The notes under the pieces: model-generated
The model's input: only the letters and a program-made list of their open reading frames with translations
What the model was told of the DNA's origin: nothing
The model's database searches: none
Shown here: positions 1 through 64,000 of the stretch, one piece after another
Layout of the letters: each line of letters begins with the position of its first letter
Position numbering within the stretch: position 1 is the first letter of the stretch
From: Halomicrobium urmianum
Lineage (GTDB): Archaea; Halobacteriota; Halobacteria; Halobacteriales; Haloarculaceae
Direction of reading: 5' to 3'
DNA: 64,000 nucleotides
NCBI RefSeq assembly: GCF_020217425.1
Contig: NZ_CP084090.1
Location: 1,612,001 to 1,676,000, forward strand
Translations under genes and position numbers: made by a program

Positions 1-172
1 CGACGACGACCTCCTCGCCGGGCTTGACCGGCTGGCTCTTGAGGTCCTCGATGGGCTGGTTGTAGTGCTTGCACCACTCCTTGCCACCCCGGTCGCCGTA
101 GTGGGTGCAGCCCATGCCCTCGATCCGCTCGGTGAATTCGGGGCACTCGTCCGCGAGTGGACAGTCAGCCAT
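1..172 (-). CDS. Cys-rich haloarchaeal protein of unknown function, 5' part only
   Basis: The start codon lies at 172 on the minus strand and the gene runs off the left edge, leaving 57 residues. The visible part begins MADCPLADECPEF and has Cys at about residues 4, 10, 22 and 34, with His in CTHYGD and CKHYN, so it may bind a metal. I do not recognise a named family. Codon use is normal for the chromosome. Confidence 0.7.
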   Translation of the reverse strand, partial: MADCPLADECPEFTERIEGMGCTHYGDRGGKEWCKHYNQPIEDLKSQPVKPGEEVVV

Positions 173-266
173 GAATCTCGCTAACGGACCCGGCGCTAAA
201 ACAGTTGCGTCACCGTCCGACGGCGCGTTCGCGCGTCGCTGCCCTCGACGTCAGCCGGGAGGGCGA

Positions 267-1136
267 TCACACCGGCCGGCCGTACGTCCCGCCCCGCTCG
301 TCCGGGTCGACGACGATGGCCACGGTGGGTTCGTCGACGTCGGTCGGGCACTCCCCGGCCCGCTCGACGGCGTAAGTCACGGGCGCGGTCTGGTTCCGGT
401 CGCGGTCGAGGTGGAGCGTGAGGTGCATCGGGACCGTTCCGCCGCCGCCGATGCTCTGGGGATAGCCGTACCGCTCGCCCGGCGTGCTGAGTGAGACGCC
501 CGCGTGGCGCTGGACGACGCCGTCGCCGTCGACGACACAGGCCACCACCTGGGGCGGATCGAGCGCGCGGCGGAAGACGAACTCGTTGGTCGCCGTGAGC
601 GTCCCGACCCGCTTCTCGACGCCCGGGACGTGGTTGTCCGGGTACTCCCCGGTCGGCGGCTCGACCGTGACCGACTCGTTGGTCTCCAGGTCGTAGGTCA
701 CGCCGCCGCCGACGGCGTCGGCGCCGACGAGGGCGACGCCCACGACGGCTAGGACGGCGACGACCGACGCCGCGGTCCGGACCGGCAGGGCGAACCCGCG
801 CTCGCGCAGGAGGTAGCCGAGCCCGACGAACAGCGCCGCGGAGACCGCCAGCAACAGGAACGTGCCCGTGTCCTCGATCGGGTAGTTGCTGACGACGTAC
901 CCGAGGCCGACGAGGTAGGCCCCGCCGGAGAGGGCGAAGGCGACGGCGTCGAGGACGTCCCGCTCGGTCGCCACGCCGACGGCGAAGAAGGCGACGAACG
1001 CGAGAAAGAGCAGGGCGGCCTTGACGGTGATCGACAGCCCGAACACCAGGTCGCGCATGAAGTAGACGAGCGAGGCAATGGCCAGCGCTACGCCGATCGC
1101 GTAGAGGAGTTTGCCGCTGTCGAACTCGAAGTCCAT
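267..1136 (-). CDS. Membrane protein with N-terminal TM bundle and extracytoplasmic domain
   Basis: A 289-residue protein. Roughly residues 8-135 form four to six hydrophobic segments (for example AIGVALAIASLVYFM and LLFLAFVAFFAVGVAT). A soluble, Val/Gly-rich domain of about 150 residues follows, probably outside the membrane. No catalytic motif or named domain is recognised. It stands alone and is convergent with nothing obvious. The start at 1136 precedes MDFEFDSGKLLYAIG. Function unknown. Confidence 0.75.
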   Translation of the reverse strand: MDFEFDSGKLLYAIGVALAIASLVYFMRDLVFGLSITVKAALLFLAFVAFFAVGVATERDVLDAVAFALSGGAYLVGLGYVVSNYPIEDTGTFLLLAVSAALFVGLGYLLRERGFALPVRTAASVVAVLAVVGVALVGADAVGGGVTYDLETNESVTVEPPTGEYPDNHVPGVEKRVGTLTATNEFVFRRALDPPQVVACVVDGDGVVQRHAGVSLSTPGERYGYPQSIGGGGTVPMHLTLHLDRDRNQTAPVTYAVERAGECPTDVDEPTVAIVVDPDERGGTYGRPV

Positions 1137-1237
1137 GTGTCGTCCACCACAGACCCAGTTGTAATCACTGTTCTCGTGGGTTCGACGGCGATTTGAGCGA
1201 CCGCTGCGGCAGACGTGCGGGAAGCGAGAGAAGCGTT

Positions 1238-1292
1238 AGTCCCCGGCCGCCGACTGCCCGGACCCGGCACCCGGACTGGCCGACAGCGGCGT
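1238..1292. repeat. Duplicate copy of the radical SAM gene 3' end
   Basis: This 55-bp stretch matches 1435-1489 with a single C/T difference. The other copy is the last coding bases of the radical SAM gene plus its stop. The two copies are 197 bp apart in direct orientation. On the minus strand this copy still reads a GAGSGQSAAGD tail and stop. The 1137-1432 gap otherwise holds GC-rich imperfect hairpins (cgctcgctccgctcg type) and no gene. Confidence 0.9.
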
Positions 1293-1432
1293 CACGCGTA
1301 CCTTTTTCCCCGTCGGGTTTCCTCGCTCGCTCCGCTCGCTGCGGGAACCCTCGGGCAAAAATCTACGCTAAAAAGTCCGCGACTCGCTTCGCTCGTCGCG
1401 GCGAACCGCGCTCACTCCGTTCGCGCGGACGC

Positions 1433-2467
1433 TCAGTCCCCGGCCGCCGACTGCCCGGACCCGGCACCCGGACCGGCCGACAGCGGCGTGCGCTCGACGA
1501 CCGTCCCGTCGTAGGTCGGGTACTGCTCGACGATTTCGCCTTTCTCGACGTCGCCCTCCTCGACCATCTCCTCTAAGAGCCACCAGGCGAGTTCGACGTG
1601 GTCGGACTTGACGGCGTAGAACTCCTCGGGGACGCCCAGTTCCCGCAGGCGAGCCTCGGAGACCCATGCCTTGCCGTAGACGAGCGTACCGTCGTCGGTG
1701 ACCTCGTCGAACTCCCGGCGGATCGTCCGGGCCATCCGCTTCAGGCGCGAGCGGTGCTGGGCGGCGTCCTTGAAGACGGAGGTGCAGAAGTAGACCTTCT
1801 CGTGGTCGCCCATCGTCTCCAGGATCTCGTGGCTGCCCTCGACGGCGCTCATGTGGTCGTCCTTGAGCTCGAAGCCCTCCTCCTGCATCCGGCGGTAGTT
1901 GCCGTCGGACATCTCGAACTCGTTGATGTTGCAGAAGTCGGCGGCGCCCTCGTCGAGGAAGTCGAGAAACTCCTCCTCTGCGCGGATGCCGGGGATCTCG
2001 AAAGCCGGCGTCAGGCCCTCCTCGCGGGCGATATAGAGGATCTCCTCCCACTCGGTACCGTGGAGGGCGCCCCACTGCTCCACGGGCGGGTGGAAGCGAA
2101 TCTCGTCGAGGCCGGCCTCGCTGAGGCGGCGCATGTTCTCCCGACCGCCGGTGATACCCGTGTAGAGGTGCGTGTGGTGGTCCTCGCCGAACTCGTCCTT
2201 GAGGAGTTCGAGGTAGTGACAGGTCCGGTCGAGGGCCTCCTGGGGTTCGCCGCCGGTGATGGAAGTCCCCAGCGCGTCCATCAGCTCGGCCTCGGCGACG
2301 ACGTCCTCGTCGGACTCGACGGGGCGCTCGTTGGCGTACACCTGGTCGACGTTCTTGCGGTTCTCCCCGAGGGGGCAGTAGAAGCAGTCCCGCTGGTCGC
2401 AGTACCCGTAGACGAAGAGCACCATCTTGCCGCCTTTCGCGCACTGCTCGCAGCCCTCGGAGATCAT
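1433..2467 (-). CDS. Radical SAM protein, COG2108-like
   Basis: A 344-residue protein. It has a cysteine cluster at C23/C28/C31 (YCDQRDCFYC), spaced CX4CX2C rather than the usual CX3CX2C, and two further Cys at residues 6 and 9. The SITGGEP segment after the cluster fits the SAM-binding GGE motif of radical SAM enzymes. It resembles the archaeal set described as related to pyruvate formate-lyase activating enzymes; the substrate is unknown. The C-terminal tail (GPGAGSGQSAAGD) is Gly/Ser/Ala-rich, and its DNA is duplicated downstream at 1238-1292. Confidence 0.85.
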   Translation of the reverse strand: MISEGCEQCAKGGKMVLFVYGYCDQRDCFYCPLGENRKNVDQVYANERPVESDEDVVAEAELMDALGTSITGGEPQEALDRTCHYLELLKDEFGEDHHTHLYTGITGGRENMRRLSEAGLDEIRFHPPVEQWGALHGTEWEEILYIAREEGLTPAFEIPGIRAEEEFLDFLDEGAADFCNINEFEMSDGNYRRMQEEGFELKDDHMSAVEGSHEILETMGDHEKVYFCTSVFKDAAQHRSRLKRMARTIRREFDEVTDDGTLVYGKAWVSEARLRELGVPEEFYAVKSDHVELAWWLLEEMVEEGDVEKGEIVEQYPTYDGTVVERTPLSAGPGAGSGQSAAGD

Positions 2468-2586
2468 TCGGTACCCGGGATTCCCGCCCCAGCGGCAAAA
2501 GTCGTGCGTTCCCGAGTCGGTTGTTACAGTTCGTTCGTCAACTAAATTACCGTAAATATTTGTTCGTGTACGGACGTGTCACCCGT

Positions 2587-3786
2587 ATGGATACCGCCAT
2601 CGGGACGGCGCAGGCCGCGGCCGACGACGGATCGCAGGCCGGCGAGCGGGCCGCGTCGGAGGCCGTGGCCGAACTCCCGGGAGATTGCGTCGACTTCTGC
2701 CAGGTGTTCTGCTCTGTCGACTACGACTACGAGCGGGTCGTCGAGGCCGTCAGGGACGTCGTCGGAGCGGACGCGGACCTGATCGGCTGTTCGGCCGCCG
2801 AGACGTTCACGGAGGACAGCGTCGAGGAGGGCGCCGTCGCCGTCGCCGCCGTCGCCAGCGACACGCTGACCGTGTACACCGGCTCCGGCGTCGGCCTGAG
2901 CGACAACGTCCGGCGAGCGGTCCGTGAGGCCGTCGCCGACCTCCCCGCCGACGTCGAGGGCTACCCCTATCGCTCGGCGATCACGCTCCACGACGGGCTG
3001 TCCAGCGTCGGCGAGGAGCTGGCCATCGTCTGCCAGCAGAAGCTCGGCCCCGAGGTGACCGTCGCGGGCGGGGCCGCCGCCGACGACCACCTCATGCAGT
3101 CGACTCACGTGTTCCACGGGGACCGTGTCCTCGAGGACGCCGTCGTCGTCGCCCTGATCGCCGGCGAGGAGCGGCCCGTCGTCTCCGTCGCCCACGGCCA
3201 CGAACCGCTCTCCGAGCCGGTGGAGGTCACCAGCGCCGACGAGCGCCGGGTCCACGAACTCGACGGCCGGCCGGCGTTCCAGGTGTGGAAAGACGCCGTC
3301 AGGGAGTCCGTCCGCGAGGAGTTCGGCGTCGACGTCGACGGCCTGGACGCCGACGACAAGTTGCTCCAGCGGATCCTCTGCGAGTACGAGTTCGGCATCG
3401 ACCAGGGCGAACGGTACAAGATGCGCTGGCCGTGGATCGAGGCAGAGACCGGCGACACGCTCCACTTCGCCGTCGACGTCCCCGAGGGGACTGTCCTCCG
3501 GGTGATGCACGGCACCGCAGACGAGCAGATCGAGTCCGCGCGGGCGACCGCCCGACGGGCGCTCCGGGCCGCCGGCGACACCGAGATGGCCGGCGGGTTC
3601 ATCTACGACTGCGCCTGCCGGGGCATCGTCCTCGGCGACGAGTTCCCGCGGGCCGTGGCCGCCCTCGACGACAAGCTCGACCTGCCGTTCTCCGGGTTCG
3701 AGACCTACGGCGAGACGTGTATGGGACCGGGCGAGTTCAGCGGCTTCCACAACAACACGACCGTCGCACTACTGCTTCCGAAGTGA
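2587..3786 (+). CDS. FIST domain sensory protein
   Basis: A 399-residue protein with a FIST N domain (about residues 20-215) and a FIST C domain (about 220-395). FIST modules are small-ligand sensory domains of signal transduction. The GGAAADD and GGFIYDCACRG segments and the C-terminal CMGPGEFSGFHNNTT are typical. The ATG at 2587 is preferred over an in-frame start 66 nt upstream, because that extension is AT-rich and unlike the family. The stop overlaps the start of the following histidine kinase by one base, so the two are probably a ligand sensor and kinase pair. Confidence 0.88.
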   Translation: MDTAIGTAQAAADDGSQAGERAASEAVAELPGDCVDFCQVFCSVDYDYERVVEAVRDVVGADADLIGCSAAETFTEDSVEEGAVAVAAVASDTLTVYTGSGVGLSDNVRRAVREAVADLPADVEGYPYRSAITLHDGLSSVGEELAIVCQQKLGPEVTVAGGAAADDHLMQSTHVFHGDRVLEDAVVVALIAGEERPVVSVAHGHEPLSEPVEVTSADERRVHELDGRPAFQVWKDAVRESVREEFGVDVDGLDADDKLLQRILCEYEFGIDQGERYKMRWPWIEAETGDTLHFAVDVPEGTVLRVMHGTADEQIESARATARRALRAAGDTEMAGGFIYDCACRGIVLGDEFPRAVAALDDKLDLPFSGFETYGETCMGPGEFSGFHNNTTVALLLPK

Positions 3787-5057
3787 TGGACCACGACGAC
3801 CTCGTCGCCGCGTTCAGCCAGACCGTCGGCGTCGAGAAGGCCGACCGGCTGATCACCGAGGCGGCCGACGACCTCGGCATCGATCCCGGCGGCACCTACA
3901 CCGACGGCGAGATCGACGACGTCTGCGACACCATCCAGCACTCTGGGGACGGCTACGTCCGCCTCGTGGCCAACGAGGTGCGCGTCCGCCTGCAGGCCCG
4001 ACGCCGCTTCGACGCCCTGCTCGACGAGATCACCGATCCCGTGGTGACGGTCGCCTTCGAGTCCGCCGAGCCCATCGTCACCGCCGTCAACCCCGCCTTC
4101 GAGGAAACGTTCGGCTACGGCCCGGAGGCCGTCGGCGAGCCCCTGACCGAACTGATCGTCCCCGAGGACCGCCGCCGGGACGCCGTCGATCAGTGGCTCC
4201 GCTCGGATCCCGACGGCGGCGTCGAGGTGGAGCGCCTCACCGCCGACGGGGACCGCCGGACCCTCCTGTTTCGGCCGGTGGTCGTCACCCGCGGGGACGG
4301 CCGGATCGAGGGGCACGGCATCTACACCGACATCACCGAGCGCAAGCGCCGCGAGCGCCGCCTGCGCCACCAGAACGAGCAGCTCGAGCGGTTCGCCAGC
4401 GTCGTCTCTCACGACCTCCGCAACCCCCTTCAGGTGGCCCGGGGACGGGTGGAGGCAGCCCTCGCCGACACCGACGACGAGCGCATCCGCAAGCACCTCG
4501 AGGCCGTCCAGGGCGCCAACGACCGCATGGAGCGGCTCATCGACGACCTCCTCACCCTCGCCCGGGAGGGGCAGGTCGTCGAGCGCCAGACGCCCGTGCG
4601 GCTCGGCACCGTCGTCGACGACGCCTGGGCCGCGGTCGACGCCCCCGAGGCCGCGATCGAGGTGGACTGCGAGCATACCGTCGCCGCGGACCGGTCGCGG
4701 CTCCAGCAGCTACTGGAGAACCTCCTGCGGAACGCTGTCGAACACGGTTCGACAAGCCCTCGCTCGACTTCGTCTCGCGAGGACGCGGTCGAGTACGGCC
4801 CGAAGGACGAGGATCCAGTGACCGTCCGCGTCGAGGGCCTCGACGACGGGTTCTACGTCGAGGACGACGGCCCGGGCATCCCCCCAGAGGAACGTGAACG
4901 GGTGTTCGAGCACGGCTACACCTCCCGGACGGACGGCACCGGACTCGGCCTCGCCATCGTGGAGGCCATCGCCGACGCACACGAGTGGGACGTGGCGGTC
5001 CGCGAGGGCGTCGACGGCGGTGCCCGCTTCGTGGTCACCGGCGTTGCTGTTCTGTGA
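3786..5057 (+). CDS. PAS-domain histidine kinase paired with FIST protein
   Basis: A 423-residue soluble kinase with no membrane segment. An N-terminal helical region (1-75) is followed by a PAS domain (about 77-190), a HisKA dimerisation helix with the phosphoacceptor His at about 209 (VVSHDLRNP), and HATPase_c with an N box (NLLRNAVEHG) and G boxes (DDGPGIPPEE, GTGLGLAI). Between the N and G boxes is a short Ser/Arg/Glu-rich insertion, as is common in haloarchaeal kinases. It overlaps the FIST gene stop (TGATG), indicating translational coupling. No response regulator is adjacent. Confidence 0.9.
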   Translation: MDHDDLVAAFSQTVGVEKADRLITEAADDLGIDPGGTYTDGEIDDVCDTIQHSGDGYVRLVANEVRVRLQARRRFDALLDEITDPVVTVAFESAEPIVTAVNPAFEETFGYGPEAVGEPLTELIVPEDRRRDAVDQWLRSDPDGGVEVERLTADGDRRTLLFRPVVVTRGDGRIEGHGIYTDITERKRRERRLRHQNEQLERFASVVSHDLRNPLQVARGRVEAALADTDDERIRKHLEAVQGANDRMERLIDDLLTLAREGQVVERQTPVRLGTVVDDAWAAVDAPEAAIEVDCEHTVAADRSRLQQLLENLLRNAVEHGSTSPRSTSSREDAVEYGPKDEDPVTVRVEGLDDGFYVEDDGPGIPPEERERVFEHGYTSRTDGTGLGLAIVEAIADAHEWDVAVREGVDGGARFVVTGVAVL

Positions 5058-5169
5058 GTGGCTCGGTAGTTCGCTGTCGAGCGATGGGAACGGCCAGGAA
5101 GCCCTCCGCTGCGCATCCCCCGGAGCGTGGCGGAAGGCATTATACGGGCCCGTCGTGAAACGTCGAACG

Positions 5170-6255
5170 ATGCTGCTGGTGCTGTGTGTCGACCTCGACG
5201 ACGACCTCGGCCGCAAGACCGGCTTCGACACGCCGGTGATCGGTCGCGAGGCCGTCGAGGAGGCCGCCGTCGCGCTCGCCACCGCGGACCCGGAGGACTC
5301 CGACGTCAACGTCCTCTTCGAGGGGATCCACATCCACGACTCCATCACCGACGAGGCCGTGGAAGTCGCCGCCGTGACCGGGACCGAGGCCGGCGACGTC
5401 GCGGCCAACCGGGCGGTCGGGGAGGAGGTCGACACCGTCCTGGCGTCGCTGGCCACCGGCGAGGACGTCCGCGCGCTGCTGGTCACCGACGGCGCGCAAG
5501 ACGAGTCCGTCGTGCCCGTCATTCGCTCGCGGATCCACATCGACGGCGTCCGCCGCGTCGTCGTCCGCCAGGCTCAGGACCTGGAGTCGATGTACTACAC
5601 CTTCAAGCAGGTGCTCGACGACCCCGAGACCCGCGGGACGATCCTCGTTCCCCTCGGGATCCTCCTGCTGATCTACCCGCTGGCCATCCTCGCGGACGCA
5701 CTCGAGCTACCGGGGTCGTCGCTGGGACTCATCTCCGGCCTGCTGGGCCTGTACGTCCTCGCGCGCGGGCTGGGGGCCGAGGAGGCGCTGGACGGCACCG
5801 TCGAGCGGCTCCGCTCCGGGCTGTACGCCGGCCGCGTGACGATCATCACCTACGTCGTCGCCGCCGCGCTGCTGGTCATCGGCGGCGTCAGCGGCGCGCA
5901 GACGCTGACCCAGTTCCCGACCGCCTCCGCGCTGGAGGTGCTCGCCGCGCTGGTCTACGGCTCGATCCAGTGGTTCGCCGCCGCCGGCGTCACCTCCAGC
6001 TTCGGCCGCGTCACCGACGAATACCTCGCCGACAGCTTCCGGTGGCGCTACCTCAACGCCCCCTTCTACGTGCTCGCCATCGCCGTCGTCCTCCGGGCCG
6101 TCAGCGGCTACTTCCTCGGCGAGGTCGGCATCTCCTACCTCGCGCTGGCGCTGACCGGCGGCACGCTGCTCGGCCTGGGCAGCACGCTCGCCTTCGCCAT
6201 CGCCGAGACCCGCTTCCAGACCGATCCGGCACCGTCAAGCGGCCGGGGCTCCTGA
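5170..6255 (+). CDS. DUF373 family membrane protein
   Basis: A 361-residue protein of the archaeal DUF373 family. The soluble N-terminal part starts MLLVLCVDLDDDLGRKTG and contains the conserved GIHIHDS and SRIHIDGVRRVVVRQA segments. From about residue 155 there are six or seven transmembrane helices. The function of the family is unknown. A TATA-like cattatac lies about 25-30 nt before the ATG. A small ORF follows after 9 nt and may be co-transcribed. Confidence 0.85.
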   Translation: MLLVLCVDLDDDLGRKTGFDTPVIGREAVEEAAVALATADPEDSDVNVLFEGIHIHDSITDEAVEVAAVTGTEAGDVAANRAVGEEVDTVLASLATGEDVRALLVTDGAQDESVVPVIRSRIHIDGVRRVVVRQAQDLESMYYTFKQVLDDPETRGTILVPLGILLLIYPLAILADALELPGSSLGLISGLLGLYVLARGLGAEEALDGTVERLRSGLYAGRVTIITYVVAAALLVIGGVSGAQTLTQFPTASALEVLAALVYGSIQWFAAAGVTSSFGRVTDEYLADSFRWRYLNAPFYVLAIAVVLRAVSGYFLGEVGISYLALALTGGTLLGLGSTLAFAIAETRFQTDPAPSSGRGS

Positions 6256-6264
6256 CCTCGCTCG

Positions 6265-6558
6265 ATGTACGTCTCCAGGGCCGTCCAGAGCGTCCGCGAG
6301 GACCCCGTCCCCGGCGAGACCGTCGTGCTCGTGCTGGAAACCGACGACGACGCCGATCCGGACGCCGTCGCCGCCGCGGCCGAGGATGCCGGCGCTGCGG
6401 TCGAACGCCGCCTCCAGTTCGGCGACTTGGAGGTCAGCGTCAAGCAGGAGGCTGTAGGGGCAGTCTGCGAGATCGACGGCCTCGCCGCCGTCCAGACCGC
6501 CGACGCCATCGGCATCCACCCCGACGAGGCCGAGGAGGACGTCGACCCGGACGCCTGA
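6265..6558 (+). CDS. Small acidic haloarchaeal protein, unknown function
   Basis: A 97-residue protein with an acidic C terminus (DEAEEDVDPDA) and no Cys or TM segment. It begins 9 nt after the DUF373 gene stop, so it probably shares that transcript. Alternating hydrophobic and acidic residues suggest a small alpha/beta fold, but I recognise no family. The tRNA-Arg gene starts 42 nt downstream. Confidence 0.65.
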   Translation: MYVSRAVQSVREDPVPGETVVLVLETDDDADPDAVAAAAEDAGAAVERRLQFGDLEVSVKQEAVGAVCEIDGLAAVQTADAIGIHPDEAEEDVDPDA

Positions 6559-6600
6559 TTCCGGGCAGTTTTTGAGAGACCCGGCGCAAGCGAGTCGTGA

Positions 6601-6704
6601 GGGCACGTAGCTCAGTCCGGATAGAGCGTCGGACTTCTATCCCCGGGACGCTCGTGTCGGGGGAAGACATCCGACGGTCGTGGGTTCGAATCCCACCGTG
6701 CCCG
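6601..6704 (+). tRNA. tRNA-Arg(TCT) with a 29-nt intron
   Basis: The acceptor GGGCACG (6601-6607) pairs with CGTGCCC (6697-6703), followed by discriminator G6704; CCA is not encoded. The D stem is GCTC/GAGC, the anticodon stem TCGGA/TCCGA, and the T arm GTGGG-TTCGAAT-CCCAC. The anticodon loop is split by an intron at 6640-6668. Removing it gives CTTCTAA with anticodon TCT (34-36). The exon-intron junctions form an exact bulge-helix-bulge: helix CTTC/GAAG, 3-nt bulges TAT and ACA, and an inner CCCC/GGGG stem. The intron is at the canonical 37/38 position. The 3' end borders a mobile-element remnant. Confidence 0.93.
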
Positions 6705-6777
6705 TCACAGAACTGTCGTCTCTGACCTTCTACCTGCACTTTTCGATCTAAGCCGGAGTAGAGCGTCTACTGCCGAC

Positions 6778-6802
6778 TCTGAGATTTCAGCTCAATCTCA
6801 GA
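6778..6802. repeat. Perfect 9-bp inverted repeat, 7-nt loop
   Basis: TCTGAGATT and AATCTCAGA flank TCAGCTC. It lies 74 nt after the tRNA-Arg gene, in the 164-nt stretch before the element genes, which otherwise shows nothing. It could be an operator, a processing hairpin or a recombination site. No second copy was seen in the window. Confidence 0.6.
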
Positions 6803-6877
6803 ATCCTGATCCCGTTCACCTGCTAAACGGCCCCCGGCGCCGTCCCTCGAATTTCATTGTTCTCGGGGGTGGTCGCC

Positions 6878-6979
6878 GTGTCTAAGCGAGCGTCCCCCGA
6901 GGACTGGCCGTTTCCCCGAAACGAGTTCGTCCGCGCTTCCCAGCTCGTCGATCACCTGAACGGGGGTGACCTGTCGTGA
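6878..6979 (+). CDS. Small protein of the integrated element
   Basis: A 33-residue ORF starting with GTG at 6878 (or GTG at 6869 for 36 residues). It reads SKRASPEDWPFPRNEF and ends LVDHLNGGDLS. Its TGA overlaps the GTG of the next gene (GTGA), a coupled arrangement common in haloarchaeal plasmids and proviruses. It resembles the short acidic proteins found upstream of rep genes in such elements; this is from memory of the families. No function assigned. Confidence 0.6.
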   Translation: MSKRASPEDWPFPRNEFVRASQLVDHLNGGDLS

Positions 6980-7317
6980 GACAGTCGTCCCCCAACTGGT
7001 CTCAGTATCGCGAGTACACCTGCCGCTACTGCGGGTACAACTGCATCAACAAGATCGACTCCGACGCCTCGGAGGCAGATGTCTGCTGGGACTGCTACCC
7101 TCACCTCGCCGTACGCTTAGATGAACCTCACACCACGAGCGAGGTCGAGGAGGGATGCCCCCCTCACATGGGGGGCGACCGACGACGACCGAGCGCACGG
7201 GGCCGAGCGGAGCGAAGGCCCCCCTCTTCAGCGCGACAGCCCGCGCAGCGGAGCGAGCAGGACCGTGCGGGCGGTAGCGGTCGACAGCACGAGGACGCGG
7301 ACTTTTTTGATTTCTAA
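6976..7317 (+). CDS. Zinc-finger protein of the integrated element
   Basis: A 113-residue protein with an N-terminal CRYCGYN...CWDCYPHL four-Cys zinc finger (about residues 17-45). The last 60 residues are Arg/Gly/Ser-rich and low complexity, and a GCCCCCC/GGGGGGC hairpin (7157-7176) sits in that part of the gene. Short zinc-finger proteins of this kind commonly precede the replication gene in haloarchaeal plasmids and pleolipovirus-like proviruses. The tail may be read from degraded sequence rather than being part of the original protein. Confidence 0.6.
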   Translation: MRQSSPNWSQYREYTCRYCGYNCINKIDSDASEADVCWDCYPHLAVRLDEPHTTSEVEEGCPPHMGGDRRRPSARGRAERRPPSSARQPAQRSEQDRAGGSGRQHEDADFFDF

Positions 7318-7319
7318 CC

Positions 7320-8011
7320 TTGTCGACCGACGAACCCACCTCCGGCGGCTCTCGGCACACCAACCTGAACAACTCTGTAAACTGCTCAGAACCTGGTAAC
7401 CAAGCGAATCAGGATCGCGAGTTACCCACTCCATCCGAACGGATTGCAGAGTTCTACGAGACCTATCCCGATCGGGCCAACCTCCAACTGACGAGTGATC
7501 ACGGTGCTTCCCTCCGTCGCGACTATTGCCACGAACGCTATGAATCGTGGCAGACCGAACGGATCAACGAGTGGGAAGACGCTCCGTCTGGCCAGGAACT
7601 TGTCGAACGCCGCCCGATGACGTGGGGCGAAGCCCTGGAGCAGCTTCTCGAAGATCACGAAGATACGCGGCGAACGACAGTCAATCTCGAATGCGGGAAG
7701 CAGTCTGATCCCGAATACGAAGAATGGTCGATAGAGGCTAAGACACGCTGGTTTGCTTCGTACCAACGCCGCTACTTTGCCCAAATGAAAGCGTGGCTCC
7801 GGGAACTCGTCGGTGGTGACCGTCCGTCCGGTGGCACTACGAAACCGTCCTACGAGAATCCGAAGATCGCCCTGATCACCCTCTCCGCCAGTTCGGTGCC
7901 GGATAATACCCGCGTCGGTCCGGTGAAACACGCCTCTGTCCGTCGCGAGAGTTGGGATAGCTGCTACGACACCCTCCGAAACACGTTACGCTCACTCGGT
8001 TACACCGACGG
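7320..8011 (+). pseudogene. 3'-truncated plasmid/provirus replication protein
   Basis: It starts at TTG 7320, 2 nt after the zinc-finger gene stop. About 230 residues match my recollection of the N-terminal half of haloarchaeal plasmid Rep proteins: LPTPSERIAEFYETYPDRAN, RRPMTWGEALEQLL, ALITLSASSVPDN, and RNTLRSLGYTD. Homology stops at about 8005-8015, just before where such proteins carry the EPH-type motifs of the catalytic part. The frame then runs into unrelated antisense sequence up to a stop at 8291. The product would lack its catalytic half. Confidence 0.72.
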
Positions 8012-8190
8012 ATGGCGTCCTCGTTCTGCCACTCCCACATCTCCGTCGGCAGGTACTCCCGACAGAACTGCTCGAAAGCGACCTCTCCGAGGTTGCCGAC
8101 GCGCTTGCTGTCGACGTCGTCCGCTCCCTGCTGTTTCGCCTGGTAATCCGCTCTGGTCCGGTCTATGTCGCTCGGCGTGTACTGATACAT
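8008..8190 (-). pseudogene. 3'-truncated element gene abutting the rep fragment
   Basis: On the minus strand from ATG 8190 (MYQYTPSDIDRTRADY) there are about 60 residues of coherent protein, including VGNLGEVAFEQFCREYLP, a pattern seen at the start of some haloarchaeal nuclease-like proteins. Coherence ends at EDAIR, where the DNA switches to the rep fragment. The frame continues to 7876, but as the antisense of rep. The two genes are fused 3' end to 3' end, so the original interval carrying both 3' halves has been deleted. Confidence 0.6.
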
Positions 8191-8281
8191 TGGCTCTCCG
8201 CCCGGTAATTTCCAGGGCAAATTCCGTCAGACAGACGGCGTTCTTAATCCCTCTCGTGGTTACAGCCGTCGATATCCAGAG

Positions 8282-8316
8282 ATGGTATTAAATGGTATCT
8301 AATGGTATTTAATGCC
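8282..8316. repeat. Three 10-bp direct repeats ATGGTATNNA
   Basis: Units ATGGTATTAA, ATGGTATCTA and ATGGTATTTA run head to tail at 8282, 8292 and 8302, ending in ATGCC. The 16-mer ATGGTATCTAATGGTA (8292-8307) occurs again at 57167-57182 upstream of phaR. Here it lies about 90-120 nt upstream of the truncated minus-strand gene and 66 nt beyond the stop of the 8384-8686 gene. The 10-bp spacing equals one helical turn, as expected for a protein-binding array. Confidence 0.8.
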
Positions 8317-8383
8317 ACATGCGCCCAAAATATCGGAGATGGCGGAAACTGACCGCAGCTGTCGACTGGCCGCGAGTGCGTCG

Positions 8384-8686
8384 CTAACTCTCGCCCGGCA
8401 ACTCCCGCAGACACCCCTGGCAGTACTTCGCTTCCGCGAGGTTGTCGGTCCCGCAGGTCTCGCAGACGACGGTGTCAGTTCCCGGGTCAGTCGGGAGTAG
8501 ATCGGCGGTCACGTCGGTGGGGCTGGGCGAGGACTCCAGATAGCCCTGCTCACGGGCCATCTCGACGAGTTCGTCGTCGCGCAGGGCGTCGAGGCCGCGC
8601 CAGAGGCCCAGGAAGAGCAGCGTGGGCGCGACGATGACGAACACGGCAGCCCCGACGCGCAGCGCGAGTTCGGCCTGCCCGACCAT
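8384..8686 (-). CDS. Zinc-ribbon membrane protein
   Basis: A 100-residue protein with one N-terminal TM helix (about residues 9-29, VGAAVFVIVAPTLLFLGLW), an acidic linker, and a C-terminal zinc ribbon CETCGTDN...KYCQGC at about 75-94. The ATG at 8686 is chosen because the much longer upstream frame is antisense of the aminopeptidase gene. Small membrane-anchored zinc ribbons like this are widespread in haloarchaea; the role is unknown. Confidence 0.8.
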   Translation of the reverse strand: MVGQAELALRVGAAVFVIVAPTLLFLGLWRGLDALRDDELVEMAREQGYLESSPSPTDVTADLLPTDPGTDTVVCETCGTDNLAEAKYCQGCLRELPGES

Positions 8687-8823
8687 AGCGTGACCACGGG
8701 CTCCGGGAGTGTGTAGTTGACGCCTGAGAAATACACCCACACCGAGAATCGGCCACAAGAACGACGGTAACGGCCGATTACCGAATCCAGCGCCAGTTGC
8801 GAAAGCCGCTAATCCGCCGTTAT

Positions 8824-9912
8824 CTACTCTTCGAAGCCGTCCTCGAACCGGAACGTCCCGTCCCGCTGGACGACCTCGCCGTCGACCTCGATGTAGGAGT
8901 CCTCGCTCATGTCGACGATCATGTCCACGTGGACGGCGGACTGGTTCTGCTCGTTGTCCTCGCCGACGGTGGCCTCGTAGGCGCGGCCGACGGCCATGTG
9001 GACGGTGTCGCCCATCTTCTCGTCGAACAGCATGTTGTAGGTGAACCGGTCGATGTCGCGGTTCATGCCGATGCCCAGCTCGCCCAGCCGGCGGGCGCCG
9101 TCGTCGGTGTTCAGGACCTCCGTGAGGACGTCCTCGTTCTTCTCGGCGGCGTGGTCGACGACCTCGCCGTCCTCGAACGCCAGGTAGACGTCGAGTACCT
9201 CGCGGCCCTGGTGGTAGAGCGGCTTGTCGAACAGGACCTCGCCCTCGACGCTGTCGGGGACGGGCGCGGTGAACACCTCGCCGCCGGGCATGTTGTGCTC
9301 GCCGTAGTCGTTCAGCGTCGGATTGCCGGCGACGCTCATGGTGACGTCGGTGGTGTCGCCGGAGACGATGCGGACCTCGTCGGCGGGGTCCATGATCTCG
9401 ACCATCTGGGCCTGGTGCTGCCGGACGGCGTCCCAGTCCTTGTTGACGGCCTCGTAGACGAACTCCTCGTAGGCCTCCGTGGAGAGTTCGGCCAGCTGGG
9501 CGTTGGCCGGCGCGGGGTGCTGGGTGAGACACCAGCGCTTGGAGAGCCGCTCGTCGAGGATGGGCTGGTGGGCCTGCGAGCGGGCGGCGTTGGTCTCGGG
9601 AGCGACGTCGCTGGTCTCCGTGACGTTGTCGTTCGCCCGGATCGCGATGAACGCGTCGGACTCCTCGATCAGGGCCAGTTCGTGGTCGGGCGTCTCGAAG
9701 TCGCCGTCGTGCGCGCGCAGGTACGCCCTGCCCGCACGGTCGCTGGCCATGACCGCGTGCGGGTTCGCCCCGACGTCGCCGATCAGTTCGTGCAGCGCGA
9801 CGACGAGGTCCTCGGCGACGGGGGGAGCACGGACGACGACGTCGTCGCCGGGCTGGAGGTCGACGGAGTGGTCGACGACGATCTCTGCGTGCTCGCGGAT
9901 GCGCGGGTCCAT
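8824..9912 (-). CDS. M29 family aminopeptidase
   Basis: A 362-residue metallopeptidase of the M29 (aminopeptidase T / AmpS) family, releasing N-terminal amino acids with two metal ions. Candidate metal ligands lie in GGEVFTAPV (about residue 230), LGIGMNRDI, NMLFDEKMGDTVHMAVG and HVDMIVDM near the C terminus, in family order. Length is in the family range (about 360-410). It is cytoplasmic with no signal sequence. The start MDPRIREHAEIVVDHS matches the usual N terminus. Confidence 0.88.
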   Translation of the reverse strand: MDPRIREHAEIVVDHSVDLQPGDDVVVRAPPVAEDLVVALHELIGDVGANPHAVMASDRAGRAYLRAHDGDFETPDHELALIEESDAFIAIRANDNVTETSDVAPETNAARSQAHQPILDERLSKRWCLTQHPAPANAQLAELSTEAYEEFVYEAVNKDWDAVRQHQAQMVEIMDPADEVRIVSGDTTDVTMSVAGNPTLNDYGEHNMPGGEVFTAPVPDSVEGEVLFDKPLYHQGREVLDVYLAFEDGEVVDHAAEKNEDVLTEVLNTDDGARRLGELGIGMNRDIDRFTYNMLFDEKMGDTVHMAVGRAYEATVGEDNEQNQSAVHVDMIVDMSEDSYIEVDGEVVQRDGTFRFEDGFEE

Positions 9913-9996
9913 ACCGGATACTCGGACGGGGCGCGCAAAAACGGTTGGTCCTGCGGCGAAGCCGGAAGCGTATCCGATCGCGACCGGCGCTAGCTG

Positions 9997-10122
9997 CTAT
10001 TTCCGCCGGCTGTCCTCGACGCCCTGCTTGAACCCCTTGACCGTGCGCCGGACCATCAGGTAGAGGAAGAATACCAGCGCGAGGAGGGCGGCGAGGATGC
10101 CGTAGGTGATGAGGTCGGGCAT
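9997..10122 (-). CDS. Single-pass small membrane protein
   Basis: A 41-residue protein, MPDLITYGILAALLALVFF onward, with one TM helix (about residues 6-23) and a basic tail (VRRTVKGFKQGVEDSRRK). The ATG at 10122 is preferred; the longer frame upstream is Arg-rich and non-coding in character. It resembles conserved short haloarchaeal membrane proteins of unknown role. The positive-inside rule puts the C terminus in the cytoplasm. Confidence 0.72.
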   Translation of the reverse strand: MPDLITYGILAALLALVFFLYLMVRRTVKGFKQGVEDSRRK

Positions 10123-10275
10123 GGGCAGCGCTTCGTCGGCGCCCGGGAAAGTCGTTTCGAGCGTGGACCGCGCTCGCTGCCGCGAGCGTCGCCAGCGCGC
10201 GCAGCGGAGTGTGGGTGAAATCACTCTTTGAGCAACACTAAAGGGTCATACGGTCGTAGTACATACGAAACGATC

Positions 10276-10968
10276 ATGTCACTGCTGCCCTCCCGGGACC
10301 CGGCGTCCCCCGACGCGGATCCGCGGGTGATCCCCGTCGACAGCGACGACGCCGACGAGGTGCTGTCGGCGCTGTCGGCGGAGACGGCCCGGAAGCTGCT
10401 CGCCGAACTCCACGAGGAGCCGGCGCCGCCGGGCGAGCTAGCCGACCGGGTCGACACGTCGCTACAGAACGCGCAGTACCACCTGGACAAACTCGAGGCC
10501 GCCGGGGCCGTGGCAGTGGTCGACACCGCCTACTCCGAGAAGGGGAGGGAGATGGACGTCTACGCGCCGGCCGACCAGCCGCTGGTCATCTGCGCGGGCG
10601 ACGAGCAGGACACCTCCGGCGTGCGCAGCGCGCTGACGAGCCTCCTCGGCGGCGTCGGCGTGCTCGCCGTCCTGAGCGTCGTCGTCCAGCAGGCGCTCGG
10701 CGAGGGGATCGCGTCGCTGCTCGGCCCGGACGTCCGGAGCGGCAGCGCCGGCGGAAGCGGCCCCAGCACCAGCTACGCGGCGGATCCGAGCAGCCCGTAC
10801 TCGCAGTCGACCGACGTCGCTACGGCGGCCGTCGCCGACGGCGGGAGCACCGCCCAGAGCGCGGGCGAAGCGGCCGTCGCCGGCGGCCTGCCGCCGGGAC
10901 TGCTCTTCTTCGCTGGCGGCGCGGTCGTCCTGGCAGCCCTGTTCGCGCTGTGGTACGCCGACCAGTGA
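10276..10968 (+). CDS. ArsR-type winged-helix regulator with membrane tail
   Basis: A 230-residue protein. Residues about 20-110 form an ArsR-like winged HTH (LSALSAETARKLLAEL, then LQNAQYHLDKLEAAGAV). After that come a hydrophobic segment (about 120-150), a Ser/Gly-rich loop and a second C-terminal TM (LLFFAGGAVVLAALFALWY). A membrane-anchored HTH suggests a sensor-regulator. The ATG at 10276 (MSLLPSRDPASPD) is used; an upstream in-frame start at 10228 would add residues unlike the family. Confidence 0.8.
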   Translation: MSLLPSRDPASPDADPRVIPVDSDDADEVLSALSAETARKLLAELHEEPAPPGELADRVDTSLQNAQYHLDKLEAAGAVAVVDTAYSEKGREMDVYAPADQPLVICAGDEQDTSGVRSALTSLLGGVGVLAVLSVVVQQALGEGIASLLGPDVRSGSAGGSGPSTSYAADPSSPYSQSTDVATAAVADGGSTAQSAGEAAVAGGLPPGLLFFAGGAVVLAALFALWYADQ

Positions 10969-11166
10969 CGCGGCAGCGCGTGTGAACCGGCATCAGTGAA
11001 ATGGCGGTTTCAGGGACGGGACTCGCGTTCACGGGAGTGTAAAACAGTCGTTTGAGTTATCGGCGGGTATTTTTATCGGAGGGTCGTAGGGGGAAACGCG
11101 GCGGCCCGGTGCACCGGTGACCGCACGCGACCAGACTGGCACTCCCCCACCGCCTCCGATGCGGGC

Positions 11167-11676
11167 CTACCGGCACACCTCCGACACCGTCGCCCCGTCG
11201 GGCCGACGCAGCGTGACGCGCATCTCTTCCCCCCTGTCGTCCATTTTCACTTCTGCATGCGCCGGCGAGTACTGGCGCGGATCTGCGTGACTGCCGGGAT
11301 TGATCAGCAGTCCGTCGCCGAACTCCGTCACCGCCGGTCGATGGGAGTGACCGACCACGACCACGTCGGCGTCCTCCTGTCTCGCGAGCATCGACAGCGC
11401 CGTCTCCGTGTGCTCGTGGCCGTGCGCGACGACGAACCGGTGGCCCCGCCAGTCGAACGCGGCGACGTCGGGGAGTCGGTCGACCAGTTCGGGCCGGTCG
11501 TTGTTGCCGTGGACGGCCGTGAGCCGCGCGGCGCGGTCGTCGAACGCGTCGTACACCGCGGGCGTGGTGAAGTCGCCGGCGTGGACGACGCGCTCGGCGC
11601 CGTCGACGGCCTCCAGCGTGCGCCCCTCGAGGCGCGGGTCGTCGGTCCCGTGCGTGTCGGAGACGATCGCGAGCAT
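11167..11676 (-). CDS. YfcE/MJ0936-type metallophosphoesterase
   Basis: A 169-residue calcineurin-like phosphoesterase. All metal-binding motifs are visible: SDTHG (7-11), HAGDF (about 32), GNND (about 58), AHGHE (about 85) and VGHSHRP (about 107). Family members hydrolyse phosphodiesters using Mn or Ni ions. It stands alone. The 10969-11166 interval between it and the ArsR gene holds only the palindrome CCGGTGCACCGG (11106-11117) and an AT-rich patch. Confidence 0.9.
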   Translation of the reverse strand: MLAIVSDTHGTDDPRLEGRTLEAVDGAERVVHAGDFTTPAVYDAFDDRAARLTAVHGNNDRPELVDRLPDVAAFDWRGHRFVVAHGHEHTETALSMLARQEDADVVVVGHSHRPAVTEFGDGLLINPGSHADPRQYSPAHAEVKMDDRGEEMRVTLRRPDGATVSEVCR

Positions 11677-11742
11677 ACCCCCCGATTGTCGGCGCGGATA
11701 TAAGTCAGAAACCCTTAGGACCGCCCGGGAGAGCTATGGACG

Positions 11743-12738
11743 ATGGCTGAAAGCAAGGCGGTCGTCATGGCGGCGCTGATCGCGAACGGCGCCATCGCGA
11801 TACTGAAGTTTATCGGCTTCCTCCTGACCGGGAGCGCCGCGATGCTGTCGGAGACGTATCACAGCATCTCCGACACCGGGAACCAGGTGTTCCTCCTGAT
11901 CGGCCTCCGCTTCAGCGGCCGCGAGCGCGACCGGCGCCACCCCTTCGGGTACGGCAAGGCGGAGTTCTTCTACAGCTTCCTCGTGTCCGTGTTCCTGTTC
12001 GGCATCGCGGGCTGGGAGAGCCTCAAGCACGGCTGGACCCAGCTCACCAGCGGCGGCCACGGGGGCGGCGGTCACGCCGGCGAGGCCGTCGAGTTCCTGT
12101 GGATCACCTACACGCCCCCGGCGTGGCTGGACCCGGTGACGGTCAACTACGTCGTGCTGCTCGGCGCGTTCGGCTTCGAGACGTGGGCGCTGTATAAGGC
12201 CCGCGCGGGAATGGTCGCCCAGATCGGGGAGAACGACTGGTCCGGGTACCGGGAGGCGTTCCGGAAGACCAGCGACGTGACGACGCTGACGGCGCTGACC
12301 GAGGACACCATCGCGCTGGCGGGCATCGTCATCGCGCTGGTCGGGATCACCCTCGAACAGCTGACCGGTAGCCCCTTCTTCGACCGGCTGTCGGCGGTCC
12401 TGATCGGGCTCATGCTGATGGGCTTCGCCCTGGCGCTGGCCTGGGAGAACAAGCGCCTGATCCTCGGCGAGAGCCTGCCGAAGGACGTCGAGGGGGAGCT
12501 TCGCGGTTCGATACTGTCGTTCGACGGCGTCGTCGACATCGTCGGCTTCCGGACGGTGTACTTCGGCCCGGGCGAGGTCCTCGTCACGGCCGATGTCGCC
12601 TTCGATCCCGACATGGAGACCGCCGAGATCGACGACCTGATCACGTCGATGGAGGCGACGCTGAAGGAAGCCGGGCAGGGCGTCGTCAAGGTGTACATCG
12701 AACCGGAGGACGAGCCGGCGACCGGCTCCCGTGGGTAG
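11743..12738 (+). CDS. Cation diffusion facilitator (metal efflux) protein
   Basis: A 331-residue CDF transporter that exports divalent metals by H+ or K+ antiport. It has six TM helices. The metal-site pattern HSISDTGNQ lies in TM2, and an Asp-containing TM5 carries DVTTLTALTEDT. The RRHPFGYGKAEFFYSF motif follows TM2. A His/Gly loop (GGHGGGGHAGE) may deliver metal. The cytoplasmic C-terminal domain begins at about residue 240. Zn or Mn are likely substrates, but the sequence does not settle which. Confidence 0.9.
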   Translation: MAESKAVVMAALIANGAIAILKFIGFLLTGSAAMLSETYHSISDTGNQVFLLIGLRFSGRERDRRHPFGYGKAEFFYSFLVSVFLFGIAGWESLKHGWTQLTSGGHGGGGHAGEAVEFLWITYTPPAWLDPVTVNYVVLLGAFGFETWALYKARAGMVAQIGENDWSGYREAFRKTSDVTTLTALTEDTIALAGIVIALVGITLEQLTGSPFFDRLSAVLIGLMLMGFALALAWENKRLILGESLPKDVEGELRGSILSFDGVVDIVGFRTVYFGPGEVLVTADVAFDPDMETAEIDDLITSMEATLKEAGQGVVKVYIEPEDEPATGSRG

Positions 12739-12793
12739 CGTCGTAGCCGCTACGTGCGAACCCTTTTGAGCCAGAACGGACAAAGAGTCCCTC

Positions 12794-14968
12794 GTGGCGA
12801 CGACCGACGACTACATGCGGTTTTTCCCCTACGAGGAGCCCTACGACCACCAGCACGAGGCGATGGGGACGATTCGCGAGGCGCTGGCCGAGGAGCGCGA
12901 CGTGCTCTTCGAGGGGGCCTGCGGGACGGGCAAGACGCTGGCCGCGCTGGTGCCGGCCCTGGAGTACGCCCGCGAGACGGACAAGACGGTCGTCATCACG
13001 ACGAACGTCCACCAGCAGATGCGCCAGTTCGTCGAGGACGCCCGCGCGATCACCGAGCAGGAACGCATCCGGGCCGTCGTCTTCCGGGGCAAGGGCTCGA
13101 TGTGCCACATCGACGTCGACTACGAGGAGTGCCAGGCGCTGCGGGACACCACCCGCGACCTCGTCGACAAGGAGCAGGACGTGGCCGACCTCGAGCGCCA
13201 GCAGGGCGACCTCCTCGACCAGGCCCAGGACGGCGACGCGGACGCCGTCGAGGCCCGCAACGCCGTGATGGACGAGCTCCGCGACCTGGAGGACGACGTC
13301 GCCGAGATCCGCGAGGAGCAGTCGGTCTGCGACCACTACTACCGCAACCTCACGACCGACACGACGGAGTTCTACTCGTGGCTGTTCGACGACGTCCGCC
13401 GCCCGGACGACATCTACGAGTACGCTCACGAGCGCGAGCTCTGCGGCTACGAGCTCCTCAAGGAGGGCATCGAGGGCGTCGACCTCGTCGTCTGCAACTA
13501 CCACCACCTGCTCGATCCGACCATCCGCGAGCAGTTCTTCCGCTGGCTCGGCCGGGACCCGGAGGACGTCGTCGCCGTCTTCGACGAGGCCCACAACGTC
13601 GAGTCGGCCGCCCGCGACCACGCCCGGCGGACGCTGACCGAGACCACGCTCGAGAGCGCCGTCGACGAGCTGGCCGAGACCGACGACGCCCGCGCCGACG
13701 CCGCGCACAACGTGATCGCGACCTTCCTCTCGGCGCTGCGGACCGCCTACGACGAGGCGTTCGCATTTGGAGAACGGGAACAGGTCGGCGAGCACTGGGA
13801 GGACCTCGCCATCGCCAACGAGGACGGCCGCGACGACCTGACGCTCGCCTTCCTCCGGGAGTACACGGGCCCGGGCTTCCACGAGGAACTCGACCACGCG
13901 CTGAAACTGGGGCGGGAACTCGACGAGCAGTACGAGGAGGCGTTCAAGAACGGCGAGACGGACACCCGACAGGAGTGCCAGACGCTGCAGGCCGCCCAGT
14001 TCGTCTCGGACTGGCTGGCGGAGAGCGACGACCTGGGACAGTATCCCGTCGTCAGCGTCCGCCGCGCAGACGAGGGGGACGGCGACGTGTACGGCCGCGC
14101 CGAGCTGTACACCTGCATCCCGTCGAACGTGACCAGCGACCTGTTCGAGGACCTCCACGCGGCCGTGCTGATGAGCGCCACCCTGCGCCCCTTCGACGTG
14201 ACCGAGGACGTCCTCGGCCTGGCGGACGCGGAGACGATGGCCTACGGGCCGCAGTTCCCCGACGAGCGCCGTCGCACCTACGCCGTCGACGGCCCCGCGC
14301 TGTTCGCCAGCGAGCGCGACGATCCCCAGACGCAGGACGTCGTCGCCGGCGTGCTCGAGGACGCCGCCCGGATGACGCCCGGGAACACGCTCGCCTTCTT
14401 CCCCAGCTACGCCGAGGCCGAGCGCTACCACGAGCGGGTCTCGACGGACGCCACGACCTACCTCGACGAGCCCGGGACCCAGGCCCGCGACCTCCGCCGG
14501 GAGTTCGTCGCCGACGACGACGCCGTCCTCTTCACCTCGCTGTGGGGCACCCTCGCGGAGGGCGTCAGCTACGACGGCGACGACGCCCGGACCGTGGTGG
14601 TCGCCGGCGTCCCCTACCCTCACCTCGACGACCGCATGGAGGCGGTTCAGGAGGCCTACGCGACCGCCTTCGGCGGCGACGAGGAGGCCGGCTGGCGCTA
14701 CGCCGTCGAGATTCCCACGGTGCGCAAGACCCGACAGGCGCTCGGTCGGGTCGTCCGCTCGCCCGAGGACTTCGGCGCCCGGATCCTGCTGGACAAGCGC
14801 TACACCGAGGCCGCCGAGATGGAGATGCGCGACTACGCCGTCCGTGGGACGTTCCCGCCGGAGGAACGGCGCGAGATGATCGACGTCGACCCCGAGAAGC
14901 TCAAGTTCGCGATGCTGAACTTCTATCAGGACGTGGGCGGCTACGACGGCGAGCCGCCGCGGCCCTGA
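12794..14968 (+). CDS. rad3: Rad3/XPD-type iron-sulfur DNA helicase
   Basis: A 724-residue superfamily 2 helicase, 5'-3' on DNA. Walker A is GACGTGKTLA (about residues 41-50) and the DEAH box is VFDEAHNVES (about 261-270). Between them are the four Cys of the 4Fe-4S cluster (SMCHID, YEECQA, SVCDHY, ELCGYE). Helicase motifs IV-VI occur in LFTSLWGTLAEGVSYDG and ALGRVVRSPEDFGARILLDKRY. It starts with GTG at 12794. A role in nucleotide excision repair is known for the family. Confidence 0.92.
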   Translation: MATTDDYMRFFPYEEPYDHQHEAMGTIREALAEERDVLFEGACGTGKTLAALVPALEYARETDKTVVITTNVHQQMRQFVEDARAITEQERIRAVVFRGKGSMCHIDVDYEECQALRDTTRDLVDKEQDVADLERQQGDLLDQAQDGDADAVEARNAVMDELRDLEDDVAEIREEQSVCDHYYRNLTTDTTEFYSWLFDDVRRPDDIYEYAHERELCGYELLKEGIEGVDLVVCNYHHLLDPTIREQFFRWLGRDPEDVVAVFDEAHNVESAARDHARRTLTETTLESAVDELAETDDARADAAHNVIATFLSALRTAYDEAFAFGEREQVGEHWEDLAIANEDGRDDLTLAFLREYTGPGFHEELDHALKLGRELDEQYEEAFKNGETDTRQECQTLQAAQFVSDWLAESDDLGQYPVVSVRRADEGDGDVYGRAELYTCIPSNVTSDLFEDLHAAVLMSATLRPFDVTEDVLGLADAETMAYGPQFPDERRRTYAVDGPALFASERDDPQTQDVVAGVLEDAARMTPGNTLAFFPSYAEAERYHERVSTDATTYLDEPGTQARDLRREFVADDDAVLFTSLWGTLAEGVSYDGDDARTVVVAGVPYPHLDDRMEAVQEAYATAFGGDEEAGWRYAVEIPTVRKTRQALGRVVRSPEDFGARILLDKRYTEAAEMEMRDYAVRGTFPPEERREMIDVDPEKLKFAMLNFYQDVGGYDGEPPRP

Positions 14969-15101
14969 GCCGGCCGCGTCAGGACGGCCAAATGTGACCT
15001 GTACGCGACCTCGAGTGATGAGAAGGCGGTGACGATCTCGGGTCGATCCGGCTCGACGTGGTGACTAGGTTCTTGCGGGCGCTGGCGCAAGGATCGAACC
15101 C

Positions 15102-15766
15102 ATGGCAGTCCTCGTGGATCTCATCACTCCGGCCGACGAGTTCGTCCTCGCGGAGGCGCTGACGGCCGAGTCGAGCGTCCGCGTCGAAATCAAGCGCGTC
15201 GTCGCGGGGACCGCCGACGTGACGCCGTACTTCTGGGCGTTCGGCGACCGACTCGGCGACTTCGAGTCCGCGCTGTCGGCCGACTCGGAGACCCGCGAAG
15301 TCGACCCGCTGGAGACCACCGACGAGGGCGAGCGGTTCTACCGCGTGACCTGGAACCAGGCGGCGCCCAGCCTCCTGACCGCCGTCGCCGACGCCGAGGC
15401 CACCATCCTCGAGGCCGTCAACGACGACGGCGGCGAGTGGGAGCTGAAGGTCCTCTTCCCGGACCAGGCGGCGCTCTCGGCGTTCCACGACTACTGCCTG
15501 GAACACGCTTCGACATCCGGCTGGAGCGGGTCTACCACCCGGAGAACCCACAGGAGCGGGGTCAGTACGGCGTCACCGACGACCAGCAGGAGGCGCTGGT
15601 GACCGCCTACCACGCCGGATACTTCGAGGTCCCGCGGGCGACGACGCTGGCCGACGTCGCCGACGACCTGGACATCTCTCGGAACGCCGCGTCCGCGCGC
15701 CTCCGGCGCGGCCACCGGAACCTCCTCGCGAGCACCCTCGTCCACGACGAGGGGTCGGGATCGTGA
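15102..15766 (+). pseudogene. Bat-type HTH regulator, broken by a one-base deletion
   Basis: Residues 1-135 (MAVLVDLITPADEFVLAEAL on) read in one frame, then coding continues in another. FHDYCLEH (to about 15506) should be followed by G-FDIRLERVYHPENP, which is in the +2 frame from about 15508. Restoring one G in cacgcttcgac heals the gene. The downstream part holds the HTH_10 domain of bacterio-opsin-activator-like proteins: TDDQQEALVTAYHAGYFEVP, then DLDISRNAASARLRRGHRNLL. As written, the first frame ends at 15602 without the DNA-binding domain. A sequencing error is possible. Confidence 0.85.
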
Positions 15767-15897
15767 GCCACAGAGGGGCCGGGAGGCCGTCGGCCCGCTG
15801 TTCGACGGCACCGTCGGTGATGCGCGGGGACTGAAAAGGCCGGTAGCATTCCCACACGCCGACCAAGACGCTCGCGGACCTAGACCCGCAGGCGAAC

Positions 15898-16179
15898 ATG
15901 ACAGACGGGAGCCGGACCATCGCTGCCGAGGCACTGCTATCAGGCGACGCGACGCTCGAATACCGGCAGGGGGACGACGAACCGCTGGTCGACGCTGTCC
16001 TTGCCGCCGTCTGCGACGCCACCGGGAGGGACGCGACCGACCTCCCGCCGCTGTACTCCGCCGTCGACCCGGACGCGCTCGAATCCCTGATCGAGTCCGG
16101 CGGCGAGGCGGCCGTCGCCTTCGAGTACGGGGCCCACCACGTTCTGGTCGACGGGGGGCGGACCGTTACAGTCTACTGA
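15898..16179 (+). CDS. HalOD1 output-domain protein
   Basis: A 93-residue single-domain protein of the haloarchaeal HalOD1 family, a presumed signalling output module. Typical features are the start of the domain with LVDAVLAAVCDATGRD, the central LPPLYSAVDPDALESLI, and the C-terminal strand pair VAFEYGAHHVLVDGGRTVTV. It has no sensor or DNA-binding part of its own. A perfect hairpin follows 5 nt after the stop. The broken Bat-type regulator lies upstream on the same strand. Confidence 0.88.
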   Translation: MTDGSRTIAAEALLSGDATLEYRQGDDEPLVDAVLAAVCDATGRDATDLPPLYSAVDPDALESLIESGGEAAVAFEYGAHHVLVDGGRTVTVY

Positions 16180-16183
16180 GCAC

Positions 16184-16210
16184 GAGATTCCGACCGAAGG
16201 GCGGAATCTC
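16184..16210. terminator. 9-bp stem hairpin after the HalOD1 gene
   Basis: GAGATTCCG and CGGAATCTC flank a 9-nt loop, ACCGAAGGG. It begins 5 nt after the HalOD1 stop and 90 nt before serB. No T-run follows directly, so termination is only a guess; it could also stabilise the mRNA 3' end. Confidence 0.5.
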
Positions 16211-16299
16211 AGACCGAGCGAGCGGAAGCCGAACGGAGTGAGGCGACACGCGAACGGAAACCGGGGAGTTTGAAACCCCGCGCGCGAAAGAGGTCGGCA

Positions 16300-16932
16300 A
16301 TGCTAGTCGCGTTCGACTTCGACGGGACGCTCTCAGACTCGGAGATGACGGTCCTGCTGGGGGAGCGCAACGGAACGGCCGACGACATGGCCGAGATCAC
16401 CGAGCGGGCGATGAACGACGAGATCGCCTACGCGGAGAGCCTGCGCCAGCGCTGCGCGCTGCTGGAGGGGCTGCCGGACGAGGAGGCGGCGGCGGCCTTC
16501 GATCAGGTCGCGCTGCGACCGGGCGCGGCCGACGTCATCGAGTCGCTGCGCGAGGCGGGCGTGTACGTCTGCATTCTCACGGGCGGGTTCGAGCGGGGCG
16601 TCGCCCGCGCACTCGAAACGGAGGGGGTCGAGGTGGACGCCATCGTGGCGAATCGGCTACCCGTCGACGGTGACGAGCTCACCGGCAGGGTCGAGGGGCC
16701 GCTCATCGAGGGGACCAAGGACGACGCGCTGGAGGTCGTGACGGCGGTCGTCGGCGAGGACCGGGACGACACCGTGGCCGTCGGCGACGGCGCCAACGAC
16801 CTGCCGATGCTGGAGATCGCCGGCCTGGCCGTCGGGTTCGACCCGAAGCCGGCCGTGGCGCCGTCCTGCGACACCATCGTCGAGTCGATGGAGGCGCTGG
16901 GCGAACTCTTCGAGGAAGAGGACGTCCTGTAA
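16300..16932 (+). CDS. serB: Phosphoserine phosphatase-like HAD hydrolase
   Basis: A 210-residue HAD phosphatase, probably the last step of serine synthesis. Motif I is DFDGTLSDSE (catalytic Asp 6 and 8), motif II is ILTGGF, motif III is GTKDDA, and motif IV is GDGANDLPM. The ATG at 16300 puts motif I next to the N terminus as in the family. SerA (D-3-phosphoglycerate dehydrogenase) lies at 48 kb in the same window, not in an operon. Specificity for phosphoserine is inferred from the family. Confidence 0.85.
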   Translation: MLVAFDFDGTLSDSEMTVLLGERNGTADDMAEITERAMNDEIAYAESLRQRCALLEGLPDEEAAAAFDQVALRPGAADVIESLREAGVYVCILTGGFERGVARALETEGVEVDAIVANRLPVDGDELTGRVEGPLIEGTKDDALEVVTAVVGEDRDDTVAVGDGANDLPMLEIAGLAVGFDPKPAVAPSCDTIVESMEALGELFEEEDVL

Positions 16933-16952
16933 AGCGCTCGGACGGGAATCCG

Positions 16953-17297
16953 TCAGCTGAACCGCCGGGAGGCGGCTGCGAGGTAGGCGACGGCGACGGC
17001 CAGCGCCGCGGCCGGGAGGTACGCCTCGCGGAGGACCCCGACGATCGCCAGCAACGCGTACAGCGCCATCGCCGTGGTCCGGGCCCACGACTCCATCGCC
17101 CACAGACCGAGCAGGACGACCAGGTGGCCCATCGAGAGTGCGATGGCTCCGAGGGCCAGGAGCGGTACCGGCCCGAGCGACACGAGGCCCCACCCGAAGG
17201 TGCCGATCGACGCCGCGAGCCCGAGGCCGACCAGCGCCTTCACCCCGCGGGGCTGGCGGACGCCGTCGAGCAGCCCGATCCCGCTGTTCCGTGACAC
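16953..17297 (-). CDS. Four-helix membrane protein, unknown
   Basis: A 114-residue protein with four hydrophobic segments (for example LVGLGLAASIGTFGWGLVSL and LAVAVAYLAAASRRF). The GTG at 17297 (VSRNSGIGLLDGVRQPRGVK) is chosen because the longer frame up to 17540 is Arg/Pro-rich and overlaps the cold-shock promoter. It is convergent with serB. It resembles small haloarchaeal integral membrane proteins without assigned function. Confidence 0.75.
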   Translation of the reverse strand: MSRNSGIGLLDGVRQPRGVKALVGLGLAASIGTFGWGLVSLGPVPLLALGAIALSMGHLVVLLGLWAMESWARTTAMALYALLAIVGVLREAYLPAAALAVAVAYLAAASRRFS

Positions 17298-17505
17298 GGG
17301 TAGAGCACGGTCGGATGCAAGCAAAAAGCTCGCGGTCCGGCCCGGGATCGGCAGACGGCGACCGGCCGGGACGTACGCGCCGGCCCGATCCGCCACTGGA
17401 GCGTCGTCTCGCCTCTCCGAGCTATCCGAAATCCCCGGCGTCGGTGGTCGTGGTACCGTGACCCTCGGAACCCTTATCACCCTATCGCGTCTCTGATAAT
17501 TTGCA

Positions 17506-17700
17506 ATGGCAAACGGTAAGGTTGATTTCTTCAACGACACTGGCGGTTACGGTTTCATCTCGACTGAGGACGCGGACGACGACGTGTTCTTCCACATGGA
17601 AGACGTGGGCGGCCCGGACCTCGAAGAGGGAGAGAGCATCGAATTCGACATCGAACAGGCCCCGAAGGGTCCGCGCGCGACGAACGTCGTCCGCGCCTAA
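17506..17700 (+). CDS. cspA: Cold shock domain protein
   Basis: A 64-residue CspA-family RNA chaperone. RNP1 is GGYGFIST and RNP2 is VFFHMED; the rest of the OB fold ends KGPRATNVVRA. Length is normal for haloarchaeal Csp. A TATA-like ccttatcacc centred about 32 nt before the ATG implies a leaderless or very short-leader mRNA. It is monocistronic. Confidence 0.95.
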   Translation: MANGKVDFFNDTGGYGFISTEDADDDVFFHMEDVGGPDLEEGESIEFDIEQAPKGPRATNVVRA

Positions 17701-17885
17701 GTCGGCTTCTACCCGGCTGTTTTCACGTTTTTCCGCGTTCGAGCGGCTGCGTCGCCGGTCGCACTACGAGTCTTCGGGAACCAGTACCAGCGACCGTACA
17801 GCGGTGCGTCAGACACGGCAGACGACTGACTGGTCCCGGCGCCGTCGGCCGGAAATCATATGGGGACTCGGGAGAGTCCACGTCT

Positions 17886-18056
17886 ATGATCGAGATCGAC
17901 GCACGGCATCGGCGGGCGGCGGCGGTCGTCGTCGCGGGTGCGTTCCTCCTCGCGTCGGTCGTGCTGCTGGCCAACCGGGCGCACGGTCCCGGTATCCTGA
18001 CTGCGCTGGTCTCCGTTGGCGCGTTCGGGCTGCTCGACGGGACCGGCGACGAGTGA
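17886..18056 (+). CDS. Two-helix small membrane protein
   Basis: A 56-residue ORF beginning MIEIDARHRRAAAVVVAG and ending LLDGTGDE. Two hydrophobic stretches (about 11-30 and 36-50) are separated by a short loop (NRAHGPG). A basic patch before TM1 and an acidic end after TM2 would put both termini in the cytoplasm. A patch reading aaatcatatgg lies about 25 nt upstream. Codon use is typical. No family recognised. Confidence 0.65.
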   Translation: MIEIDARHRRAAAVVVAGAFLLASVVLLANRAHGPGILTALVSVGAFGLLDGTGDE

Positions 18057-18068
18057 GCGCGGCCCGGA

Positions 18069-19358
18069 TCAGGTCGCCTCGTCGATGGCCTGATCCAGGT
18101 CGGCGATGACGTCGTCGGCCGACTCCAGCCCGACCGACAGGCGGACCAGGTCGTCGGTGACGCCGGCGGCCTGCTTCTCCTCGTCGGTGAGCTGCTGGTG
18201 GGTCGTCGACGCGGGGTGGATGATCAGCGTCTTCGCGTCGCCGACGTTGGCCAGCAGCGACGCGATTTCGGTCGACTCCACGGTCGTCCGGGCGGCGTCG
18301 TAGCCGGCCTCGAGGCCGAAGGTGATCATGCCGCCGTAGCCGCCGTCGAGGTACTCGCTGGCCTCCTCGTGGGTCTCGTGGTCTTCCAGTCCGGGGTAGG
18401 TGACCCAGGAGACCTCGGGGTGATCCTGCAGGTGCTCGGCGACGGCCATGGCGTTCTCGCAGTGGCGCTCCATCCGTACCGGGAGCGTCTCCAGACCCTG
18501 GAGCGTCGTCCAGGCGTCGAAGGGTGCCTGCTGGTTGCCCATGTCCCGCAGGCCGCGCGCGATGGCGGCGTAGGTGAGGGCGGCGTCGCCGAACGTCTCG
18601 GCGAAGTTGACGCCGTGATAGGCCGGGTTCTCCCGGGCGATTTCGGGGAACGCCTCGGCGTGCTCGCTCCACGGGAAACTACCCCCGTCGACGAGGACGC
18701 CGCCGACGGTGGTGCCGTGGCCGTGGATCCACTTGGTCGTGGAGTTCCACACGACGTCGGCCCTGTGCTCCAGCGGGTTGCAGAGGTACGGCGTCGCGAA
18801 GGTGTTGTCCACGAACAGCGGGACGCCGTTGTCGTGGGCGATGTCGGCCAGGCGTTCGATGTCCGGCGTCACCAGCGCGGGGTTGCCGATGGTCTCGAAG
18901 TGGACGTAGGCGGTGTCGTCGTCGATGGCCTCCTCGTAGGCCTCGTAGTCGAGGGTATCGACGAAGCGGGCCTCGACGCCGTTGCGCGGGGCCGTGTGCG
19001 TGAAGTAGGTGTAGGTCCCGCCGTACAGCGACGACGCCGTGACCACGTTGTCGCCCGCGTCGGCCAGCAGGAACGTCGCGAGGTTCAGCGCCGCCATCCC
19101 CGACGACGTCGCGACGGCGCCGACGCCGCCCTCCAGCGCGGCGATGCGCTCCTGGAGCATCTCGTTGGTGGGATTCATCAGCCGCGAGTAGATGTGCCCG
19201 GGCTTCTCCAGGGCGAACTGCGCGGCGGCGTCCTCGGCGTCGTCGAAGACGTACGACGTCGTCTGATAGATGGGCGGTGCACGGGCGTTCGCGTGTGACT
19301 CGGGTTCCTCCTGGCCCACGTGCAGGGCGTCTGTCTCGAAGCCGCGGTCCTCGCTCAT
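18069..19358 (-). CDS. metY: O-acetylhomoserine aminocarboxypropyltransferase (sulfhydrylase)
   Basis: A 429-residue PLP enzyme of the Cys/Met metabolism family, making homocysteine from O-acetylhomoserine and sulfide. The PLP Lys lies in NSTTKWIHGHGTTVGG (about residue 208). SSGMAALNLA and SRLMNPTNEMLQERIA are diagnostic. The start MSEDRGFETDALHVGQEEP at 19358 matches the family. In many haloarchaea metY sits beside metX (homoserine acetyltransferase), but none is adjacent here. Confidence 0.92.
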   Translation of the reverse strand: MSEDRGFETDALHVGQEEPESHANARAPPIYQTTSYVFDDAEDAAAQFALEKPGHIYSRLMNPTNEMLQERIAALEGGVGAVATSSGMAALNLATFLLADAGDNVVTASSLYGGTYTYFTHTAPRNGVEARFVDTLDYEAYEEAIDDDTAYVHFETIGNPALVTPDIERLADIAHDNGVPLFVDNTFATPYLCNPLEHRADVVWNSTTKWIHGHGTTVGGVLVDGGSFPWSEHAEAFPEIARENPAYHGVNFAETFGDAALTYAAIARGLRDMGNQQAPFDAWTTLQGLETLPVRMERHCENAMAVAEHLQDHPEVSWVTYPGLEDHETHEEASEYLDGGYGGMITFGLEAGYDAARTTVESTEIASLLANVGDAKTLIIHPASTTHQQLTDEEKQAAGVTDDLVRLSVGLESADDVIADLDQAIDEAT

Positions 19359-19511
19359 TGTACGGGCCCACACATGAAGTCCTGAACCTTAAACACGGGC
19401 GACGCGGCCGTCCGTGCCCGATGTCACGGATAGCGGCGAGTATTCCGCCGCCGTCCGAACGAGTTCGGCGCGGAGACAGACCAAAGCGCGCGGAGGCGAA
19501 ACCGGCCCGGA

Positions 19512-21095
19512 TCAGGAGAACTTCCGGACCGTCATGTCCAGCGTGTCGAGGTCGAGGATCGGCGCGTACCCCGAGTCGGGGTCGATGTTGACGCTCTCCT
19601 GGAAGGCGGTCTGGGCCTGCCAGCACCCGGAGTTGATCGCGAGGACGTTGTGGTACTTCCCCCAGCCCAGCTTGTGGACGTGGCCGGTGTGGAACACGTC
19701 TGGGACCTCCTCCATGACGAGGTAGTCCCGGTCCTCCGGCGCCAGCCGGGTGTGGCCCCCGTACTGGGGCGCGACGTGTCGCTTCTTCAGGAGCTGGTAC
19801 ATCGCCTTGTGGGGCTCGTCGTAGCTGGCCTTCTCGTCGGGCAGCTCCGCGATGACCTCGTCCAGCGAGACGCCGTGGTACATCAGGACGGAGACGCCCT
19901 CGACCGTGACGAGGGAGGGGTTCGAGTGGACCTCGGCGTCGTGGGCCGTCATGATCGACCGCAGCTCCTCGTCGAACCCGGGCTGGGGCTCCGCGAGGCG
20001 GACGGCGTCGTGGTTGCCGGGGATCATCCGGATCTCCATGTCGCCGGGGACCTCCTTGAGGTACTCCGAGAAGCGCTCGTACTGCTCGTATATGTCGACG
20101 ACGTCGAGCTCCTCGTCCTGGTCCGGGTAGACGCCGACGCCCTCGACCATGTCGCCGGCGATCAGGAGGTACTCGACGGACTCGGCTTCCTCGGTGTGGA
20201 GCCAGTCGGCGAAGCGATGCCAGGCCTCGGCCATGAACTCCTGGCTGCCGACGTGGACGTCCGAGATGAGCGCGGCCTGGACGTGGCGGTCCGCGGTCGA
20301 GGGGCTGTGGGTCCGCGGGACGTCGGGGAAGTAGATCGAGTCGGCGAAGAGGATGCCCGAGTCGTCGGCCAGCGTCCCCTCGACGGCGATGACCTCGTCG
20401 TACAGTAGCTCCTGGACGAGGTCCGCGAACGGCCGGTCTTTCATCACCAGCGCGGGGAAGGTCCCGTTGGTGTCCTCCAGTTCGATCAGCCAGTGGCCGC
20501 TGGCCGTCGTGCGGATGTCCGAGACCATCCCGACGACGGCGGCCTCCTCCCCGCCGGCCATCGACTCCAGCGAGGAGGTGGGTCGGTGGTTCACCCGGCC
20601 CCGGAGCTGCTTCGAGAGCTTCTCGTAGCGGTCCCGGAACACGGCGACGAAGTCGCGATACTCCCCGGTGCCCGTCGACCGGCCGGTCATGTCGTTGTCG
20701 ACCGTCACGGACCGCTTCTCGAGGTTCACGTCGCGGTCGCTCCCGGTCGAAGACCCCCCTGTTTCAACTGGAGCAGCCCCGCCGCCGTCGGCCGACGACG
20801 GTGCCCGGGTTCCACCTGAAGCGGGGGGGTCTTCGTCGGGCGTCGACGCGGTCGGTCCCGCTCCCGACTCCGCGGGCTCCGAACGCGACCGTTCCCCGTC
20901 GTGTTTGGGTTCTAATACGTCTCTGACGTGGTCCGCCGACAGCTTCAGCGCGTCGTCGGGCGCCGTTTCGAGTGCGCGCTCCAGGGCCGCGTCGGGGTCC
21001 GGCGCGTCCGCAAGCAGCGTCACCGCCTCGCGCTCGGCGTTGTACCCCCTGCTCGCGAGTTCGCTGACGATCCGCGCCGGCGTCTCCAGTGGCAC
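19512..21095 (-). CDS. polD1: DNA polymerase D small subunit DP1
   Basis: A 527-residue small subunit of the archaeal replicative polymerase PolD. An N-terminal helical part (1-80) is followed by a disordered Ser/Gly/Asp linker (about 80-160), an OB fold (VVGMVSDIRTTASGHWLIEL), and the phosphoesterase-fold 3'-5' exonuclease with DVHVGS, AGDMVEG, PGNHD, YHGVS and HTGHVHKLG. The GTG at 21095 (PLETPARIVSELASRGYN) is the likely start. Two ORB-like motifs lie in the linker-coding DNA. Confidence 0.93.
   Translation of the reverse strand: MPLETPARIVSELASRGYNAEREAVTLLADAPDPDAALERALETAPDDALKLSADHVRDVLEPKHDGERSRSEPAESGAGPTASTPDEDPPASGGTRAPSSADGGGAAPVETGGSSTGSDRDVNLEKRSVTVDNDMTGRSTGTGEYRDFVAVFRDRYEKLSKQLRGRVNHRPTSSLESMAGGEEAAVVGMVSDIRTTASGHWLIELEDTNGTFPALVMKDRPFADLVQELLYDEVIAVEGTLADDSGILFADSIYFPDVPRTHSPSTADRHVQAALISDVHVGSQEFMAEAWHRFADWLHTEEAESVEYLLIAGDMVEGVGVYPDQDEELDVVDIYEQYERFSEYLKEVPGDMEIRMIPGNHDAVRLAEPQPGFDEELRSIMTAHDAEVHSNPSLVTVEGVSVLMYHGVSLDEVIAELPDEKASYDEPHKAMYQLLKKRHVAPQYGGHTRLAPEDRDYLVMEEVPDVFHTGHVHKLGWGKYHNVLAINSGCWQAQTAFQESVNIDPDSGYAPILDLDTLDMTVRKFS
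20751..20833. repeat. Inverted pair of ORB-like motifs inside the DP1 linker
   Basis: At 20751-20774 the plus strand reads agacccccctgtttcaactg followed by gagc. At 20807-20833 it reads gggttccacctgaagc followed by seven G. Both fit the TCCANNNGAAACGAAGGGG pattern of the origin boxes with small changes, and face opposite ways with both G-strings outward. They encode APVETGGS and DPPASGGT in the disordered linker. Confidence 0.65.
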
Positions 21096-21265
21096 AGAGT
21101 TGGAGTTGGGAAGCGACGACAAAAGGCTAGCGAACGGCGGAAAAGCGAGTGTCAATGTGAGCTACACCCACGGGCGTGCGTAACGGACGAGGGTGACGAA
21201 GCCCAGCGCCGCGTCCCCGTCGTGAGACAGAAAGTTCATACGAGCTACCGCCCGACGTGCCATCG

Positions 21266-22192
21266 ATGAGCGACGACCCGCGCCGGGGGGAGTCCGATCG
21301 GACCGATGGCGCCCGGGACCCGTCTCGACGGCCGGACGACGAGGGACCGCCTCGCGGCGACGGCGACCGGGAGATTGCCGGCGGCGAACCGCGGCGGGCC
21401 GAACCAGCGGAGCGAGCCGACGACGTCGACTGGCAGGTGTACGCCTACGACCTGGTCAGCAGCGTCGCGGCCGTGGCGCTGGTCGGCGCGTTCCTGTTCG
21501 CGGTCAGCGGCGTCTGGCCCCCGCTGGTCGCCATCGAGAGCCCGAGCATGACGCCCCACATCCAGAAGGGCGATCTGGTGTTCGTCATGGAGGAAGAGCG
21601 CTTCTCCGGCGACGGCGCCGTCGGCGAGACCGGCGTGGTCCCCGCCCAGAGCGGTGCCGAGAGCGACTATCGCACGTTCCAGGGGTACGGCGACGTCATC
21701 GTCTACCAGCCGGACGGCAACGCCCGCGAGACCCCGATCATCCACCGCGCCATGTTCTGGGTCGAGGAGGGCGAGAACTGGTACGACCGGGCCGACGAGG
21801 AGTACGTCGGGACGGCGGACAACTGCGAGGAGCTGTCGAACTGCCCCGCCGACCAGGCCGGGTTCGTCACGAAGGGCGACTACAACCACCAGTACGATCA
21901 GGTCGGCAGCCGTCCGCTCAGCGACCCGGTCCGGCCGGAGTGGGTGATCGGGACTGCGGAGGCTCGCGTGCCCCTGCTGGGCGAGATCCGACTCCGATCC
22001 GGCGGCGTCGGGGCGGCTCCGGCGGCGGCCACGCCCTCGCCGAACGAGGGCGGAGTCCGGAAGGCGAGCACGAACGCGTCTGCCGCCTGCGCGATTTCCG
22101 CGTCGCCGTCGGCCGGTGCGAGCACGGCCGGCGCGAACGCGACCGGTGCGAGCGCGGCCGCAGCTAACGCGAGCGCAGCGGCTGCGCCCTGA
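21266..22192 (+). CDS. sec11: Type I signal peptidase, Sec11-like
   Basis: A 308-residue membrane protease that removes signal peptides. An acidic, disordered N terminus (1-55) precedes a TM (about 60-90). The nucleophile lies in ESPSMTPHI, the catalytic His in IIHRAMF, and an Asp candidate in TKGDYNHQYDQ, the Ser-His-Asp layout of archaeal/ER signal peptidases. The ATG at 21266 is preferred over GTG 21257. From about residue 245 the protein is an Ala/Ser/Gly-rich tail with internal repeats (ASTAGANATGASAAAANA), unlike the usual hydrophobic anchor. Confidence 0.88.
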   Translation: MSDDPRRGESDRTDGARDPSRRPDDEGPPRGDGDREIAGGEPRRAEPAERADDVDWQVYAYDLVSSVAAVALVGAFLFAVSGVWPPLVAIESPSMTPHIQKGDLVFVMEEERFSGDGAVGETGVVPAQSGAESDYRTFQGYGDVIVYQPDGNARETPIIHRAMFWVEEGENWYDRADEEYVGTADNCEELSNCPADQAGFVTKGDYNHQYDQVGSRPLSDPVRPEWVIGTAEARVPLLGEIRLRSGGVGAAPAAATPSPNEGGVRKASTNASAACAISASPSAGASTAGANATGASAAAANASAAAAP

Positions 22193-22285
22193 GACCGGAG
22201 TCTCGCTGCGGAGCCGTCGCGTGCGGAGTCTTGAAGCGGATTCTCGAGGTGAGTCCGCGAAAAGCGTCGCCAGGTGGATCCGCAG

Positions 22286-23857
22286 CTAGTTGTCGAACCG
22301 CGCCTGGACGAACGGCTGGAGGTCCTCGATGTCGCCGAGTCGCGAGTCGGACATGAGGACGGCCTCCGTCTCTTCGAGTGGAACGGAGAGGCTGATCTCC
22401 TTGGTCCGGCCGTACCGGCCCTTCGAGACGACGACGGCGTTGACGATGCCCAGCATGTCCAGTTCGGAGATGAGGTCGGTGACGCGGCGCTGGGTGAGCA
22501 CGTCGGCGTCGATCTCCTCGCAGACGCGCTTGTAGATGTTGTACACCTCGCCGGTGTTGATGTTGTGGACGCCGTTTTTCTCCAGCAGGATGATCGCGAA
22601 CAGGACGATCTTGCTCTGGGTCGGGAGGGTGCGTACTACCTCGACCACCCGGTCGAGTTCGATCTTCTCCTGGGCCTGCCTGACGTGCTTCTCCTCGACG
22701 ACGTCTGTCTGGTCGCGCTCGGCCAGTTCCCCGGCCGTCCGGAGCAGGTCCAGCGCGCGCCGGGCGTCGCCGTGCTCCTGGGCGGCGAAGGCCGCACACA
22801 GGGGGATGACGTCGTCGCTCAGGGCGTCCGACTTGAACGCCACCTCCGAACGGTGCTGGAGGATGTCCCGGAGCTGGTTGGCGTCGTACGGCGGGAAGAC
22901 GATCTCCTCCTCGCCGAGGCTGGACTTGACGCGGGGGTCGAGGAAGTCGGTGAACTTCAGGTCGTTCGAGATGCCGATGATCGAGACGCGGGAGTGCTGA
23001 AGCTCGTTGTTCATCCGCGAGAGGTTGTACAGCGTGTCGTCGCCGGACTTCTCGACGAGCTTGTCGATCTCGTCGAGCATGATGACGACCACGCGCTCGT
23101 GGTAGTCGACCGCGTCGAAGAAGGAGCTGTACACGCGGTCGGTCGGCCATCCCGTCATCGGAACCTCCTCGAAGGACTCGCGGTCCTCGGTCAGCGACTC
23201 GATCTCCTCGTCGATCGCCTCGACGTCGTCGAACTCCGAGTCCGCAAGGGCGTCGGGCGCCTCGTCCGCGCGCTCGCGGAGGCCCTCTAACTCCTCGATC
23301 CGGCCGTCGATGTAGGACTCGTTCTCCTCGATGAACTTGTTGGCCAGCTGGGCGAGCACGCGGTACTGGGTGTCCGTGACCTCGCAGTTGATGTACTCGA
23401 CGGTGCAGGGGACCTCGTACTTCTGGGAAGTGCTCTCCAGTTCCTCGCTGACGAACTTCGCGCTGGCGGTCTTGCCAGTCCCCGTCTTCCCGTAGATCAG
23501 GATGTTCGAGGGCGTGTCCCCCCGGAGGGCGGCGACGAGAATCGTCGCCATGTTGTTGATCTGCTCCTCGCGGTGGGGGAGTTTGTGAGGGGTGTACGAG
23601 GGGCGGAGGACCTCCTTGTTCTCGAAGATCGGTTCCCCGCTCAACAGGTCGTCGAACAGGCCCCGCGAGGCCTCCTCGGAGTCCTCGTCGTCGTCGAGGC
23701 CGTCGAGGACGACGTCGTCGAGATCGGTGTCCAGGGACGGAGTGCCGTCTTCTCCCTCCGTCGAGGTGATGTCAGCGTCCAGATCGTCGTAGCCGTCCGT
23801 CGCGTCGTCGCTCGCGGCGTCGGTGGTACGGTCGGACTCGTCTCCCGCGTCTGTCAT
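22286..23857 (-). CDS. orc1: Orc1/Cdc6 replication initiator
   Basis: A 523-residue AAA+ initiator that binds ORBs and opens the origin. Walker A is GKTGTGKT (123-130) and Walker B is VIMLDEIDK. Sensor regions occur in SIIGISNDLKF and HGDARRALDLL. The C-terminal winged helix (from about residue 400) carries ADVLTQRRVTDLISELDMLG. An unusually acidic N-terminal extension of about 65 residues precedes GLFDDLLSGEPIF. It is transcribed away from the adjacent origin. An ORB lies 10-33 nt upstream of the start, so autoregulation is likely. Confidence 0.95.
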   Translation of the reverse strand: MTDAGDESDRTTDAASDDATDGYDDLDADITSTEGEDGTPSLDTDLDDVVLDGLDDDEDSEEASRGLFDDLLSGEPIFENKEVLRPSYTPHKLPHREEQINNMATILVAALRGDTPSNILIYGKTGTGKTASAKFVSEELESTSQKYEVPCTVEYINCEVTDTQYRVLAQLANKFIEENESYIDGRIEELEGLRERADEAPDALADSEFDDVEAIDEEIESLTEDRESFEEVPMTGWPTDRVYSSFFDAVDYHERVVVIMLDEIDKLVEKSGDDTLYNLSRMNNELQHSRVSIIGISNDLKFTDFLDPRVKSSLGEEEIVFPPYDANQLRDILQHRSEVAFKSDALSDDVIPLCAAFAAQEHGDARRALDLLRTAGELAERDQTDVVEEKHVRQAQEKIELDRVVEVVRTLPTQSKIVLFAIILLEKNGVHNINTGEVYNIYKRVCEEIDADVLTQRRVTDLISELDMLGIVNAVVVSKGRYGRTKEISLSVPLEETEAVLMSDSRLGDIEDLQPFVQARFDN

Positions 23858-23866
23858 GTGGATTCG

Positions 23867-23890
23867 AACCCCTTTATTTCAAGTGGAAAC
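23867..23890 (-). promoter_or_regulatory. Origin recognition box in the orc1 leader
   Basis: On the minus strand it reads GTTTCCACTTGAAATAAAGG then GGTT. This matches the ORB core TCCANNNGAAA with a short G-run. It sits 10 nt upstream of the orc1 ATG and overlaps the likely promoter, so bound Orc1 could repress its own gene. Confidence 0.8.
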
Positions 23891-24386
23891 ACTTGCCCGC
23901 ACCGGCCTAGCGGCGCTGAGGGCGGCGATATATTCCGAAACGGTGGCGCGAGGACCGGCGAGCGAGTGCAGTTGAACCACAAGAACCCGTGGCTGATAGA
24001 GTATTAAAAATTTCGGTACGCCAGTCCTCCACGTCGGGAAACAGGCCCGTTTCGACTCGAACGTTGCGGGAGGAGATCGGTCGCTTTCTGGCGATTACGC
24101 GCTCCGGGGTCGGCGCCGATGAATCAGAAGTGTAGTGGGCGTTTCGAAAGAGAGCGATCCATCGACGACCGTCGAGGCGATCCCATCGGCGTCCGGATTT
24201 TCCAGCGGGAGCCGGGAGGGGACCGCTTCGACTCCGGACCGGTCCCGGCGGGACTTCGGCGATTCGGCCGTCGTATCCACAAGAAAGCACAGGGTTCGAT
24301 AGAGGGCCGCCAGCCGGATCGCCCGAGCCGGTTCGGAGGCGTCAGGGAGGCGAGGATCGAGCAGCATAGTTCGATCGCACCGGCCG

Positions 24387-24419
24387 ACCCCCCCACCCCT
24401 TCGTTTCGGGTGGAGAGCG
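24387..24419 (-). promoter_or_regulatory. Long ORB, left of the unwinding core
   Basis: On the minus strand it reads TCCACCCGAAACGAAGGGG followed by T and a run of seven G. It is the inverted partner of 24663-24695. The G-string points away from the core. Confidence 0.88.
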
Positions 24420-24461
24420 GGAAAGAGGGAGGTGGGGGGTCGCCGAGCGGATTGTTGCTCT

Positions 24462-24596
24462 CTAGCTACGGAAAGGCTTATGCTACCACAGCAAAAACTA
24501 AACCCGCACTAGAGAGAAAGCATTATTTCGTGTGCTAGTAGTGTCCTAGATTAGTCCGAACACTCCGAGAACGACATCTAGAACACCTCTAGCTAG
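24462..24596. other. Origin core with seven CTAG sites
   Basis: CTAG occurs at 24462, 24509, 24535, 24546, 24578, 24589 and 24593. CTCTCTAG (from 24458) and CTAGAGAG (from 24509) form an 8-bp inverted repeat. CTCTAGCTA recurs near both ends. The segment is clearly AT-richer than its surroundings and lies between the two inverted ORBs, so it is the candidate duplex unwinding element. Confidence 0.8.
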
Positions 24597-24662
24597 GTTC
24601 GTCCGAAGGATCGTCACCTCGTCCACACCGTCGTCCGGTTCCCCGCACCCAGGGGTTGTTCC

Positions 24663-24695
24663 GTTTCCAGTTGAAACGAAGGGGTGGGGGGCTCC
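24663..24695 (+). promoter_or_regulatory. Long ORB, right of the unwinding core
   Basis: It reads GTTTCCAGTTGAAACGAAGG then GGTGGGGGG. It matches the left ORB in inverted orientation; the two are about 245 bp apart, edge to edge. Confidence 0.9.
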
Positions 24696-24773
24696 GGATG
24701 TCTTCCGTGGGTACCGCAGGTCCCGCGAGCCTCTCCACGCACGGTCGCTCGCTCACCGTTTGCACCCATCTAT

Positions 24774-24904
24774 TCACGCTGTCGTTCAAATCTGGTCACG
24801 CTGTCGTTCAGCCTCGTCCCTGGGCTATCGTCGCCATCGTACCCGCTGTCACCCCTTGTGTCCGTTGCTGTCACCGTCATCCCTATCGTGTCCGTTGCTG
24901 TCAC
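24774..24904. repeat. Two sets of short direct repeats in the origin
   Basis: tcacgctgtcgttca occurs at 24774-24788 and 24796-24810 (22-bp period). gtgtccgttgctgtcac occurs at 24858-24874 and 24888-24904 (30-bp period), with the similarity extending a few bases further. They lie right of the ORB/core unit. The first set shares ctgtcgtt-type pyrimidine-rich content with the second. No binding protein is known to me. Confidence 0.8.
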
Positions 24905-25102
24905 TGTCACGTCTGCTGCCATTCCCGTGAGAGAGCCGCGTCGAAACCGCGTCTCGGCCGCGGAATCGAACAGTACGCGGTATCTCTACCGCCGGAATCC
25001 GTCTAGGAAGTCTGACTCGTGTCTGACGTAGGCTTAAGTGAATCGGCGGGTCTTCTACGGGCAAGCCCCCGAACCATCGGGTTCGGGCGGGAGGATACGA
25101 GG

Positions 25103-25744
25103 ATGGGACTGCTCACAAATCTCAGAGATAGCATATCACGCGCGGCATCGACGCTGTTCTCGGAAGAGGACCCCAAGCGAATCGGCATCTACGGCCCGCC
25201 GAACGCGGGGAAGACGACGCTGGCGAACCGGATCGCCCGCGACTGGACCGGCGACGCCGTCGGTCCTGAGAGTCACATTCCACACGAGACGCGGCGCGCG
25301 CGCCGCAAAGAGGACGTGGAGATCGAACGCAACGGCAAGACCGTCAACATCGACATCGTCGACACGCCCGGCGTCACGACGAAGGTCGACTACACGGAGT
25401 TCCTCGACCACGACATGGAGGAGGACGACGCCGTTCGTCGCTCCCGCGAGGCGACGGAGGGCGTCGCCGAGGCGATGCACTGGCTCCGCGAGGACGTCGA
25501 CGGCGTCATCTACGTGCTCGACTCGACGGAGGATCCGTTCACGCAGGTCAACACGATGCTGATCGGCATCATCGAGAGCCAGGACCTGCCGGTGCTGATC
25601 CTCGCGAACAAGATCGACCTCGAGGAGTCGTCGGTCCAGCGGATCAAGAACGCGTTCCCGCAGCACGAGACGATTCCGCTGTCGGCGCTGGAGGGCGACA
25701 ACATGGACGAAGTGTACGACAAGATCGCGGAGTACTTCGGGTGA
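25103..25744 (+). CDS. oapA: Origin-associated Era-like GTPase OapA
   Basis: A 213-residue P-loop GTPase. G1 is GPPNAGKTTL (about residues 31-40), G3 is DTPGV, G4 is NKID, and G5 is probably in IPLSALEGD. It is encoded next to the origin in haloarchaea and was named for that position. Its exact role is not established. ATG 25103 follows gaggatacgagg, which may be a weak ribosome site. It overlaps or nearly abuts oapB (GTGA at 25741-25744). Confidence 0.9.
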   Translation: MGLLTNLRDSISRAASTLFSEEDPKRIGIYGPPNAGKTTLANRIARDWTGDAVGPESHIPHETRRARRKEDVEIERNGKTVNIDIVDTPGVTTKVDYTEFLDHDMEEDDAVRRSREATEGVAEAMHWLREDVDGVIYVLDSTEDPFTQVNTMLIGIIESQDLPVLILANKIDLEESSVQRIKNAFPQHETIPLSALEGDNMDEVYDKIAEYFG

Positions 25745-25749
25745 TACAG

Positions 25750-26130
25750 ATGGCAGAAGCAAAACCTCAGGACGGGGTCCAGATAGACCTCATCAGCGGC
25801 GAGCGGATGGACGGCATGACGTCCATGGAGAAGATCCGGATGATCCTCGACGGCGTCCGCGACGGCAACATCGTCGTCCTCGAGGAGGGGCTCTCCCCCG
25901 ACGAGGAGTCGCGCCTAATCGAGGTCACGATGACGGAGATCAGCCCCGACGAGTTCAACGGCATCGAGATCGAGACCTACCCCAAGTCGGAGGCGTCCGA
26001 TTCGAGCCTCCTCGACCGGCTGATGGGCAGCCAGTCGACCAAGAAACTGACTGTGATCGGTCCGGCGAACCAGATCGAGACGCTCCACAAGGACGAGACC
26101 CTCATCAGCGCGCTGGTCTCCCGGAAGTAA
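25750..26130 (+). CDS. oapB: Origin-associated protein OapB (DUF2073)
   Basis: A 126-residue protein with the DUF2073 pattern ISGERMDGMTSMEKIRMIL and the C-terminal LTVIGPANQIETLHKDETLI. The ATG at 25750 is preferred; a GTG at 25741 overlapping the oapA stop is the alternative. It is the middle gene of oapA-oapB-oapC. No catalytic motif is visible. Confidence 0.9.
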   Translation: MAEAKPQDGVQIDLISGERMDGMTSMEKIRMILDGVRDGNIVVLEEGLSPDEESRLIEVTMTEISPDEFNGIEIETYPKSEASDSSLLDRLMGSQSTKKLTVIGPANQIETLHKDETLISALVSRK

Positions 26131-26142
26131 CCCACCCAACCC

Positions 26143-26928
26143 ATGCCCCACCAGTGTACGAACTGCGGCCGGACCTTCGACGACGGCTCCAAGCAGATGC
26201 TGTCGGGGTGTCCGGACTGCGGGGGGAACAAGTTCCAGTTCAAGCCCGACGGCGGGCCCACGCCGGACGCGGAGCCGCCGGAACCCCCCGAACCCGCGGG
26301 CTCGTCGGTGGCCAGGACCGTCGGCAAGACGGCCGCCACCGTCAAGGACTTCGTGAGCTCGTCGGACGACGAGTCCGCGAGCGTCGGCGCACCCGAACCC
26401 GCGGACGCGTCGTCGGAAGCCGGTACCGCGGACGCCGCCGCGACGGAGGCCGGTGCTGGGGACGCGACTTCGCCGGAGGTCGGCACCGCCGGAGCGGAAG
26501 TGAACGGCGCCGGGACGACGCCCGCGGAGGACCGCTCTGCGAGCGCCTCGGCCCGGAGTCCACCCGAAACGGAGGGGTCTCACCCGGCCGGAGAGGATTC
26601 GGCCCAGGCAAGCGCACGCAGTGAAGTCATCGCGCCCGACGAGATCCCGTCCGAGCCCGCCACCGACGAGGAGCACCACTTCGATCCGGTCTCCACGGAG
26701 GAGTCGGCCGACAGTTCCACTGGAAGCGAGGGGGCAGAGCCGGTCGATCGACCCGACCTCGACGAACTGCGCGAGGAACTCAACAACCAGTTCGAGAGCA
26801 TCAAGGTGCTCGACCCCGGGAAGTACGAGCTCAACCTGATGGAGCTGTACGACCGCGAGGAGTACATCATCGCGCTGCGCGAGGACGGCCGCTATAGTAT
26901 CCAGGTTCCGGAGAATTTCCGGGAGTAA
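26143..26928 (+). CDS. oapC: Origin-associated zinc-ribbon protein OapC
   Basis: A 261-residue protein. The N-terminal zinc ribbon (CTNCGRTF...CPDCGGNKF, residues 5-30) is followed by about 160 residues of disordered Ala/Ser/Glu/Pro sequence. A conserved C-terminal domain (about 200-261) reads LREELNNQFESIKVLDPGKY and ends YSIQVPENFRE. It starts 12 nt after oapB. The linker DNA includes two ORB-like motifs encoding SPPETEGS and STGSEGA. Confidence 0.88.
   Translation: MPHQCTNCGRTFDDGSKQMLSGCPDCGGNKFQFKPDGGPTPDAEPPEPPEPAGSSVARTVGKTAATVKDFVSSSDDESASVGAPEPADASSEAGTADAAATEAGAGDATSPEVGTAGAEVNGAGTTPAEDRSASASARSPPETEGSHPAGEDSAQASARSEVIAPDEIPSEPATDEEHHFDPVSTEESADSSTGSEGAEPVDRPDLDELREELNNQFESIKVLDPGKYELNLMELYDREEYIIALREDGRYSIQVPENFRE
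26557..26580 (+). repeat. ORB-like motif in oapC linker
   Basis: The site reads agtccacccgaaacggaggg then gtct, one base from the core TCCANNNGAAACGAAGGGG. It is in frame as S-P-P-E-T-E-G-S. Confidence 0.7.
26714..26737 (+). repeat. Second ORB-like motif in oapC linker
   Basis: The site reads gttccactggaagcgagggg then gcag, fitting the ORB core with two changes. It is in frame as S-S-T-G-S-E-G-A. It has the same orientation as the 26557 site, 157 bp further on. Confidence 0.65.
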
Positions 26929-27158
26929 CCGGCCGTCAGCGACTCGCTTGCTTTGTATAGAACTGTACGTCTCGCTCCGCGAGGGACGATCTCGCCGGCC
27001 TCACGGTCGTTGTACTGATCTCCTTCACGCCCGATAGCTTGCTCTGGCCTCTCGAGAAGGGGTGGCTGCCGGGTCCGTCACCGCTGAACGCTGCCGTTAG
27101 AAATTTAAATGGGAGAGATAATGAAAGTAATTAATCTCGGTGCTTCCCGGATTCACGC

Positions 27159-27890
27159 ATGACAGAGACGGTGTCGTCGAAATACGCCCCCACGTACGTG
27201 CTGAAAGCGAAGAGTTGGACCATCAGTCTGGCGCTCCTGCTCGGGGCGATCGTCGTCGCTTCAGTCGTCGGCGGACCGATCGTCTACTACTTCGACGGGG
27301 ATCTGGCCATCGTCCTGCGGACTGTGGCTTCGAGCCTCGGGATGGTCGTCGTCATCGGCCTCTACCTGTACCAGACCGACCTATCGCTCGCGTACGTCGA
27401 CTTCCCAGGTCTGTCAGCGAGGGCACTCGGTACCGGCGTCCTCTTCGGTCTCGGACTAACCGCACTGCAGGCAGCGCTGACCGCTCTCTTCCTGTCACAG
27501 GGGATCGGTTCGCCCGTCGGTCCCGTCGGTCAGCTCGTCAGCCGCCGCGGAGTCGGATTCCTCGCCACGATGATGGCCGTGAACGTACTGGTCGTCGCCC
27601 CCGCAGAGGAGCTGTTCCACCGGAACGGCATCCAGAAAATCCTCGCCCGGAGCCACACGGAACTGACAGCCGTCGTGGGGGCGGCCCTACTGTTCTCGGC
27701 CCCTCACATGATATCCTACGTGCAGGTCCCCGTCGACGTGGCCGCGACAAGCTTCGTTCAGGTCCTGATCAACGGGCTGCTGTACGGGTTCGCGTACGCC
27801 CGCTGGGAACGCGTAGATGTCCCCGCCGTCGCCCACGCTGTCTACAACTGCGGTGTCTTCCTATTCGCGTACTTCCACGTCCTGGGTTGA
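27159..27890 (+). CDS. CPBP family intramembrane metalloprotease
   Basis: A 243-residue protein with seven or eight TM helices. All CPBP (Abi/CAAX-protease-like) motifs are present: [10 protein letters not shown] (EExxxR, about residue 148), SAPHMISYV, and HAVYN near the C terminus. In prokaryotes such proteases process small peptides or give bacteriocin self-immunity; the role here is inferred. An AT-rich promoter (aaatttaaatgggagagataa) lies about 40 nt upstream. It is the first gene of a cluster with ABC transporters that themselves include a CPBP-like fusion. Confidence 0.88.
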
Positions 27891-27991
27891 GACGACTGCC
27901 GATACCACGTCGAGCGCCGCTGCCCGACTGCTCGCTTCACGTTCCGTTATACATCGGAATAAGTTTAACCCGAAATAGAAAAGAATTCACT

Positions 27992-28750
27992 ATGGGCGGG
28001 GACGTCGCCATCGAGACGCGGTCCCTCGGCAAGGAGTATGGGGGTGAGACGGCCGTGCGGGATCTTGACCTCACTGTACCAGAGGGAGAGATATACGGAT
28101 TCCTCGGTCCGAACGGTGCCGGGAAGACGACGACGATTCGAATGTTGACGACGCTCTAGGCCCCGACCGACGGCACCGCTCGCGTGGCTGGTGAATCGAT
28201 TCGGGATCGGCAGCGGGTGACTCCACGCGTCGGCTACCTGCCGGAGCGGCCGCCCGTCTTCTCCGAACTGACCGGGCGGGAGAACCTGCGGTACGTCGCA
28301 GGTCTCCGGGGCCTGGAAGTCCCGGAGCGCATCGAGCGCTTGCTCGAGCGGTTCGACCTCGCCGACGCGGTGGACAGGTCCGTGAGCGGCTACTCAAAGG
28401 GGATGAAACAGAAGCTCGGGCTCGTCGGTGCTCTGGTCCACGAGCCCGAGGTGCTGTTTCTCGACGAACCGACCTCCGGTCTCGATCCGCGCGCCGCGCG
28501 TACGGTCAGGGACACCGTCGACCAGACGGCGGCGGACGGCGTCACAGTCTTCCTGTCGACGCACGTCCTGCCGATCGCCGAGGAACTCGCCGATCGCGTC
28601 GGCGTCCTCGACGACGGCCGACTCGTGGCGGAGGGACCGCCAGAGGACCTCGTGCGCCGCGCCGAGGCCGGGGACGACGGCAGCCTCGAGGATGCGTTCA
28701 TGGACGTGACCCGCGCCCGCCGCGACCGGACTGCAGCGGAGGAGCGATGA
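27992..28750 (+). pseudogene. ABC transporter ATPase with in-frame TAG
   Basis: The gene reads as one frame of 252 codons, interrupted by TAG at 28157-28159. The first 55 residues include Walker A ([10 protein letters not shown]) and end MLTTL. After the stop come APTDGTARVAGESI, GYLPERPPVFSELTGRENL, the signature YSKGMKQK, Walker B LFLDEPTSGLD and STHVLP. No frameshift is needed. GTG 28184 could start a product without a Walker A. The 3' end overlaps the following permease ATG by 4 nt, so the operon structure is intact. Confidence 0.9.
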
Positions 28751-30336
28751 CCCGATCGGGAACGGAGCCCGCGGCCATCACGCTCGTCGCAGTCACCGAG
28801 GTTTGCCGCACTTGGCGGCGCATCCGCCGTATGCGTTCTCGCGACGCCGCCAGCGGGGTGTTACTCGTCGTCGCATACGTCGCCGTCGCCTGGGTCGGTG
28901 CGCTCCTGTTCACGGATGCCGTCCTCCTCGGCGGGGAACCGGCCCTGTCGCTCACTCGCAGCGTCGTTCTGGCCGCGATGGTTACCGGAACCGCCGGCGC
29001 GGTCTACAGGACAGTGACGGAGACGGGATCGCTGGACGCGTCCGAGAGCCTGCTGCTCGCGACCACCCCGATAGCTGTCGCGATCGGCGTGCTGGGTGCC
29101 GAGTACGCTCGCGCACTGCTGTACCACGGCCCCGCGCTCGGAGCGGTCGTCGTCGGCTTCTGGCTGGCCACCGGCGATCCCATCGCCGCGGCGACGCTAG
29201 CACTCGTCGCGCTGCTCGCGGTTGTCCTCGTCGTCGCCGTGGGGTTCGCCGTCGGGTTCCTGCTCAAGTACGCCGCGTCAGCCTCGCGGGGCCTGTCGAG
29301 CACGCGGGTCGGAATCGCGCTGGTGGTGGCCTGCTCTGCGGCCGCCGTCCTCGGCGTCGCAGCCGAACCGGGTGGACTCGTGCGCCGGATCGGTCGGTTC
29401 CCGCCAGCGTGGATCACCGACCTCGCGCTGATCGGCCTCCCAGGCGTCTCGCCGCCATCGGATCGCGTGGGGGCTGCCATCGCCGCGCTGCTCGTCGGAC
29501 CGATCCTGTTCGGTGCGGTCGGGGTCCACCTCGCGACGCGCGTGTGGCTCGGCGATGCCGTCAGTCGGGTCGATGGTCCCGGGCCGGAGCGCCGTCGTAC
29601 GCCGGCGCTCGACCGGTTGCTCGGGGACCGCGTCTCGACGACCGCTCGCCGCGTCGCAGTCACGGCGTGGCTTCGGGGACGCCGGTCGCCCGTGACGGTG
29701 ATCGACGGGCTGTCCGCCTACCTCGTCCCGATCACGTTCGCCCTCTTCTCCGTCGTCCTCGAAGGCCGAGTCCCCTGGTGGACCACGTACGGGATCGCCG
29801 GAGCCGGCGTCGTCGCCACCGGATCCGTATTCACGCTCAACCCCCTCGGCGGCCAGGAGGCGGTTCTTCCGATCACGCTGACGTCGGGCGTCGAGCCGCG
29901 CGCGTTCCTCTGGGGACTCGCTCTGGTCAGCTGGATCGTCGGGCTCCCGCTCACCGTGGCGGGGACCGTCCTCGCCGGCGTCGCCACTGGAACCGGCCTT
30001 CTGACGGTTGCGGTCGCGTCCGGTGCGATCGCCGTGGGGGCTCCGGGAATCGGGATGGCCGCGGGTGTCGCTTTCCCCTCGTTCGAGCGAAACTCGTTAC
30101 CCGGCGGCCAGTCAGTCACCTCTCCGAGCCTCTTGGCCGCCGTCGTGCTGGTGGTCGCCGTGACGGTGGGGGTGTCACCGCTCGTCAATGCCATCCTCGG
30201 GCCGAGTCCTGATCCGCTCGCGATCGTTCGGGCGGGGCTGCTCAGTGCCGTCTTCGTCAGTCTCACGGGATGGATGGGGGCCCGATACGCCGCCGATCGG
30301 TTCGGTAAGTACGTGCTCGACTGCGATCGCACCTGA
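28747..30336 (+). CDS. ABC-2-like permease
   Basis: A 529-residue membrane protein with about 12 hydrophobic segments and an Arg-rich cytoplasmic N terminus (RTWRRIRRMRSRD). It overlaps the upstream ATPase (ATGA), marking it as that transporter's membrane part. The TLNPLGGQEAVLPITL motif recurs in similar form in the later permease as GLNPIGEEDGMLSEIVL, showing that the two are paralogues. Substrate unknown; export of a lipid, peptide or drug is typical for the class. Confidence 0.82.
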   Translation: MTRSGTEPAAITLVAVTEVCRTWRRIRRMRSRDAASGVLLVVAYVAVAWVGALLFTDAVLLGGEPALSLTRSVVLAAMVTGTAGAVYRTVTETGSLDASESLLLATTPIAVAIGVLGAEYARALLYHGPALGAVVVGFWLATGDPIAAATLALVALLAVVLVVAVGFAVGFLLKYAASASRGLSSTRVGIALVVACSAAAVLGVAAEPGGLVRRIGRFPPAWITDLALIGLPGVSPPSDRVGAAIAALLVGPILFGAVGVHLATRVWLGDAVSRVDGPGPERRRTPALDRLLGDRVSTTARRVAVTAWLRGRRSPVTVIDGLSAYLVPITFALFSVVLEGRVPWWTTYGIAGAGVVATGSVFTLNPLGGQEAVLPITLTSGVEPRAFLWGLALVSWIVGLPLTVAGTVLAGVATGTGLLTVAVASGAIAVGAPGIGMAAGVAFPSFERNSLPGGQSVTSPSLLAAVVLVVAVTVGVSPLVNAILGPSPDPLAIVRAGLLSAVFVSLTGWMGARYAADRFGKYVLDCDRT

Positions 30337-30413
30337 TTGCGTCGGCCGGGGCGATCTCTCGACGAATCGACGGTCGTAACCACTTTCTTCTAGGTAATAA
30401 CAATCGAAAGATA

Positions 30414-31187
30414 ATGATAGAGGCCGAGAGCTTGACGAAGCGTTACGGGGACGTCACTGCCGTCGACGGAATCGACCTCTCAGTGTCGGAGGGAACGGTT
30501 TACGGGTTTCTCGGGCCCAACGGGGCTGGCAAGACCACGACGATAGAGCTGTTGACCACGCTTACGCCGCCGACATCGGGCAGCGCCGCGGTTGCCGGGC
30601 GGCCGGTCTCCGACAGGGAGGCGATCAAGTCGCGGATCGGCTACCTTCCGGCAGCGCCGCCGCTGTACGACGCTTACACCGGTCGCGAACAGCTGGCGTA
30701 CGTAGCGACGCTTCGGGGACTGGACGAAGGCCGCGCGGAGCGTCGCATCGCGGCGCTGCTCGAGCGGATCGGGCTCGGGGACTCGGCCGACCGGCGTATC
30801 GCCACCTACTCGACGGGGATGAAACAGAAGATCGGCCTGCTCCAGACGGTCGTCCACGACCCCGAGGTGGTGTTTTTCGACGAGCCGATAAGCGGGCTCG
30901 ATCCAAGAGCGGCGCGCGAGGTCGTCGACCTGATCTCGGAACTGACTGACGACGGGACGACGGTGTTCCTCTCGACGCATATCCTCCCGCTCGTCGAGGA
31001 GATGGCCGACGCGGTCGGTGTCCTCCACGACGGCTCGATCGTCTTCGAAGGTCCGCCCGACGCCCTCAAGCGGACCGCGTCCGACGGCGACCGCGGCACG
31101 CTCGAAGCGGCGTTCCTCGAAGTGACCGACGACTCGTCCGTGATCGCCCCGCGGGGACCGGACGACGGCGAGGGTGACCGGCCGTGA
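30414..31187 (+). CDS. ABC transporter ATP-binding protein
   Basis: A 257-residue ATPase. Walker A is [10 protein letters not shown], signature YSTGMKQK (a variant of LSGGQ shared with the broken paralogue at 28 kb), Walker B VVFFDEPISGLD, and H-loop STHIL. The C-terminal 40 residues are acidic. The AT-rich gtaataacaatcgaaagata just upstream may be a promoter. It overlaps the next permease (GTGA). It may also energise the 28.7-kb permease, whose own ATPase is broken. Confidence 0.92.
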   Translation: MIEAESLTKRYGDVTAVDGIDLSVSEGTVYGFLGPNGAGKTTTIELLTTLTPPTSGSAAVAGRPVSDREAIKSRIGYLPAAPPLYDAYTGREQLAYVATLRGLDEGRAERRIAALLERIGLGDSADRRIATYSTGMKQKIGLLQTVVHDPEVVFFDEPISGLDPRAAREVVDLISELTDDGTTVFLSTHILPLVEEMADAVGVLHDGSIVFEGPPDALKRTASDGDRGTLEAAFLEVTDDSSVIAPRGPDDGEGDRP

Positions 31188-33550
31188 CGGAGCGGTCGAC
31201 TGAGCGAGGCGAATCGACTGACGCGACGTCACGGTCCCGGCGCACTACGCTCGATAGTCGTCGGAGGACGATCGCGGCTGTCCGCTCGATCGCCACGGCC
31301 GAACTGCGTCGCAACGGCCACCGCGTCGCGACGTCGCGACGGAAGATCGGACTCGTCGCGGTCGGTCTCGTGGTCTCTCTCCCGGTGCTGGCCGGGCTGG
31401 TGCAGGTCGCGGTCGGCGCGGGGCGTCGTGTAGGCCGGGGAGAGATGCCCGCGCTGCTCGACATCGCGGTCTGGTATCTGCCCGCGGCGATCGGACTGTA
31501 CGTCCTGCTCGGCGCAATCGATTCGAACTCGCGACTGCTCTTGTTTGGCGCCCGCGAACTGCACCTGACGACTGTTCCCGCCCAGACGCTGGCGACCGGG
31601 CTGCTCCTCGCGGAGTCGATTCGGTGGCTCCTGCCGATCGGGCCGTCCGTGATCGTGGTGGCCGCGTTCGCCGCCGGGACCCGGTCGCTCCGGACGATCG
31701 CGGTCGCCGTCTGTGGGACGTTTCTGGTGGTCTACGCTTCGCTCCTCTGGGGAACCGTGCTCGGCCTGGCTGGACGTGTCGCGTGGCGACGCGTGCTCCG
31801 TCTGGCGCTCCCGGACGCCGCGCTGTACGCGATCCGGACGCTCGCGATGGTCCTGATCTTCGGCCCCGCCGGCGTCTTCGTGGGGACGCGAGCGGCGAAA
31901 CTCACTGACGGCGCTGGGCTGGCCGCCGTCGCACCGGACGGTCCACCGCCGGTCCCGCTGGGCCGCTACGCCGAGTTCTTCTTCTTCGGGACGCCACTCG
32001 TCGACGGGCCGAGCGTCGCGGCAATCGTGAGCGCCGCCGCTGTCGTGATCTCGATCCCCCTCGGGGCCGCGGCGACGGCGCGGGTCGCGCCCCATCTCTG
32101 GTACCTCGATCCGCCGCGCCGGTCCGCGGAACGCGACGGCGCCGGGGCCCGGGCCGCGACGACTGACTTTCCGGCCAAGCGCGAGACGGGGCGGCGGCCG
32201 GGGTGTCGCATCTCGGCAGGATACGTGCCGGAGAGCATTGTCCGACGGACAGTCCGCGAGCCCGGCCGCTCGGTCCACCTTCTCTATCACGTCGTTGCAG
32301 CTGGAATGCTCGCCGCAGGGGGCGCGTTCGACCTCGCCCTGCTCCCGACGCTCCTCGGTCAGGCGGCGGTTTTCCTCGGGATCTGGTTTGCAGGAGCGGC
32401 GTTCGGACTGAACCCGATCGGAGAAGAAGACGGCATGTTGAGTGAGATCGTCCTCTCCGAGTTCCCGCCGCACACGTTCGTCCGGGCCCGGATCCTCGCG
32501 GGGACTCTCGTCGGGGTCCCGCTCGTCGCGCTCGGGGCGACCCTCCTCTCGATCGGCGACTTCGCGGCTGGGGCCGTGGTCGCGGCCGAGTTCGTCTGGA
32601 TCGCACTGACGCCGGCCAGCGCGGCCGTCGGCGTCGGCGTCGGTTCGCTTCTGCCACAGTCGGAAGCCGGTAGCGTCGACGTGCCGACGCCGGACACGTT
32701 GGCGATTCTCGCTCACGGGACGGTGACGGCGGTGCTCGCCGTCGCTGCCGGTGGCTTCGCCGCGGGCGCGTACGGGCTCCCAGTGAGCGCGTTCGGTCTC
32801 GTCGGAGTAGCGTTGCTGACCGCCCTGCTCGTCGACCTGTGTTACCGGTACGCCGTCGGAGTGATCCCCACGTACGGCCGGTCCGGGCAGTCGAAGGCGG
32901 TCTACGCGGTGGAGTTGTGTCTCACACTTTCCCTGTTCGGACTCGCGGCGTCGACGACGCTCCCGGTCGGCGTCGAGATTCTCGTGGGTTCCGGTCCGGC
33001 GGTGGCCGTCGCGGGCGGACTTGGGTGGGCAGTCGCGGCTGTCGTTTATCTGCTCGCGAGCGGTTGGCCCCGCTCGTCACTCCGCCTGGCCCTCCCGTCG
33101 CGGACCGACGCCGCCGTGCTCGGGGTCGCCGGCCTGGTCTCGGTCGCTGCTGCCGCCGCCGTCCGCTTCGATGTCCTGTCGGTCGGCCTCGCCCCGTTCC
33201 CGGCGATGTCGACGGCGAACGTCCTCCCCGCGTCGGCGGGCCTGTCGCTCGTAGCGGCCGTCGTTACGTCCGAGGCAGCCGCGACGACCGTCTTCTTTCG
33301 AGGGGTCGTTCAGCAGCGGCTCCGCGAGGCGGTCGATCCAGTAACTGCGGTGATCGTCACGGCCGTGCTCGTGACCGTCGGAGCCCTGCTGACGGTCCTC
33401 GAACTGTCCCTCGTCGCGAGCGCACGTACCTTGGGGATCTGGTTCTGTCTGGCGACGCTCTAGGGCTGGGTCTGCGATCGGACGGGGTCCACGATAGCGC
33501 CACTGCTGTGTCACGCAGCGTTCAGTCTGCTGTTGACATTGGGCTGGTAG
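31184..33550 (+). pseudogene. ABC permease fused to a CPBP-like domain, in-frame TAG near the end
   Basis: The open frame is 759 codons to TAG 33461-33463. About 14-18 TM segments are visible. The second half has a CPBP-like stretch (SEAAATTVFFRGVVQQRLRE) with the Glu pair degraded to one Glu. Beyond the TAG the same frame continues GWVCDRTGSTIAPLLCHAAF to 33550, which looks like the final CPBP helix with its His. So the original protein was about 788 residues and is shortened by 29. It may still work as a permease. It overlaps the ATPase stop. Confidence 0.78.
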
Positions 33551-33734
33551 ACCCGTCGACAGTTTCGGCGTGCCGGCGCTCGGGCGGCGGCTGATCGACG
33601 GCCTCGACAGCGGTCGGCGTCGGACGCCTCGCGGCTGCGCGGGTCGCGATCGAACCGACGCTGGCAGAAACGAGCGAGCGAACCCAGCGGGGTCCGGCGC
33701 TGGCCGGATCCACTGGGCGCCTCACCGACGGCGC

Positions 33735-33851
33735 TCAGCCGTCGTAGGTGTCGAAGTCGGAGCCTTCGACCTCGTTCTCGATCGTCACGCCCACTCCGAT
33801 GCCACCGATGACGAGTCCGACACCGACGACGGGAGCGATGTTCGCTTGCAT
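33735..33851 (-). CDS. Small hydrophobic peptide 2
   Basis: A 38-residue ORF from ATG 33851: a short head (MQANIAP), a Gly/Val/Ile-rich hydrophobic segment (VVGVGLVIGGIGVGVTI) with GxxxG spacings, and an acidic tail (ENEVEGSDFDTYDG). It starts 10 nt after the stop of peptide 1, implying one transcript. It has no leader cleavage motif that I can name. Together with the neighbouring exporter genes it could be a secreted peptide or a membrane peptide. Confidence 0.6.
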   Translation of the reverse strand: MQANIAPVVGVGLVIGGIGVGVTIENEVEGSDFDTYDG

Positions 33852-33861
33852 AGGCGCTCGA

Positions 33862-33999
33862 TTACGTGTGCTCGGCGATCGTGTCTGCAGCCGACTCGAC
33901 TTCGCCGGCACAGTGGTCGTCGTCAGCGATACCGCAGTAACCAACGGCGACTGCGCCGCCACCAATGGCGACAGCAGCAGGCCATCCGTTCACGATCAT
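33862..33999 (-). CDS. Small hydrophobic peptide 1, two cysteines
   Basis: A 45-residue ORF from ATG 33999: MIVNGWP, a Gly/Ala/Val-rich segment (AAVAIGGGAVAVGYC), then an acidic tail (GIADDDHCAGEVESAADTIA). Cys at about 22 and 30 could form a disulfide outside the cell. The same head-hydrophobic-acidic layout as peptide 2 suggests a duplicated pair. A gctaatcgatatc patch about 20-30 nt upstream is a possible promoter. It lies downstream of, and on the same strand as, an ABC exporter operon. Confidence 0.6.
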   Translation of the reverse strand: MIVNGWPAAVAIGGGAVAVGYCGIADDDHCAGEVESAADTIAEHT

Positions 34000-34318
34000 G
34001 GTCTGTGTTGATATCGATTAGCGACTCGTTCGTCCGACTTTGCAGTCCCACTTCGGGGGACCGACGAGACGACGGCGTGTCGATGCGGTCGCGGTGTCCA
34101 GCAATGGCCGCCATCCGCCGGCCGATTCACCCTTCACACCCTATCAGTAGTGGGACATCTACTGGAATGAGTATAGACAAATTAAAATTTACTATATAAA
34201 AATATTAAATAAAACTGCAGGAATAGTATACGGTAGATCGATCCGATCGCCCTCGCACCGTCTGCCGCGTGCACGGCGAATACGAGGATCGGCTGACTGT
34301 CGAGGCGTCGGAGTGAGG
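34000..34318. other. Gene-free interval with an AT-rich segment
   Basis: Between peptide 1 and the ABC permease stop. 34140-34230 is strongly AT-rich (runs such as aattaaaatttactatataa) against a GC-rich background. It may hold the terminator of the ABC operon and a promoter region for the peptides. No convincing ORF. Confidence 0.6.
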
Positions 34319-35164
34319 TCAGTAGTGACCCATCACGCCCCGCTTGCGCGCGACGAACGAACATACCATGAATACGAGGGTTCCGCCGCCGATGTAGACG
34401 ACCGCCGCACCGACGAGAATCGCGAGGTCGTGGGCGCGGAACTCCCAGAGTCGGGTCCCCTCGCGCATGGCCTTCTGGAGCATCGCGGACCCCTGAACGA
34501 GCGGGAGGAACCGGAGCGCGAAGACGTCGGCCGCCGGCGCTGCGACGAGGCCCAGCAGGGCCAGCTGCATCAGCCGAGAGACACTGCTGAGCTTCTTGTA
34601 TATCAGTGTCAGGCCACCGAACGTGAACCCCAGGCCCAGCACGGACATCAGCGTCAGGACGATCAGCGGGAGGATCGTGAACGCGTCAAGCGTCAGCGTT
34701 CGATCGGTCGTCACGACCATCAAAAGCAGCATGAGAAAGCCCATCAGAAGACTCAGCGTGAGGTTAATGATGAGCTTCGCCCCCATGATTCGCTCGAAGC
34801 CGTGGGGCGAGACGTACAGCTGTTCGAGCGTGCCCCAGCGGGACTCCGCGGTGATGACCCCCGAGAGGCTCGAATAGGCGTTCTGCGCCATGGAGTAGAC
34901 GAACCAGCCGACGATGATCGCGTCTAGCGAGGAGCCGAGCGCGCTGACAGAGCCGACGCCGGCGCTCCGGACGGCCTCCTGCCCGCCGAAGAAGACGATC
35001 GCGAAGAAGGCGTACATGCCGACGAGCTGGATGGCGAAGTTGAGTCGATACCGCACCATGATGAGCACACTCATTCGCAACATCGACCAGACGAGCACTG
35101 CGAACCCGCAGGGGTCGTTCCCCTGCTCGACGCCGCTCGTGTCTGCGGCGGTCGTACCGTTCAC
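34319..35164 (-). CDS. ABC-2 type permease
   Basis: A 281-residue permease with six TM helices. The segment RWGTLEQLYVSPHGFERIMG before TM3 is typical of ABC-2 exporters (drug, lipid or peptide export), as is the C-terminal GGGTLVFMVCSFVARKRG. The start overlaps the stop of the ATPase gene by 4 nt, so the two are co-translated. It is not closely related to the plus-strand permeases in the island. Confidence 0.9.
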   Translation of the reverse strand: MNGTTAADTSGVEQGNDPCGFAVLVWSMLRMSVLIMVRYRLNFAIQLVGMYAFFAIVFFGGQEAVRSAGVGSVSALGSSLDAIIVGWFVYSMAQNAYSSLSGVITAESRWGTLEQLYVSPHGFERIMGAKLIINLTLSLLMGFLMLLLMVVTTDRTLTLDAFTILPLIVLTLMSVLGLGFTFGGLTLIYKKLSSVSRLMQLALLGLVAAPAADVFALRFLPLVQGSAMLQKAMREGTRLWEFRAHDLAILVGAAVVYIGGGTLVFMVCSFVARKRGVMGHY

Positions 35165-36246
35165 GAGTCGGTCACCTCCCCGGCCTCGTTGGTCACTCGG
35201 AGGAAGATGTCTTGGAGGTCCCCGTCGGTCCGATCGATGGATTCGACGGCCAGACCGGCCTCGCGGAGACGGTCGACGAGCGGGTAGAACTTGCCGTCGG
35301 GCACGTCCACCTCGAAACGGGTCCCGGAGTTGGTTGCCAGGAACTCAGTGGCGCCGTATCGCGTCCGGAGGCTCCGGCGGACCGCTTCGTCTACGTCGCC
35401 AGTCACAGTCACCTCGTACCGTCGCATGTTGAACACGTCCAGCAGAGCGTCGATGTCGTCGTCAACGAGGACCCCGCCGTCGTTCAGGATGATGACGCGG
35501 TCGCAGACGTTCTGTACGACGTCCATATTGTGACTCAAGAGAACGACCGTGGTCGCCTCGTCTTCGACCAGGGTTCGAAGCTCCTGCTGGAGATTGAGCG
35601 AACTCTCGACGTCGAGTCCGAGCGTCGGTTCGTCGAGGAAGACCACGTCGGTGCCCCGGGCCATCGTGCACGAGAGGGTGACCTTCTGTTTCTGCCCCCG
35701 CGATAGTTCCCGAACGACCGTGTCCTCCTTGTCCGCGAGCCCGAACTTCTCGAGCAGTTCGTCGATTCGGTCGGTCCTGTTCCGGTAGTCGTTGCCGCCG
35801 ATGACGCTGAATATCTCGAGATTCTCCCGTACGGTGAGACGCCAGTACACGTTCCGCGCGCCCTCGAACACCGCTCCGGTGCGCTCGAACGTGTACTTCG
35901 GGTTTTTGAAGGTGTTCTTCCCGGCGACACTGACGGCCCCGTCCGTCGGGACGATCAGCGAGAGGACGCACTTTATGAGCGTGGTCTTTCCGGCCCCGTT
36001 CGGCCCGAGGATGCCGACCGCGGTCCCGGGTTCGATATCGAAACTCACCCCGTCGACGGCGCGGACCGCCTCGTCACCGTTGCCGTACTCCTTGACCAGA
36101 TTCCTGACTGAAACGGTTGGAGTGGCCGTCTGATCCGATTCGTCCGATGCGCGTTCCGAGTCTCCCGTCGACTCGTCGGATCGTGTCCTGCCTCTCTGTC
36201 CCATTCTACTCGACAGGTACGCCCTTCGTCTGGTAGCACTTGTCAT
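35161..36246 (-). CDS. ABC transporter ATP-binding protein
   Basis: A 361-residue ATPase. An acidic N-terminal extension (1-45) precedes Walker [13 protein letters not shown] (about 80-91), signature LSRGQKQKVTL, Walker B VVFLDEPTLGLD and H-loop SHNMDVVQ. A C-terminal domain of about 90 residues (YEVTVTGDVDEAVRRSL on) is usual for exporter ATPases of this type. The alternative start MGQRGRTR at 36204 is possible. It is divergent from the Yip1-like gene across an AT-rich promoter region (36247-36300). Confidence 0.9.
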   Translation of the reverse strand: MTSATRRRAYLSSRMGQRGRTRSDESTGDSERASDESDQTATPTVSVRNLVKEYGNGDEAVRAVDGVSFDIEPGTAVGILGPNGAGKTTLIKCVLSLIVPTDGAVSVAGKNTFKNPKYTFERTGAVFEGARNVYWRLTVRENLEIFSVIGGNDYRNRTDRIDELLEKFGLADKEDTVVRELSRGQKQKVTLSCTMARGTDVVFLDEPTLGLDVESSLNLQQELRTLVEDEATTVVLLSHNMDVVQNVCDRVIILNDGGVLVDDDIDALLDVFNMRRYEVTVTGDVDEAVRRSLRTRYGATEFLATNSGTRFEVDVPDGKFYPLVDRLREAGLAVESIDRTDGDLQDIFLRVTNEAGEVTDS

Positions 36247-36432
36247 TACAATCGATAAAACAATATCGAAATAGATTTATTTACTTATACATTAAATGAG
36301 ATAATAGAGATAACATCGATTCTCACGAACCCAGACCAGTTCTTCGAGAGCGAGAGCCGGGACCCCGACCTCCTGTTTCCCGCGGTCATCGTCGTCGCCG
36401 CGGGACTGCTCGGCGCGCTGTCGTCGCTGCCA

Positions 36433-36933
36433 ATGCTGCAGTACATCGATCAGAGCCTCACGGGCCCCGCCGCAGGGCTCAGTTCCATCATCTACATCAC
36501 GACGCTCGCCGGCGGAGTCCTCGGCCCAGTCGTCATTTGGCTGATCGTCACGGCGTTCTTCTACGGGGTCGCGACGCCGGCGTTCGACGGCGAGGGGTCG
36601 TTCACGGACACACTCGCGCTCGCGGGGTGGAGGTACGTTCCGGCCGTTCTGAACGGTCTGCTCAGTACCTTCGGCTACTACTGGGTGTTCAGTAATAGAT
36701 CGCCGCAGTCCGTCTCTGATCCGCAGATGGCACAGTCGTTTATACAGAGTCTCCAGGGCATCACGGGGATCCAGTTACTGACGGCAGTCGGTATCGTCTT
36801 CACGATATGGCAGGGGATCATCTGGACGTACGCGATCAAACAGGGGTTGGCCGTCTCACTCCGTGACGGTGCGATCACCGCAGCCGTTCCGGTCGTCGCA
36901 ATGGTCCTCTTCGCGCTCAACAGCCTGCTCTGA
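36433..36933 (+). CDS. Yip1-family membrane protein, start uncertain
   Basis: From ATG 36433 there are 166 residues with four or five TM helices, a central SFTDTLALAGWRYVPAVL and the C-terminal TYAIKQGLAVSLRDGA, a haloarchaeal Yip1 pattern. The frame remains coherent upstream to about 36304 (ILTNPDQFFESESRDPDLL), which is the normal start of this family. No ATG, GTG or TTG occurs in that frame between the TAA at 36256 and 36433. The true start is therefore non-standard, mutated, or internal with loss of TM1. Confidence 0.75.
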   Translation: MLQYIDQSLTGPAAGLSSIIYITTLAGGVLGPVVIWLIVTAFFYGVATPAFDGEGSFTDTLALAGWRYVPAVLNGLLSTFGYYWVFSNRSPQSVSDPQMAQSFIQSLQGITGIQLLTAVGIVFTIWQGIIWTYAIKQGLAVSLRDGAITAAVPVVAMVLFALNSLL

Positions 36934-37075
36934 ACGCCTGTGTGACGCATTCCGTCGTGACCTGACTCCTTCCGCCCGCCCAGCCGAGCGGCGGGCGGCT
37001 TGCCTCCCCGACTCTACTCGCGGTCGCAGGCACAATGATTATAATCGCGCCCCGAGTTGACATCCGGTGAGAACT

Positions 37076-37198
37076 ATGGCTCGCCGCGAGCGATCACACC
37101 TCGACGAGTGGGCCGCCCTCCTCGGTGACGACCTCGCCGACGACCTCGTCGACGAGGAGGCGGTCGACTGGCGGATCACCGAGGACGAGATCAACTGA
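37076..37198 (+). CDS. Small acidic protein, unknown
   Basis: A 40-residue ORF, MARRERSHLDEWAALLGDDL on, ending AVDWRITEDEIN. It has a basic head and a strongly acidic amphipathic body. The codon pattern is haloarchaeal (Asp/Glu with third-position C/G). The stop is 7 nt from the convergent mdh stop. The cacaatgattataatcgc patch about 35 nt upstream is a likely promoter. Function unknown. Confidence 0.65.
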   Translation: MARRERSHLDEWAALLGDDLADDLVDEEAVDWRITEDEIN

Positions 37199-37205
37199 GG
37201 GGCCG

Positions 37206-38120
37206 TCAGCTGATCTTCTCGTACTGCTCGGAGAGCTTGTCGGCGGCCTCGTCCATCAACTCCCGCTCGTAGTCGTCCAGGTCCCACTCGACGACCGCCT
37301 CGACGCCGTTCGAGCCGAGCTTGACGGGCACGCCGAAGGCGGTGTCCCCGTGGCCGAACTCGCCGTCGAGGTAGACGGAGCCGGGCAGCACTTCGCCGGT
37401 GTCACGCAGGACGGCCTCGACCATGTGGGCGACGCCGGTGGCGGGTCCCCACTCGGTGGCTCCCTTGCGCTCGATGACGTCCATGGCGCTCTCCTGGAGT
37501 TCCTCGAGGATCTCCTCGCGCTCGTCGTCGGAGAACTCGGGGTCCTCGCCGTCAACCCGGACCTTCGAGAAGACGGGCACCTGGGCGTCGCCGTGCTCGC
37601 CGAGGATGGTCGCCTCGACGTTTTGCACGGGCGTGTCGAAGCGTTCCGAGAGGACGTATCGGAACCGCGCGGAGTCCAGGCGACCGCCGAAGCCGATCAC
37701 TTTCTCGCGGGCGCGGTCGCCTGTCTCGTAGAGGTGGCGGTTCAGCAGGTCGACGGGGTTCGACGTCGTGATGGTGACGAAGTCGTCGTTGTGTTCGGCG
37801 ACGGAGGAGCCGATGTCGTCGATGATCGGCGCGTTGTCGCCGGCGAGGTCGATCCGGGTCTGGCCGGGCTCGCGTGGGATGCCGGCGGTGATGACCACCA
37901 CGTCGGAGCCGGCGGTGTCCTCGTAGGAGCCCTGGCGGACGGTGGTGTTGGCGTCGTAGGCCACGCCGTGGTTGGTGTCGGCGGCCTGTCCGACTGTGAC
38001 GTCCTCCTGCTCGGGGATGTCGACGTACACTAGCTCGTCGGCGATGTCCCGGAGGGCGATGTTGTACCCGGCGGCGGCGCCGACGGTGCCGGCGGCACCG
38101 ATCACGCTTACCTTTGACAT
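37206..38120 (-). CDS. mdh: Malate dehydrogenase (LDH-like)
   Basis: A 304-residue NAD-dependent malate dehydrogenase of the citric acid cycle, the same length as characterised haloarchaeal enzymes. The Rossmann motif is [13 protein letters not shown] (5-17), the substrate loop [14 protein letters not shown], and the catalytic His lies in [14 protein letters not shown]. It is highly acidic, as expected for a halophilic tetramer. The ATG at 38120 fixes the start at MSKVSVIG. Confidence 0.96.
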
Positions 38121-38260
38121 GACACGTGAAAACGCATCCCGAGTAACGAAAAGTGTTGTGAACGTCGGGGTTCTGGACCGCTCGCCCGGAGACCGCCCGC
38201 GTCGGCGCTCGACGGCCCCAGGCCGCAGGACTTTCGGTGGCTCGCCGCCTCCACCCACCC

Positions 38261-39115
38261 ATGAGCGACTTCGACAAGGAAGCGGAGCGAGAGAAGCTCC
38301 GCGAGAAGTACGAGAAGGAGGAGGAGAAGCGCGAGACGACGGAGCAGATGAGCGAGCTGCTCCTGAAGGGTGCGACCATGACCAACGCCCACTGCAGCGA
38401 CTGCGGCGACCCGATCTTCCGCTACGAGGACCAGGAGTTCTGCCCGAGCTGCCAGAAGCCCGTCGACAGGGACGCTGGCGAGGAGGGCGAGGCCGGAGAG
38501 GGGGCGGACTCGGAGGTCCAGGAGCTCCGCGAGGAGGCCGACATCGAGGTCACGTCCCCGAGCGAAGACGCCCGCGTGGCCTTCGGCGGTCAGGACGCGG
38601 CCGACGAGGCCGACGCGCAGCAGAGCGACGCCGGGCCTGCCGACGCACAGCAGAGCACCGTTCAGTCCGCCGGCGCACAGCAGGGCGGATCCGAGCCCGC
38701 TGCCGCGGAGGGGGCCGAGTCCGACTCCGCAGTCGGAGCGCAGGCCGACGCCGCGCGTGGCACCGCGCTAGGCGACGCCGCGGCCGCCAACCGGCGGGAC
38801 CCCCCGTCGCAGACGCGGTCGCCGTCCGAGGCCCGCTCCGCGGACGAGACGGCGGCAGGTGGCGACCGATCGGCCACGCCGAACCGCACCGCAGCGCAGC
38901 CTCCGGCCAGCCAGCGGACCGCGACGACCGGCGGGAGCAGCGCGGGCGAGACGGCGACGGCCAGCGAGCACCTCGGCGCCGCCAGAGTCGAACTCGCGGC
39001 CGCGGCCGAGCGGTTCGCCCGCCGCGCCCGCGACGCGGACAGTCCGCGCGAGGCCCGCGAACACCTTCAGGCGGCGCGCGAGGCGGCCGAGGCGCTCGCG
39101 GCGACCGAGTACTGA
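38261..39115 (+). CDS. Sjogren's/scleroderma autoantigen 1 family zinc protein
   Basis: A 284-residue protein. A charged coiled-coil start (residues 1-35) and a zinc ribbon, CSDCGDPIF...EFCPSCQKP (about 45-67), identify the family once called UPF0148. A long disordered Ala/Gln/Ser linker (about 75-230, repeating DAQQS and AQQ) leads to a C-terminal helical segment ([20 protein letters not shown]). The function of the family is not established. The ATG at 38261 gives the usual [18 protein letters not shown] start. Confidence 0.85.
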
Positions 39116-39184
39116 AAACGCAAGTCCGGGTTTCCGGGGACCGAGTGCTGGAAACGACGGGTCACCGGGGGACGGGAATCGAGC

Positions 39185-39208
39185 GCACCGGAAACGAAGG
39201 GGGAGAGC
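39185..39208 (+). repeat. ORB-like motif between the autoantigen-family gene and hef
   Basis: The site reads gcaccggaaacgaaggggga then gagc. The right half (GAAACGAAGGGGG) is perfect; the left half is weaker. A poorer relative (gtgctggaaacgacgggtc) lies about 40 nt upstream. It ends 16 nt from the hef stop. Confidence 0.55.
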
Positions 39209-39223
39209 GGTCCCGGAGTGCGG

Positions 39224-41797
39224 TCAGCTATCGTACTCGCTGCCGACGACCTCACGGATCCGCTCGGCGGTGACATCGCCGATGCCCTCGACCTCGAGCA
39301 GGTCCTCCTCGCCGGCGGTCATGACCGCCTCGACGCTGCCGAAGTGCTCCAGCAGCGTCCGCGCGGTGACGGGACCGACCTCGGCGACGCTGGCGACGAC
39401 GTACTCCTGTTGCTCGGTCAGCGTCTTGGACTGCTTCTCGCCGTGGACGCTCACCTCGCGGTCCGACTCCTCCTGCTCGCGCGTGGCGACGGTCTCCAGG
39501 AGGTCGGCGGTCTCGTCCTCGCCGTTCGTCCGGAGGACGCTCGCGCCGAAGTCGACGGTCAGCGACGCGAGCGCGCCCTGGATGGCCTTGTGGTGGACGT
39601 TGCGCGCGCCGTAGAGGTCCTCGCCCTCGATCACCACGACCGGCCGGGCGTAATGGCGGGCGGCGTCGCCGACCTGCTCGAACATCGACCGGTCGCCGCC
39701 GGTGAGCGTGTCGAGGAAGTCCTCGACGGTCTTGCGCTCGACAGCCACGCGGTCCGAGAGGACGTAGTCGCCGACGGCCAGCGTTTCGAGTCGAGTCTCG
39801 GTGCCCTCGCGCGTCGAGAGGTCCCGCGCGATGGTCGAGTCCAGTTCCCGCTGGTCGGCGACGATCTCGACGGCCTCGCCCTCGGCGTGGGGTTCCGGGG
39901 TGACGCCGTCGTCGGCGCTGCTGTCTCCATCACCGTCTCCTTCACCCCCTTCGTTTCCGGTCGAACCGGCCGACGAATCGTCCGCGTCGTCGCCGGCGAA
40001 GGCGTCCAGGCCGGCCTGGCCGTCGCTGGATCCCCCGCCGCTGGATCCCCCGTCTGCGGTGGCACCCGCGGTCTGAGCGCTCGTCGCCGTCTCGGCATCG
40101 CTCGTGCTCTCGCCGTCGTCGTCGCTCTCGCCGCCGTCGTTTCCGCCCTCACCGCGGTCGGTTCCGCCCGGCGGATCGGCGGGCTGGATCGGCTCGCCGG
40201 CGTAGTCCTCGAGATCGGCCTGCTGGAGCCGGGCCTCGATGTCGCCGGCCATGGACTTCAGCGAACGCAACTCGTCCTCCATGCGCTTCTCGTCCTGTCG
40301 GGACTTCCAGAAGTAGGCCTCGTCGCGGGTGTCCTCGGCCAACAGGACGACCACGCGGCCCTCGGTCTGGCGGCCGGTCCGCCCCTTCCGCTGGATGGAC
40401 CGGATCGCAGTGGGAACGGGCTCGTAGAAGAGGACGAGGTCCACCTCGGGGACGTCCAGTCCCTCTTCGGCGACGGAGGTCGAGACGAGCACCTCGAACT
40501 CGCCGGCCCGGAAGCGGTCCAGCGTCTCCTGTTGCTCTTTCTGGGTCATCCCCTCGCTGCCATCGGTGTCGCTCTGGCCGACGAACTTCCGGGTCTCGAA
40601 GTGCTCTGCGAGGAAGTCAGTCAGCGTCTCGGCGGTGTCCCGGGACTCGGTGAAGACGATGACGCGCTCGCCGTTCTCGATGCCGAGCGTCTCGGCCAGC
40701 AGCATGCGCGTCCGGCGGAACTTCGGGTGGAGGTCGTCGTACTCCTCGGCCCGGCGCATCGCCTCCTTGACCGAGGGATCGGAGACCAGCCGCTGATCGG
40801 CCTTCGAGGCCCCGGACGACCGGGCGGCCTCCTGCTGTCGCTCGAAGTACCGTCGCAGCGCCTCGACGCTCTGGGTCTCGGCGTAGGTGACGGCGGTCCG
40901 GAGCTTCCGAACCTCGGCCAGCAGGCTCATCCCCTTGTACCCCTCCGACTGGTCGTTGTCCATCAGCTCCCGCAGTCGGCCCTGGATGCGCTGGATCTCC
41001 TTCTCGGAGACGTCGGGCGTGGTCGAGGACGTCACGCCCAGTTGCTTGAGCTTCGTCAGGCGCTCCGTGACGACGTCGTTGAGGGCGTCGCGGATCTCCT
41101 CGACCGTCTCGGGCAGTTCGACGCGCTCCCACTGGACGTCGGTGTCGTGGGTGAACTCCGCGACGTCGGCGTCGTCCTCGGTCATCACCGCGACCTCGCG
41201 GAGCCCGAGGTTGGCACAGACCTCCAGGATGCCCTCCTCGTCGCCGCCCGGCGAGGCCGACATCCCCGTCACCAGCGGGTCGTCGGCCTCGGCGTGATAG
41301 CGCTCGGCGATGTAGTTGTAGGCGTAGTCGCCGGTGGCGCGGTGGCACTCGTCGAAGGTGCAGTGGGTCACGTTCGAGAGGTCGATCCGGTTGCCGACGA
41401 GGTCGTTCTCGACGACCTGCGGCGTGGCGATGACGACGCGGGCGTCCTCCCATAGCTCCGCCCGGTCGTCGGGCCGGACCTCGCCGGTGAACACGACGAT
41501 CTCGTCGTCGGGCACCTGCAGGGCCTCGCGGTAGAACTCGGCGTGCTGGTTGACGAGCGGCTTGGTCGGCGCCAGCAGGAGGGACTTCCAGGCCGCATCT
41601 TGAATCCGCTCGGCGGTCACCAGCAGCGAGACGGTGGTCTTCCCCAGTCCGGTCGGCAGGCAGACGAGCGTGTGGTCGCGCAGGGCCGTGTCCGCCAGTT
41701 GCCGCTGGTAACTGCGCTCCTCCAGCAGCCCCGGCGTCACGAGCGGCTGATCGACGTACGCGCCGTCCTCCTCGCCCTCGGCGTCGGACTGGGCCAT
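39224..41797 (-). CDS. hef: Hef helicase/nuclease (FANCM/XPF family)
   Basis: An 857-residue enzyme acting on stalled replication forks. The N-terminal SF2 helicase has PTGLGKTT (Walker A), TFDECHRATG (DECH) and QRKGRTGRQ (motif VI). A disordered acidic linker (about 545-640) follows. The XPF-like nuclease has VADQRE and AVERKTVEDFLDTL, and tandem HhH motifs lie near the C terminus (VGPVTARTLLEHFGS, VEGIGDVTAERI). The linker-coding DNA contains an ORB-like motif. Confidence 0.95.
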   Translation of the reverse strand: MAQSDAEGEEDGAYVDQPLVTPGLLEERSYQRQLADTALRDHTLVCLPTGLGKTTVSLLVTAERIQDAAWKSLLLAPTKPLVNQHAEFYREALQVPDDEIVVFTGEVRPDDRAELWEDARVVIATPQVVENDLVGNRIDLSNVTHCTFDECHRATGDYAYNYIAERYHAEADDPLVTGMSASPGGDEEGILEVCANLGLREVAVMTEDDADVAEFTHDTDVQWERVELPETVEEIRDALNDVVTERLTKLKQLGVTSSTTPDVSEKEIQRIQGRLRELMDNDQSEGYKGMSLLAEVRKLRTAVTYAETQSVEALRRYFERQQEAARSSGASKADQRLVSDPSVKEAMRRAEEYDDLHPKFRRTRMLLAETLGIENGERVIVFTESRDTAETLTDFLAEHFETRKFVGQSDTDGSEGMTQKEQQETLDRFRAGEFEVLVSTSVAEEGLDVPEVDLVLFYEPVPTAIRSIQRKGRTGRQTEGRVVVLLAEDTRDEAYFWKSRQDEKRMEDELRSLKSMAGDIEARLQQADLEDYAGEPIQPADPPGGTDRGEGGNDGGESDDDGESTSDAETATSAQTAGATADGGSSGGGSSDGQAGLDAFAGDDADDSSAGSTGNEGGEGDGDGDSSADDGVTPEPHAEGEAVEIVADQRELDSTIARDLSTREGTETRLETLAVGDYVLSDRVAVERKTVEDFLDTLTGGDRSMFEQVGDAARHYARPVVVIEGEDLYGARNVHHKAIQGALASLTVDFGASVLRTNGEDETADLLETVATREQEESDREVSVHGEKQSKTLTEQQEYVVASVAEVGPVTARTLLEHFGSVEAVMTAGEEDLLEVEGIGDVTAERIREVVGSEYDS
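39942..39966 (-). repeat. ORB-like motif in the hef linker
   Basis: On the minus strand it reads GTTCGACCGGAAACGAAGGG then GGTGA, with a perfect GAAACGAAGGGGG half. It is in frame as G-S-T-G-N-E-G-G-E in the disordered linker between helicase and nuclease. Confidence 0.65.
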
Positions 41798-41937
41798 CTG
41801 CCGAGCGGTTCGCCCTCGGCGAGGTTAAGGGTTCGCGTAGCGCGGTGAAAGTGGTGCGGAACGACCAGCGCGTTGCTCCACCGACGCGCCTCGGAAAGCC
41901 GCCGGGGCTTAAGGGCCAGCGACCGTAGGAACGCGCC

Positions 41938-42414
41938 ATGACCATCTACGAGACGGAGGTCCCGGGCGTGGGCCACAAGTTCGAGATGGACCTCGACGGC
42001 GACGAGCGCCTCGTCGTCATCATCCACCACGACGGGAAGCGGGACGTCTACCGACGGCCGGACCCCGACGCCGACAGCGAGCAGTTGTTCTCCCTGACGG
42101 GCAAGCAGGCCCGCCAGCTGGGGTCGATCCTGGAGGGCGCGTACTTCCAGCCCGTCGAACTCGACGAGGTGGAGGTGCCGCTGGGCGACGCCATCATCGA
42201 GTGGTACGAGGTCGGCGACTCGGAGCTCGCCGGGCAGACCCTGAAGCAGGCGGATCTGCGGGACCGGATCGGCGTCTCGGTGATCGCCATCCAGCGCGGC
42301 GATGAGACTATCCCTAACCCCCGACCAGGGACGCGGATCGAGGTCCAAGACACCGTCGTGGCCATCGGCACCCGCGAAGAGCAGCAGGCGCTCTCCGACT
42401 TCCTGGGCGAGTAA
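41938..42414 (+). CDS. TrkA-C type regulatory subunit of cation/proton antiporter
   Basis: A 158-residue cytoplasmic protein of the KhtT type. The N-terminal half (IYETEVPGVGHKFEMDL) is typical. A RCK/TrkA C-terminal domain (about 75-158) includes LAGQTLKQADLRDRIGVSVI and DTVVAIGTREEQQAL, and would bind a nucleotide or ion to gate its partner. The TAATG overlap with the next gene makes it the regulatory subunit of that antiporter. Confidence 0.9.
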   Translation: MTIYETEVPGVGHKFEMDLDGDERLVVIIHHDGKRDVYRRPDPDADSEQLFSLTGKQARQLGSILEGAYFQPVELDEVEVPLGDAIIEWYEVGDSELAGQTLKQADLRDRIGVSVIAIQRGDETIPNPRPGTRIEVQDTVVAIGTREEQQALSDFLGE

Positions 42415-43607
42415 TGGCCGCTGGCCTGCTGGAGGTGGGCGTCGCGATCGCCGTCCTCGCGCTCGCGGGGATGGTCGCACTCCGCGTCGGGCTGTCGGTG
42501 ATCCCCGCCTATATCGTCGCCGGGATCCTCGTCGGGCCGAACCCGCCGACCTCAGTGGCCGGCGTCTCCCTGCAGATCGTCCCGACGGGCGAGTTCGTCG
42601 CCATCGCCGCCGAGATCGGGATCGTCCTGCTCCTGTTCTTCCTCGGGCTGGAGTTCAGCGTCGGCCAGCTGCTCACGGACTGGCGGCGGATCACCGCCAC
42701 CGGGACCGTCGACTTCCTGATCAACTTCGGGCTCGGCGTCGCGCTGGGGATCGCCTTCGGCCGGACGCCGCTGGAAACCGTGTTCATTGCGGGCGTCGTC
42801 TACATCTCCTCCAGCGCCATCGTCACGAAGTCCCTGATCGAGCAGGGGTGGGTCGCCAACCCGGAGGCAGACTCCATCCTCGGGACGCTGGTGTACGAGG
42901 ACGTCCTGATCGCGGTGTACCTCGCGGTCCTGACCGCCGTCGTCGGCGGCGCGGGCGAGCCTTCCGCGGTCGCCGTCGACGTGGCCCGCGCGTTCGCGGT
43001 CCTCGGCGCCATCGCCGCCGTCGCCTGGTACGCCACCGAATACGTCGAGCGGGCCTTCGACCTGCCGACCGACGAGCTGTTCCTGCTGAGCGTGGTCGGG
43101 ACGACGACGCTGATCGCGGGCGCGGCGCTGGCGACCGGCGTCAGCGAGGCCGTCGCCGCCTTCTTCGTCGGGACGGCGTTCAGCCAGACCGGCCACGTCG
43201 AGAAGATCGAGGACCTCGTCGCGCCGGTCCGGGACTTCTTCGCCGCCGTCTTCTTCCTCTCGATCGGCCTGGAGACGGACGTGACGCTGCTCTCGGACGT
43301 GGCGCTGCTTCTGGGCGTCGCCGTGGTCGCGACGACCCTCTCGAAGCTGGTCAGCGGGACGATCGGCGGCCGGATCTACGGCCTGAGTCCGACGCGGTCG
43401 CTGCGGACCGGGATCGGACTGGTGCCCCGCGGGGAGTTCTCGCTGGTCATCGCCGCGCTGGCGACCAGCGCCGGCGGCACGCTCGCCGAGGTCGTGCCGG
43501 CCTTCGCCGTCGGCTACGTCCTCGCGATGAGCGTCGTCGGGACGGTGCTCATCCAGGAGGCCGACAGCGTCACCGGCACGCTGGTGCCGCTGTTCGAGCG
43601 GTCCTGA
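42414..43607 (+). CDS. CPA2-family cation/proton antiporter membrane subunit
   Basis: A 397-residue protein with 12-13 TM helices. GLEFSVGQLL in TM3-4, SSSAIVTKSLIEQG, the EDVLIAVYLAVL helix and GLVPRGEFSLVIAALA near the C terminus are KefB/CPA2 patterns. With the upstream TrkA-C subunit it forms a KhtTU-like K+(or Na+)/H+ antiporter. Translation is coupled by the one-base overlap. Confidence 0.92.
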   Translation: MAAGLLEVGVAIAVLALAGMVALRVGLSVIPAYIVAGILVGPNPPTSVAGVSLQIVPTGEFVAIAAEIGIVLLLFFLGLEFSVGQLLTDWRRITATGTVDFLINFGLGVALGIAFGRTPLETVFIAGVVYISSSAIVTKSLIEQGWVANPEADSILGTLVYEDVLIAVYLAVLTAVVGGAGEPSAVAVDVARAFAVLGAIAAVAWYATEYVERAFDLPTDELFLLSVVGTTTLIAGAALATGVSEAVAAFFVGTAFSQTGHVEKIEDLVAPVRDFFAAVFFLSIGLETDVTLLSDVALLLGVAVVATTLSKLVSGTIGGRIYGLSPTRSLRTGIGLVPRGEFSLVIAALATSAGGTLAEVVPAFAVGYVLAMSVVGTVLIQEADSVTGTLVPLFERS

Positions 43608-43646
43608 GACGCGGAACCCGCGCCCGCGTCACCCAGCCGACGCCAG

Positions 43647-43967
43647 TCAGTCCACGAACTGCAACTCGCCGTCGTCGGCCTCCTCGACGTGGGTGGCGTC
43701 GAGCGTGTACGGCCACCAGTCGAGGTCGAAGTGGACCTCCTCGTCGCCGGACTGCCAGCGCTCGTAGTCCACCCGCTCCCAGTCGTCCTCGTAGTCGAGG
43801 TCGGCGTTCCAGCCCAGCGCTTCCCAGGTGTTCTCGTCGACCTCCGGCGACGGTTCCAGCACGAACTCCCCCGCCTCCCGGTCGACGTCGACGACGGTTC
43901 CCAGGGGCTTCCCGCCGGAGCGGACGGTCTCGTCCACGTACCTGTCCAGATCGGACGCTTCGACCAT
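43647..43967 (-). CDS. Acidic haloarchaeal protein, PRC-barrel-like start
   Basis: A 106-residue protein. The N-terminal 45 residues (VRSGGKPLGTVVDVDREAGE) resemble a PRC-barrel strand pattern; the rest is Asp/Trp/Glu-rich (DYEDDWERVDYERW, HFDLDWWPYTLDATHV). No catalytic residues are visible. Probably a small soluble protein; family not certain. Confidence 0.75.
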   Translation of the reverse strand: MVEASDLDRYVDETVRSGGKPLGTVVDVDREAGEFVLEPSPEVDENTWEALGWNADLDYEDDWERVDYERWQSGDEEVHFDLDWWPYTLDATHVEEADDGELQFVD

Positions 43968-44035
43968 ACTCGTGGTACTCCCGCCGGGCGATTGAACGGC
44001 GGGCTTGCCAGGGCAAGTCGGTCCCTCGCCGCCTC

Positions 44036-44623
44036 TTAGAGCAGACTGGCCGGTAGATACGTCAGGGCGGCGTACATGACGACGGCGGCGCTGATGGGGA
44101 TGGTGAGGTTGTCGTCGATGACGTAGCCGCGGATCACGGGCTTGACGCCGTCGGCGACGGTGGCTGCGGCCCCGCCGAGCACGGCCGCCACCGGCGGGAC
44201 AAAGGGCGCGGCAAGCAGCGTCGCGACGCCGAACGTCGCCAGCAGGACGTACCCCTCCTTGGCGGTCTTGAGCTGGCCGGAGCTCAGCAGGCCGGACACG
44301 GGGTCGGCGATCGTCAGCATGAGCATGGCGGGCACGGCGACCTGCGGCGGCGGCGGGAAGGCGAAGACGACGACGGCCATCCCGACGGCGCCCAGGAAGT
44401 AGCCAGCGAGGTTGTCCTCCTCGTACTCGCGGGTGAGCCGATCGAAGATGCGCCAGTCGAGGCCGACGAGCAGGCGGATCGCCTCCAGCGCGAGGCCGGC
44501 GATCAGGGCCGCGGCCAGCAGCGCCTGCAGGACCGGCCAGGTGATCTCCTCGACGAGCAGGTACGACAGCGGCACCGCCGTCGTGCTCGCGTGGACCAGC
44601 CGCCGGGCGACTTCGTCTCGCAT
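44036..44623 (-). CDS. Dolichol/polyprenol kinase-like (CTP-dependent) membrane protein
   Basis: A 195-residue protein with six or seven TM helices. RRLVHASTTAVPLSYLL at the start and the motif LTIADPVSGLLSSG, AATVADGVKPVIRGYVIDDN near the end fit the SEC59/DGK1-type kinase family. This family phosphorylates dolichol or related lipids using CTP, relevant to archaeal N-glycosylation. The substrate is inferred from the family. Confidence 0.85.
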   Translation of the reverse strand: MRDEVARRLVHASTTAVPLSYLLVEEITWPVLQALLAAALIAGLALEAIRLLVGLDWRIFDRLTREYEEDNLAGYFLGAVGMAVVVFAFPPPPQVAVPAMLMLTIADPVSGLLSSGQLKTAKEGYVLLATFGVATLLAAPFVPPVAAVLGGAAATVADGVKPVIRGYVIDDNLTIPISAAVVMYAALTYLPASLL

Positions 44624-44637
44624 GCCGATGTCTCGCC

Positions 44638-46410
44638 TCAGACGTCCTCGAAGGACAGCTCGCCGTCCCGGAGCGCGACCAGCGTCTCGGCCAGGTCCTC
44701 GACGGGGACCCGCGCCTGGGCGGTGGTGTCCCGCTCGCGGACGGTCACGGTGCCGGGCTCGCCCTCCTCGTCGTCTCGGGCCTCGCCGATGGTGGTGTAG
44801 TCGACGGTGACGCAGAACGGCGTGCCGACCTCGTCCTGGCGGCGGTAGCGCCGGCCGATGGCACCCGAGTCGTCGTAGCTGACCGACAGGCCGGCTTCAC
44901 GGAGGTCAGCGGCCACCGCCTGCGCCTGCTCGCCCAGCCCGTCGCGGTCCATCAGCGGGAAGACGCCGACGGTCGTGGGGGCCACCTCGGCGGGCAGGTC
45001 GAGGTAGGTCCGCTCCTCGCCGTCGACCTCGTCCGTCCGATAGGAGTGATCGAGGACGGTGTACAGCGCCCGGTCGATGCCCAGCGAGGGCTCGACGACG
45101 TGGGGGAGGACGTGCTCGCCGGACTCGGTGACCTCCTCGACGGCGAAGTTCGCCGCGTCGACGGGCACGTCGTAGGACTCGCCGTCGACCTCGACGGTGA
45201 CCGTCCCGTTCTCGCCGGCATTGCGGAAGGCGTCCGGGTTGCGCTCGGCGAGGGCCTCCAGCGCGTCGGCCACGTCGGCCGCGTCGCCGCCGAACTCCGG
45301 CCCCAGCACCGACATGTCGGGATCGACGGTGGGCCGCTCGACGGTGACGGGCTCGTCGTACTGCTTGAAGATGGTGAACTCCTCGTCGGAGTGGTCGTGG
45401 TGCTTCGAGAGGTCGTAGTCCGAGCGGTAGGCGAACCCGCCCAGTTCGATCCAGTCCCCGTCGACTTCGGCCTCGGCGTCCCAGCAGTCCGCGGCGTAGT
45501 GGGCCAGTTCGCCGCCGAGGTGCTGACGGAAGCGAAAGCGGTCCATGTCGACGCCGATGGACTCGTACCACTGCTTGGCGACGCCGAGGTAGTAGGCGAC
45601 CCAGGGCTTGCCGACGACGCCCTCCTCGACGACCTCGCCGATCGTCGCCTCGAAGGGCTCGCCGTCCTCGGCCTCCTGCTCGGTGGCGGGGTAGAACGGC
45701 GCGGTCACGTCCGCCACGGACTCCATGTCAGGTTCGTCTTCCTCGGGATCGATGAACAGCTCGAGCTCGGCCTGAGTGAACTCCCGGACGCGCAGCAGCG
45801 ACTTGCGCGGGGAGATCTCGTTGCGGTAGGCCCGGCCGATCTGGGTGACGCCGAAGGGGAGCTGGTTGCGCGCGTACTCGGCCAGTTGCGGGAACTCGAC
45901 GAAGATGCCCTGGGCGGTCTCCGGCCGGAGGTAGCCCGGCTGGGAGGTGCCGGGACCGATGTTCGTCTCGAACATGAGGTTGAAGTCCTCGATCGCCTGG
46001 CCGGCGAGGCCGGCGCCGCAGGTCGGACAGACGAGTTCGTACTCGGCGATGACCTCCTCGACGTCGGCGATGGGCATCGACTCGGCCTCCTCGATGTCGG
46101 TGTTGTCCTCGACGATGTGATCCGCCCGGTGGCTCTCGCCGCACTCGGGGCACTCCACGAGCATGTCATCGAAGCCGTCGAGGTGACCGGAGGCCTCGAA
46201 GACGGGCTCTGGCATCACGGTGGGGGAGTCGACCTCCATGTTGCCCTCGCGGATGGTGAAGCGGTCCCGCCACGAGTCCTCGAGGTTCTGCTTGAGGGCG
46301 GCACCCTGCGGGCCGAAGGTGTAGAAGCCCGACACGCCGCCGTAGGCGCCCGCAGCCTGCAGGAAGAAGCCGCGGCGCTTGGCCAGTTCGACGACGTCCT
46401 CCGCGCTCAT
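44638..46410 (-). CDS. glyS: Glycyl-tRNA synthetase
   Basis: A 590-residue class II synthetase of the archaeal/eukaryotic dimeric type. The start MSAEDVVELAKRRGFFLQA, motif 1 region SGFYTFGPQGAALKQNL, an inserted zinc module (VECPECGESHRAD...LVCPTCGAG), motif 2 around QIGRAYRNEISPRKSLLRVR and motif 3 in VEPSLGIDRALYTVL are visible. The C-terminal anticodon-binding domain starts near TTVGVFPLMD. The ATG overlaps the upstream CBS gene stop (ATGA), so the two are co-translated. Confidence 0.96.
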   Translation of the reverse strand: MSAEDVVELAKRRGFFLQAAGAYGGVSGFYTFGPQGAALKQNLEDSWRDRFTIREGNMEVDSPTVMPEPVFEASGHLDGFDDMLVECPECGESHRADHIVEDNTDIEEAESMPIADVEEVIAEYELVCPTCGAGLAGQAIEDFNLMFETNIGPGTSQPGYLRPETAQGIFVEFPQLAEYARNQLPFGVTQIGRAYRNEISPRKSLLRVREFTQAELELFIDPEEDEPDMESVADVTAPFYPATEQEAEDGEPFEATIGEVVEEGVVGKPWVAYYLGVAKQWYESIGVDMDRFRFRQHLGGELAHYAADCWDAEAEVDGDWIELGGFAYRSDYDLSKHHDHSDEEFTIFKQYDEPVTVERPTVDPDMSVLGPEFGGDAADVADALEALAERNPDAFRNAGENGTVTVEVDGESYDVPVDAANFAVEEVTESGEHVLPHVVEPSLGIDRALYTVLDHSYRTDEVDGEERTYLDLPAEVAPTTVGVFPLMDRDGLGEQAQAVAADLREAGLSVSYDDSGAIGRRYRRQDEVGTPFCVTVDYTTIGEARDDEEGEPGTVTVRERDTTAQARVPVEDLAETLVALRDGELSFEDV

Positions 46411-47252
46411 AGCCCCTCCAGCAGGTCGACGTCGCGCACGATGCCGACGAGCTGATCGCCCGACAGCAGCGGCACCTGTTCGATGTCCTCCTCGATCATG
46501 ACCCGGGCGACCTCCTGCGCCGTCTGGCTCTCGCTGGCGGTGACCAGATCGGCCGTCATGAACTCCCGAACGGGGCCGCTCGGGAGCTCGACGTTCCGCG
46601 TGGGCATGTACCGGCTGCCGACGCCCTTGATCGACTCCCACTTCCAGTCGTCGTCGTCGCCGGCCATCGAGTCGCCGGTCTCGGCCTCGCCCTCTACGAC
46701 GCGGGCCACGTCGATGACGTCGACCTCGGTGAGCATCCCGTCGACGTCGCCCTCCTCGTCGAGGACGACGGCGTAGGGCACCTTCGCGTGGTGGAGCTCT
46801 TGCTCGGCGACCGGCAGGGGCGCCTCGGCGTAGACGCAGTTGACGTCGCGCCGGGCCAGCCCGTCGACCGTCTGGTCGCCGTCGACCTCGCCGGTCGCGA
46901 TGGCCCGGACGACGTCGGTCACGGTGACGATGCCCTCCAGCTGGCCGTCGACGACCGGGACCCGGCGGGCGCCCTCCTCGATCATCATGGCGGCCAGCTC
47001 CCCGATATCGGTGTCGCCCGTCGTCGTCGGGACTTCCTCGGCCAGCATGGCCAGCTGGTCCTCGTCCGGTCGATCGATGAGCGACTCCCGCGTGACGAGC
47101 CCGCGGAACTCCTCGCCGTCCTCGCCGTTCTTGATGACGGGGACGGAAGAGAACCGCCGCTCCTGGAGGTACTCCAGCACGTCGTCGCGCGTGCCCGGAA
47201 CCTCGACGGTAACGACCTCCGAGCGCGGCGTCATAGCGTCTGCGACGTTCAT
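46407..47252 (-). CDS. Four-CBS-domain protein upstream of glyS
   Basis: A 281-residue protein made of four CBS motifs (starting at about residues 1, 65, 130 and 210), for example RRFSSVPVIKNGEDG, EGARRVPVVDGQLEG and DIEQVPLLSGDQLVG. CBS pairs bind adenine nucleotides and sense energy charge. It overlaps glyS by 4 nt, an arrangement suggesting linkage of translation capacity to a nucleotide signal; that is inference. The ATG at 47252 (MNVADAMTPR) fits the family start. Confidence 0.9.
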   Translation of the reverse strand: MNVADAMTPRSEVVTVEVPGTRDDVLEYLQERRFSSVPVIKNGEDGEEFRGLVTRESLIDRPDEDQLAMLAEEVPTTTGDTDIGELAAMMIEEGARRVPVVDGQLEGIVTVTDVVRAIATGEVDGDQTVDGLARRDVNCVYAEAPLPVAEQELHHAKVPYAVVLDEEGDVDGMLTEVDVIDVARVVEGEAETGDSMAGDDDDWKWESIKGVGSRYMPTRNVELPSGPVREFMTADLVTASESQTAQEVARVMIEEDIEQVPLLSGDQLVGIVRDVDLLEGL

Positions 47253-47568
47253 ACACCGCGTTCCGCCCCCCACGTACTAAGGCCTAACCTTCCCACACCG
47301 CGCGGTTCAAGCGGCGGCGTTCTCCGGGACCGCGACTGGTCCGTCCTGACGCCGTCGACTGCGCGGGCGCGCGTTCAAGACCTGCTCGCGCCCGTACGTG
47401 CGAACCACTTATTTTCGATCCCTGTCCCGTTGTGCGGCGCGTACGCAGTGGTAGAATGTTAACTATGCTGACGACCACCGTCGAAGATACGTTAGATGAC
47501 CTATACGTATTCCCGTGTTGTCCGCCGGTTCCGGCATGTTTATATGTTATTGATACATGTTGTCACAC
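47253..47568. other. Intergenic, divergent promoters
   Basis: No gene seen. The left part is the leader of the CBS-glyS operon. The right part (47535-47556) is AT-rich (tgtttatatgttattgatac) and holds a TATA-like tttatatg about 30 nt before the small ORF at 47569. The middle is GC-rich and featureless. Confidence 0.6.
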
Positions 47569-47736
47569 ATGGCGCCCGACACGGTCGCTCACGCGGAGGT
47601 GGCAGCGGACGCAGAAGTCATGGCATCCGTCGAGAACGGCGAGACGGACACCTACGTACTCGCCGACGTAACCACCGACGACGCCTATATCACGCTGCCG
47701 CTCGCGGAGGCCGCCTCCCTGCCGGCGTGGCGATAG
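47569..47736 (+). CDS. Small haloarchaeal protein (DUF7556-like)
   Basis: A 55-residue ORF starting MAPDTVAHAEVAADAEVMAS and ending AEAASLPAWR. The ...VMASVE...YVLADVTTDDAYIT...LPAWR pattern matches short conserved haloarchaeal proteins (DUF7556, from memory). An in-frame ATG at 47557 would add MLSH. A clear TATA-like element lies upstream. Function unknown. Confidence 0.75.
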   Translation: MAPDTVAHAEVAADAEVMASVENGETDTYVLADVTTDDAYITLPLAEAASLPAWR

Positions 47737-48062
47737 CCGCGGGCCCCTTCTTCCGGTTCCGACGCTCGTGAGTCGCTGCGAACGCGGCCGCGAGCACCGA
47801 TAGTCCCAGCGTGCCGGCGATCGCCTCTCGGCGCGCTGCCCGTCACTCCCGTAGTTACGACTTTCACGATACGAGCGATTTGATCGAAATTCGTTCACGA
47901 TCAGAAGCGAACTGTCGTCGAACTGCACGCGCAGTCGTGCTCGGAGCAGATCGGTTGCCGTCGATCGAATCCGCGGGGAACGACGCCGCTGCGCGGGCGG
48001 TTCGCCCCTGTCACGGCACCGAAAAAACAAGCGTTATGCCGACCGGCCGAAATCGGACGCAT
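47737..48062. other. Intergenic before serA
   Basis: 326 bp without a supportable gene. The stretch around 48030 (gaaaaaacaagcgttatg) is the probable serA promoter. Confidence 0.5.
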
Positions 48063-49652
48063 ATGAAGGTACTCGTGACGGACCCGATCGCGGACGCGGG
48101 TCTGGAACGGCTGCGCGAGGCGGGCCACGAGGTCGAGACCGCCTACGACGTCGAGGGCGACGAACTGCTGGACGCAGTGTCCGACGCCAACGCCATGATC
48201 GTCCGCTCGGGGACGGAGGTCACCGAGGCGGTGTTCGAGGCCGCGCCCGAGCTGATCATCGTCGGGCGCGCCGGCATCGGCGTTGACAACATCGACATCG
48301 AGGCCGCGACCGACCACGGCGTTATCGTGGCCAACGCGCCGGAGGGCAACGTCCGCGCCGCGGCGGAGCACTCCGTCGCGATGGCGTTCGCCACGGCCCG
48401 CTCCATCCCGCAGGCCCACCAGCGCCTGCGCGACGGCGAGTGGGCCAAGGGCGACTTCCTCGGCACCGAGGTCAACAACAAGACCCTGGGCGTCGTCGGC
48501 TTCGGCCGCGTTGGCCAGGAGGTCGCCAAGCGGCTCGACCCACTGGGGATGGACCTGGTCACGTTCGACCCCTACATCAGCGAGGAGCGCGCCGAGCGGC
48601 TCGGCGCCGAACTCGTCGACGAGCTCGACGAGCTCCTGAAGCGCTCCGACTTCATCACCGTCCACACGCCGCTGACCGACGAGACGGAGAACATGATCGG
48701 CGAGGAGGAGCTGGCCCAGCTCGAGGGCGGCTACGTGATCAACTGCGCCCGCGGCGGCATCGTCGACGAGCCCGCCCTCGCGGCGGCCGTCGAGGACGGG
48801 ATCCTCAAGGGCGCCGCGGTCGACGTCTTCGCCGACGAGCCCGTCGATCCCGACAACCCGCTGCTTTCCGTCGACGACGTCGTCGTCACGCCCCACCTCG
48901 GCGCTTCGACGGAGGCCGCTCAGGAGAACGTCGCCACCTCCACGGCCGACCAGGTCGTCGCGGCGTTCAACGACGAGCCCGTCGTCAACGCGCTGAACGC
49001 CCCGTCGATGGACGAGGCCGCGTTCCCCGTCATCCAGCCGTACCTCGAACTGGCCGACACCGCCGGCGAGATCGCGGTCCAGCTTTTCGACGGCCGCGTC
49101 GAGTCCGTCGAGGTCACCTACGCCGGCGACATCGCCGACGAGGACGTCGACATCGTCACCGCCACGGCGCTGAAGGGCGTCTTCGAGCCCCTGGAGAGCT
49201 CGATCAACGCCGTCAACGCCGAGCGCATCGCCGAGGAGCGCGGTATCGACGTCACCGAGTCCAAGACGAGCACCTCCGAGGACTTCCAGAGCCTGATCAC
49301 CGTCACCGTCTCCGACGGCGAGGACTCGATCAGCGTCTCCGGCACGCAGTTCGCCGGCGACGACCCGCGCATCGTCCGCATCGACGGCTACCGCGTCGAC
49401 GCCATCCCCCACGGCCACATGCTCGTCGCGCGCAACGAGGACGCCCCCGGCGTCATCGGCTTCATCGGGACCGTCCTCGGCGAGCACGACGTCAACATCG
49501 CCGGGATGTTCAACGCCCGCGAGACCATCGGCGGCGAGGCCCTGACCGTCTACAACCTCGACGACCCCGTCACCGACGACGTGCTCGACGAGCTCCACGA
49601 GGACGCGCGCATCATCGAGACGAAGTACATCTCGCTGGACAACGGCGAGTAG
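48063..49652 (+). CDS. serA: D-3-phosphoglycerate dehydrogenase
   Basis: A 529-residue long-form SerA, first committed step of serine synthesis. The NAD motif is LGVVGFGRVGQEVAKRL (about 140-156). Catalytic residues lie in NCARGGIVDE (Arg), DVFADEPV (Glu) and TPHLGASTEA (His). An intervening domain (about 320-450) is followed by a C-terminal ACT domain (from GHMLVARNEDAPGVIGFIG), the site of serine feedback in the family. The ATG at 48063 gives the standard MKVLVTDPIADAG. Confidence 0.96.
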   Translation: MKVLVTDPIADAGLERLREAGHEVETAYDVEGDELLDAVSDANAMIVRSGTEVTEAVFEAAPELIIVGRAGIGVDNIDIEAATDHGVIVANAPEGNVRAAAEHSVAMAFATARSIPQAHQRLRDGEWAKGDFLGTEVNNKTLGVVGFGRVGQEVAKRLDPLGMDLVTFDPYISEERAERLGAELVDELDELLKRSDFITVHTPLTDETENMIGEEELAQLEGGYVINCARGGIVDEPALAAAVEDGILKGAAVDVFADEPVDPDNPLLSVDDVVVTPHLGASTEAAQENVATSTADQVVAAFNDEPVVNALNAPSMDEAAFPVIQPYLELADTAGEIAVQLFDGRVESVEVTYAGDIADEDVDIVTATALKGVFEPLESSINAVNAERIAEERGIDVTESKTSTSEDFQSLITVTVSDGEDSISVSGTQFAGDDPRIVRIDGYRVDAIPHGHMLVARNEDAPGVIGFIGTVLGEHDVNIAGMFNARETIGGEALTVYNLDDPVTDDVLDELHEDARIIETKYISLDNGE

Positions 49653-49829
49653 CGACCGTCCCGACACGGGACCCGAACTCACCGGGTCCTTCGGCGTAGC
49701 GACCAGAGGATCGGCTTCTCGACGTCGCGACCGCGTCCGACGAAAAGCGGCTGCTCAGTCAGTGCTGAGCGGCCAAAAACGGCATCGATTTCGGTACGGA
49801 TCAGCGAAACGGAACGGCGGCGTCGGCGA

Positions 49830-51065
49830 TTACGCCCGCCGCGTCGCAGCCAGCCCGAGCAGGCCGGCCGCGACCAGCGCGGCGACGGCGCCGAAGCCGG
49901 GACCGTCGCCGGCGGTCGGCGACGGCTCGGGCGTCGACTCGTCGGCGGTCGTTTCAGCGTCGTCGCCCTCCGTGGACTCCTCGCTGTCGTCGGCCGTCGC
50001 CGTCTCCGTGCCGTTCTCCGTCGTCTCCGACTCGTTCGTCATCGTGATCTGCCGCTCGGAGAAGTGGTTCACGGCCACGAGCACGTCGGCCCGGGCGTCG
50101 GCGCTGGCGCCCTGGCGGACGAGGTACCGCGACTGGTTGCCCTCGTCGAGGCCGCCCCGCAGTTCGCTGGTCGAGGAGGCCTGGGCGGTGGCCTCGCCGT
50201 CGACGCGGACCGAGAGGTTCTCCGAGGCGTCGAGAGCCTGCTCGGAGACCGTCGTGATGATCACGCGCCCCTCGTGTTGGGTGCGCTCGACCGTCATGTT
50301 CACCGCGCCCTCGCCGTAGCCGGTCACGTCGACGCGCGTGTCGTTGCCGTACTCGACGGCGTCGGCCGCGAGCGCGGACCCGTCCTCGCCGGACTGGGTC
50401 ACGTAGGCCTCGGCGGTTGCAGTGCCGTTGGCGATCATCCGCTCCTGCTGTTCGTCGTCCTCGGCGCGCTCGCCCTCGTAGGAGCGGAAGACGAGTTTGG
50501 CGTCCTCGCCGAGGCTCGCGCTGACGTTGCCGCCGTCGTCGACGGCGACCGAGCCGTTCCCGACGACGAGGAAGGCGCCGTCGCGGCCGTCCTCGTGGGT
50601 GACGACGACGCGCTCGTCGCTCTCGGCGCTGGTCTCGGCACCGCTGGAGACGTTGGCCGTGACGTACTGGGACTCGTTGCCCGCCGAGACCACGAGGATC
50701 CCGCGCGGGTTGTCGTGGGCCGTGAGTTCGGCACCGCTGTCGGCGGTCACGGTCGCGCTGGTCTCGGTCCGGGCGCTGAGCGACAGCGCCGCGCCCGCGA
50801 TGTCGCTCATCGCGGAGAGGCCGGCGTCGAGCCCGACGCCGGCGTCGCTCTCGACGGCGCTCTGGGAATCGACCGCGACCGACTCCAGCACCGTCTCGCC
50901 TCCGACGCCGTAGTCGACGACGGCGTTGCTCGACGTCTCGAAGGAGACGTGCCCGCCCGCGTGCCCCTCCGACTGCTGTGCCCCCATCGCGGCGCCGGTG
51001 GCCGGCAGCGCGCCTGCCAGCACGAGCGCCGCAGCTATCGCGATACTCGCCAGTGTTCTGGTCAT
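49830..51065 (-). CDS. Secreted PGF-CTERM surface protein
   Basis: A 411-residue protein. The signal peptide is MTRTLASIAIAAALVLAGAL with cleavage after about residue 28. The body (30-340) is acidic, beta-rich, with many N-glycosylation sequons (for example NESQ, NVSS, NGTA, NMTV, NQSR, NESE). A Thr/Glu/Asp stalk (about 345-385) precedes the archaeosortase signal PGFG and the TM AVAALVAAGLLGLAATRRA. ArtA would cut and lipid-anchor it. No catalytic motif. Confidence 0.92.
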   Translation of the reverse strand: MTRTLASIAIAAALVLAGALPATGAAMGAQQSEGHAGGHVSFETSSNAVVDYGVGGETVLESVAVDSQSAVESDAGVGLDAGLSAMSDIAGAALSLSARTETSATVTADSGAELTAHDNPRGILVVSAGNESQYVTANVSSGAETSAESDERVVVTHEDGRDGAFLVVGNGSVAVDDGGNVSASLGEDAKLVFRSYEGERAEDDEQQERMIANGTATAEAYVTQSGEDGSALAADAVEYGNDTRVDVTGYGEGAVNMTVERTQHEGRVIITTVSEQALDASENLSVRVDGEATAQASSTSELRGGLDEGNQSRYLVRQGASADARADVLVAVNHFSERQITMTNESETTENGTETATADDSEESTEGDDAETTADESTPEPSPTAGDGPGFGAVAALVAAGLLGLAATRRA

Positions 51066-51242
51066 CGCACCCGGAACTGTCTCGCACTGGGAGATAGGCT
51101 ATGGGGCAAAATGATTAGGTCCAATCACCATCGACCGCGATGACGTCTGGTAGTTACGACGGAACATATCCGATAGAACTAGTAATCCCGTGGCGACTAC
51201 CGGCCCGTCGCTCGTCCGGTCGTAGCGCTCCGATTCCCCGCC

Positions 51243-51494
51243 TCAGGTTCCGAAGAGTCCGGACAGGAGGCCGTCGCCGTCGTCCGCCGCCTCGCGCTCG
51301 CGCAACAGCCGCTCGTACTGCTCGACGACGTCTTCGTGTCGCTCGCGTTCCCGCCGTAGCTCCCGTTCCAGCTCCACGATTCGCTCGCAGAGGAGCCGAC
51401 GCTCGACGGCCATGTACGACAGCTCCGGCCGCACACGCCGTCGGGTGGTGACGTCGGGAACGTCCGCCTCGCGACGAGTGGTGTCCGGGGACAT
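51243..51494 (-). CDS. Short coiled-coil protein
   Basis: An 83-residue protein. The ATG at 51494 reads MSPDTTRREADVPD; a TTG 6 nt upstream is possible. Residues about 25-70 form a strongly charged heptad-rich helix (AVERRLLCERIVELERELRR and following), then a short tail GLLSGLFGT. Probably a dimeric coiled-coil; no family name. The flanks (51066-51242 and 51495-51647) show no genes. Confidence 0.7.
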   Translation of the reverse strand: MSPDTTRREADVPDVTTRRRVRPELSYMAVERRLLCERIVELERELRRERERHEDVVEQYERLLREREAADDGDGLLSGLFGT

Positions 51495-51647
51495 GATCAA
51501 ACGTATGTCACGAAGTCACAAAAAGCCGCGTCGGACGGACGCAAGACGGACGCACGACGGGCTCAGACGGTCGAAATCACCGGTGTAGCCGATCCCTTCG
51601 ATCCGTAAAGACGGCCGTTACGCAGCGGGACGTGACCCCCGTCCGGA

Positions 51648-52904
51648 TCAGCCCTCCAGGTGGTCCAGCACGGCGTCGGCGTCGTCGGGAACGGGCTCGG
51701 GGTCGGAGCCGGCGGCGGCGGCCGCGTCGGGGTCCTTCAGCAGGTGGCCCGTCGTCAGGCAGACGACCTGCTCGTCCGGATCGACCCCGCCGCGCTCGCG
51801 GAGCTTCCGCAGGCCGGCGACGCTGGCGGCGGAGGCGGGCTCGACGCCGACGCCCTCGCCAGCCAGGTCGCGCTGGGCCTCCGTGATCGCCTCGTCGCTG
51901 ACGGGGACGGCGGTGCCTCCCGTCTCGCGGATGCCGGGCAGCGCCTTCGGCGCGTTGACGGGGTTGCCGATGCGGATGGCCGTCGCGATGGTCTCGACGT
52001 CCTCCCAGCGGCGGACCTCGTCGTTGCCCTCCTCGATGGCCTCGACCATCGGCGCGGCGCCCTCGGCCTGGACGCCGGTGAGCTTCGGCACCTCCTCGGC
52101 GTCGAGCGCGCCCGCCTTCACGAGTTCGCGGAAGCACTTGTACAGCGCCGCGGTGTTGCCCGCGTTGCCGACCGGCAGGACGATGCGGTCGGGGACCTCG
52201 CCGTAGTCGTCGCGGAACTGCTCCAGCATCTCCAGGCCGATGGTCTTCTGGCCCTCCAGGCGGAAGGGGTTCAGCGAGTTCAGCAGGTACGCCTCGCCGC
52301 GGCCCGCGAGCTCCTGGACGATGTCGAGGCAGCGGTCGAAGTTGCCGTCGACCTCGAGGATGCGCGCGCCGTGCAGCGCCGCCTGGGCGACCTTGCCAGC
52401 GGCGACCTTCCCCGCCGGGAGCAGGACGAGCGTCTCCAGGCCCGCGCGGGCGCCGTAGGCCGCCAGCGCCGCGGAGGTGTTCCCGGTCGACGCGCAGGCC
52501 AGCCGGTCGACCCCTACTTCCTGGGCCACGCGCACGCCCACGGTCATGCCGCGGTCCTTGAACGAGCCGGTCGGGTTCATCCCCTCGTGCTTGATCCGCA
52601 GGGCGTCGACGCCCACCGACTCCTCCAGTCGCGGGACGCGGTGCAGTGGCGTGCCGCCCTCGGGGAGGGAGACTCCCTGATCAAACGGCAGCGCGTCGCT
52701 GTAGCGCCAGACGCTGCGCTCCCCCTCGAAGTCGTCCCACGTCGGGAGGTCGGCGTACCGGACCTCCAGCAGGCCGTCGCAGTCGTCGCAGGTGTATCGG
52801 ACCGCCTCGAAGGGCGCGAACGTCTCCCCGCACTCGACGCAGGCCAGCCAGACGCCGTCGTCGGCGGCGGCGGGCACGTCGTCCCGGAGCTGTAGGTCTG
52901 CCAT
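51648..52904 (-). CDS. thrC: Threonine synthase
   Basis: A 418-residue PLP enzyme converting O-phosphohomoserine to threonine. An N-terminal zinc ribbon (CVECGE...CDDCDG, about 22-46) is typical of archaeal ThrC. The PLP Lys lies in NPTGSFKDRG (about residue 115), with phosphate contacts in ASTGNTSAALAAY and LPVGNAGNTAALYK. The ATG at 52904 (MADLQLRDDVPA) is the likely start; the upstream extension is not conserved in style. Confidence 0.94.
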   Translation of the reverse strand: MADLQLRDDVPAAADDGVWLACVECGETFAPFEAVRYTCDDCDGLLEVRYADLPTWDDFEGERSVWRYSDALPFDQGVSLPEGGTPLHRVPRLEESVGVDALRIKHEGMNPTGSFKDRGMTVGVRVAQEVGVDRLACASTGNTSAALAAYGARAGLETLVLLPAGKVAAGKVAQAALHGARILEVDGNFDRCLDIVQELAGRGEAYLLNSLNPFRLEGQKTIGLEMLEQFRDDYGEVPDRIVLPVGNAGNTAALYKCFRELVKAGALDAEEVPKLTGVQAEGAAPMVEAIEEGNDEVRRWEDVETIATAIRIGNPVNAPKALPGIRETGGTAVPVSDEAITEAQRDLAGEGVGVEPASAASVAGLRKLRERGGVDPDEQVVCLTTGHLLKDPDAAAAAGSDPEPVPDDADAVLDHLEG

Positions 52905-52986
52905 TACCGGCCGGAGGGACCCGGCGCTCAAAAGTCCACCCACTTTGCAGCTTCGGCGGTCCGGAAACGGACCGTCTCGCGCCCCC

Positions 52987-53967
52987 CTACAGCGCCGCCA
53001 CGAGCGCCTCCCCGTCGCGCTCGAACGCCGCGTCGTACCCCGCCGACCGCTCGCGCATCGTCCGCCGGCACCACTCGGCCGCGGCCCCCGTTGCGCGATG
53101 GACCGCGCAGTCGCCGATCTCGACGGGCACCAGCCGTAGTTCGCGCAACTCCCCGTCCTCGCCCACCGTCACCTCGAACAGGAAGCTCCGGTCGTTGCGG
53201 AGGTCCGGGTCCACCCGGTAGTCGTCGACGAAGTCCCCGCAGTCGTAGAGGATCGCCCCCTCGGGGCGCGGCTCGACGGCCTTGAACACGTGCGCGCTGT
53301 GGCCGTGGACGAGGTCGACGCCCCGCCTGAGCAGCCACTGGCCGAATCGCTCGTGCTCGTCGAAGGGCTCGTCCACCATGTTCGGTCCCCAGTGCAGCGA
53401 GGCTACGAGCAGGTCGGGGTCGACGTCGCGGGCACGGGCCAGCGACCGCTCGACCGCCTCGCGGCTCTCACGGCCGCTCTCGGCCCGCGCGACGCCGGGG
53501 CTGTCCGGCCCCGCCGCGAACTCCGGTGTGTTGTCCGTCAGCGAGACGAACGCCACGGTGAGGTCGCCCACCGCGACGATCGCCGGGGCCAGCGCCTCGC
53601 GCTCGTCGCGGCCGGCGCCGGAGCGGGCGATGCCGGCCCCGTCCAGCGCGTCCAGCGTGTCGACCAGCGCCACCTCCTCGAAGTCCAGCAGGTGGTTGTT
53701 CGCCAGGTTCGCCCAGTCGACGCCGGCCCGCTCCAGCGCCGGCACGGCCCACTCCGGGTCCGCCCGGAAGTGGAAGGGCCGGTGGGTCCGCCGCCACTGC
53801 CGGCCCCGCTGTGAGAGGCAACACTCCAGGTTGACGAACAGGGCGTCCAGTCCGCGGAGCCGCTCCAGCAGGTCGCCCCACACCGCGTCCACCGACCGGC
53901 GGCGCTGGCGCTCGTCGACCGTCCGGCCGAGCATCACGTCGCCCGTGAAGCCGACCGTCTGTGGCAT
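52987..53967 (-). CDS. CapA-like (PGA_cap) metallophosphatase-fold protein
   Basis: A 326-residue protein with FTGDVMLGR (7-15), FVNLECCLS, WANLANNHLLDF, VASLHWGPN, VDLVHGHSAHVFKAVE and ILYDCGDFVDDY, the conserved series of the CapA/PgsA family. Relatives assist poly-gamma-glutamate export in bacteria; the haloarchaeal role is unknown. No signal peptide, so it may act in the cytoplasm. Confidence 0.88.
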   Translation of the reverse strand: MPQTVGFTGDVMLGRTVDERQRRRSVDAVWGDLLERLRGLDALFVNLECCLSQRGRQWRRTHRPFHFRADPEWAVPALERAGVDWANLANNHLLDFEEVALVDTLDALDGAGIARSGAGRDEREALAPAIVAVGDLTVAFVSLTDNTPEFAAGPDSPGVARAESGRESREAVERSLARARDVDPDLLVASLHWGPNMVDEPFDEHERFGQWLLRRGVDLVHGHSAHVFKAVEPRPEGAILYDCGDFVDDYRVDPDLRNDRSFLFEVTVGEDGELRELRLVPVEIGDCAVHRATGAAAEWCRRTMRERSAGYDAAFERDGEALVAAL

Positions 53968-54085
53968 ACGGTATCGTACGTCGCGACAGTGGAAAAGGGC
54001 GCGGTCGATGGAGAGTCGTCGATCGGTCCGGACCGCCCGTGGTGGTCGGCCCCACGCTTACGGTTCCGGCGCGCCTCTGCAGGGT

Positions 54086-55468
54086 ATGGCCGCGCTCACC
54101 GACCCCGTCGAGATCGGCGGCGTCGCGGTTCCCAATCGACTCTACCGCGCGCCGGTGCTGGAGTGCGCCGGGACGGGCGAGGGCGCCGTCGACGCGCTGA
54201 TCGACGAGCTGGCGCCCACGGCCGCCTCCGGCGTTGGCCTGGTCTTCCAGGGGGCCAGCGTCGTCACGGCCGAGAGCGGCTGCGCCGCGCCGAACATGAC
54301 GCGCGTCCACGACCCCGAGTTCGTCGCCGAACTGGAGCGACTGACCAGGGCGGTCCACGACCGCGGCGGACGGATCTTCGTCCAGCTCGCTCAGGGCGGG
54401 CTCCGGAGTCTGGAGGTCTGGCACGCGGGCCACCGCGAGCGCAACCCGGGGGTCGAGCAGCTGGCCGTCTCGCGCCCGCCGTGGCAGCTGCGCCTCCTCG
54501 ATCGCGCCGGGCTGATCGACCTCTCGCCGCACGTCCTCTCCACGGGCGAGGTGTACGACCTCGCCGAGCGGTTCGGGCGGGCGGCCGGGCACGCGGTCGA
54601 CGCGGGGTACGACGGCATCCACCTCTCCGGCGCGAACATGGGCATCGTCCAGCAGTTCTGCTCGCCGCTGTACAACCGCCGGGACGACGAGTTCGGGACG
54701 GGCCCCGACGAGCCGCCGGGCAGCGGCGGTCTGCGCTTTCTCGAAGCCGTCCACGACGCCGTCCGCGAGCACACGGGGGACGTCCCGCTACTCACGAAGG
54801 TGCCCGCGGAGACGGCCGCCCCGAGTTTCGTTCGAAGGCACCTTTCGTTCGACGACGGCGTCCGGCTCGCGACGCGGGCGGCCGAGGTCGGCTACGACGC
54901 CGTCGTTCCGGTCGAGGTCTCGACGTTCTGGGACATGAGCGTGATCCGGGGGAAGTTCCCGGAGCGGGCCTGGTCGGCCGCGGAGCTGCAGTCCGGCTAC
55001 GCGGCGGCGTTCGGCGGGCCGCTGCGTGCGCGAGCCGTCCGGCTGCTCAACTGGCTCCAGGCACTGCGGTTCGACCGCGATCCGGCCTGGAACGCCGACG
55101 TCTGCCGGGCGGTCCGGCGGCGCGTCGACGTCCCGGTCCTCTGCGAGGGCGGGGTCCGCGAGCGGGCGACCTGCGAGCGGCTGCTGGGCGACGACGCCTC
55201 GCCGGCCGCGGCGGACCTCGTGGGGATGGCGCGACCGTTCTACGCCGAGCCGCGGCTGGGCACGCGCCTGCTCGCGGGCGAGGACGCCCTCTGTGCGAGC
55301 TGTAACAACTGCACGGTTCCGCAGGCGGCGGGCGAGCCCGGGCGGTGCCGGACCCCATCGGTCGTCCGCGAGCGGGCGAAGCTGGAGCGAGCGGGGGCCT
55401 ACGACCACGGGCCGTCCGGTGCCGAATCGCTGGACGGCCCCGGGGACGGAGCTGACGGGGGGCGATAG
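54086..55468 (+). CDS. Old Yellow Enzyme-family NADH:flavin oxidoreductase
   Basis: A 460-residue TIM-barrel flavoenzyme. LYRAPVLECAGTGEG at the start, IFVQLAQGGLRS (FMN contact), HLSGANMGIVQQFCSPLYNRR (substrate/FMN region) and VLCEGGV...DLVGMARPFYAEP (FMN phosphate) are visible. The C-terminal CASCNNC is reminiscent of the cluster-binding Cys of the 2,4-dienoyl-CoA reductase branch, but the domain after it is short. The ATG at 54086 is used. A separate alpha/beta hydrolase follows. Confidence 0.86.
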   Translation: MAALTDPVEIGGVAVPNRLYRAPVLECAGTGEGAVDALIDELAPTAASGVGLVFQGASVVTAESGCAAPNMTRVHDPEFVAELERLTRAVHDRGGRIFVQLAQGGLRSLEVWHAGHRERNPGVEQLAVSRPPWQLRLLDRAGLIDLSPHVLSTGEVYDLAERFGRAAGHAVDAGYDGIHLSGANMGIVQQFCSPLYNRRDDEFGTGPDEPPGSGGLRFLEAVHDAVREHTGDVPLLTKVPAETAAPSFVRRHLSFDDGVRLATRAAEVGYDAVVPVEVSTFWDMSVIRGKFPERAWSAAELQSGYAAAFGGPLRARAVRLLNWLQALRFDRDPAWNADVCRAVRRRVDVPVLCEGGVRERATCERLLGDDASPAAADLVGMARPFYAEPRLGTRLLAGEDALCASCNNCTVPQAAGEPGRCRTPSVVRERAKLERAGAYDHGPSGAESLDGPGDGADGGR

Positions 55469-55505
55469 CGAAGACTCATCCGGGCCCGGCCCCGAAACTC
55501 GTCCA

Positions 55506-56366
55506 ATGAGTGACAGCCGGTCCGAGCAAACGCTTCCGATGAACGGCGTCCGATCCGAGCGGGTCGAGCTGTCGGTCGACGGCGACGACGTCGGCGTGCG
55601 GTACCTCGCCGGCGGTGACGGGCCGCCGCTGGTCTTCTGTCACGGCATCGGCCTCGACGCGGCGTCCGTCTCCTGGCGCCACGCGCTGCCGTCGCTGGCC
55701 GACGACTACGCCGTGTACGCGCCGGACCTCCCCGGCCACGGCGAGAGCGACAAGCCCCGCCGGACGTATACGACAGATTACTACGTGGACGTACTGCGGG
55801 CATTCCTCTCGGAACTCGGCGTCGAGGGCGCGGGACTGGTCGGCACCTCGATGGGCGGCGCGGTGACGCTGGGCCACGTGCTGGACGGGGGCGACCCCGC
55901 GCGGCTGGTGCTGGTCGACAGCTACGGGCTGGGAGCGGACGCCCACTGGCGGGGCGCGATGAGCGCCGCGCTGCGGGTTCCCTTCGCGGACGACCTGATG
56001 CTGGGGACGATGGGGACGCGCGCGGCCGTGCGGACGCATCTCAGCGGGCTGGTCGACGGGACGCCGGCGGACGACCTAGTCGCGGACGTCGCCGAGACGG
56101 TGTCGTCGTCGACGATGCGGACGCTGCGGAGCTGGCAGCGCCACGAGTTCCGGCCGGACGGGTTGCGGACGAACTTCCTCGGCCGGCTGGGCGAGGTGGA
56201 CGTCCCGACGACGCTGCTCCACGGGCGGGCTGACCCGCTCTTTCCCGTCTCGTGGTCGGAGCGGGCCCGCGAGCGGCTCCCGGACAGCGAGCTAGAGGTG
56301 GTCGAGAACTGCGGCCACTGGCTGCCGCGCGAGCGGTCGGACGCGGTCGAGCGAGCGCTCCGCTAG
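55506..56366 (+). CDS. Alpha/beta hydrolase
   Basis: A 286-residue hydrolase. The oxyanion region is VFCHGIG, the nucleophile elbow GTSMGGA (Ser at about 117), the acid Asp in HGRADPLFP, and the His in NCGHWLPRE. A lid region spans about residues 145-200. MSDSRSEQ at 55506 or MNGVRSE at 55539 may be the start. It lies 37 nt after the OYE gene, so the pair may be co-transcribed. Substrate unknown; it is near the PHA cluster. Confidence 0.88.
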   Translation: MSDSRSEQTLPMNGVRSERVELSVDGDDVGVRYLAGGDGPPLVFCHGIGLDAASVSWRHALPSLADDYAVYAPDLPGHGESDKPRRTYTTDYYVDVLRAFLSELGVEGAGLVGTSMGGAVTLGHVLDGGDPARLVLVDSYGLGADAHWRGAMSAALRVPFADDLMLGTMGTRAAVRTHLSGLVDGTPADDLVADVAETVSSSTMRTLRSWQRHEFRPDGLRTNFLGRLGEVDVPTTLLHGRADPLFPVSWSERARERLPDSELEVVENCGHWLPRERSDAVERALR

Positions 56367-56391
56367 GCTCGGTCAGTCGTTCGGGGCCCGG

Positions 56392-57009
56392 TCAGTCGTC
56401 CTCGGGGAGGTCGTCGATCAGGACGACGGCCTCGCCGTCGATCACGACGTCGTCCTCGTCGACGACGCGGGTCGTCAGCCGGTACTGGTCGTCGCCCAGG
56501 TCCTCGACGATCTCGACCTCGGCGGTGACCCGGTCGCCGATGCGAACGGGGTTGTGGAACTCGAGGTCCTGAGAGAGGTAGATAGTCAGCCCCGGCAGTC
56601 GCGCGAGCGCGGCGCTGATCAGGCCGCCGACGAGCGTCCCGTGGGCGATGCGGCCTCGGAAGCGGGTCTTCTCGGCGAACTCGTCGTCGAGGTGCAGCGG
56701 GTTGGTGTCGCCGCTGGCGGCGGCGAACTGCTTGACGTCATCGTCGGAGATCCGCTTGGTGAACTCGACGCGGTCGCCGACGCCCAGCCGGTCCGGGTGG
56801 TCCTCGCTGATCTCGACTGTCCACTCCGCCAACTCCTCGTCGGGCTCGATGCGCTCCGCTGGTGCGGGTTCGGACCCGTTCGCGTCGGCGGGGTCGACAC
56901 CGAGTGCGGCGAAGGCTGCCCGGTTGGCCGCAACGACACTGTTGAACATGTGGGTAGATGTCTCCGTCCAGGCGTCCAACAGCGTGTTCCGGTTCGATTG
57001 CGAACTCAT
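56392..57009 (-). CDS. phaJ: MaoC-like (R)-enoyl-CoA hydratase, PHA-linked
   Basis: A 205-residue protein. The hot-dog fold hydratase motif lies in AASGDTNPLHLDDEFA...RIAHGTLVGGLISAAL (about residues 100-145), with catalytic Asp and His. An N-terminal extension (1-60) resembles a phasin-like helix (TETSTHMFNSVVAANRAAF). It would feed (R)-3-hydroxyacyl-CoA to PHA synthase. It is divergent from phaRPEC across a 230-bp promoter region. Confidence 0.85.
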   Translation of the reverse strand: MSSQSNRNTLLDAWTETSTHMFNSVVAANRAAFAALGVDPADANGSEPAPAERIEPDEELAEWTVEISEDHPDRLGVGDRVEFTKRISDDDVKQFAAASGDTNPLHLDDEFAEKTRFRGRIAHGTLVGGLISAALARLPGLTIYLSQDLEFHNPVRIGDRVTAEVEIVEDLGDDQYRLTTRVVDEDDVVIDGEAVVLIDDLPEDD

Positions 57010-57166
57010 CGACGCTTGTGTTAGGGGCTTCCCCTATTAAAAAATGGTGGTGGAAGGGGAGGACCGGGAACTCGATTGTCACGTTCGCTATCTGCCGAAT
57101 TTCCGGGTTTCGACGAAATCGAATAATTTCCCTCGAAGGACTGAAACGCGAAATTCGTGGTAACAG

Positions 57167-57196
57167 ATGGTATCTAATGGTAGCAGATGGTATTCA
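57167..57196. repeat. Three 10-bp direct repeats upstream of phaR
   Basis: ATGGTATCTA, ATGGTAGCAG and ATGGTATTCA run head to tail, with a weaker GGTAACAG before them. The 16-mer at 57167-57182 is identical to 8292-8307. It sits about 45-75 nt before the phaR ATG, next to a TATA-like cttatgtatc, so it is well placed as an operator, possibly for PhaR itself. Confidence 0.8.
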
Positions 57197-57239
57197 GCGC
57201 AACTCTTATGTATCCGAGGGGTCTACGAGGAAGTACCCG

Positions 57240-57542
57240 ATGACCGAGGAGAACGACGGCTCGACGTGGCCTCCGGCGATGTTCCGGGGCATGCAGGAAG
57301 CGAGCGAGCAAGCGATCGAACAGCAGCAGGAGATGATGAAGCAGCTGTTCGCCGGCGGCTCGATGCCCGGGCTGGACATGAACCAGCTGGGCGCGATGAG
57401 TCAGATGGCGACGTTCAAGACGCGAGTGCAGAGCGGCGGTCGGGTGTCGATCCCGGACGCCGAGCGGGAGGCCCTCGACATCGAAGAGGGCGACATCGTC
57501 CAGACCGTCGTCCTCCCGGTCAAGCGGAACCGAGACGAGTGA
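57240..57542 (+). CDS. phaR: AbrB-type PHA regulator PhaR
   Basis: A 100-residue protein. A flexible Gln/Met-rich N-terminal half (EASEQAIEQQQEMMKQLF) is followed by an AbrB/SpoVT swapped-hairpin domain, GGRVSIPDAEREALDIEEGD (about 66-85) and VVLPVK. In Haloferax this protein represses the pha genes and associates with granules. It precedes phaP by 5 nt. The ATG at 57240 is set by the MTEENDGSTW start and the promoter position. Confidence 0.9.
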   Translation: MTEENDGSTWPPAMFRGMQEASEQAIEQQQEMMKQLFAGGSMPGLDMNQLGAMSQMATFKTRVQSGGRVSIPDAEREALDIEEGDIVQTVVLPVKRNRDE

Positions 57543-57547
57543 TACCC

Positions 57548-58099
57548 ATGTCATCCTACACTAACCCCGTCAGTACGGCGTTCGAGCTCCAGCGCGCATC
57601 GATCGAACAGTCCAGCAACGCCCTCCAGCAGGGCGTCCAGTTCCAGCAGACCGTCGGCGAGGCGTTCGTCGACAGCCTCGAGAGCCAGGAGTCCGTCCAG
57701 CGCCGCGGCGTCGAACTCCAGCAGACGGCCGTCCACAGCTATCTGGACGCCGTCGAGTCGACCGTCCCCGGCGTCGCGCCGACCGTCGAGGAGGTCCGCG
57801 CGGCCGTCGACGAGCAGTTCGAGTTCCTGCTCGAGAACCACGCCGAGGCCTTCGAGAACGTCGAGGCCGAGCTGGTCGAGGGCGTCGAGGCCTACGACGA
57901 GCTGACCGAGGACTACGCCGCGGCCGTCGAGGAGCAGCTCGAACTGCTCGTCGAGGCCCACGAGGAGCTGGAGGCCCAGTCCGTCGAGGCCGCCGAGCAG
58001 TGGGGCGACCAGCTCGAGGAGCTCCAGGACCAGGTCGCCGACCTGCAGGAGCAGGTCCGCGACGTCCAGGAGCAGGCCGCCGACGCCGTCGAGGCGTAA
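57548..58099 (+). CDS. phaP: Phasin PhaP
   Basis: A 183-residue Ala/Glu/Gln-rich helical protein. It has amphipathic repeats such as FELQRASIEQSSNALQQGVQ, and a C-terminal coiled coil LEELQDQVADLQEQVRDVQE. It coats PHA granules. Co-translated with phaR (5-nt gap). It is followed by a 41-nt spacer with T-rich cttttcctttttcg, which may terminate phaRP and/or start phaEC. Confidence 0.92.
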   Translation: MSSYTNPVSTAFELQRASIEQSSNALQQGVQFQQTVGEAFVDSLESQESVQRRGVELQQTAVHSYLDAVESTVPGVAPTVEEVRAAVDEQFEFLLENHAEAFENVEAELVEGVEAYDELTEDYAAAVEEQLELLVEAHEELEAQSVEAAEQWGDQLEELQDQVADLQEQVRDVQEQAADAVEA

Positions 58100-58140
58100 C
58101 CCCCGGGAACCTTTTCCTTTTTCGCACGTGAGAGTACACT

Positions 58141-58686
58141 ATGAGTGATACAACGCAGGTCCAGAACGAGTGGATCGAGATGGTCGAGCAGATGAACGAG
58201 GCGGTTTCGGACTCCGTCGAGCAGAACATGAAGGCCCAGGCGGCCTTCGTCGAGTCGTGGGCGGACGCCGTCGAGGACTCCATCCCCGAGGACGAGGAGC
58301 TGACCGAGGGAATCCAGGGGTATAACCGCGCATACGAGGAGTGGATGGACGCCGCCGAGCAGGTCCTCGAGCGCTCGACCGACGCCGCTCAGGGCGAGGA
58401 GGTCGACCCCACCGAGTTCCGCGACATCTGGCTCCAGTCCGCCAACGAGGCGTTCAAGCACGTGATGGGCACCTCCGCGTTCGCCGCGGCCAACGGCCAG
58501 CTCGTCGAGGCGATGATGGAGATGCGCCAGGAGGCCGACGACATCAGCCAGGAGACGGTCGCCCAGCTGGGCTTCCCCACCCGCGACGACGTCGTCGAGG
58601 TCGGCGAGCGCCTCGTCGAACTGGAGCGTCGCCAGCACGAAATCGAAGGGAAGCTCGACCGCATCCTCGACGAGCTCGAGGACTGA
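58141..58686 (+). CDS. phaE: PHA synthase subunit PhaE
   Basis: A 181-residue archaeal-type PhaE, smaller than bacterial PhaE. It is helical and acidic, with the conserved [20 protein letters not shown] and a C-terminal leucine-rich coiled coil ([20 protein letters not shown]). It activates PhaC by forming the class III complex. It ends 2 nt before phaC. Confidence 0.93.
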
Positions 58687-58688
58687 CC

Positions 58689-60242
58689 ATGGCGTCCGAT
58701 CCCGTCAACCCGATCACGGCCGCGCTGGACCTCCAGCGCAAGACCCTCGAGTCGATGACCGAGGGCGTCGAGGCCGCCGCCGCCGCCCCCGAGCGGTTCG
58801 CACGCATGCAGGAGGTCGACGTCGGCCAGACGCCCAGCGAGGTCGTCTACGAGGAGAACAAGCTGGAGCTGCTGCACTACGACGCCGAGGCCGCCGGCAT
58901 CGACGTGCCCGAGGAGGAACGGGAGGAGGTCCCGATCCTCATCGTGTACGCGCTGATCAACAAGCCGTACATCCTCGACCTCCAGCCCGACCGCTCCGTG
59001 GTCCGGCGGCTGCTGGAGGCCGGCCACGACGTGTACCTCATCGACTGGAACGAGCCCTCGCGGCTCGACCAGCACCTCGGGCTCGACGACTACGTCAACC
59101 GCTACATCGAGAACTGCGTCGACGAGATCCGCGAGCGCTCCGGACGGGACGCCATCAACCTGCTGGGCTACTGCATGGGCGGCACCATGTCGGTCATGTA
59201 CGCGGCTCTCCACCCCGAGAAGGTCAACGCCCTCGGCCTGATGGCCGCCGGGCTGTGCTTCGACCAGACCGGCGGCGTCCTGGAGGACTGGGGCTCCAGC
59301 GAGTACTACGAGCCCGAGGACGTCACCGAGACGTTCGGCAACGTCCCCGCGGAGATGCTCGACGTCGGGTTCGCGCTGATGGATCCGATCGACAACTACG
59401 TCTCCAAGTACGTCCGCCTCGCCGAGAACCTGGAGAACGAGGACTTCGTCGAGAACTTCGGCCGCATGGAGCAGTGGCTCTCTGAGGGCGTCGACGTCGC
59501 CGGCGCCGCCTACGAGGAGTTCCTGCACAAGATCTACCAGGAGAACGAGCTCTACCGGAACGTCCTCCAGATCGGCGGCGAGCGCGTCGACCTCGACGAC
59601 GTCGACATGCCGATCCTCCAGCTGATGGGCGAGTACGACCACCTCGTCCCGCCGGCGGCCAGCAAGCCGTTCAACGACGTCGTCGGCAGCGACGACGTCA
59701 CCACCAGGGAGTTCTCCACGGGCCACATCGGTCTCTCGGTGTCCTCCTCGACCCACGAGAGCCTCTGGCCCGAGGTCGGCGAGTGGTACTCCGAGCGCAA
59801 CCGCCGCGCTCTCGAGGACGACGCGGGCGACGAGACCGACGCCGCCGAGGTCGGTGTGGAGCCCACCGACGGCGGCACTGCCGACGCCGGGTCCGCGGTC
59901 GACGCCGACGACGGGAACTCGGGTGCCGGCGACCCGGACGCCGACGAGTCGATCGACCCGGACGCCGTCTCCATCGACGTCGAGGACCCCGAGCAGGCGG
60001 CCGCCGAGGCCGTCAACCGGGCCGTCGACGACGCGGCCAGCGCCGAGGACGACGTCGCCGTCGAGGTGGAGGCGGACGTCGAGACGGTCCAGGGCATCGG
60101 CCCGACCTACGCCGAGCGCCTCCGCGAGGCCGGCGTCGAGACCGTCGCCGACCTCGCCGACCGCCCGGCGAGCGACCTCGCCGAGATCGCGGGCACCAGC
60201 GAGGCCCGCGCCGAGGACTGGCTCGATCAGGTCCGGGACTGA
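58689..60242 (+). CDS. phaC: Class III PHA synthase PhaC with HhH tail
   Basis: A 517-residue synthase. The lipase-like box GYCMGG places the catalytic Cys at 162; Asp 317 (GEYDHLVPP) and His 346 (TGHIGLSV) complete the triad. The catalytic domain ends at about residue 375. An acidic, disordered stretch (about 380-455) follows. The last 60 residues ([16 protein letters not shown], then [19 protein letters not shown]) form a helix-hairpin-helix DNA-binding-type domain. It makes polyhydroxyalkanoate on the granule with PhaE. Confidence 0.95.
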
Positions 60243-60359
60243 TCGACGGGCATCACCGGTTCCGATTTTCTGCACACGTGGGACGCGATAGCGGTGCGTC
60301 CGCGATTGACGGGGCACGCGGACGGCCGCCTTTAGGACCCCGCGCGCTCAGGCCCGGAC

Positions 60360-60818
60360 ATGCGCGTGTCAGTCATCGGCGGGAGTAGCGTCACCGACGA
60401 GCAGTACGCGGACGCCCGGGAAGTGGGGCGCTTGCTGGGCGAGCGCGGCCACGAGGTGGTCTGCGGCGGCCGGACGGGCGTGATGACGGCGGTCTGCGAG
60501 GGCGCGAAGGCGGCCGGCGGCCACACCATCGGCATCCTCCCGGACGAGAGCCGCGCGACGGCCAACGAACACGTCGACACGCCGATCGTGACGGGACTGG
60601 GCAACGCCCGGAACGTCCTCGTCGTCATGAACGGCGACGCCGTCGTCGCGGTGGACGGCGGCACGGGTACCCTCTCCGAACTGGGCCACGCGCTGGACAT
60701 GGGCCGGCCCGTCGCCGGCCTGGACACGCACCGAATCGAGGGCGTCCCCGGCGTCGAGCACGTCGAGACGCCCGCGGAGGCGGTCGAGTACGTCGAGAAG
60801 GCGGCGTCAGTCAACTAG
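60360..60818 (+). CDS. TIGR00725 / LOG-like Rossmann protein
   Basis: A 152-residue protein of the TIGR00725 group related to lysine-decarboxylase-like (LOG) proteins. VSVIGGS at the start, VVCGGRTGVMTAVCEGA and the nucleotide motif VDGGTGTLSELGHAL are diagnostic. LOG relatives are phosphoribohydrolases; the activity of this branch is unproven. It stands alone after phaC. Confidence 0.88.
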   Translation: MRVSVIGGSSVTDEQYADAREVGRLLGERGHEVVCGGRTGVMTAVCEGAKAAGGHTIGILPDESRATANEHVDTPIVTGLGNARNVLVVMNGDAVVAVDGGTGTLSELGHALDMGRPVAGLDTHRIEGVPGVEHVETPAEAVEYVEKAASVN

Positions 60819-60856
60819 ACCCCCTACGTCAACAGTAGATCGCGGCCCGGCCGCCG

Positions 60857-62416
60857 TCACCCCAACCAGTCCACGAAGCTCCCGTCGATCAACGTCTCGG
60901 ACTGTCGCTGGACGTACCGGGACTGCATGCCCCAGATGGCCTCGGCGAGCGGGACGCCCTCGTCGACCTGGTCGCGGACGACGTTGTGCTTCCAGCGGGC
61001 GGGCGTCAGCCGGCGGTCGACGCGCTCGCGCAGCGGGCGGACGTAGTCGCGGGCGCGCTCCGTGGTGAGGCCGTGGGTCTCCAGGCCCTCGCGGGCGAGC
61101 TCGAAGAGTTCGCCGTAGATCTCGTCGGTCGCGCTCGTGTGGGTCCCGTCGACGGTGATCCACTCGAGGTCGGCCCGCAGGCCGTCTTCCGTGGCCGCGT
61201 AGAAGTTCTCCTTCGCCGTCTCCCACTCCAGCGAGCGGACGGGGTGCTCGACGGTGGGCATGGCCTCCAGCAGGCCGGCGAAGACGGCCTGGAAGGCGAC
61301 GGCGTCGCCGACGGTGGGCTGGCCGGGCAGCGGGCGGAACTCGATGCGAGCGTTGGCGGCCGAGCGGGAGGCGCCGTCGAAGACGGGCCGGATCCACCGC
61401 CAGTAGGAGCCGTGCTTGTGGCGGTAGTGGGCGAAGTCGTCGTCGAAGCGGGTACCCGTCGGCACTTCCATCGGGACGATGGTGTGGTCGGCGACGACGT
61501 CGTCGATGGCCGCCTCGGCGGTCTCGAAGTCAGGCGGGAAGCGCACCTTCACGGCCGGGTCGTCGTCCGGCGCGACCTCGTTCGTCACGTCGCGGGCGTC
61601 CCGATCCGCGGGGTTCAGCACCGACTCGAAGACGCCGACGCGGTGCTCCATGTGGGCGTCGTCGACGATCTCGCGGTCGGGCGCGTCGTCGTAGAGGTCC
61701 GGCGGGAAGAAGGGGGAGTTGACCCCGAGCGCCAGCAGCGGTCCGGCGATCCGCAGCGCGTAGCGGAAGTACTCGGGCAGGTCCGGCGCGTGGGGGATCT
61801 GGTAGTGGGGCTGGATCGACGTGATGAGGCTCTCGGGCATCACCGTCTCGGCCTGCAGCGAGACGTGTGGGGCGTCCAGTCGGTTGCCCGCCGGGTAGTC
61901 CGTGTTGGCCATCGCGTGGTAGCGGACCGAGTCGGACATGTTGGTCGCGATGCGGACGCCGTCCTGCTCGACGCTGTCACAGAGGTACTCGCCGGCCGTC
62001 TCGCCGTTGGGCGGCACCGTCCACATGCCGTCCGAGACCAGCCGGATGTCCTCCCGCTGGATGGTCCGCTCGTTGGCCGGCGAGAGGTTGGCCTGTAGCT
62101 CCGAGAGCTGCGCCTGCAGCCCGTAGGCGTTCAGCGGTTGCGGGCTGGTCTGCATCTCCGCGTTGTGCAGGCCCAGTTCCTTCTCGAAGCCGATCAGGTC
62201 CAGCAGGCGCCGGGGCACCCGGCGCAGGGCGTCGGTCCTGTCGTCGACGGCGTACAGCTCGAACTCGAGACCGACGATGGCCTGCGTGTTGTCGAAGGTT
62301 CCCTCGCGGACCTCCTCCTTGAGTCGCTCGGCCTCCTCGGCGGCCTGCGACTGGAACTCCTCACGGTCGACGGTCAGCGCGTCAGCGACGCGACTGGCCA
62401 GTTCCGACGCCGACAT
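60857..62416 (-). CDS. GCS2-family glutamate-cysteine ligase-like protein
   Basis: A 519-residue ATP-dependent carboxylate-amine ligase-like protein. VGLEFELYAVDD, GLHNAEMQTSPQPL and the late RIEFRPLPGQPTVGDAVAFQ fit the GCS2 family. Haloarchaea use gamma-glutamylcysteine as thiol buffer, so a role there is possible, but another amide substrate is equally open. The ATG at 62416 (MSASELASRVADAL) is preferred over TTG 62443. Confidence 0.82.
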   Translation of the reverse strand: MSASELASRVADALTVDREEFQSQAAEEAERLKEEVREGTFDNTQAIVGLEFELYAVDDRTDALRRVPRRLLDLIGFEKELGLHNAEMQTSPQPLNAYGLQAQLSELQANLSPANERTIQREDIRLVSDGMWTVPPNGETAGEYLCDSVEQDGVRIATNMSDSVRYHAMANTDYPAGNRLDAPHVSLQAETVMPESLITSIQPHYQIPHAPDLPEYFRYALRIAGPLLALGVNSPFFPPDLYDDAPDREIVDDAHMEHRVGVFESVLNPADRDARDVTNEVAPDDDPAVKVRFPPDFETAEAAIDDVVADHTIVPMEVPTGTRFDDDFAHYRHKHGSYWRWIRPVFDGASRSAANARIEFRPLPGQPTVGDAVAFQAVFAGLLEAMPTVEHPVRSLEWETAKENFYAATEDGLRADLEWITVDGTHTSATDEIYGELFELAREGLETHGLTTERARDYVRPLRERVDRRLTPARWKHNVVRDQVDEGVPLAEAIWGMQSRYVQRQSETLIDGSFVDWLG

Positions 62417-62453
62417 GGTCGCGGATTCGCCGTCCGCACTCAAAAGCGTGGGG

Positions 62454-62828
62454 TCAGCGGCCCGGCACGGGAACGACTATCACCGGCCGATCCAGGTCGG
62501 AAAGCAGCGCCCGCGCGGTCGATCCGACGCCCTCGCTCTCCTCCGTCCCGCGGTTGGCACCGATCACCACCGCGTCCGGATCGCGCTCCTCGACGGCCGC
62601 CAGCAGTTCTTCGGTTGGGTCGCCGTCGCGCACGTCGATCTCGGGCGCCGCGGCGGCGAGCCGCGAGCGGGCGACGTTGGCGGCGTCGTCTGCATCCCTG
62701 TTCGGCACGTCGGCCTCGCGAACGCCGACGACCGCCACGCCGTCGTCCGGATCGAGCCGCCCCTGGAGGTAGTCGGCGGCCGCGGCGGTGACGTGGACCG
62801 ACGAGGTAGCGACGAGGTAGTGCGTCAC
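62454..62828 (-). CDS. Universal stress protein family
   Basis: A 124-residue UspA-like protein. It starts at GTG 62828 (THYLVATSSVHVTAAAADYL) and ends LLSDLDRPVIVVPVPG. The ATP-loop region VVIGANRGTEESEGVGSTAR lacks the exact GxxGxS spacing of ATP-binding Usp (it reads GANRGT), so nucleotide binding is uncertain. A longer frame to ATG 62924 is possible but the extra part is not Usp-like. Confidence 0.78.
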   Translation of the reverse strand: MTHYLVATSSVHVTAAAADYLQGRLDPDDGVAVVGVREADVPNRDADDAANVARSRLAAAAPEIDVRDGDPTEELLAAVEERDPDAVVIGANRGTEESEGVGSTARALLSDLDRPVIVVPVPGR

Positions 62829-62954
62829 GGGCGCGAGTCCGGACCGTACCGGAAAACCCGTTTCGAGCGCGGCGAATGCTGCGGGATCTCTGGCTGGCGC
62901 TCCGGAGGGCGCCGACCGACTCATTTATGTCCGGTGACCGCCGCAACCCGTAGC

Positions 62955-63692
62955 GTGCGCGTCGAGAACAGCTTCATTCCGGTCCGGGGCGTCGGCGAGA
63001 AGACGGAGCGGTCCCTGTGGGAGGCGGGCGTCACCCACTGGGACGACTTCCGCCCGGACCCGGTGGGCGAGACGACCGCCGAACGCATCCAGTCGTTCAT
63101 CGACGAGGGGTACGACCGACTGGCCGACGGCGACGTGACCTACTTCGATCAGGCGTTCCCGAACAGCGAGCAGTGGCGGCTCTACGACACCTTCTCCGAG
63201 GACGCCTGCTTCTTCGACATCGAGACGACCGGGCTGGACCACCACCGGGACAGCGTGACGACCGTGAGCTTCCACCAGGGCGGCGAGACGGAGACGCTGG
63301 TCCAGGGCGACGACCTCAGCGCCGAGTCGCTGCGGGCGACGCTGGGCGAGGCCGACCTGCTGGTGACGTTCAACGGCAAGCGCTTCGACGTCCCCTTCCT
63401 CGAGGAGTCGTTCGGCGTCGACCTCGACTGCCCGCACCTGGACCTGATGTACACCTGCAAGAAGCTGGACCTCTCCGGCGGGCTCAAGGAGATCGAGCAG
63501 TCGATCGGGATCGAGCGGGACCGGCCCGACATCTCGGGCCGGGACGCCGTGCGCCTCTGGCGCGAGCACGAGCGGGGCGTCGACGGGTCGCTGGAGACGC
63601 TGATCGAGTACAACCGCGAGGACGCCGTCAACCTCCGGACGCTGGCCGACGAGGTGACGGCGGCGCTGGACGAGCGCGTGTTCGTCGGCTGA
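62955..63692 (+). CDS. RNase H-like exonuclease (YprB family)
   Basis: A 245-residue protein. An N-terminal HhH-like segment (SFIPVRGVGEKTERSLWEAG) precedes a DnaQ/RNase H fold: FFDIETTGLDHHR (Asp and Glu metal ligands), VTFNGKRFDVPFLEE, and LIEYNREDAVNLRTLA (late Asp). The GTG at 62955 follows a TATA-like catttatg and a short leader. Likely a DNA or RNA exonuclease in repair. Confidence 0.88.
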   Translation: MRVENSFIPVRGVGEKTERSLWEAGVTHWDDFRPDPVGETTAERIQSFIDEGYDRLADGDVTYFDQAFPNSEQWRLYDTFSEDACFFDIETTGLDHHRDSVTTVSFHQGGETETLVQGDDLSAESLRATLGEADLLVTFNGKRFDVPFLEESFGVDLDCPHLDLMYTCKKLDLSGGLKEIEQSIGIERDRPDISGRDAVRLWREHERGVDGSLETLIEYNREDAVNLRTLADEVTAALDERVFVG

Positions 63693-63770
63693 TTCGGACT
63701 GTCGTCGGTCAGTGCCGGTACGACTGCCCGACGCCAGGCTGTCGAACCGATCCACAGCGACGCCGGTCCG

Positions 63771-63883
63771 AATCACCCCTCCGTTTCGGGTGGAAACCGA
63801 CGCCGTCGGAGCGGCATCGACCACTGGACGCTGGCGGGCGGAGCGACAACGGCGCTGCGACCCCCTCGTTTCGGGTGGAGGCC
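63771..63883 (-). repeat. Two tandem ORB-like motifs near the right edge
   Basis: 63771-63798 reads on the minus strand TTTCCACCCGAAACGGAGGG, and 63857-63883 CCTCCACCCGAAACGAGGGG. Both match the origin ORB core closely, same orientation, about 85 bp apart, in the 209-bp gap between the nuclease and the rhomboid gene. The gap holds no ORF. Confidence 0.75.
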
Positions 63884-63901
63884 GCTCGAAACAGCGCCCC
63901 G

Positions 63902-64000
63902 TCAGACCGGGCCGGCCCGGCGGCGGACCGCCGCCGGTCGCAGGACGTGGATCCGACCGGCCAGCATGCCGAGCAGGAAGCCGGAGAAGTGGGCGACCAG
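63902..64000 (-). CDS. Rhomboid family intramembrane protease, 3' end only
   Basis: The stop is at 63902-63904; the gene runs off the right edge. The visible C-terminal part reads VAHFSGFLLGMLAGRIH and then an Arg-rich tail. HFSGFLLGML fits the last rhomboid TM helix with its catalytic His. Only 32 residues are visible, so the assignment is moderate. Confidence 0.65.
   Translation of the reverse strand: MVAHFSGFLLGMLAGRIHVLRPAAVRRRAGPV

What the first reader, a model, noticed from the sequence alone, without database searches (positions are those of the whole stretch)
24462..24596. Seven CTAG sites clustered in the origin core
CTAG occurs seven times in 135 bp between the two inverted ORBs. 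By eye there are only about two dozen in the remaining 64 kb, where base composition alone would predict many more. CTAG is known to be depleted in haloarchaeal genomes and to be a target of a haloarchaeal CTAG methyltransferase. Inference: the core may be controlled by CTAG methylation in a way analogous to GATC/SeqA at bacterial oriC, with hemimethylation marking fired origins.
Basis: partly seen in the sequence, partly recalled or inferred. Interest (0 to 1): 0.78.

Follow-up and report, generated by a model that had tools for sequence, protein, structure and literature searches.

The report
Methylation-site cluster inside archaeal replication origin
The main replication origin of this salt-loving archaeon carries a dense, evolutionarily maintained cluster of the otherwise avoided tetramer CTAG, the target of a DNA methylase that the cell encodes; the general pattern was published in 2016, but how it works is still unknown and can now be tested site by site.

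Summary
In detail: seven CTAG lie at 24462-24596, inside the core between the two inverted ORBs of oriC1, against 22 in the rest of the 64 kb. It is not chance or AT-richness: cores hold about 15 CTAG/kb against about 1/kb in GC-matched windows nearby, and CTAG is the most enriched of all tetramers across 72 orthologous cores. The genome encodes an m4C CTAG methylase of the MthZI/HVO_0794 family. The pattern is already published (Blow 2016, Fig 6D). What is added here: the CTAGs sit in the ORB-bounded unwinding core. In one large family (code f3, probably Natrialbaceae) they form an array with fixed, helically phased spacing (about 20-21-10-31 bp), nearly unique in each genome. In three f3 genomes the array lies away from oapA, still between ORBs. 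Genomes without the methylase have 0-1 CTAG in the core, but having the methylase does not guarantee a cluster (Halorussus, Halorubrum), and the association is not significant after phylogenetic correction. A GATC substitute was tested and rejected. Best reading: a selected CTAG array, probably methylated, that tunes origin firing. The SeqA-like hemimethylation clock is possible but unsupported.

The parts
22286..23857 (-). orc1/cdc6 initiator gene (523 aa)
   Evidence: NCBIfam NF001625 ORC1-type DNA replication protein, 658 bits; 100% self-match among 12 orc loci in the genome
24390..24407 (-). left ORB core (GAAACGAAGGGGTGGGGG on the - strand)
   Evidence: 18/18 match to the ORB core; inverted pair conserved in 72 orthologous loci
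24428..24440 (+). inner G-rich repeat (GGAGGTGGGGGGT), like element III of H. hispanica oriC1
   Evidence: sequence; comparison with PMC3936714
24462..24465 (.). CTAG site 1
24470..24508 (+). conserved promoter-like block: BRE/TATA-like GGAAAGGCTTATG, then CCGCA 26 bp downstream
   Evidence: TATA-like element 26-27 bp before CCGYA in most of 163 cores (105 have a TATA-like element upstream); block visible in alignments
24492..24591 (.). least stable 100 bp of the origin region (probable unwinding element); overlaps CTAG sites 2-5 and most of site 6
   Evidence: nearest-neighbour stability; only 0.26% of windows in the 64 kb are less stable
24509..24512 (.). CTAG site 2 (CCGCACTAG, among the sites most often shared in the family)
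24535..24538 (.). CTAG site 3
24546..24549 (.). CTAG site 4 (11 bp after site 3)
24578..24581 (.). CTAG site 5 (32 bp after site 4)
24589..24592 (.). CTAG site 6
24593..24596 (.). CTAG site 7
24673..24690 (+). right ORB core (extended GTTTCCAGTTGAAACGAAGGGGTGGGGGGCTCC)
   Evidence: 18/18 match; sequence
25103..25744 (+). oapA-type origin-associated GTPase gene (213 aa)
   Evidence: small GTP-binding/Era-like profile matches; orthologue beside orc1 and the ORB pair in most named loci

Best explanation
This is the AT-rich unwinding core of oriC1. Selection keeps a cluster of CTAG there although CTAG is purged from the rest of the genome. The sites are recognised by the cell's own m4C CTAG methylase (outside the window, chromosome 2404895-2405932). 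Most likely the methylation state of the array, or a protein that reads CTAG there, tunes when or how readily Orc1/Cdc6 bound at the flanking ORBs can open the core. Shown here: enrichment, confinement to the ORB-bounded core, positional conservation in one family, the array found between ORBs at sites away from oapA, and methylase presence. Inferred: that the sites are methylated in vivo in this organism, that methylation matters for firing, and the direction of the effect.
For: CTAG is the top tetramer in 72 ORB-bounded cores, 290 observed against 86 expected. 15-18 CTAG/kb in cores below 55% GC against 0.7-1.2/kb in GC-matched windows of the same loci. In family f3, five CTAG positions are fixed to about +-1 bp from the left ORB in over 60% of 34 genomes; no other tetramer has more than two such positions, and those with two overlap CTAG. 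CTAG tetramers there are 73% identical between pairs of genomes against 13% for other tetramers. f3 spacing 20/22/10/31 is helically phased, R = 0.97, P = 0.003. The spacing trio occurs in 38 of 51 f3 genomes, mostly once per genome and upstream of oapA. In three of them it lies about 98, 226 and 43 kb from oapA, still between inverted ORBs. Methylase 50% identical over 93% to the NC_001337 enzyme. All 38 methylase-free cores of family f4 that were examined have 0-1 CTAG.
Against: Methylase presence is not sufficient: Halorussus 0-2, Halogranum rubrum 0, Halorubrum with methylase 0,0,1. Independent contrasts: r = 0.115, p = 0.18. In the window's own family the site positions drift (39% against 19% pairwise identity) and show no helical phase. 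Literature: no growth defect without the methylase in H. volcanii, and unmethylated CTAGs cluster in low-GC regions of Haloferax lucertense, so the core could be under-methylated.
Confidence: 0.55

Rival explanations
1. CTAG is part of the binding site of an unidentified origin protein (bending or regulatory factor) and methylation is incidental; the helically phased array is its platform.
For: Fixed helical spacing and the extended motif TTACTAGA in family f3; half of f3 sites carry TACTAG, against 10% outside cores. Not every methylase-bearing genome has the cluster.
Against: In the window's family the flanks of CTAG are unconstrained apart from A/T preference and the spacing is loose, so the conserved unit is just the 4-bp methylase target. 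Methylase-free genomes keep 0-1 sites.
Confidence: 0.25
2. A SeqA-like clock: newly fired origins are hemimethylated at CTAG, a reader sequesters them, and remethylation licenses the next round.
For: Clustering of a rare methylase target in the core, as GATC in E. coli oriC; spacings of about 1-3 helical turns in family f3, a geometry recalled for SeqA and not tested.
Against: No reader identified; no conserved neighbour of the methylase gene in ten neighbourhoods. No growth defect in the H. volcanii methylase mutant. oriC1 is readily deleted in H. hispanica.
Confidence: 0.12
3. The clustered m4C acts directly on DNA, lowering or raising the energy needed to melt the unwinding core.
For: The sites overlap the least stable 100 bp of the origin region.
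Against: A paper that cites earlier duplex work reports no indication of destabilisation by N4-methylcytidine (PMC4477647); fixed spacing in family f3 is not needed for a bulk melting effect.
Confidence: 0.05
4. No function: CTAG avoidance is merely relaxed in AT-rich noncoding DNA.
For: CTAG depletion is weaker in AT-rich DNA (about 1/kb against 0.1-0.2/kb in GC-rich windows).
Against: GC-matched controls still leave an excess of more than tenfold; positional conservation.
Confidence: 0.03

Closest known systems
CTAG clusters upstream of orc1/cdc6 in Haloarchaea with an orphan m4C methylase (Blow et al. 2016, PLoS Genet, PMC4752239, Fig 6D)
   Same: Same motif, same place, same methylase class; clusters also near other orc genes of the same genome.
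   Different: That work reported motif density over 50-kb regions. Here the sites are placed within the ORB-bounded core, shown to be fixed and helically phased in one family, and shown to lie between ORBs at sites away from oapA. The claimed correlation with the methylase is weaker under phylogenetic control.
Haloarcula hispanica oriC1 (PMC3936714)
   Same: AT-rich core between two inverted ORBs with halophile G-strings and an inner G-rich repeat, next to the orc1/cdc6 gene.
   Different: CTAG was not among the elements described in the passages read.
Dam/SeqA control of E. coli oriC
   Same: Cluster of a methylase target inside the unwinding region of the origin.
   Different: m4C at CTAG instead of m6A at GATC; motif rare instead of common in the genome; no reader known; mutant without growth defect in H. 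volcanii.
M.MthZI / HVO_0794 CTAG methylases
   Same: The window genome's methylase is full-length homologous: 50% identity to the NC_001337 enzyme (taken to be the M.MthZI plasmid), with the SPPY motif near the N terminus and DPFLGTGTT near the C terminus.
   Different: Specificity of this very protein not tested.

Membership tests
Haloarchaeal CTAG cluster at orc1/cdc6 (Blow 2016) | Cluster of CTAG in noncoding DNA upstream of orc1/cdc6 | tested here: met
   7 in 135 bp between orc1 and oapA; other orc genes of the genome have smaller clusters
Haloarchaeal CTAG cluster at orc1/cdc6 (Blow 2016) | CTAG methylase encoded in the genome | tested here: met
   G000:C1:2404895-2405932, 346 aa; 50% identity over 93% to the NC_001337 methylase
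Haloarchaeal CTAG cluster at orc1/cdc6 (Blow 2016) | Methylase is orphan (no cognate nuclease) | not tested
   Neighbouring genes are a TFB gene and unrelated ORFs; the genome was not searched for a CTAG nuclease
Haloarchaeal CTAG cluster at orc1/cdc6 (Blow 2016) | Cluster presence follows methylase presence across genomes | tested here: inconclusive
   Family f4 genus level: mean 1.56 with, 0.37 without, p = 0.003; independent contrasts p = 0.18 and only 4 supported pairs
Haloarchaeal oriC1 | AT-rich core flanked by inverted ORBs with G-string, beside orc1 and oapA | tested here: met
Dam/SeqA-type origin control | Methylase target clustered in the unwinding region | tested here: met
Dam/SeqA-type origin control | Motif GATC with m6A methylase acting at this origin | tested here: not met
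   GATC is not enriched in 72 cores: 48 observed against 66 expected
Dam/SeqA-type origin control | SeqA-like reader of hemimethylated sites | not tested
   No whole-genome search for SeqA was run; no candidate found beside the methylase
Dam/SeqA-type origin control | Hemimethylation delays re-initiation | not testable with these tools
   Needs methylome and replication timing

The most novel reading that the evidence does not exclude
Haloarchaeal oriC1 carries a dedicated CTAG array, helically phased in one large family, that is read by an unknown methylation-sensitive protein: an independently evolved archaeal counterpart of the GATC/SeqA switch using m4C.
Probability: 0.25. Interest if true: 0.85.

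Novelty: new member of a known kind. Interest (0 to 1): 0.5.

Why it matters
The role of the widely conserved haloarchaeal CTAG methylase has been called an open question (PMC6471742). Fixing its strongest conserved targets to exact positions inside the unwinding core of the main origin makes the question testable by a handful of point mutations. If methylation controls firing, it would be an origin clock in archaea built on m4C, independent of Dam/SeqA.

Tried and rejected
GATC replacing CTAG in lineages without the CTAG methylase: intergenic GATC looked high but cores show no enrichment; rejected. Helical phasing in the window's family: absent (cos -0.14 at 10.5 bp). Extended binding motif in the window's family: flanks unconstrained apart from A/T preference. 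Methylase as sufficient cause: rejected by Halorussus, Halogranum rubrum and Halorubrum. Phylogenetically controlled methylase-CTAG link: not significant. Rfam hits in the origin: none credible; none at the other CTAG clusters. CdrS as CTAG reader: its motif could not be read from the text, dropped. Conserved partner gene beside the methylase: none; TFB in 3 of 10 neighbourhoods.

Full report
OBSERVATION. CTAG occurs at 24462, 24509, 24535, 24546, 24578, 24589 and 24593 and 22 times elsewhere in the window, where 97 are expected in all from dinucleotide shuffles. All seven lie between two inverted ORB cores, 24390-24407 (-) and 24673-24690 (+), each matching GAAACGAAGGGGTGGGGG exactly. The 265-bp core has 7 against 1.5 expected (P = 5e-5). 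The shuffle is conservative, because it keeps the CT, TA and AG steps that the sites themselves contribute. In the whole genome only ten CTAG triples of this closeness exist; four overlapping ones are here and one lies 0.7 kb upstream of another orc gene. Four 20-kb samples of the chromosome give 0.44 CTAG/kb.

CONTEXT. The cluster lies between an orc1/cdc6 gene (22286-23857, -) and an oapA-type GTPase gene (25103-25744, +). It is the layout of haloarchaeal oriC1, whose minimal form in Haloarcula hispanica is an AT-rich region between two inverted ORBs (PMC3936714). The least stable 100 bp of the origin region start at 24492, so the CTAGs sit on the probable unwinding element. The window genome shares its genus code with a genome whose methylase coordinates equal those found for the Halomicrobium katesii locus L022, so it is probably a Halomicrobium; this is an inference.

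NOT AT-RICHNESS, NOT CHERRY-PICKING. Eighty named oapA loci were fetched and 72 ORB-bounded cores cut out (window included). CTAG is the most enriched of all 136 strand-collapsed tetramers, 290 against 86 expected; GATC is not enriched, 48 against 66. In 135-bp windows of equal GC in the same loci, control density is 0.7-1.2 per kb below 55% GC, against 15-18 per kb in the cores.

LINEAGES. Family f3 (code only; probably Natrialbaceae, an inference): 36 cores, median 6 CTAG, core about 307 bp. Family f2 (probably Halobacteriaceae, an inference): 16 cores, median 3, core about 205 bp. Family f4 (contains Halorubrum and Halopenitus, by matching coordinates): 1.54 on average with the methylase and 0.21 without. 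Halorussus has 0-2 despite the methylase.

A FIXED ARRAY IN FAMILY f3. Without any alignment, five CTAG positions (91, 111, 133, 143 and 174 bp after the left ORB, +-1) are each shared by more than 60% of 34 genomes. No other tetramer has more than two such positions, and the ones with two overlap CTAG. Pairwise identity of CTAG tetramers is 0.73 against 0.13 for other tetramers. The offsets fit a 10.4-10.5 bp helical repeat with R = 0.97 (P = 0.003 against random interior positions). This is one inherited arrangement, not many independent ones. The pattern CTAG-N6-7-CTAG-N27-28-CTAG occurs in 38 of 51 f3 genomes, mostly once per genome and upstream of oapA. In G119, G144 and G145 it lies about 98, 226 and 43 kb from oapA, each time between inverted ORBs; G119 also has orc1 beside it, while no orc1 was found within the fetched 5-6 kb of the other two. 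So the array belongs to the ORB pair, not to the gene interval. The window shows a similar trio (24535, 24546, 24578; spacings 11 and 32), but its own family conserves site positions only loosely (0.39 against 0.19) and shows no helical phase.

THE METHYLASE. The genome encodes a 346-aa beta-type N4-cytosine methylase (chromosome 2404895-2405932), 50% identical over 93% to the methylase on NC_001337. I take this to be the Methanothermobacter plasmid that carries the characterised CTAG enzyme M.MthZI, to which HVO_0794 of Haloferax volcanii is also homologous; identifying the plasmid with M.MthZI is from memory. It is present in 197 of 232 sampled genomes of the class; the 20 genomes listed without it are all in family f4.

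HOW STRONG IS THE METHYLASE LINK. No methylase-free core has more than one CTAG, and within f4 genera with the methylase exceed genera without it (p = 0.003; a few genera may be counted twice because named and coded genomes could not be matched). But on an Orc1 tree of 134 loci independent contrasts give r = 0.115, p = 0.18, and only four supported independent pairs exist. Necessity is therefore plausible, sufficiency is excluded, and causality is open.

PRIOR KNOWLEDGE. Blow et al. 2016 reported CTAG clusters upstream of orc1/cdc6 genes in Haloarchaea, correlated with the orphan methylase, and proposed a role in replication (PMC4752239). Ouellette et al. 2018 found raised CTAG density only at oriC2 of H. 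volcanii and no growth defect of the deletion strain (PMC5867850). Fullmer et al. 2019 leave the role of CTAG methylation open (PMC6471742). Two of 5.39 million open papers hold CTAG, replication origin, haloarchaea and ORB together; the one whose passages were read, PMC3119063, does not describe the array, the other, PMC2841640, was not opened. Subscription papers were not searchable.

MECHANISM. Shown: selection on CTAG inside the unwinding core, and its link to the ORB pair. Inferred: methylation at these sites and an effect on firing. I put 0.55 on a methylation- or CTAG-reader-dependent tuning of initiation in general, 0.25 on a site for a protein indifferent to methylation, and 0.12 on the specific SeqA-like hemimethylation clock. 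A pure melting effect is unlikely, since N4-methylcytidine is reported not to destabilise duplexes notably (PMC4477647).

Noticed in passing
window 24470-24508: A promoter-like block inside the origin core: a TATA-like element 26-27 bp before CCGYA, conserved in most orthologous cores and pointing towards oapA although neither gene starts nearby; in Halopenitus (L057, L061) it appears inverted by eye. A transcript from the unwinding element is a possibility.
   Followed up: partly
L135, L136, L141, L143, L175, L178 and other Halorubrum loci: Many Halorubrum genomes, including five of the eight with the CTAG methylase, have no ORB pair within 3.5 kb upstream of oapA: oriC1 seems lost or moved in part of the genus.
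   Followed up: no
L286 (G144) and L287 (G145): ORB-flanked CTAG arrays with no orc1 gene within the fetched 5-6 kb and no oapA nearby: possible origins detached from their initiator gene.
   Followed up: partly
L126 (genome C1:1100914-1101048) and L128 (C1:1172306-1172440): Two other dense CTAG clusters (5 in 135 bp) in the window's genome, not found near an orc gene; function unknown.
   Followed up: partly
L115, L116, L117, L120, L122: Smaller CTAG groups (2-6) within about 1 kb upstream of other orc genes of the same genome.
   Followed up: partly
L289, L292, L298: The CTAG methylase gene lies next to a transcription factor B gene in three of ten genomes from three families.
   Followed up: no
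window 24768-24910: Short direct repeats (a 22-bp unit about GTCACGCTGTCGTTCA, then GTCCGTTGCTGTCAC) between the right ORB and oapA.
   Followed up: no
L074, L085: CTAG methylase matches split in two overlapping pieces in the genomes of Halobaculum litoreum and Halobellus clavatus, suggesting frameshifted genes or assembly errors.
   Followed up: no
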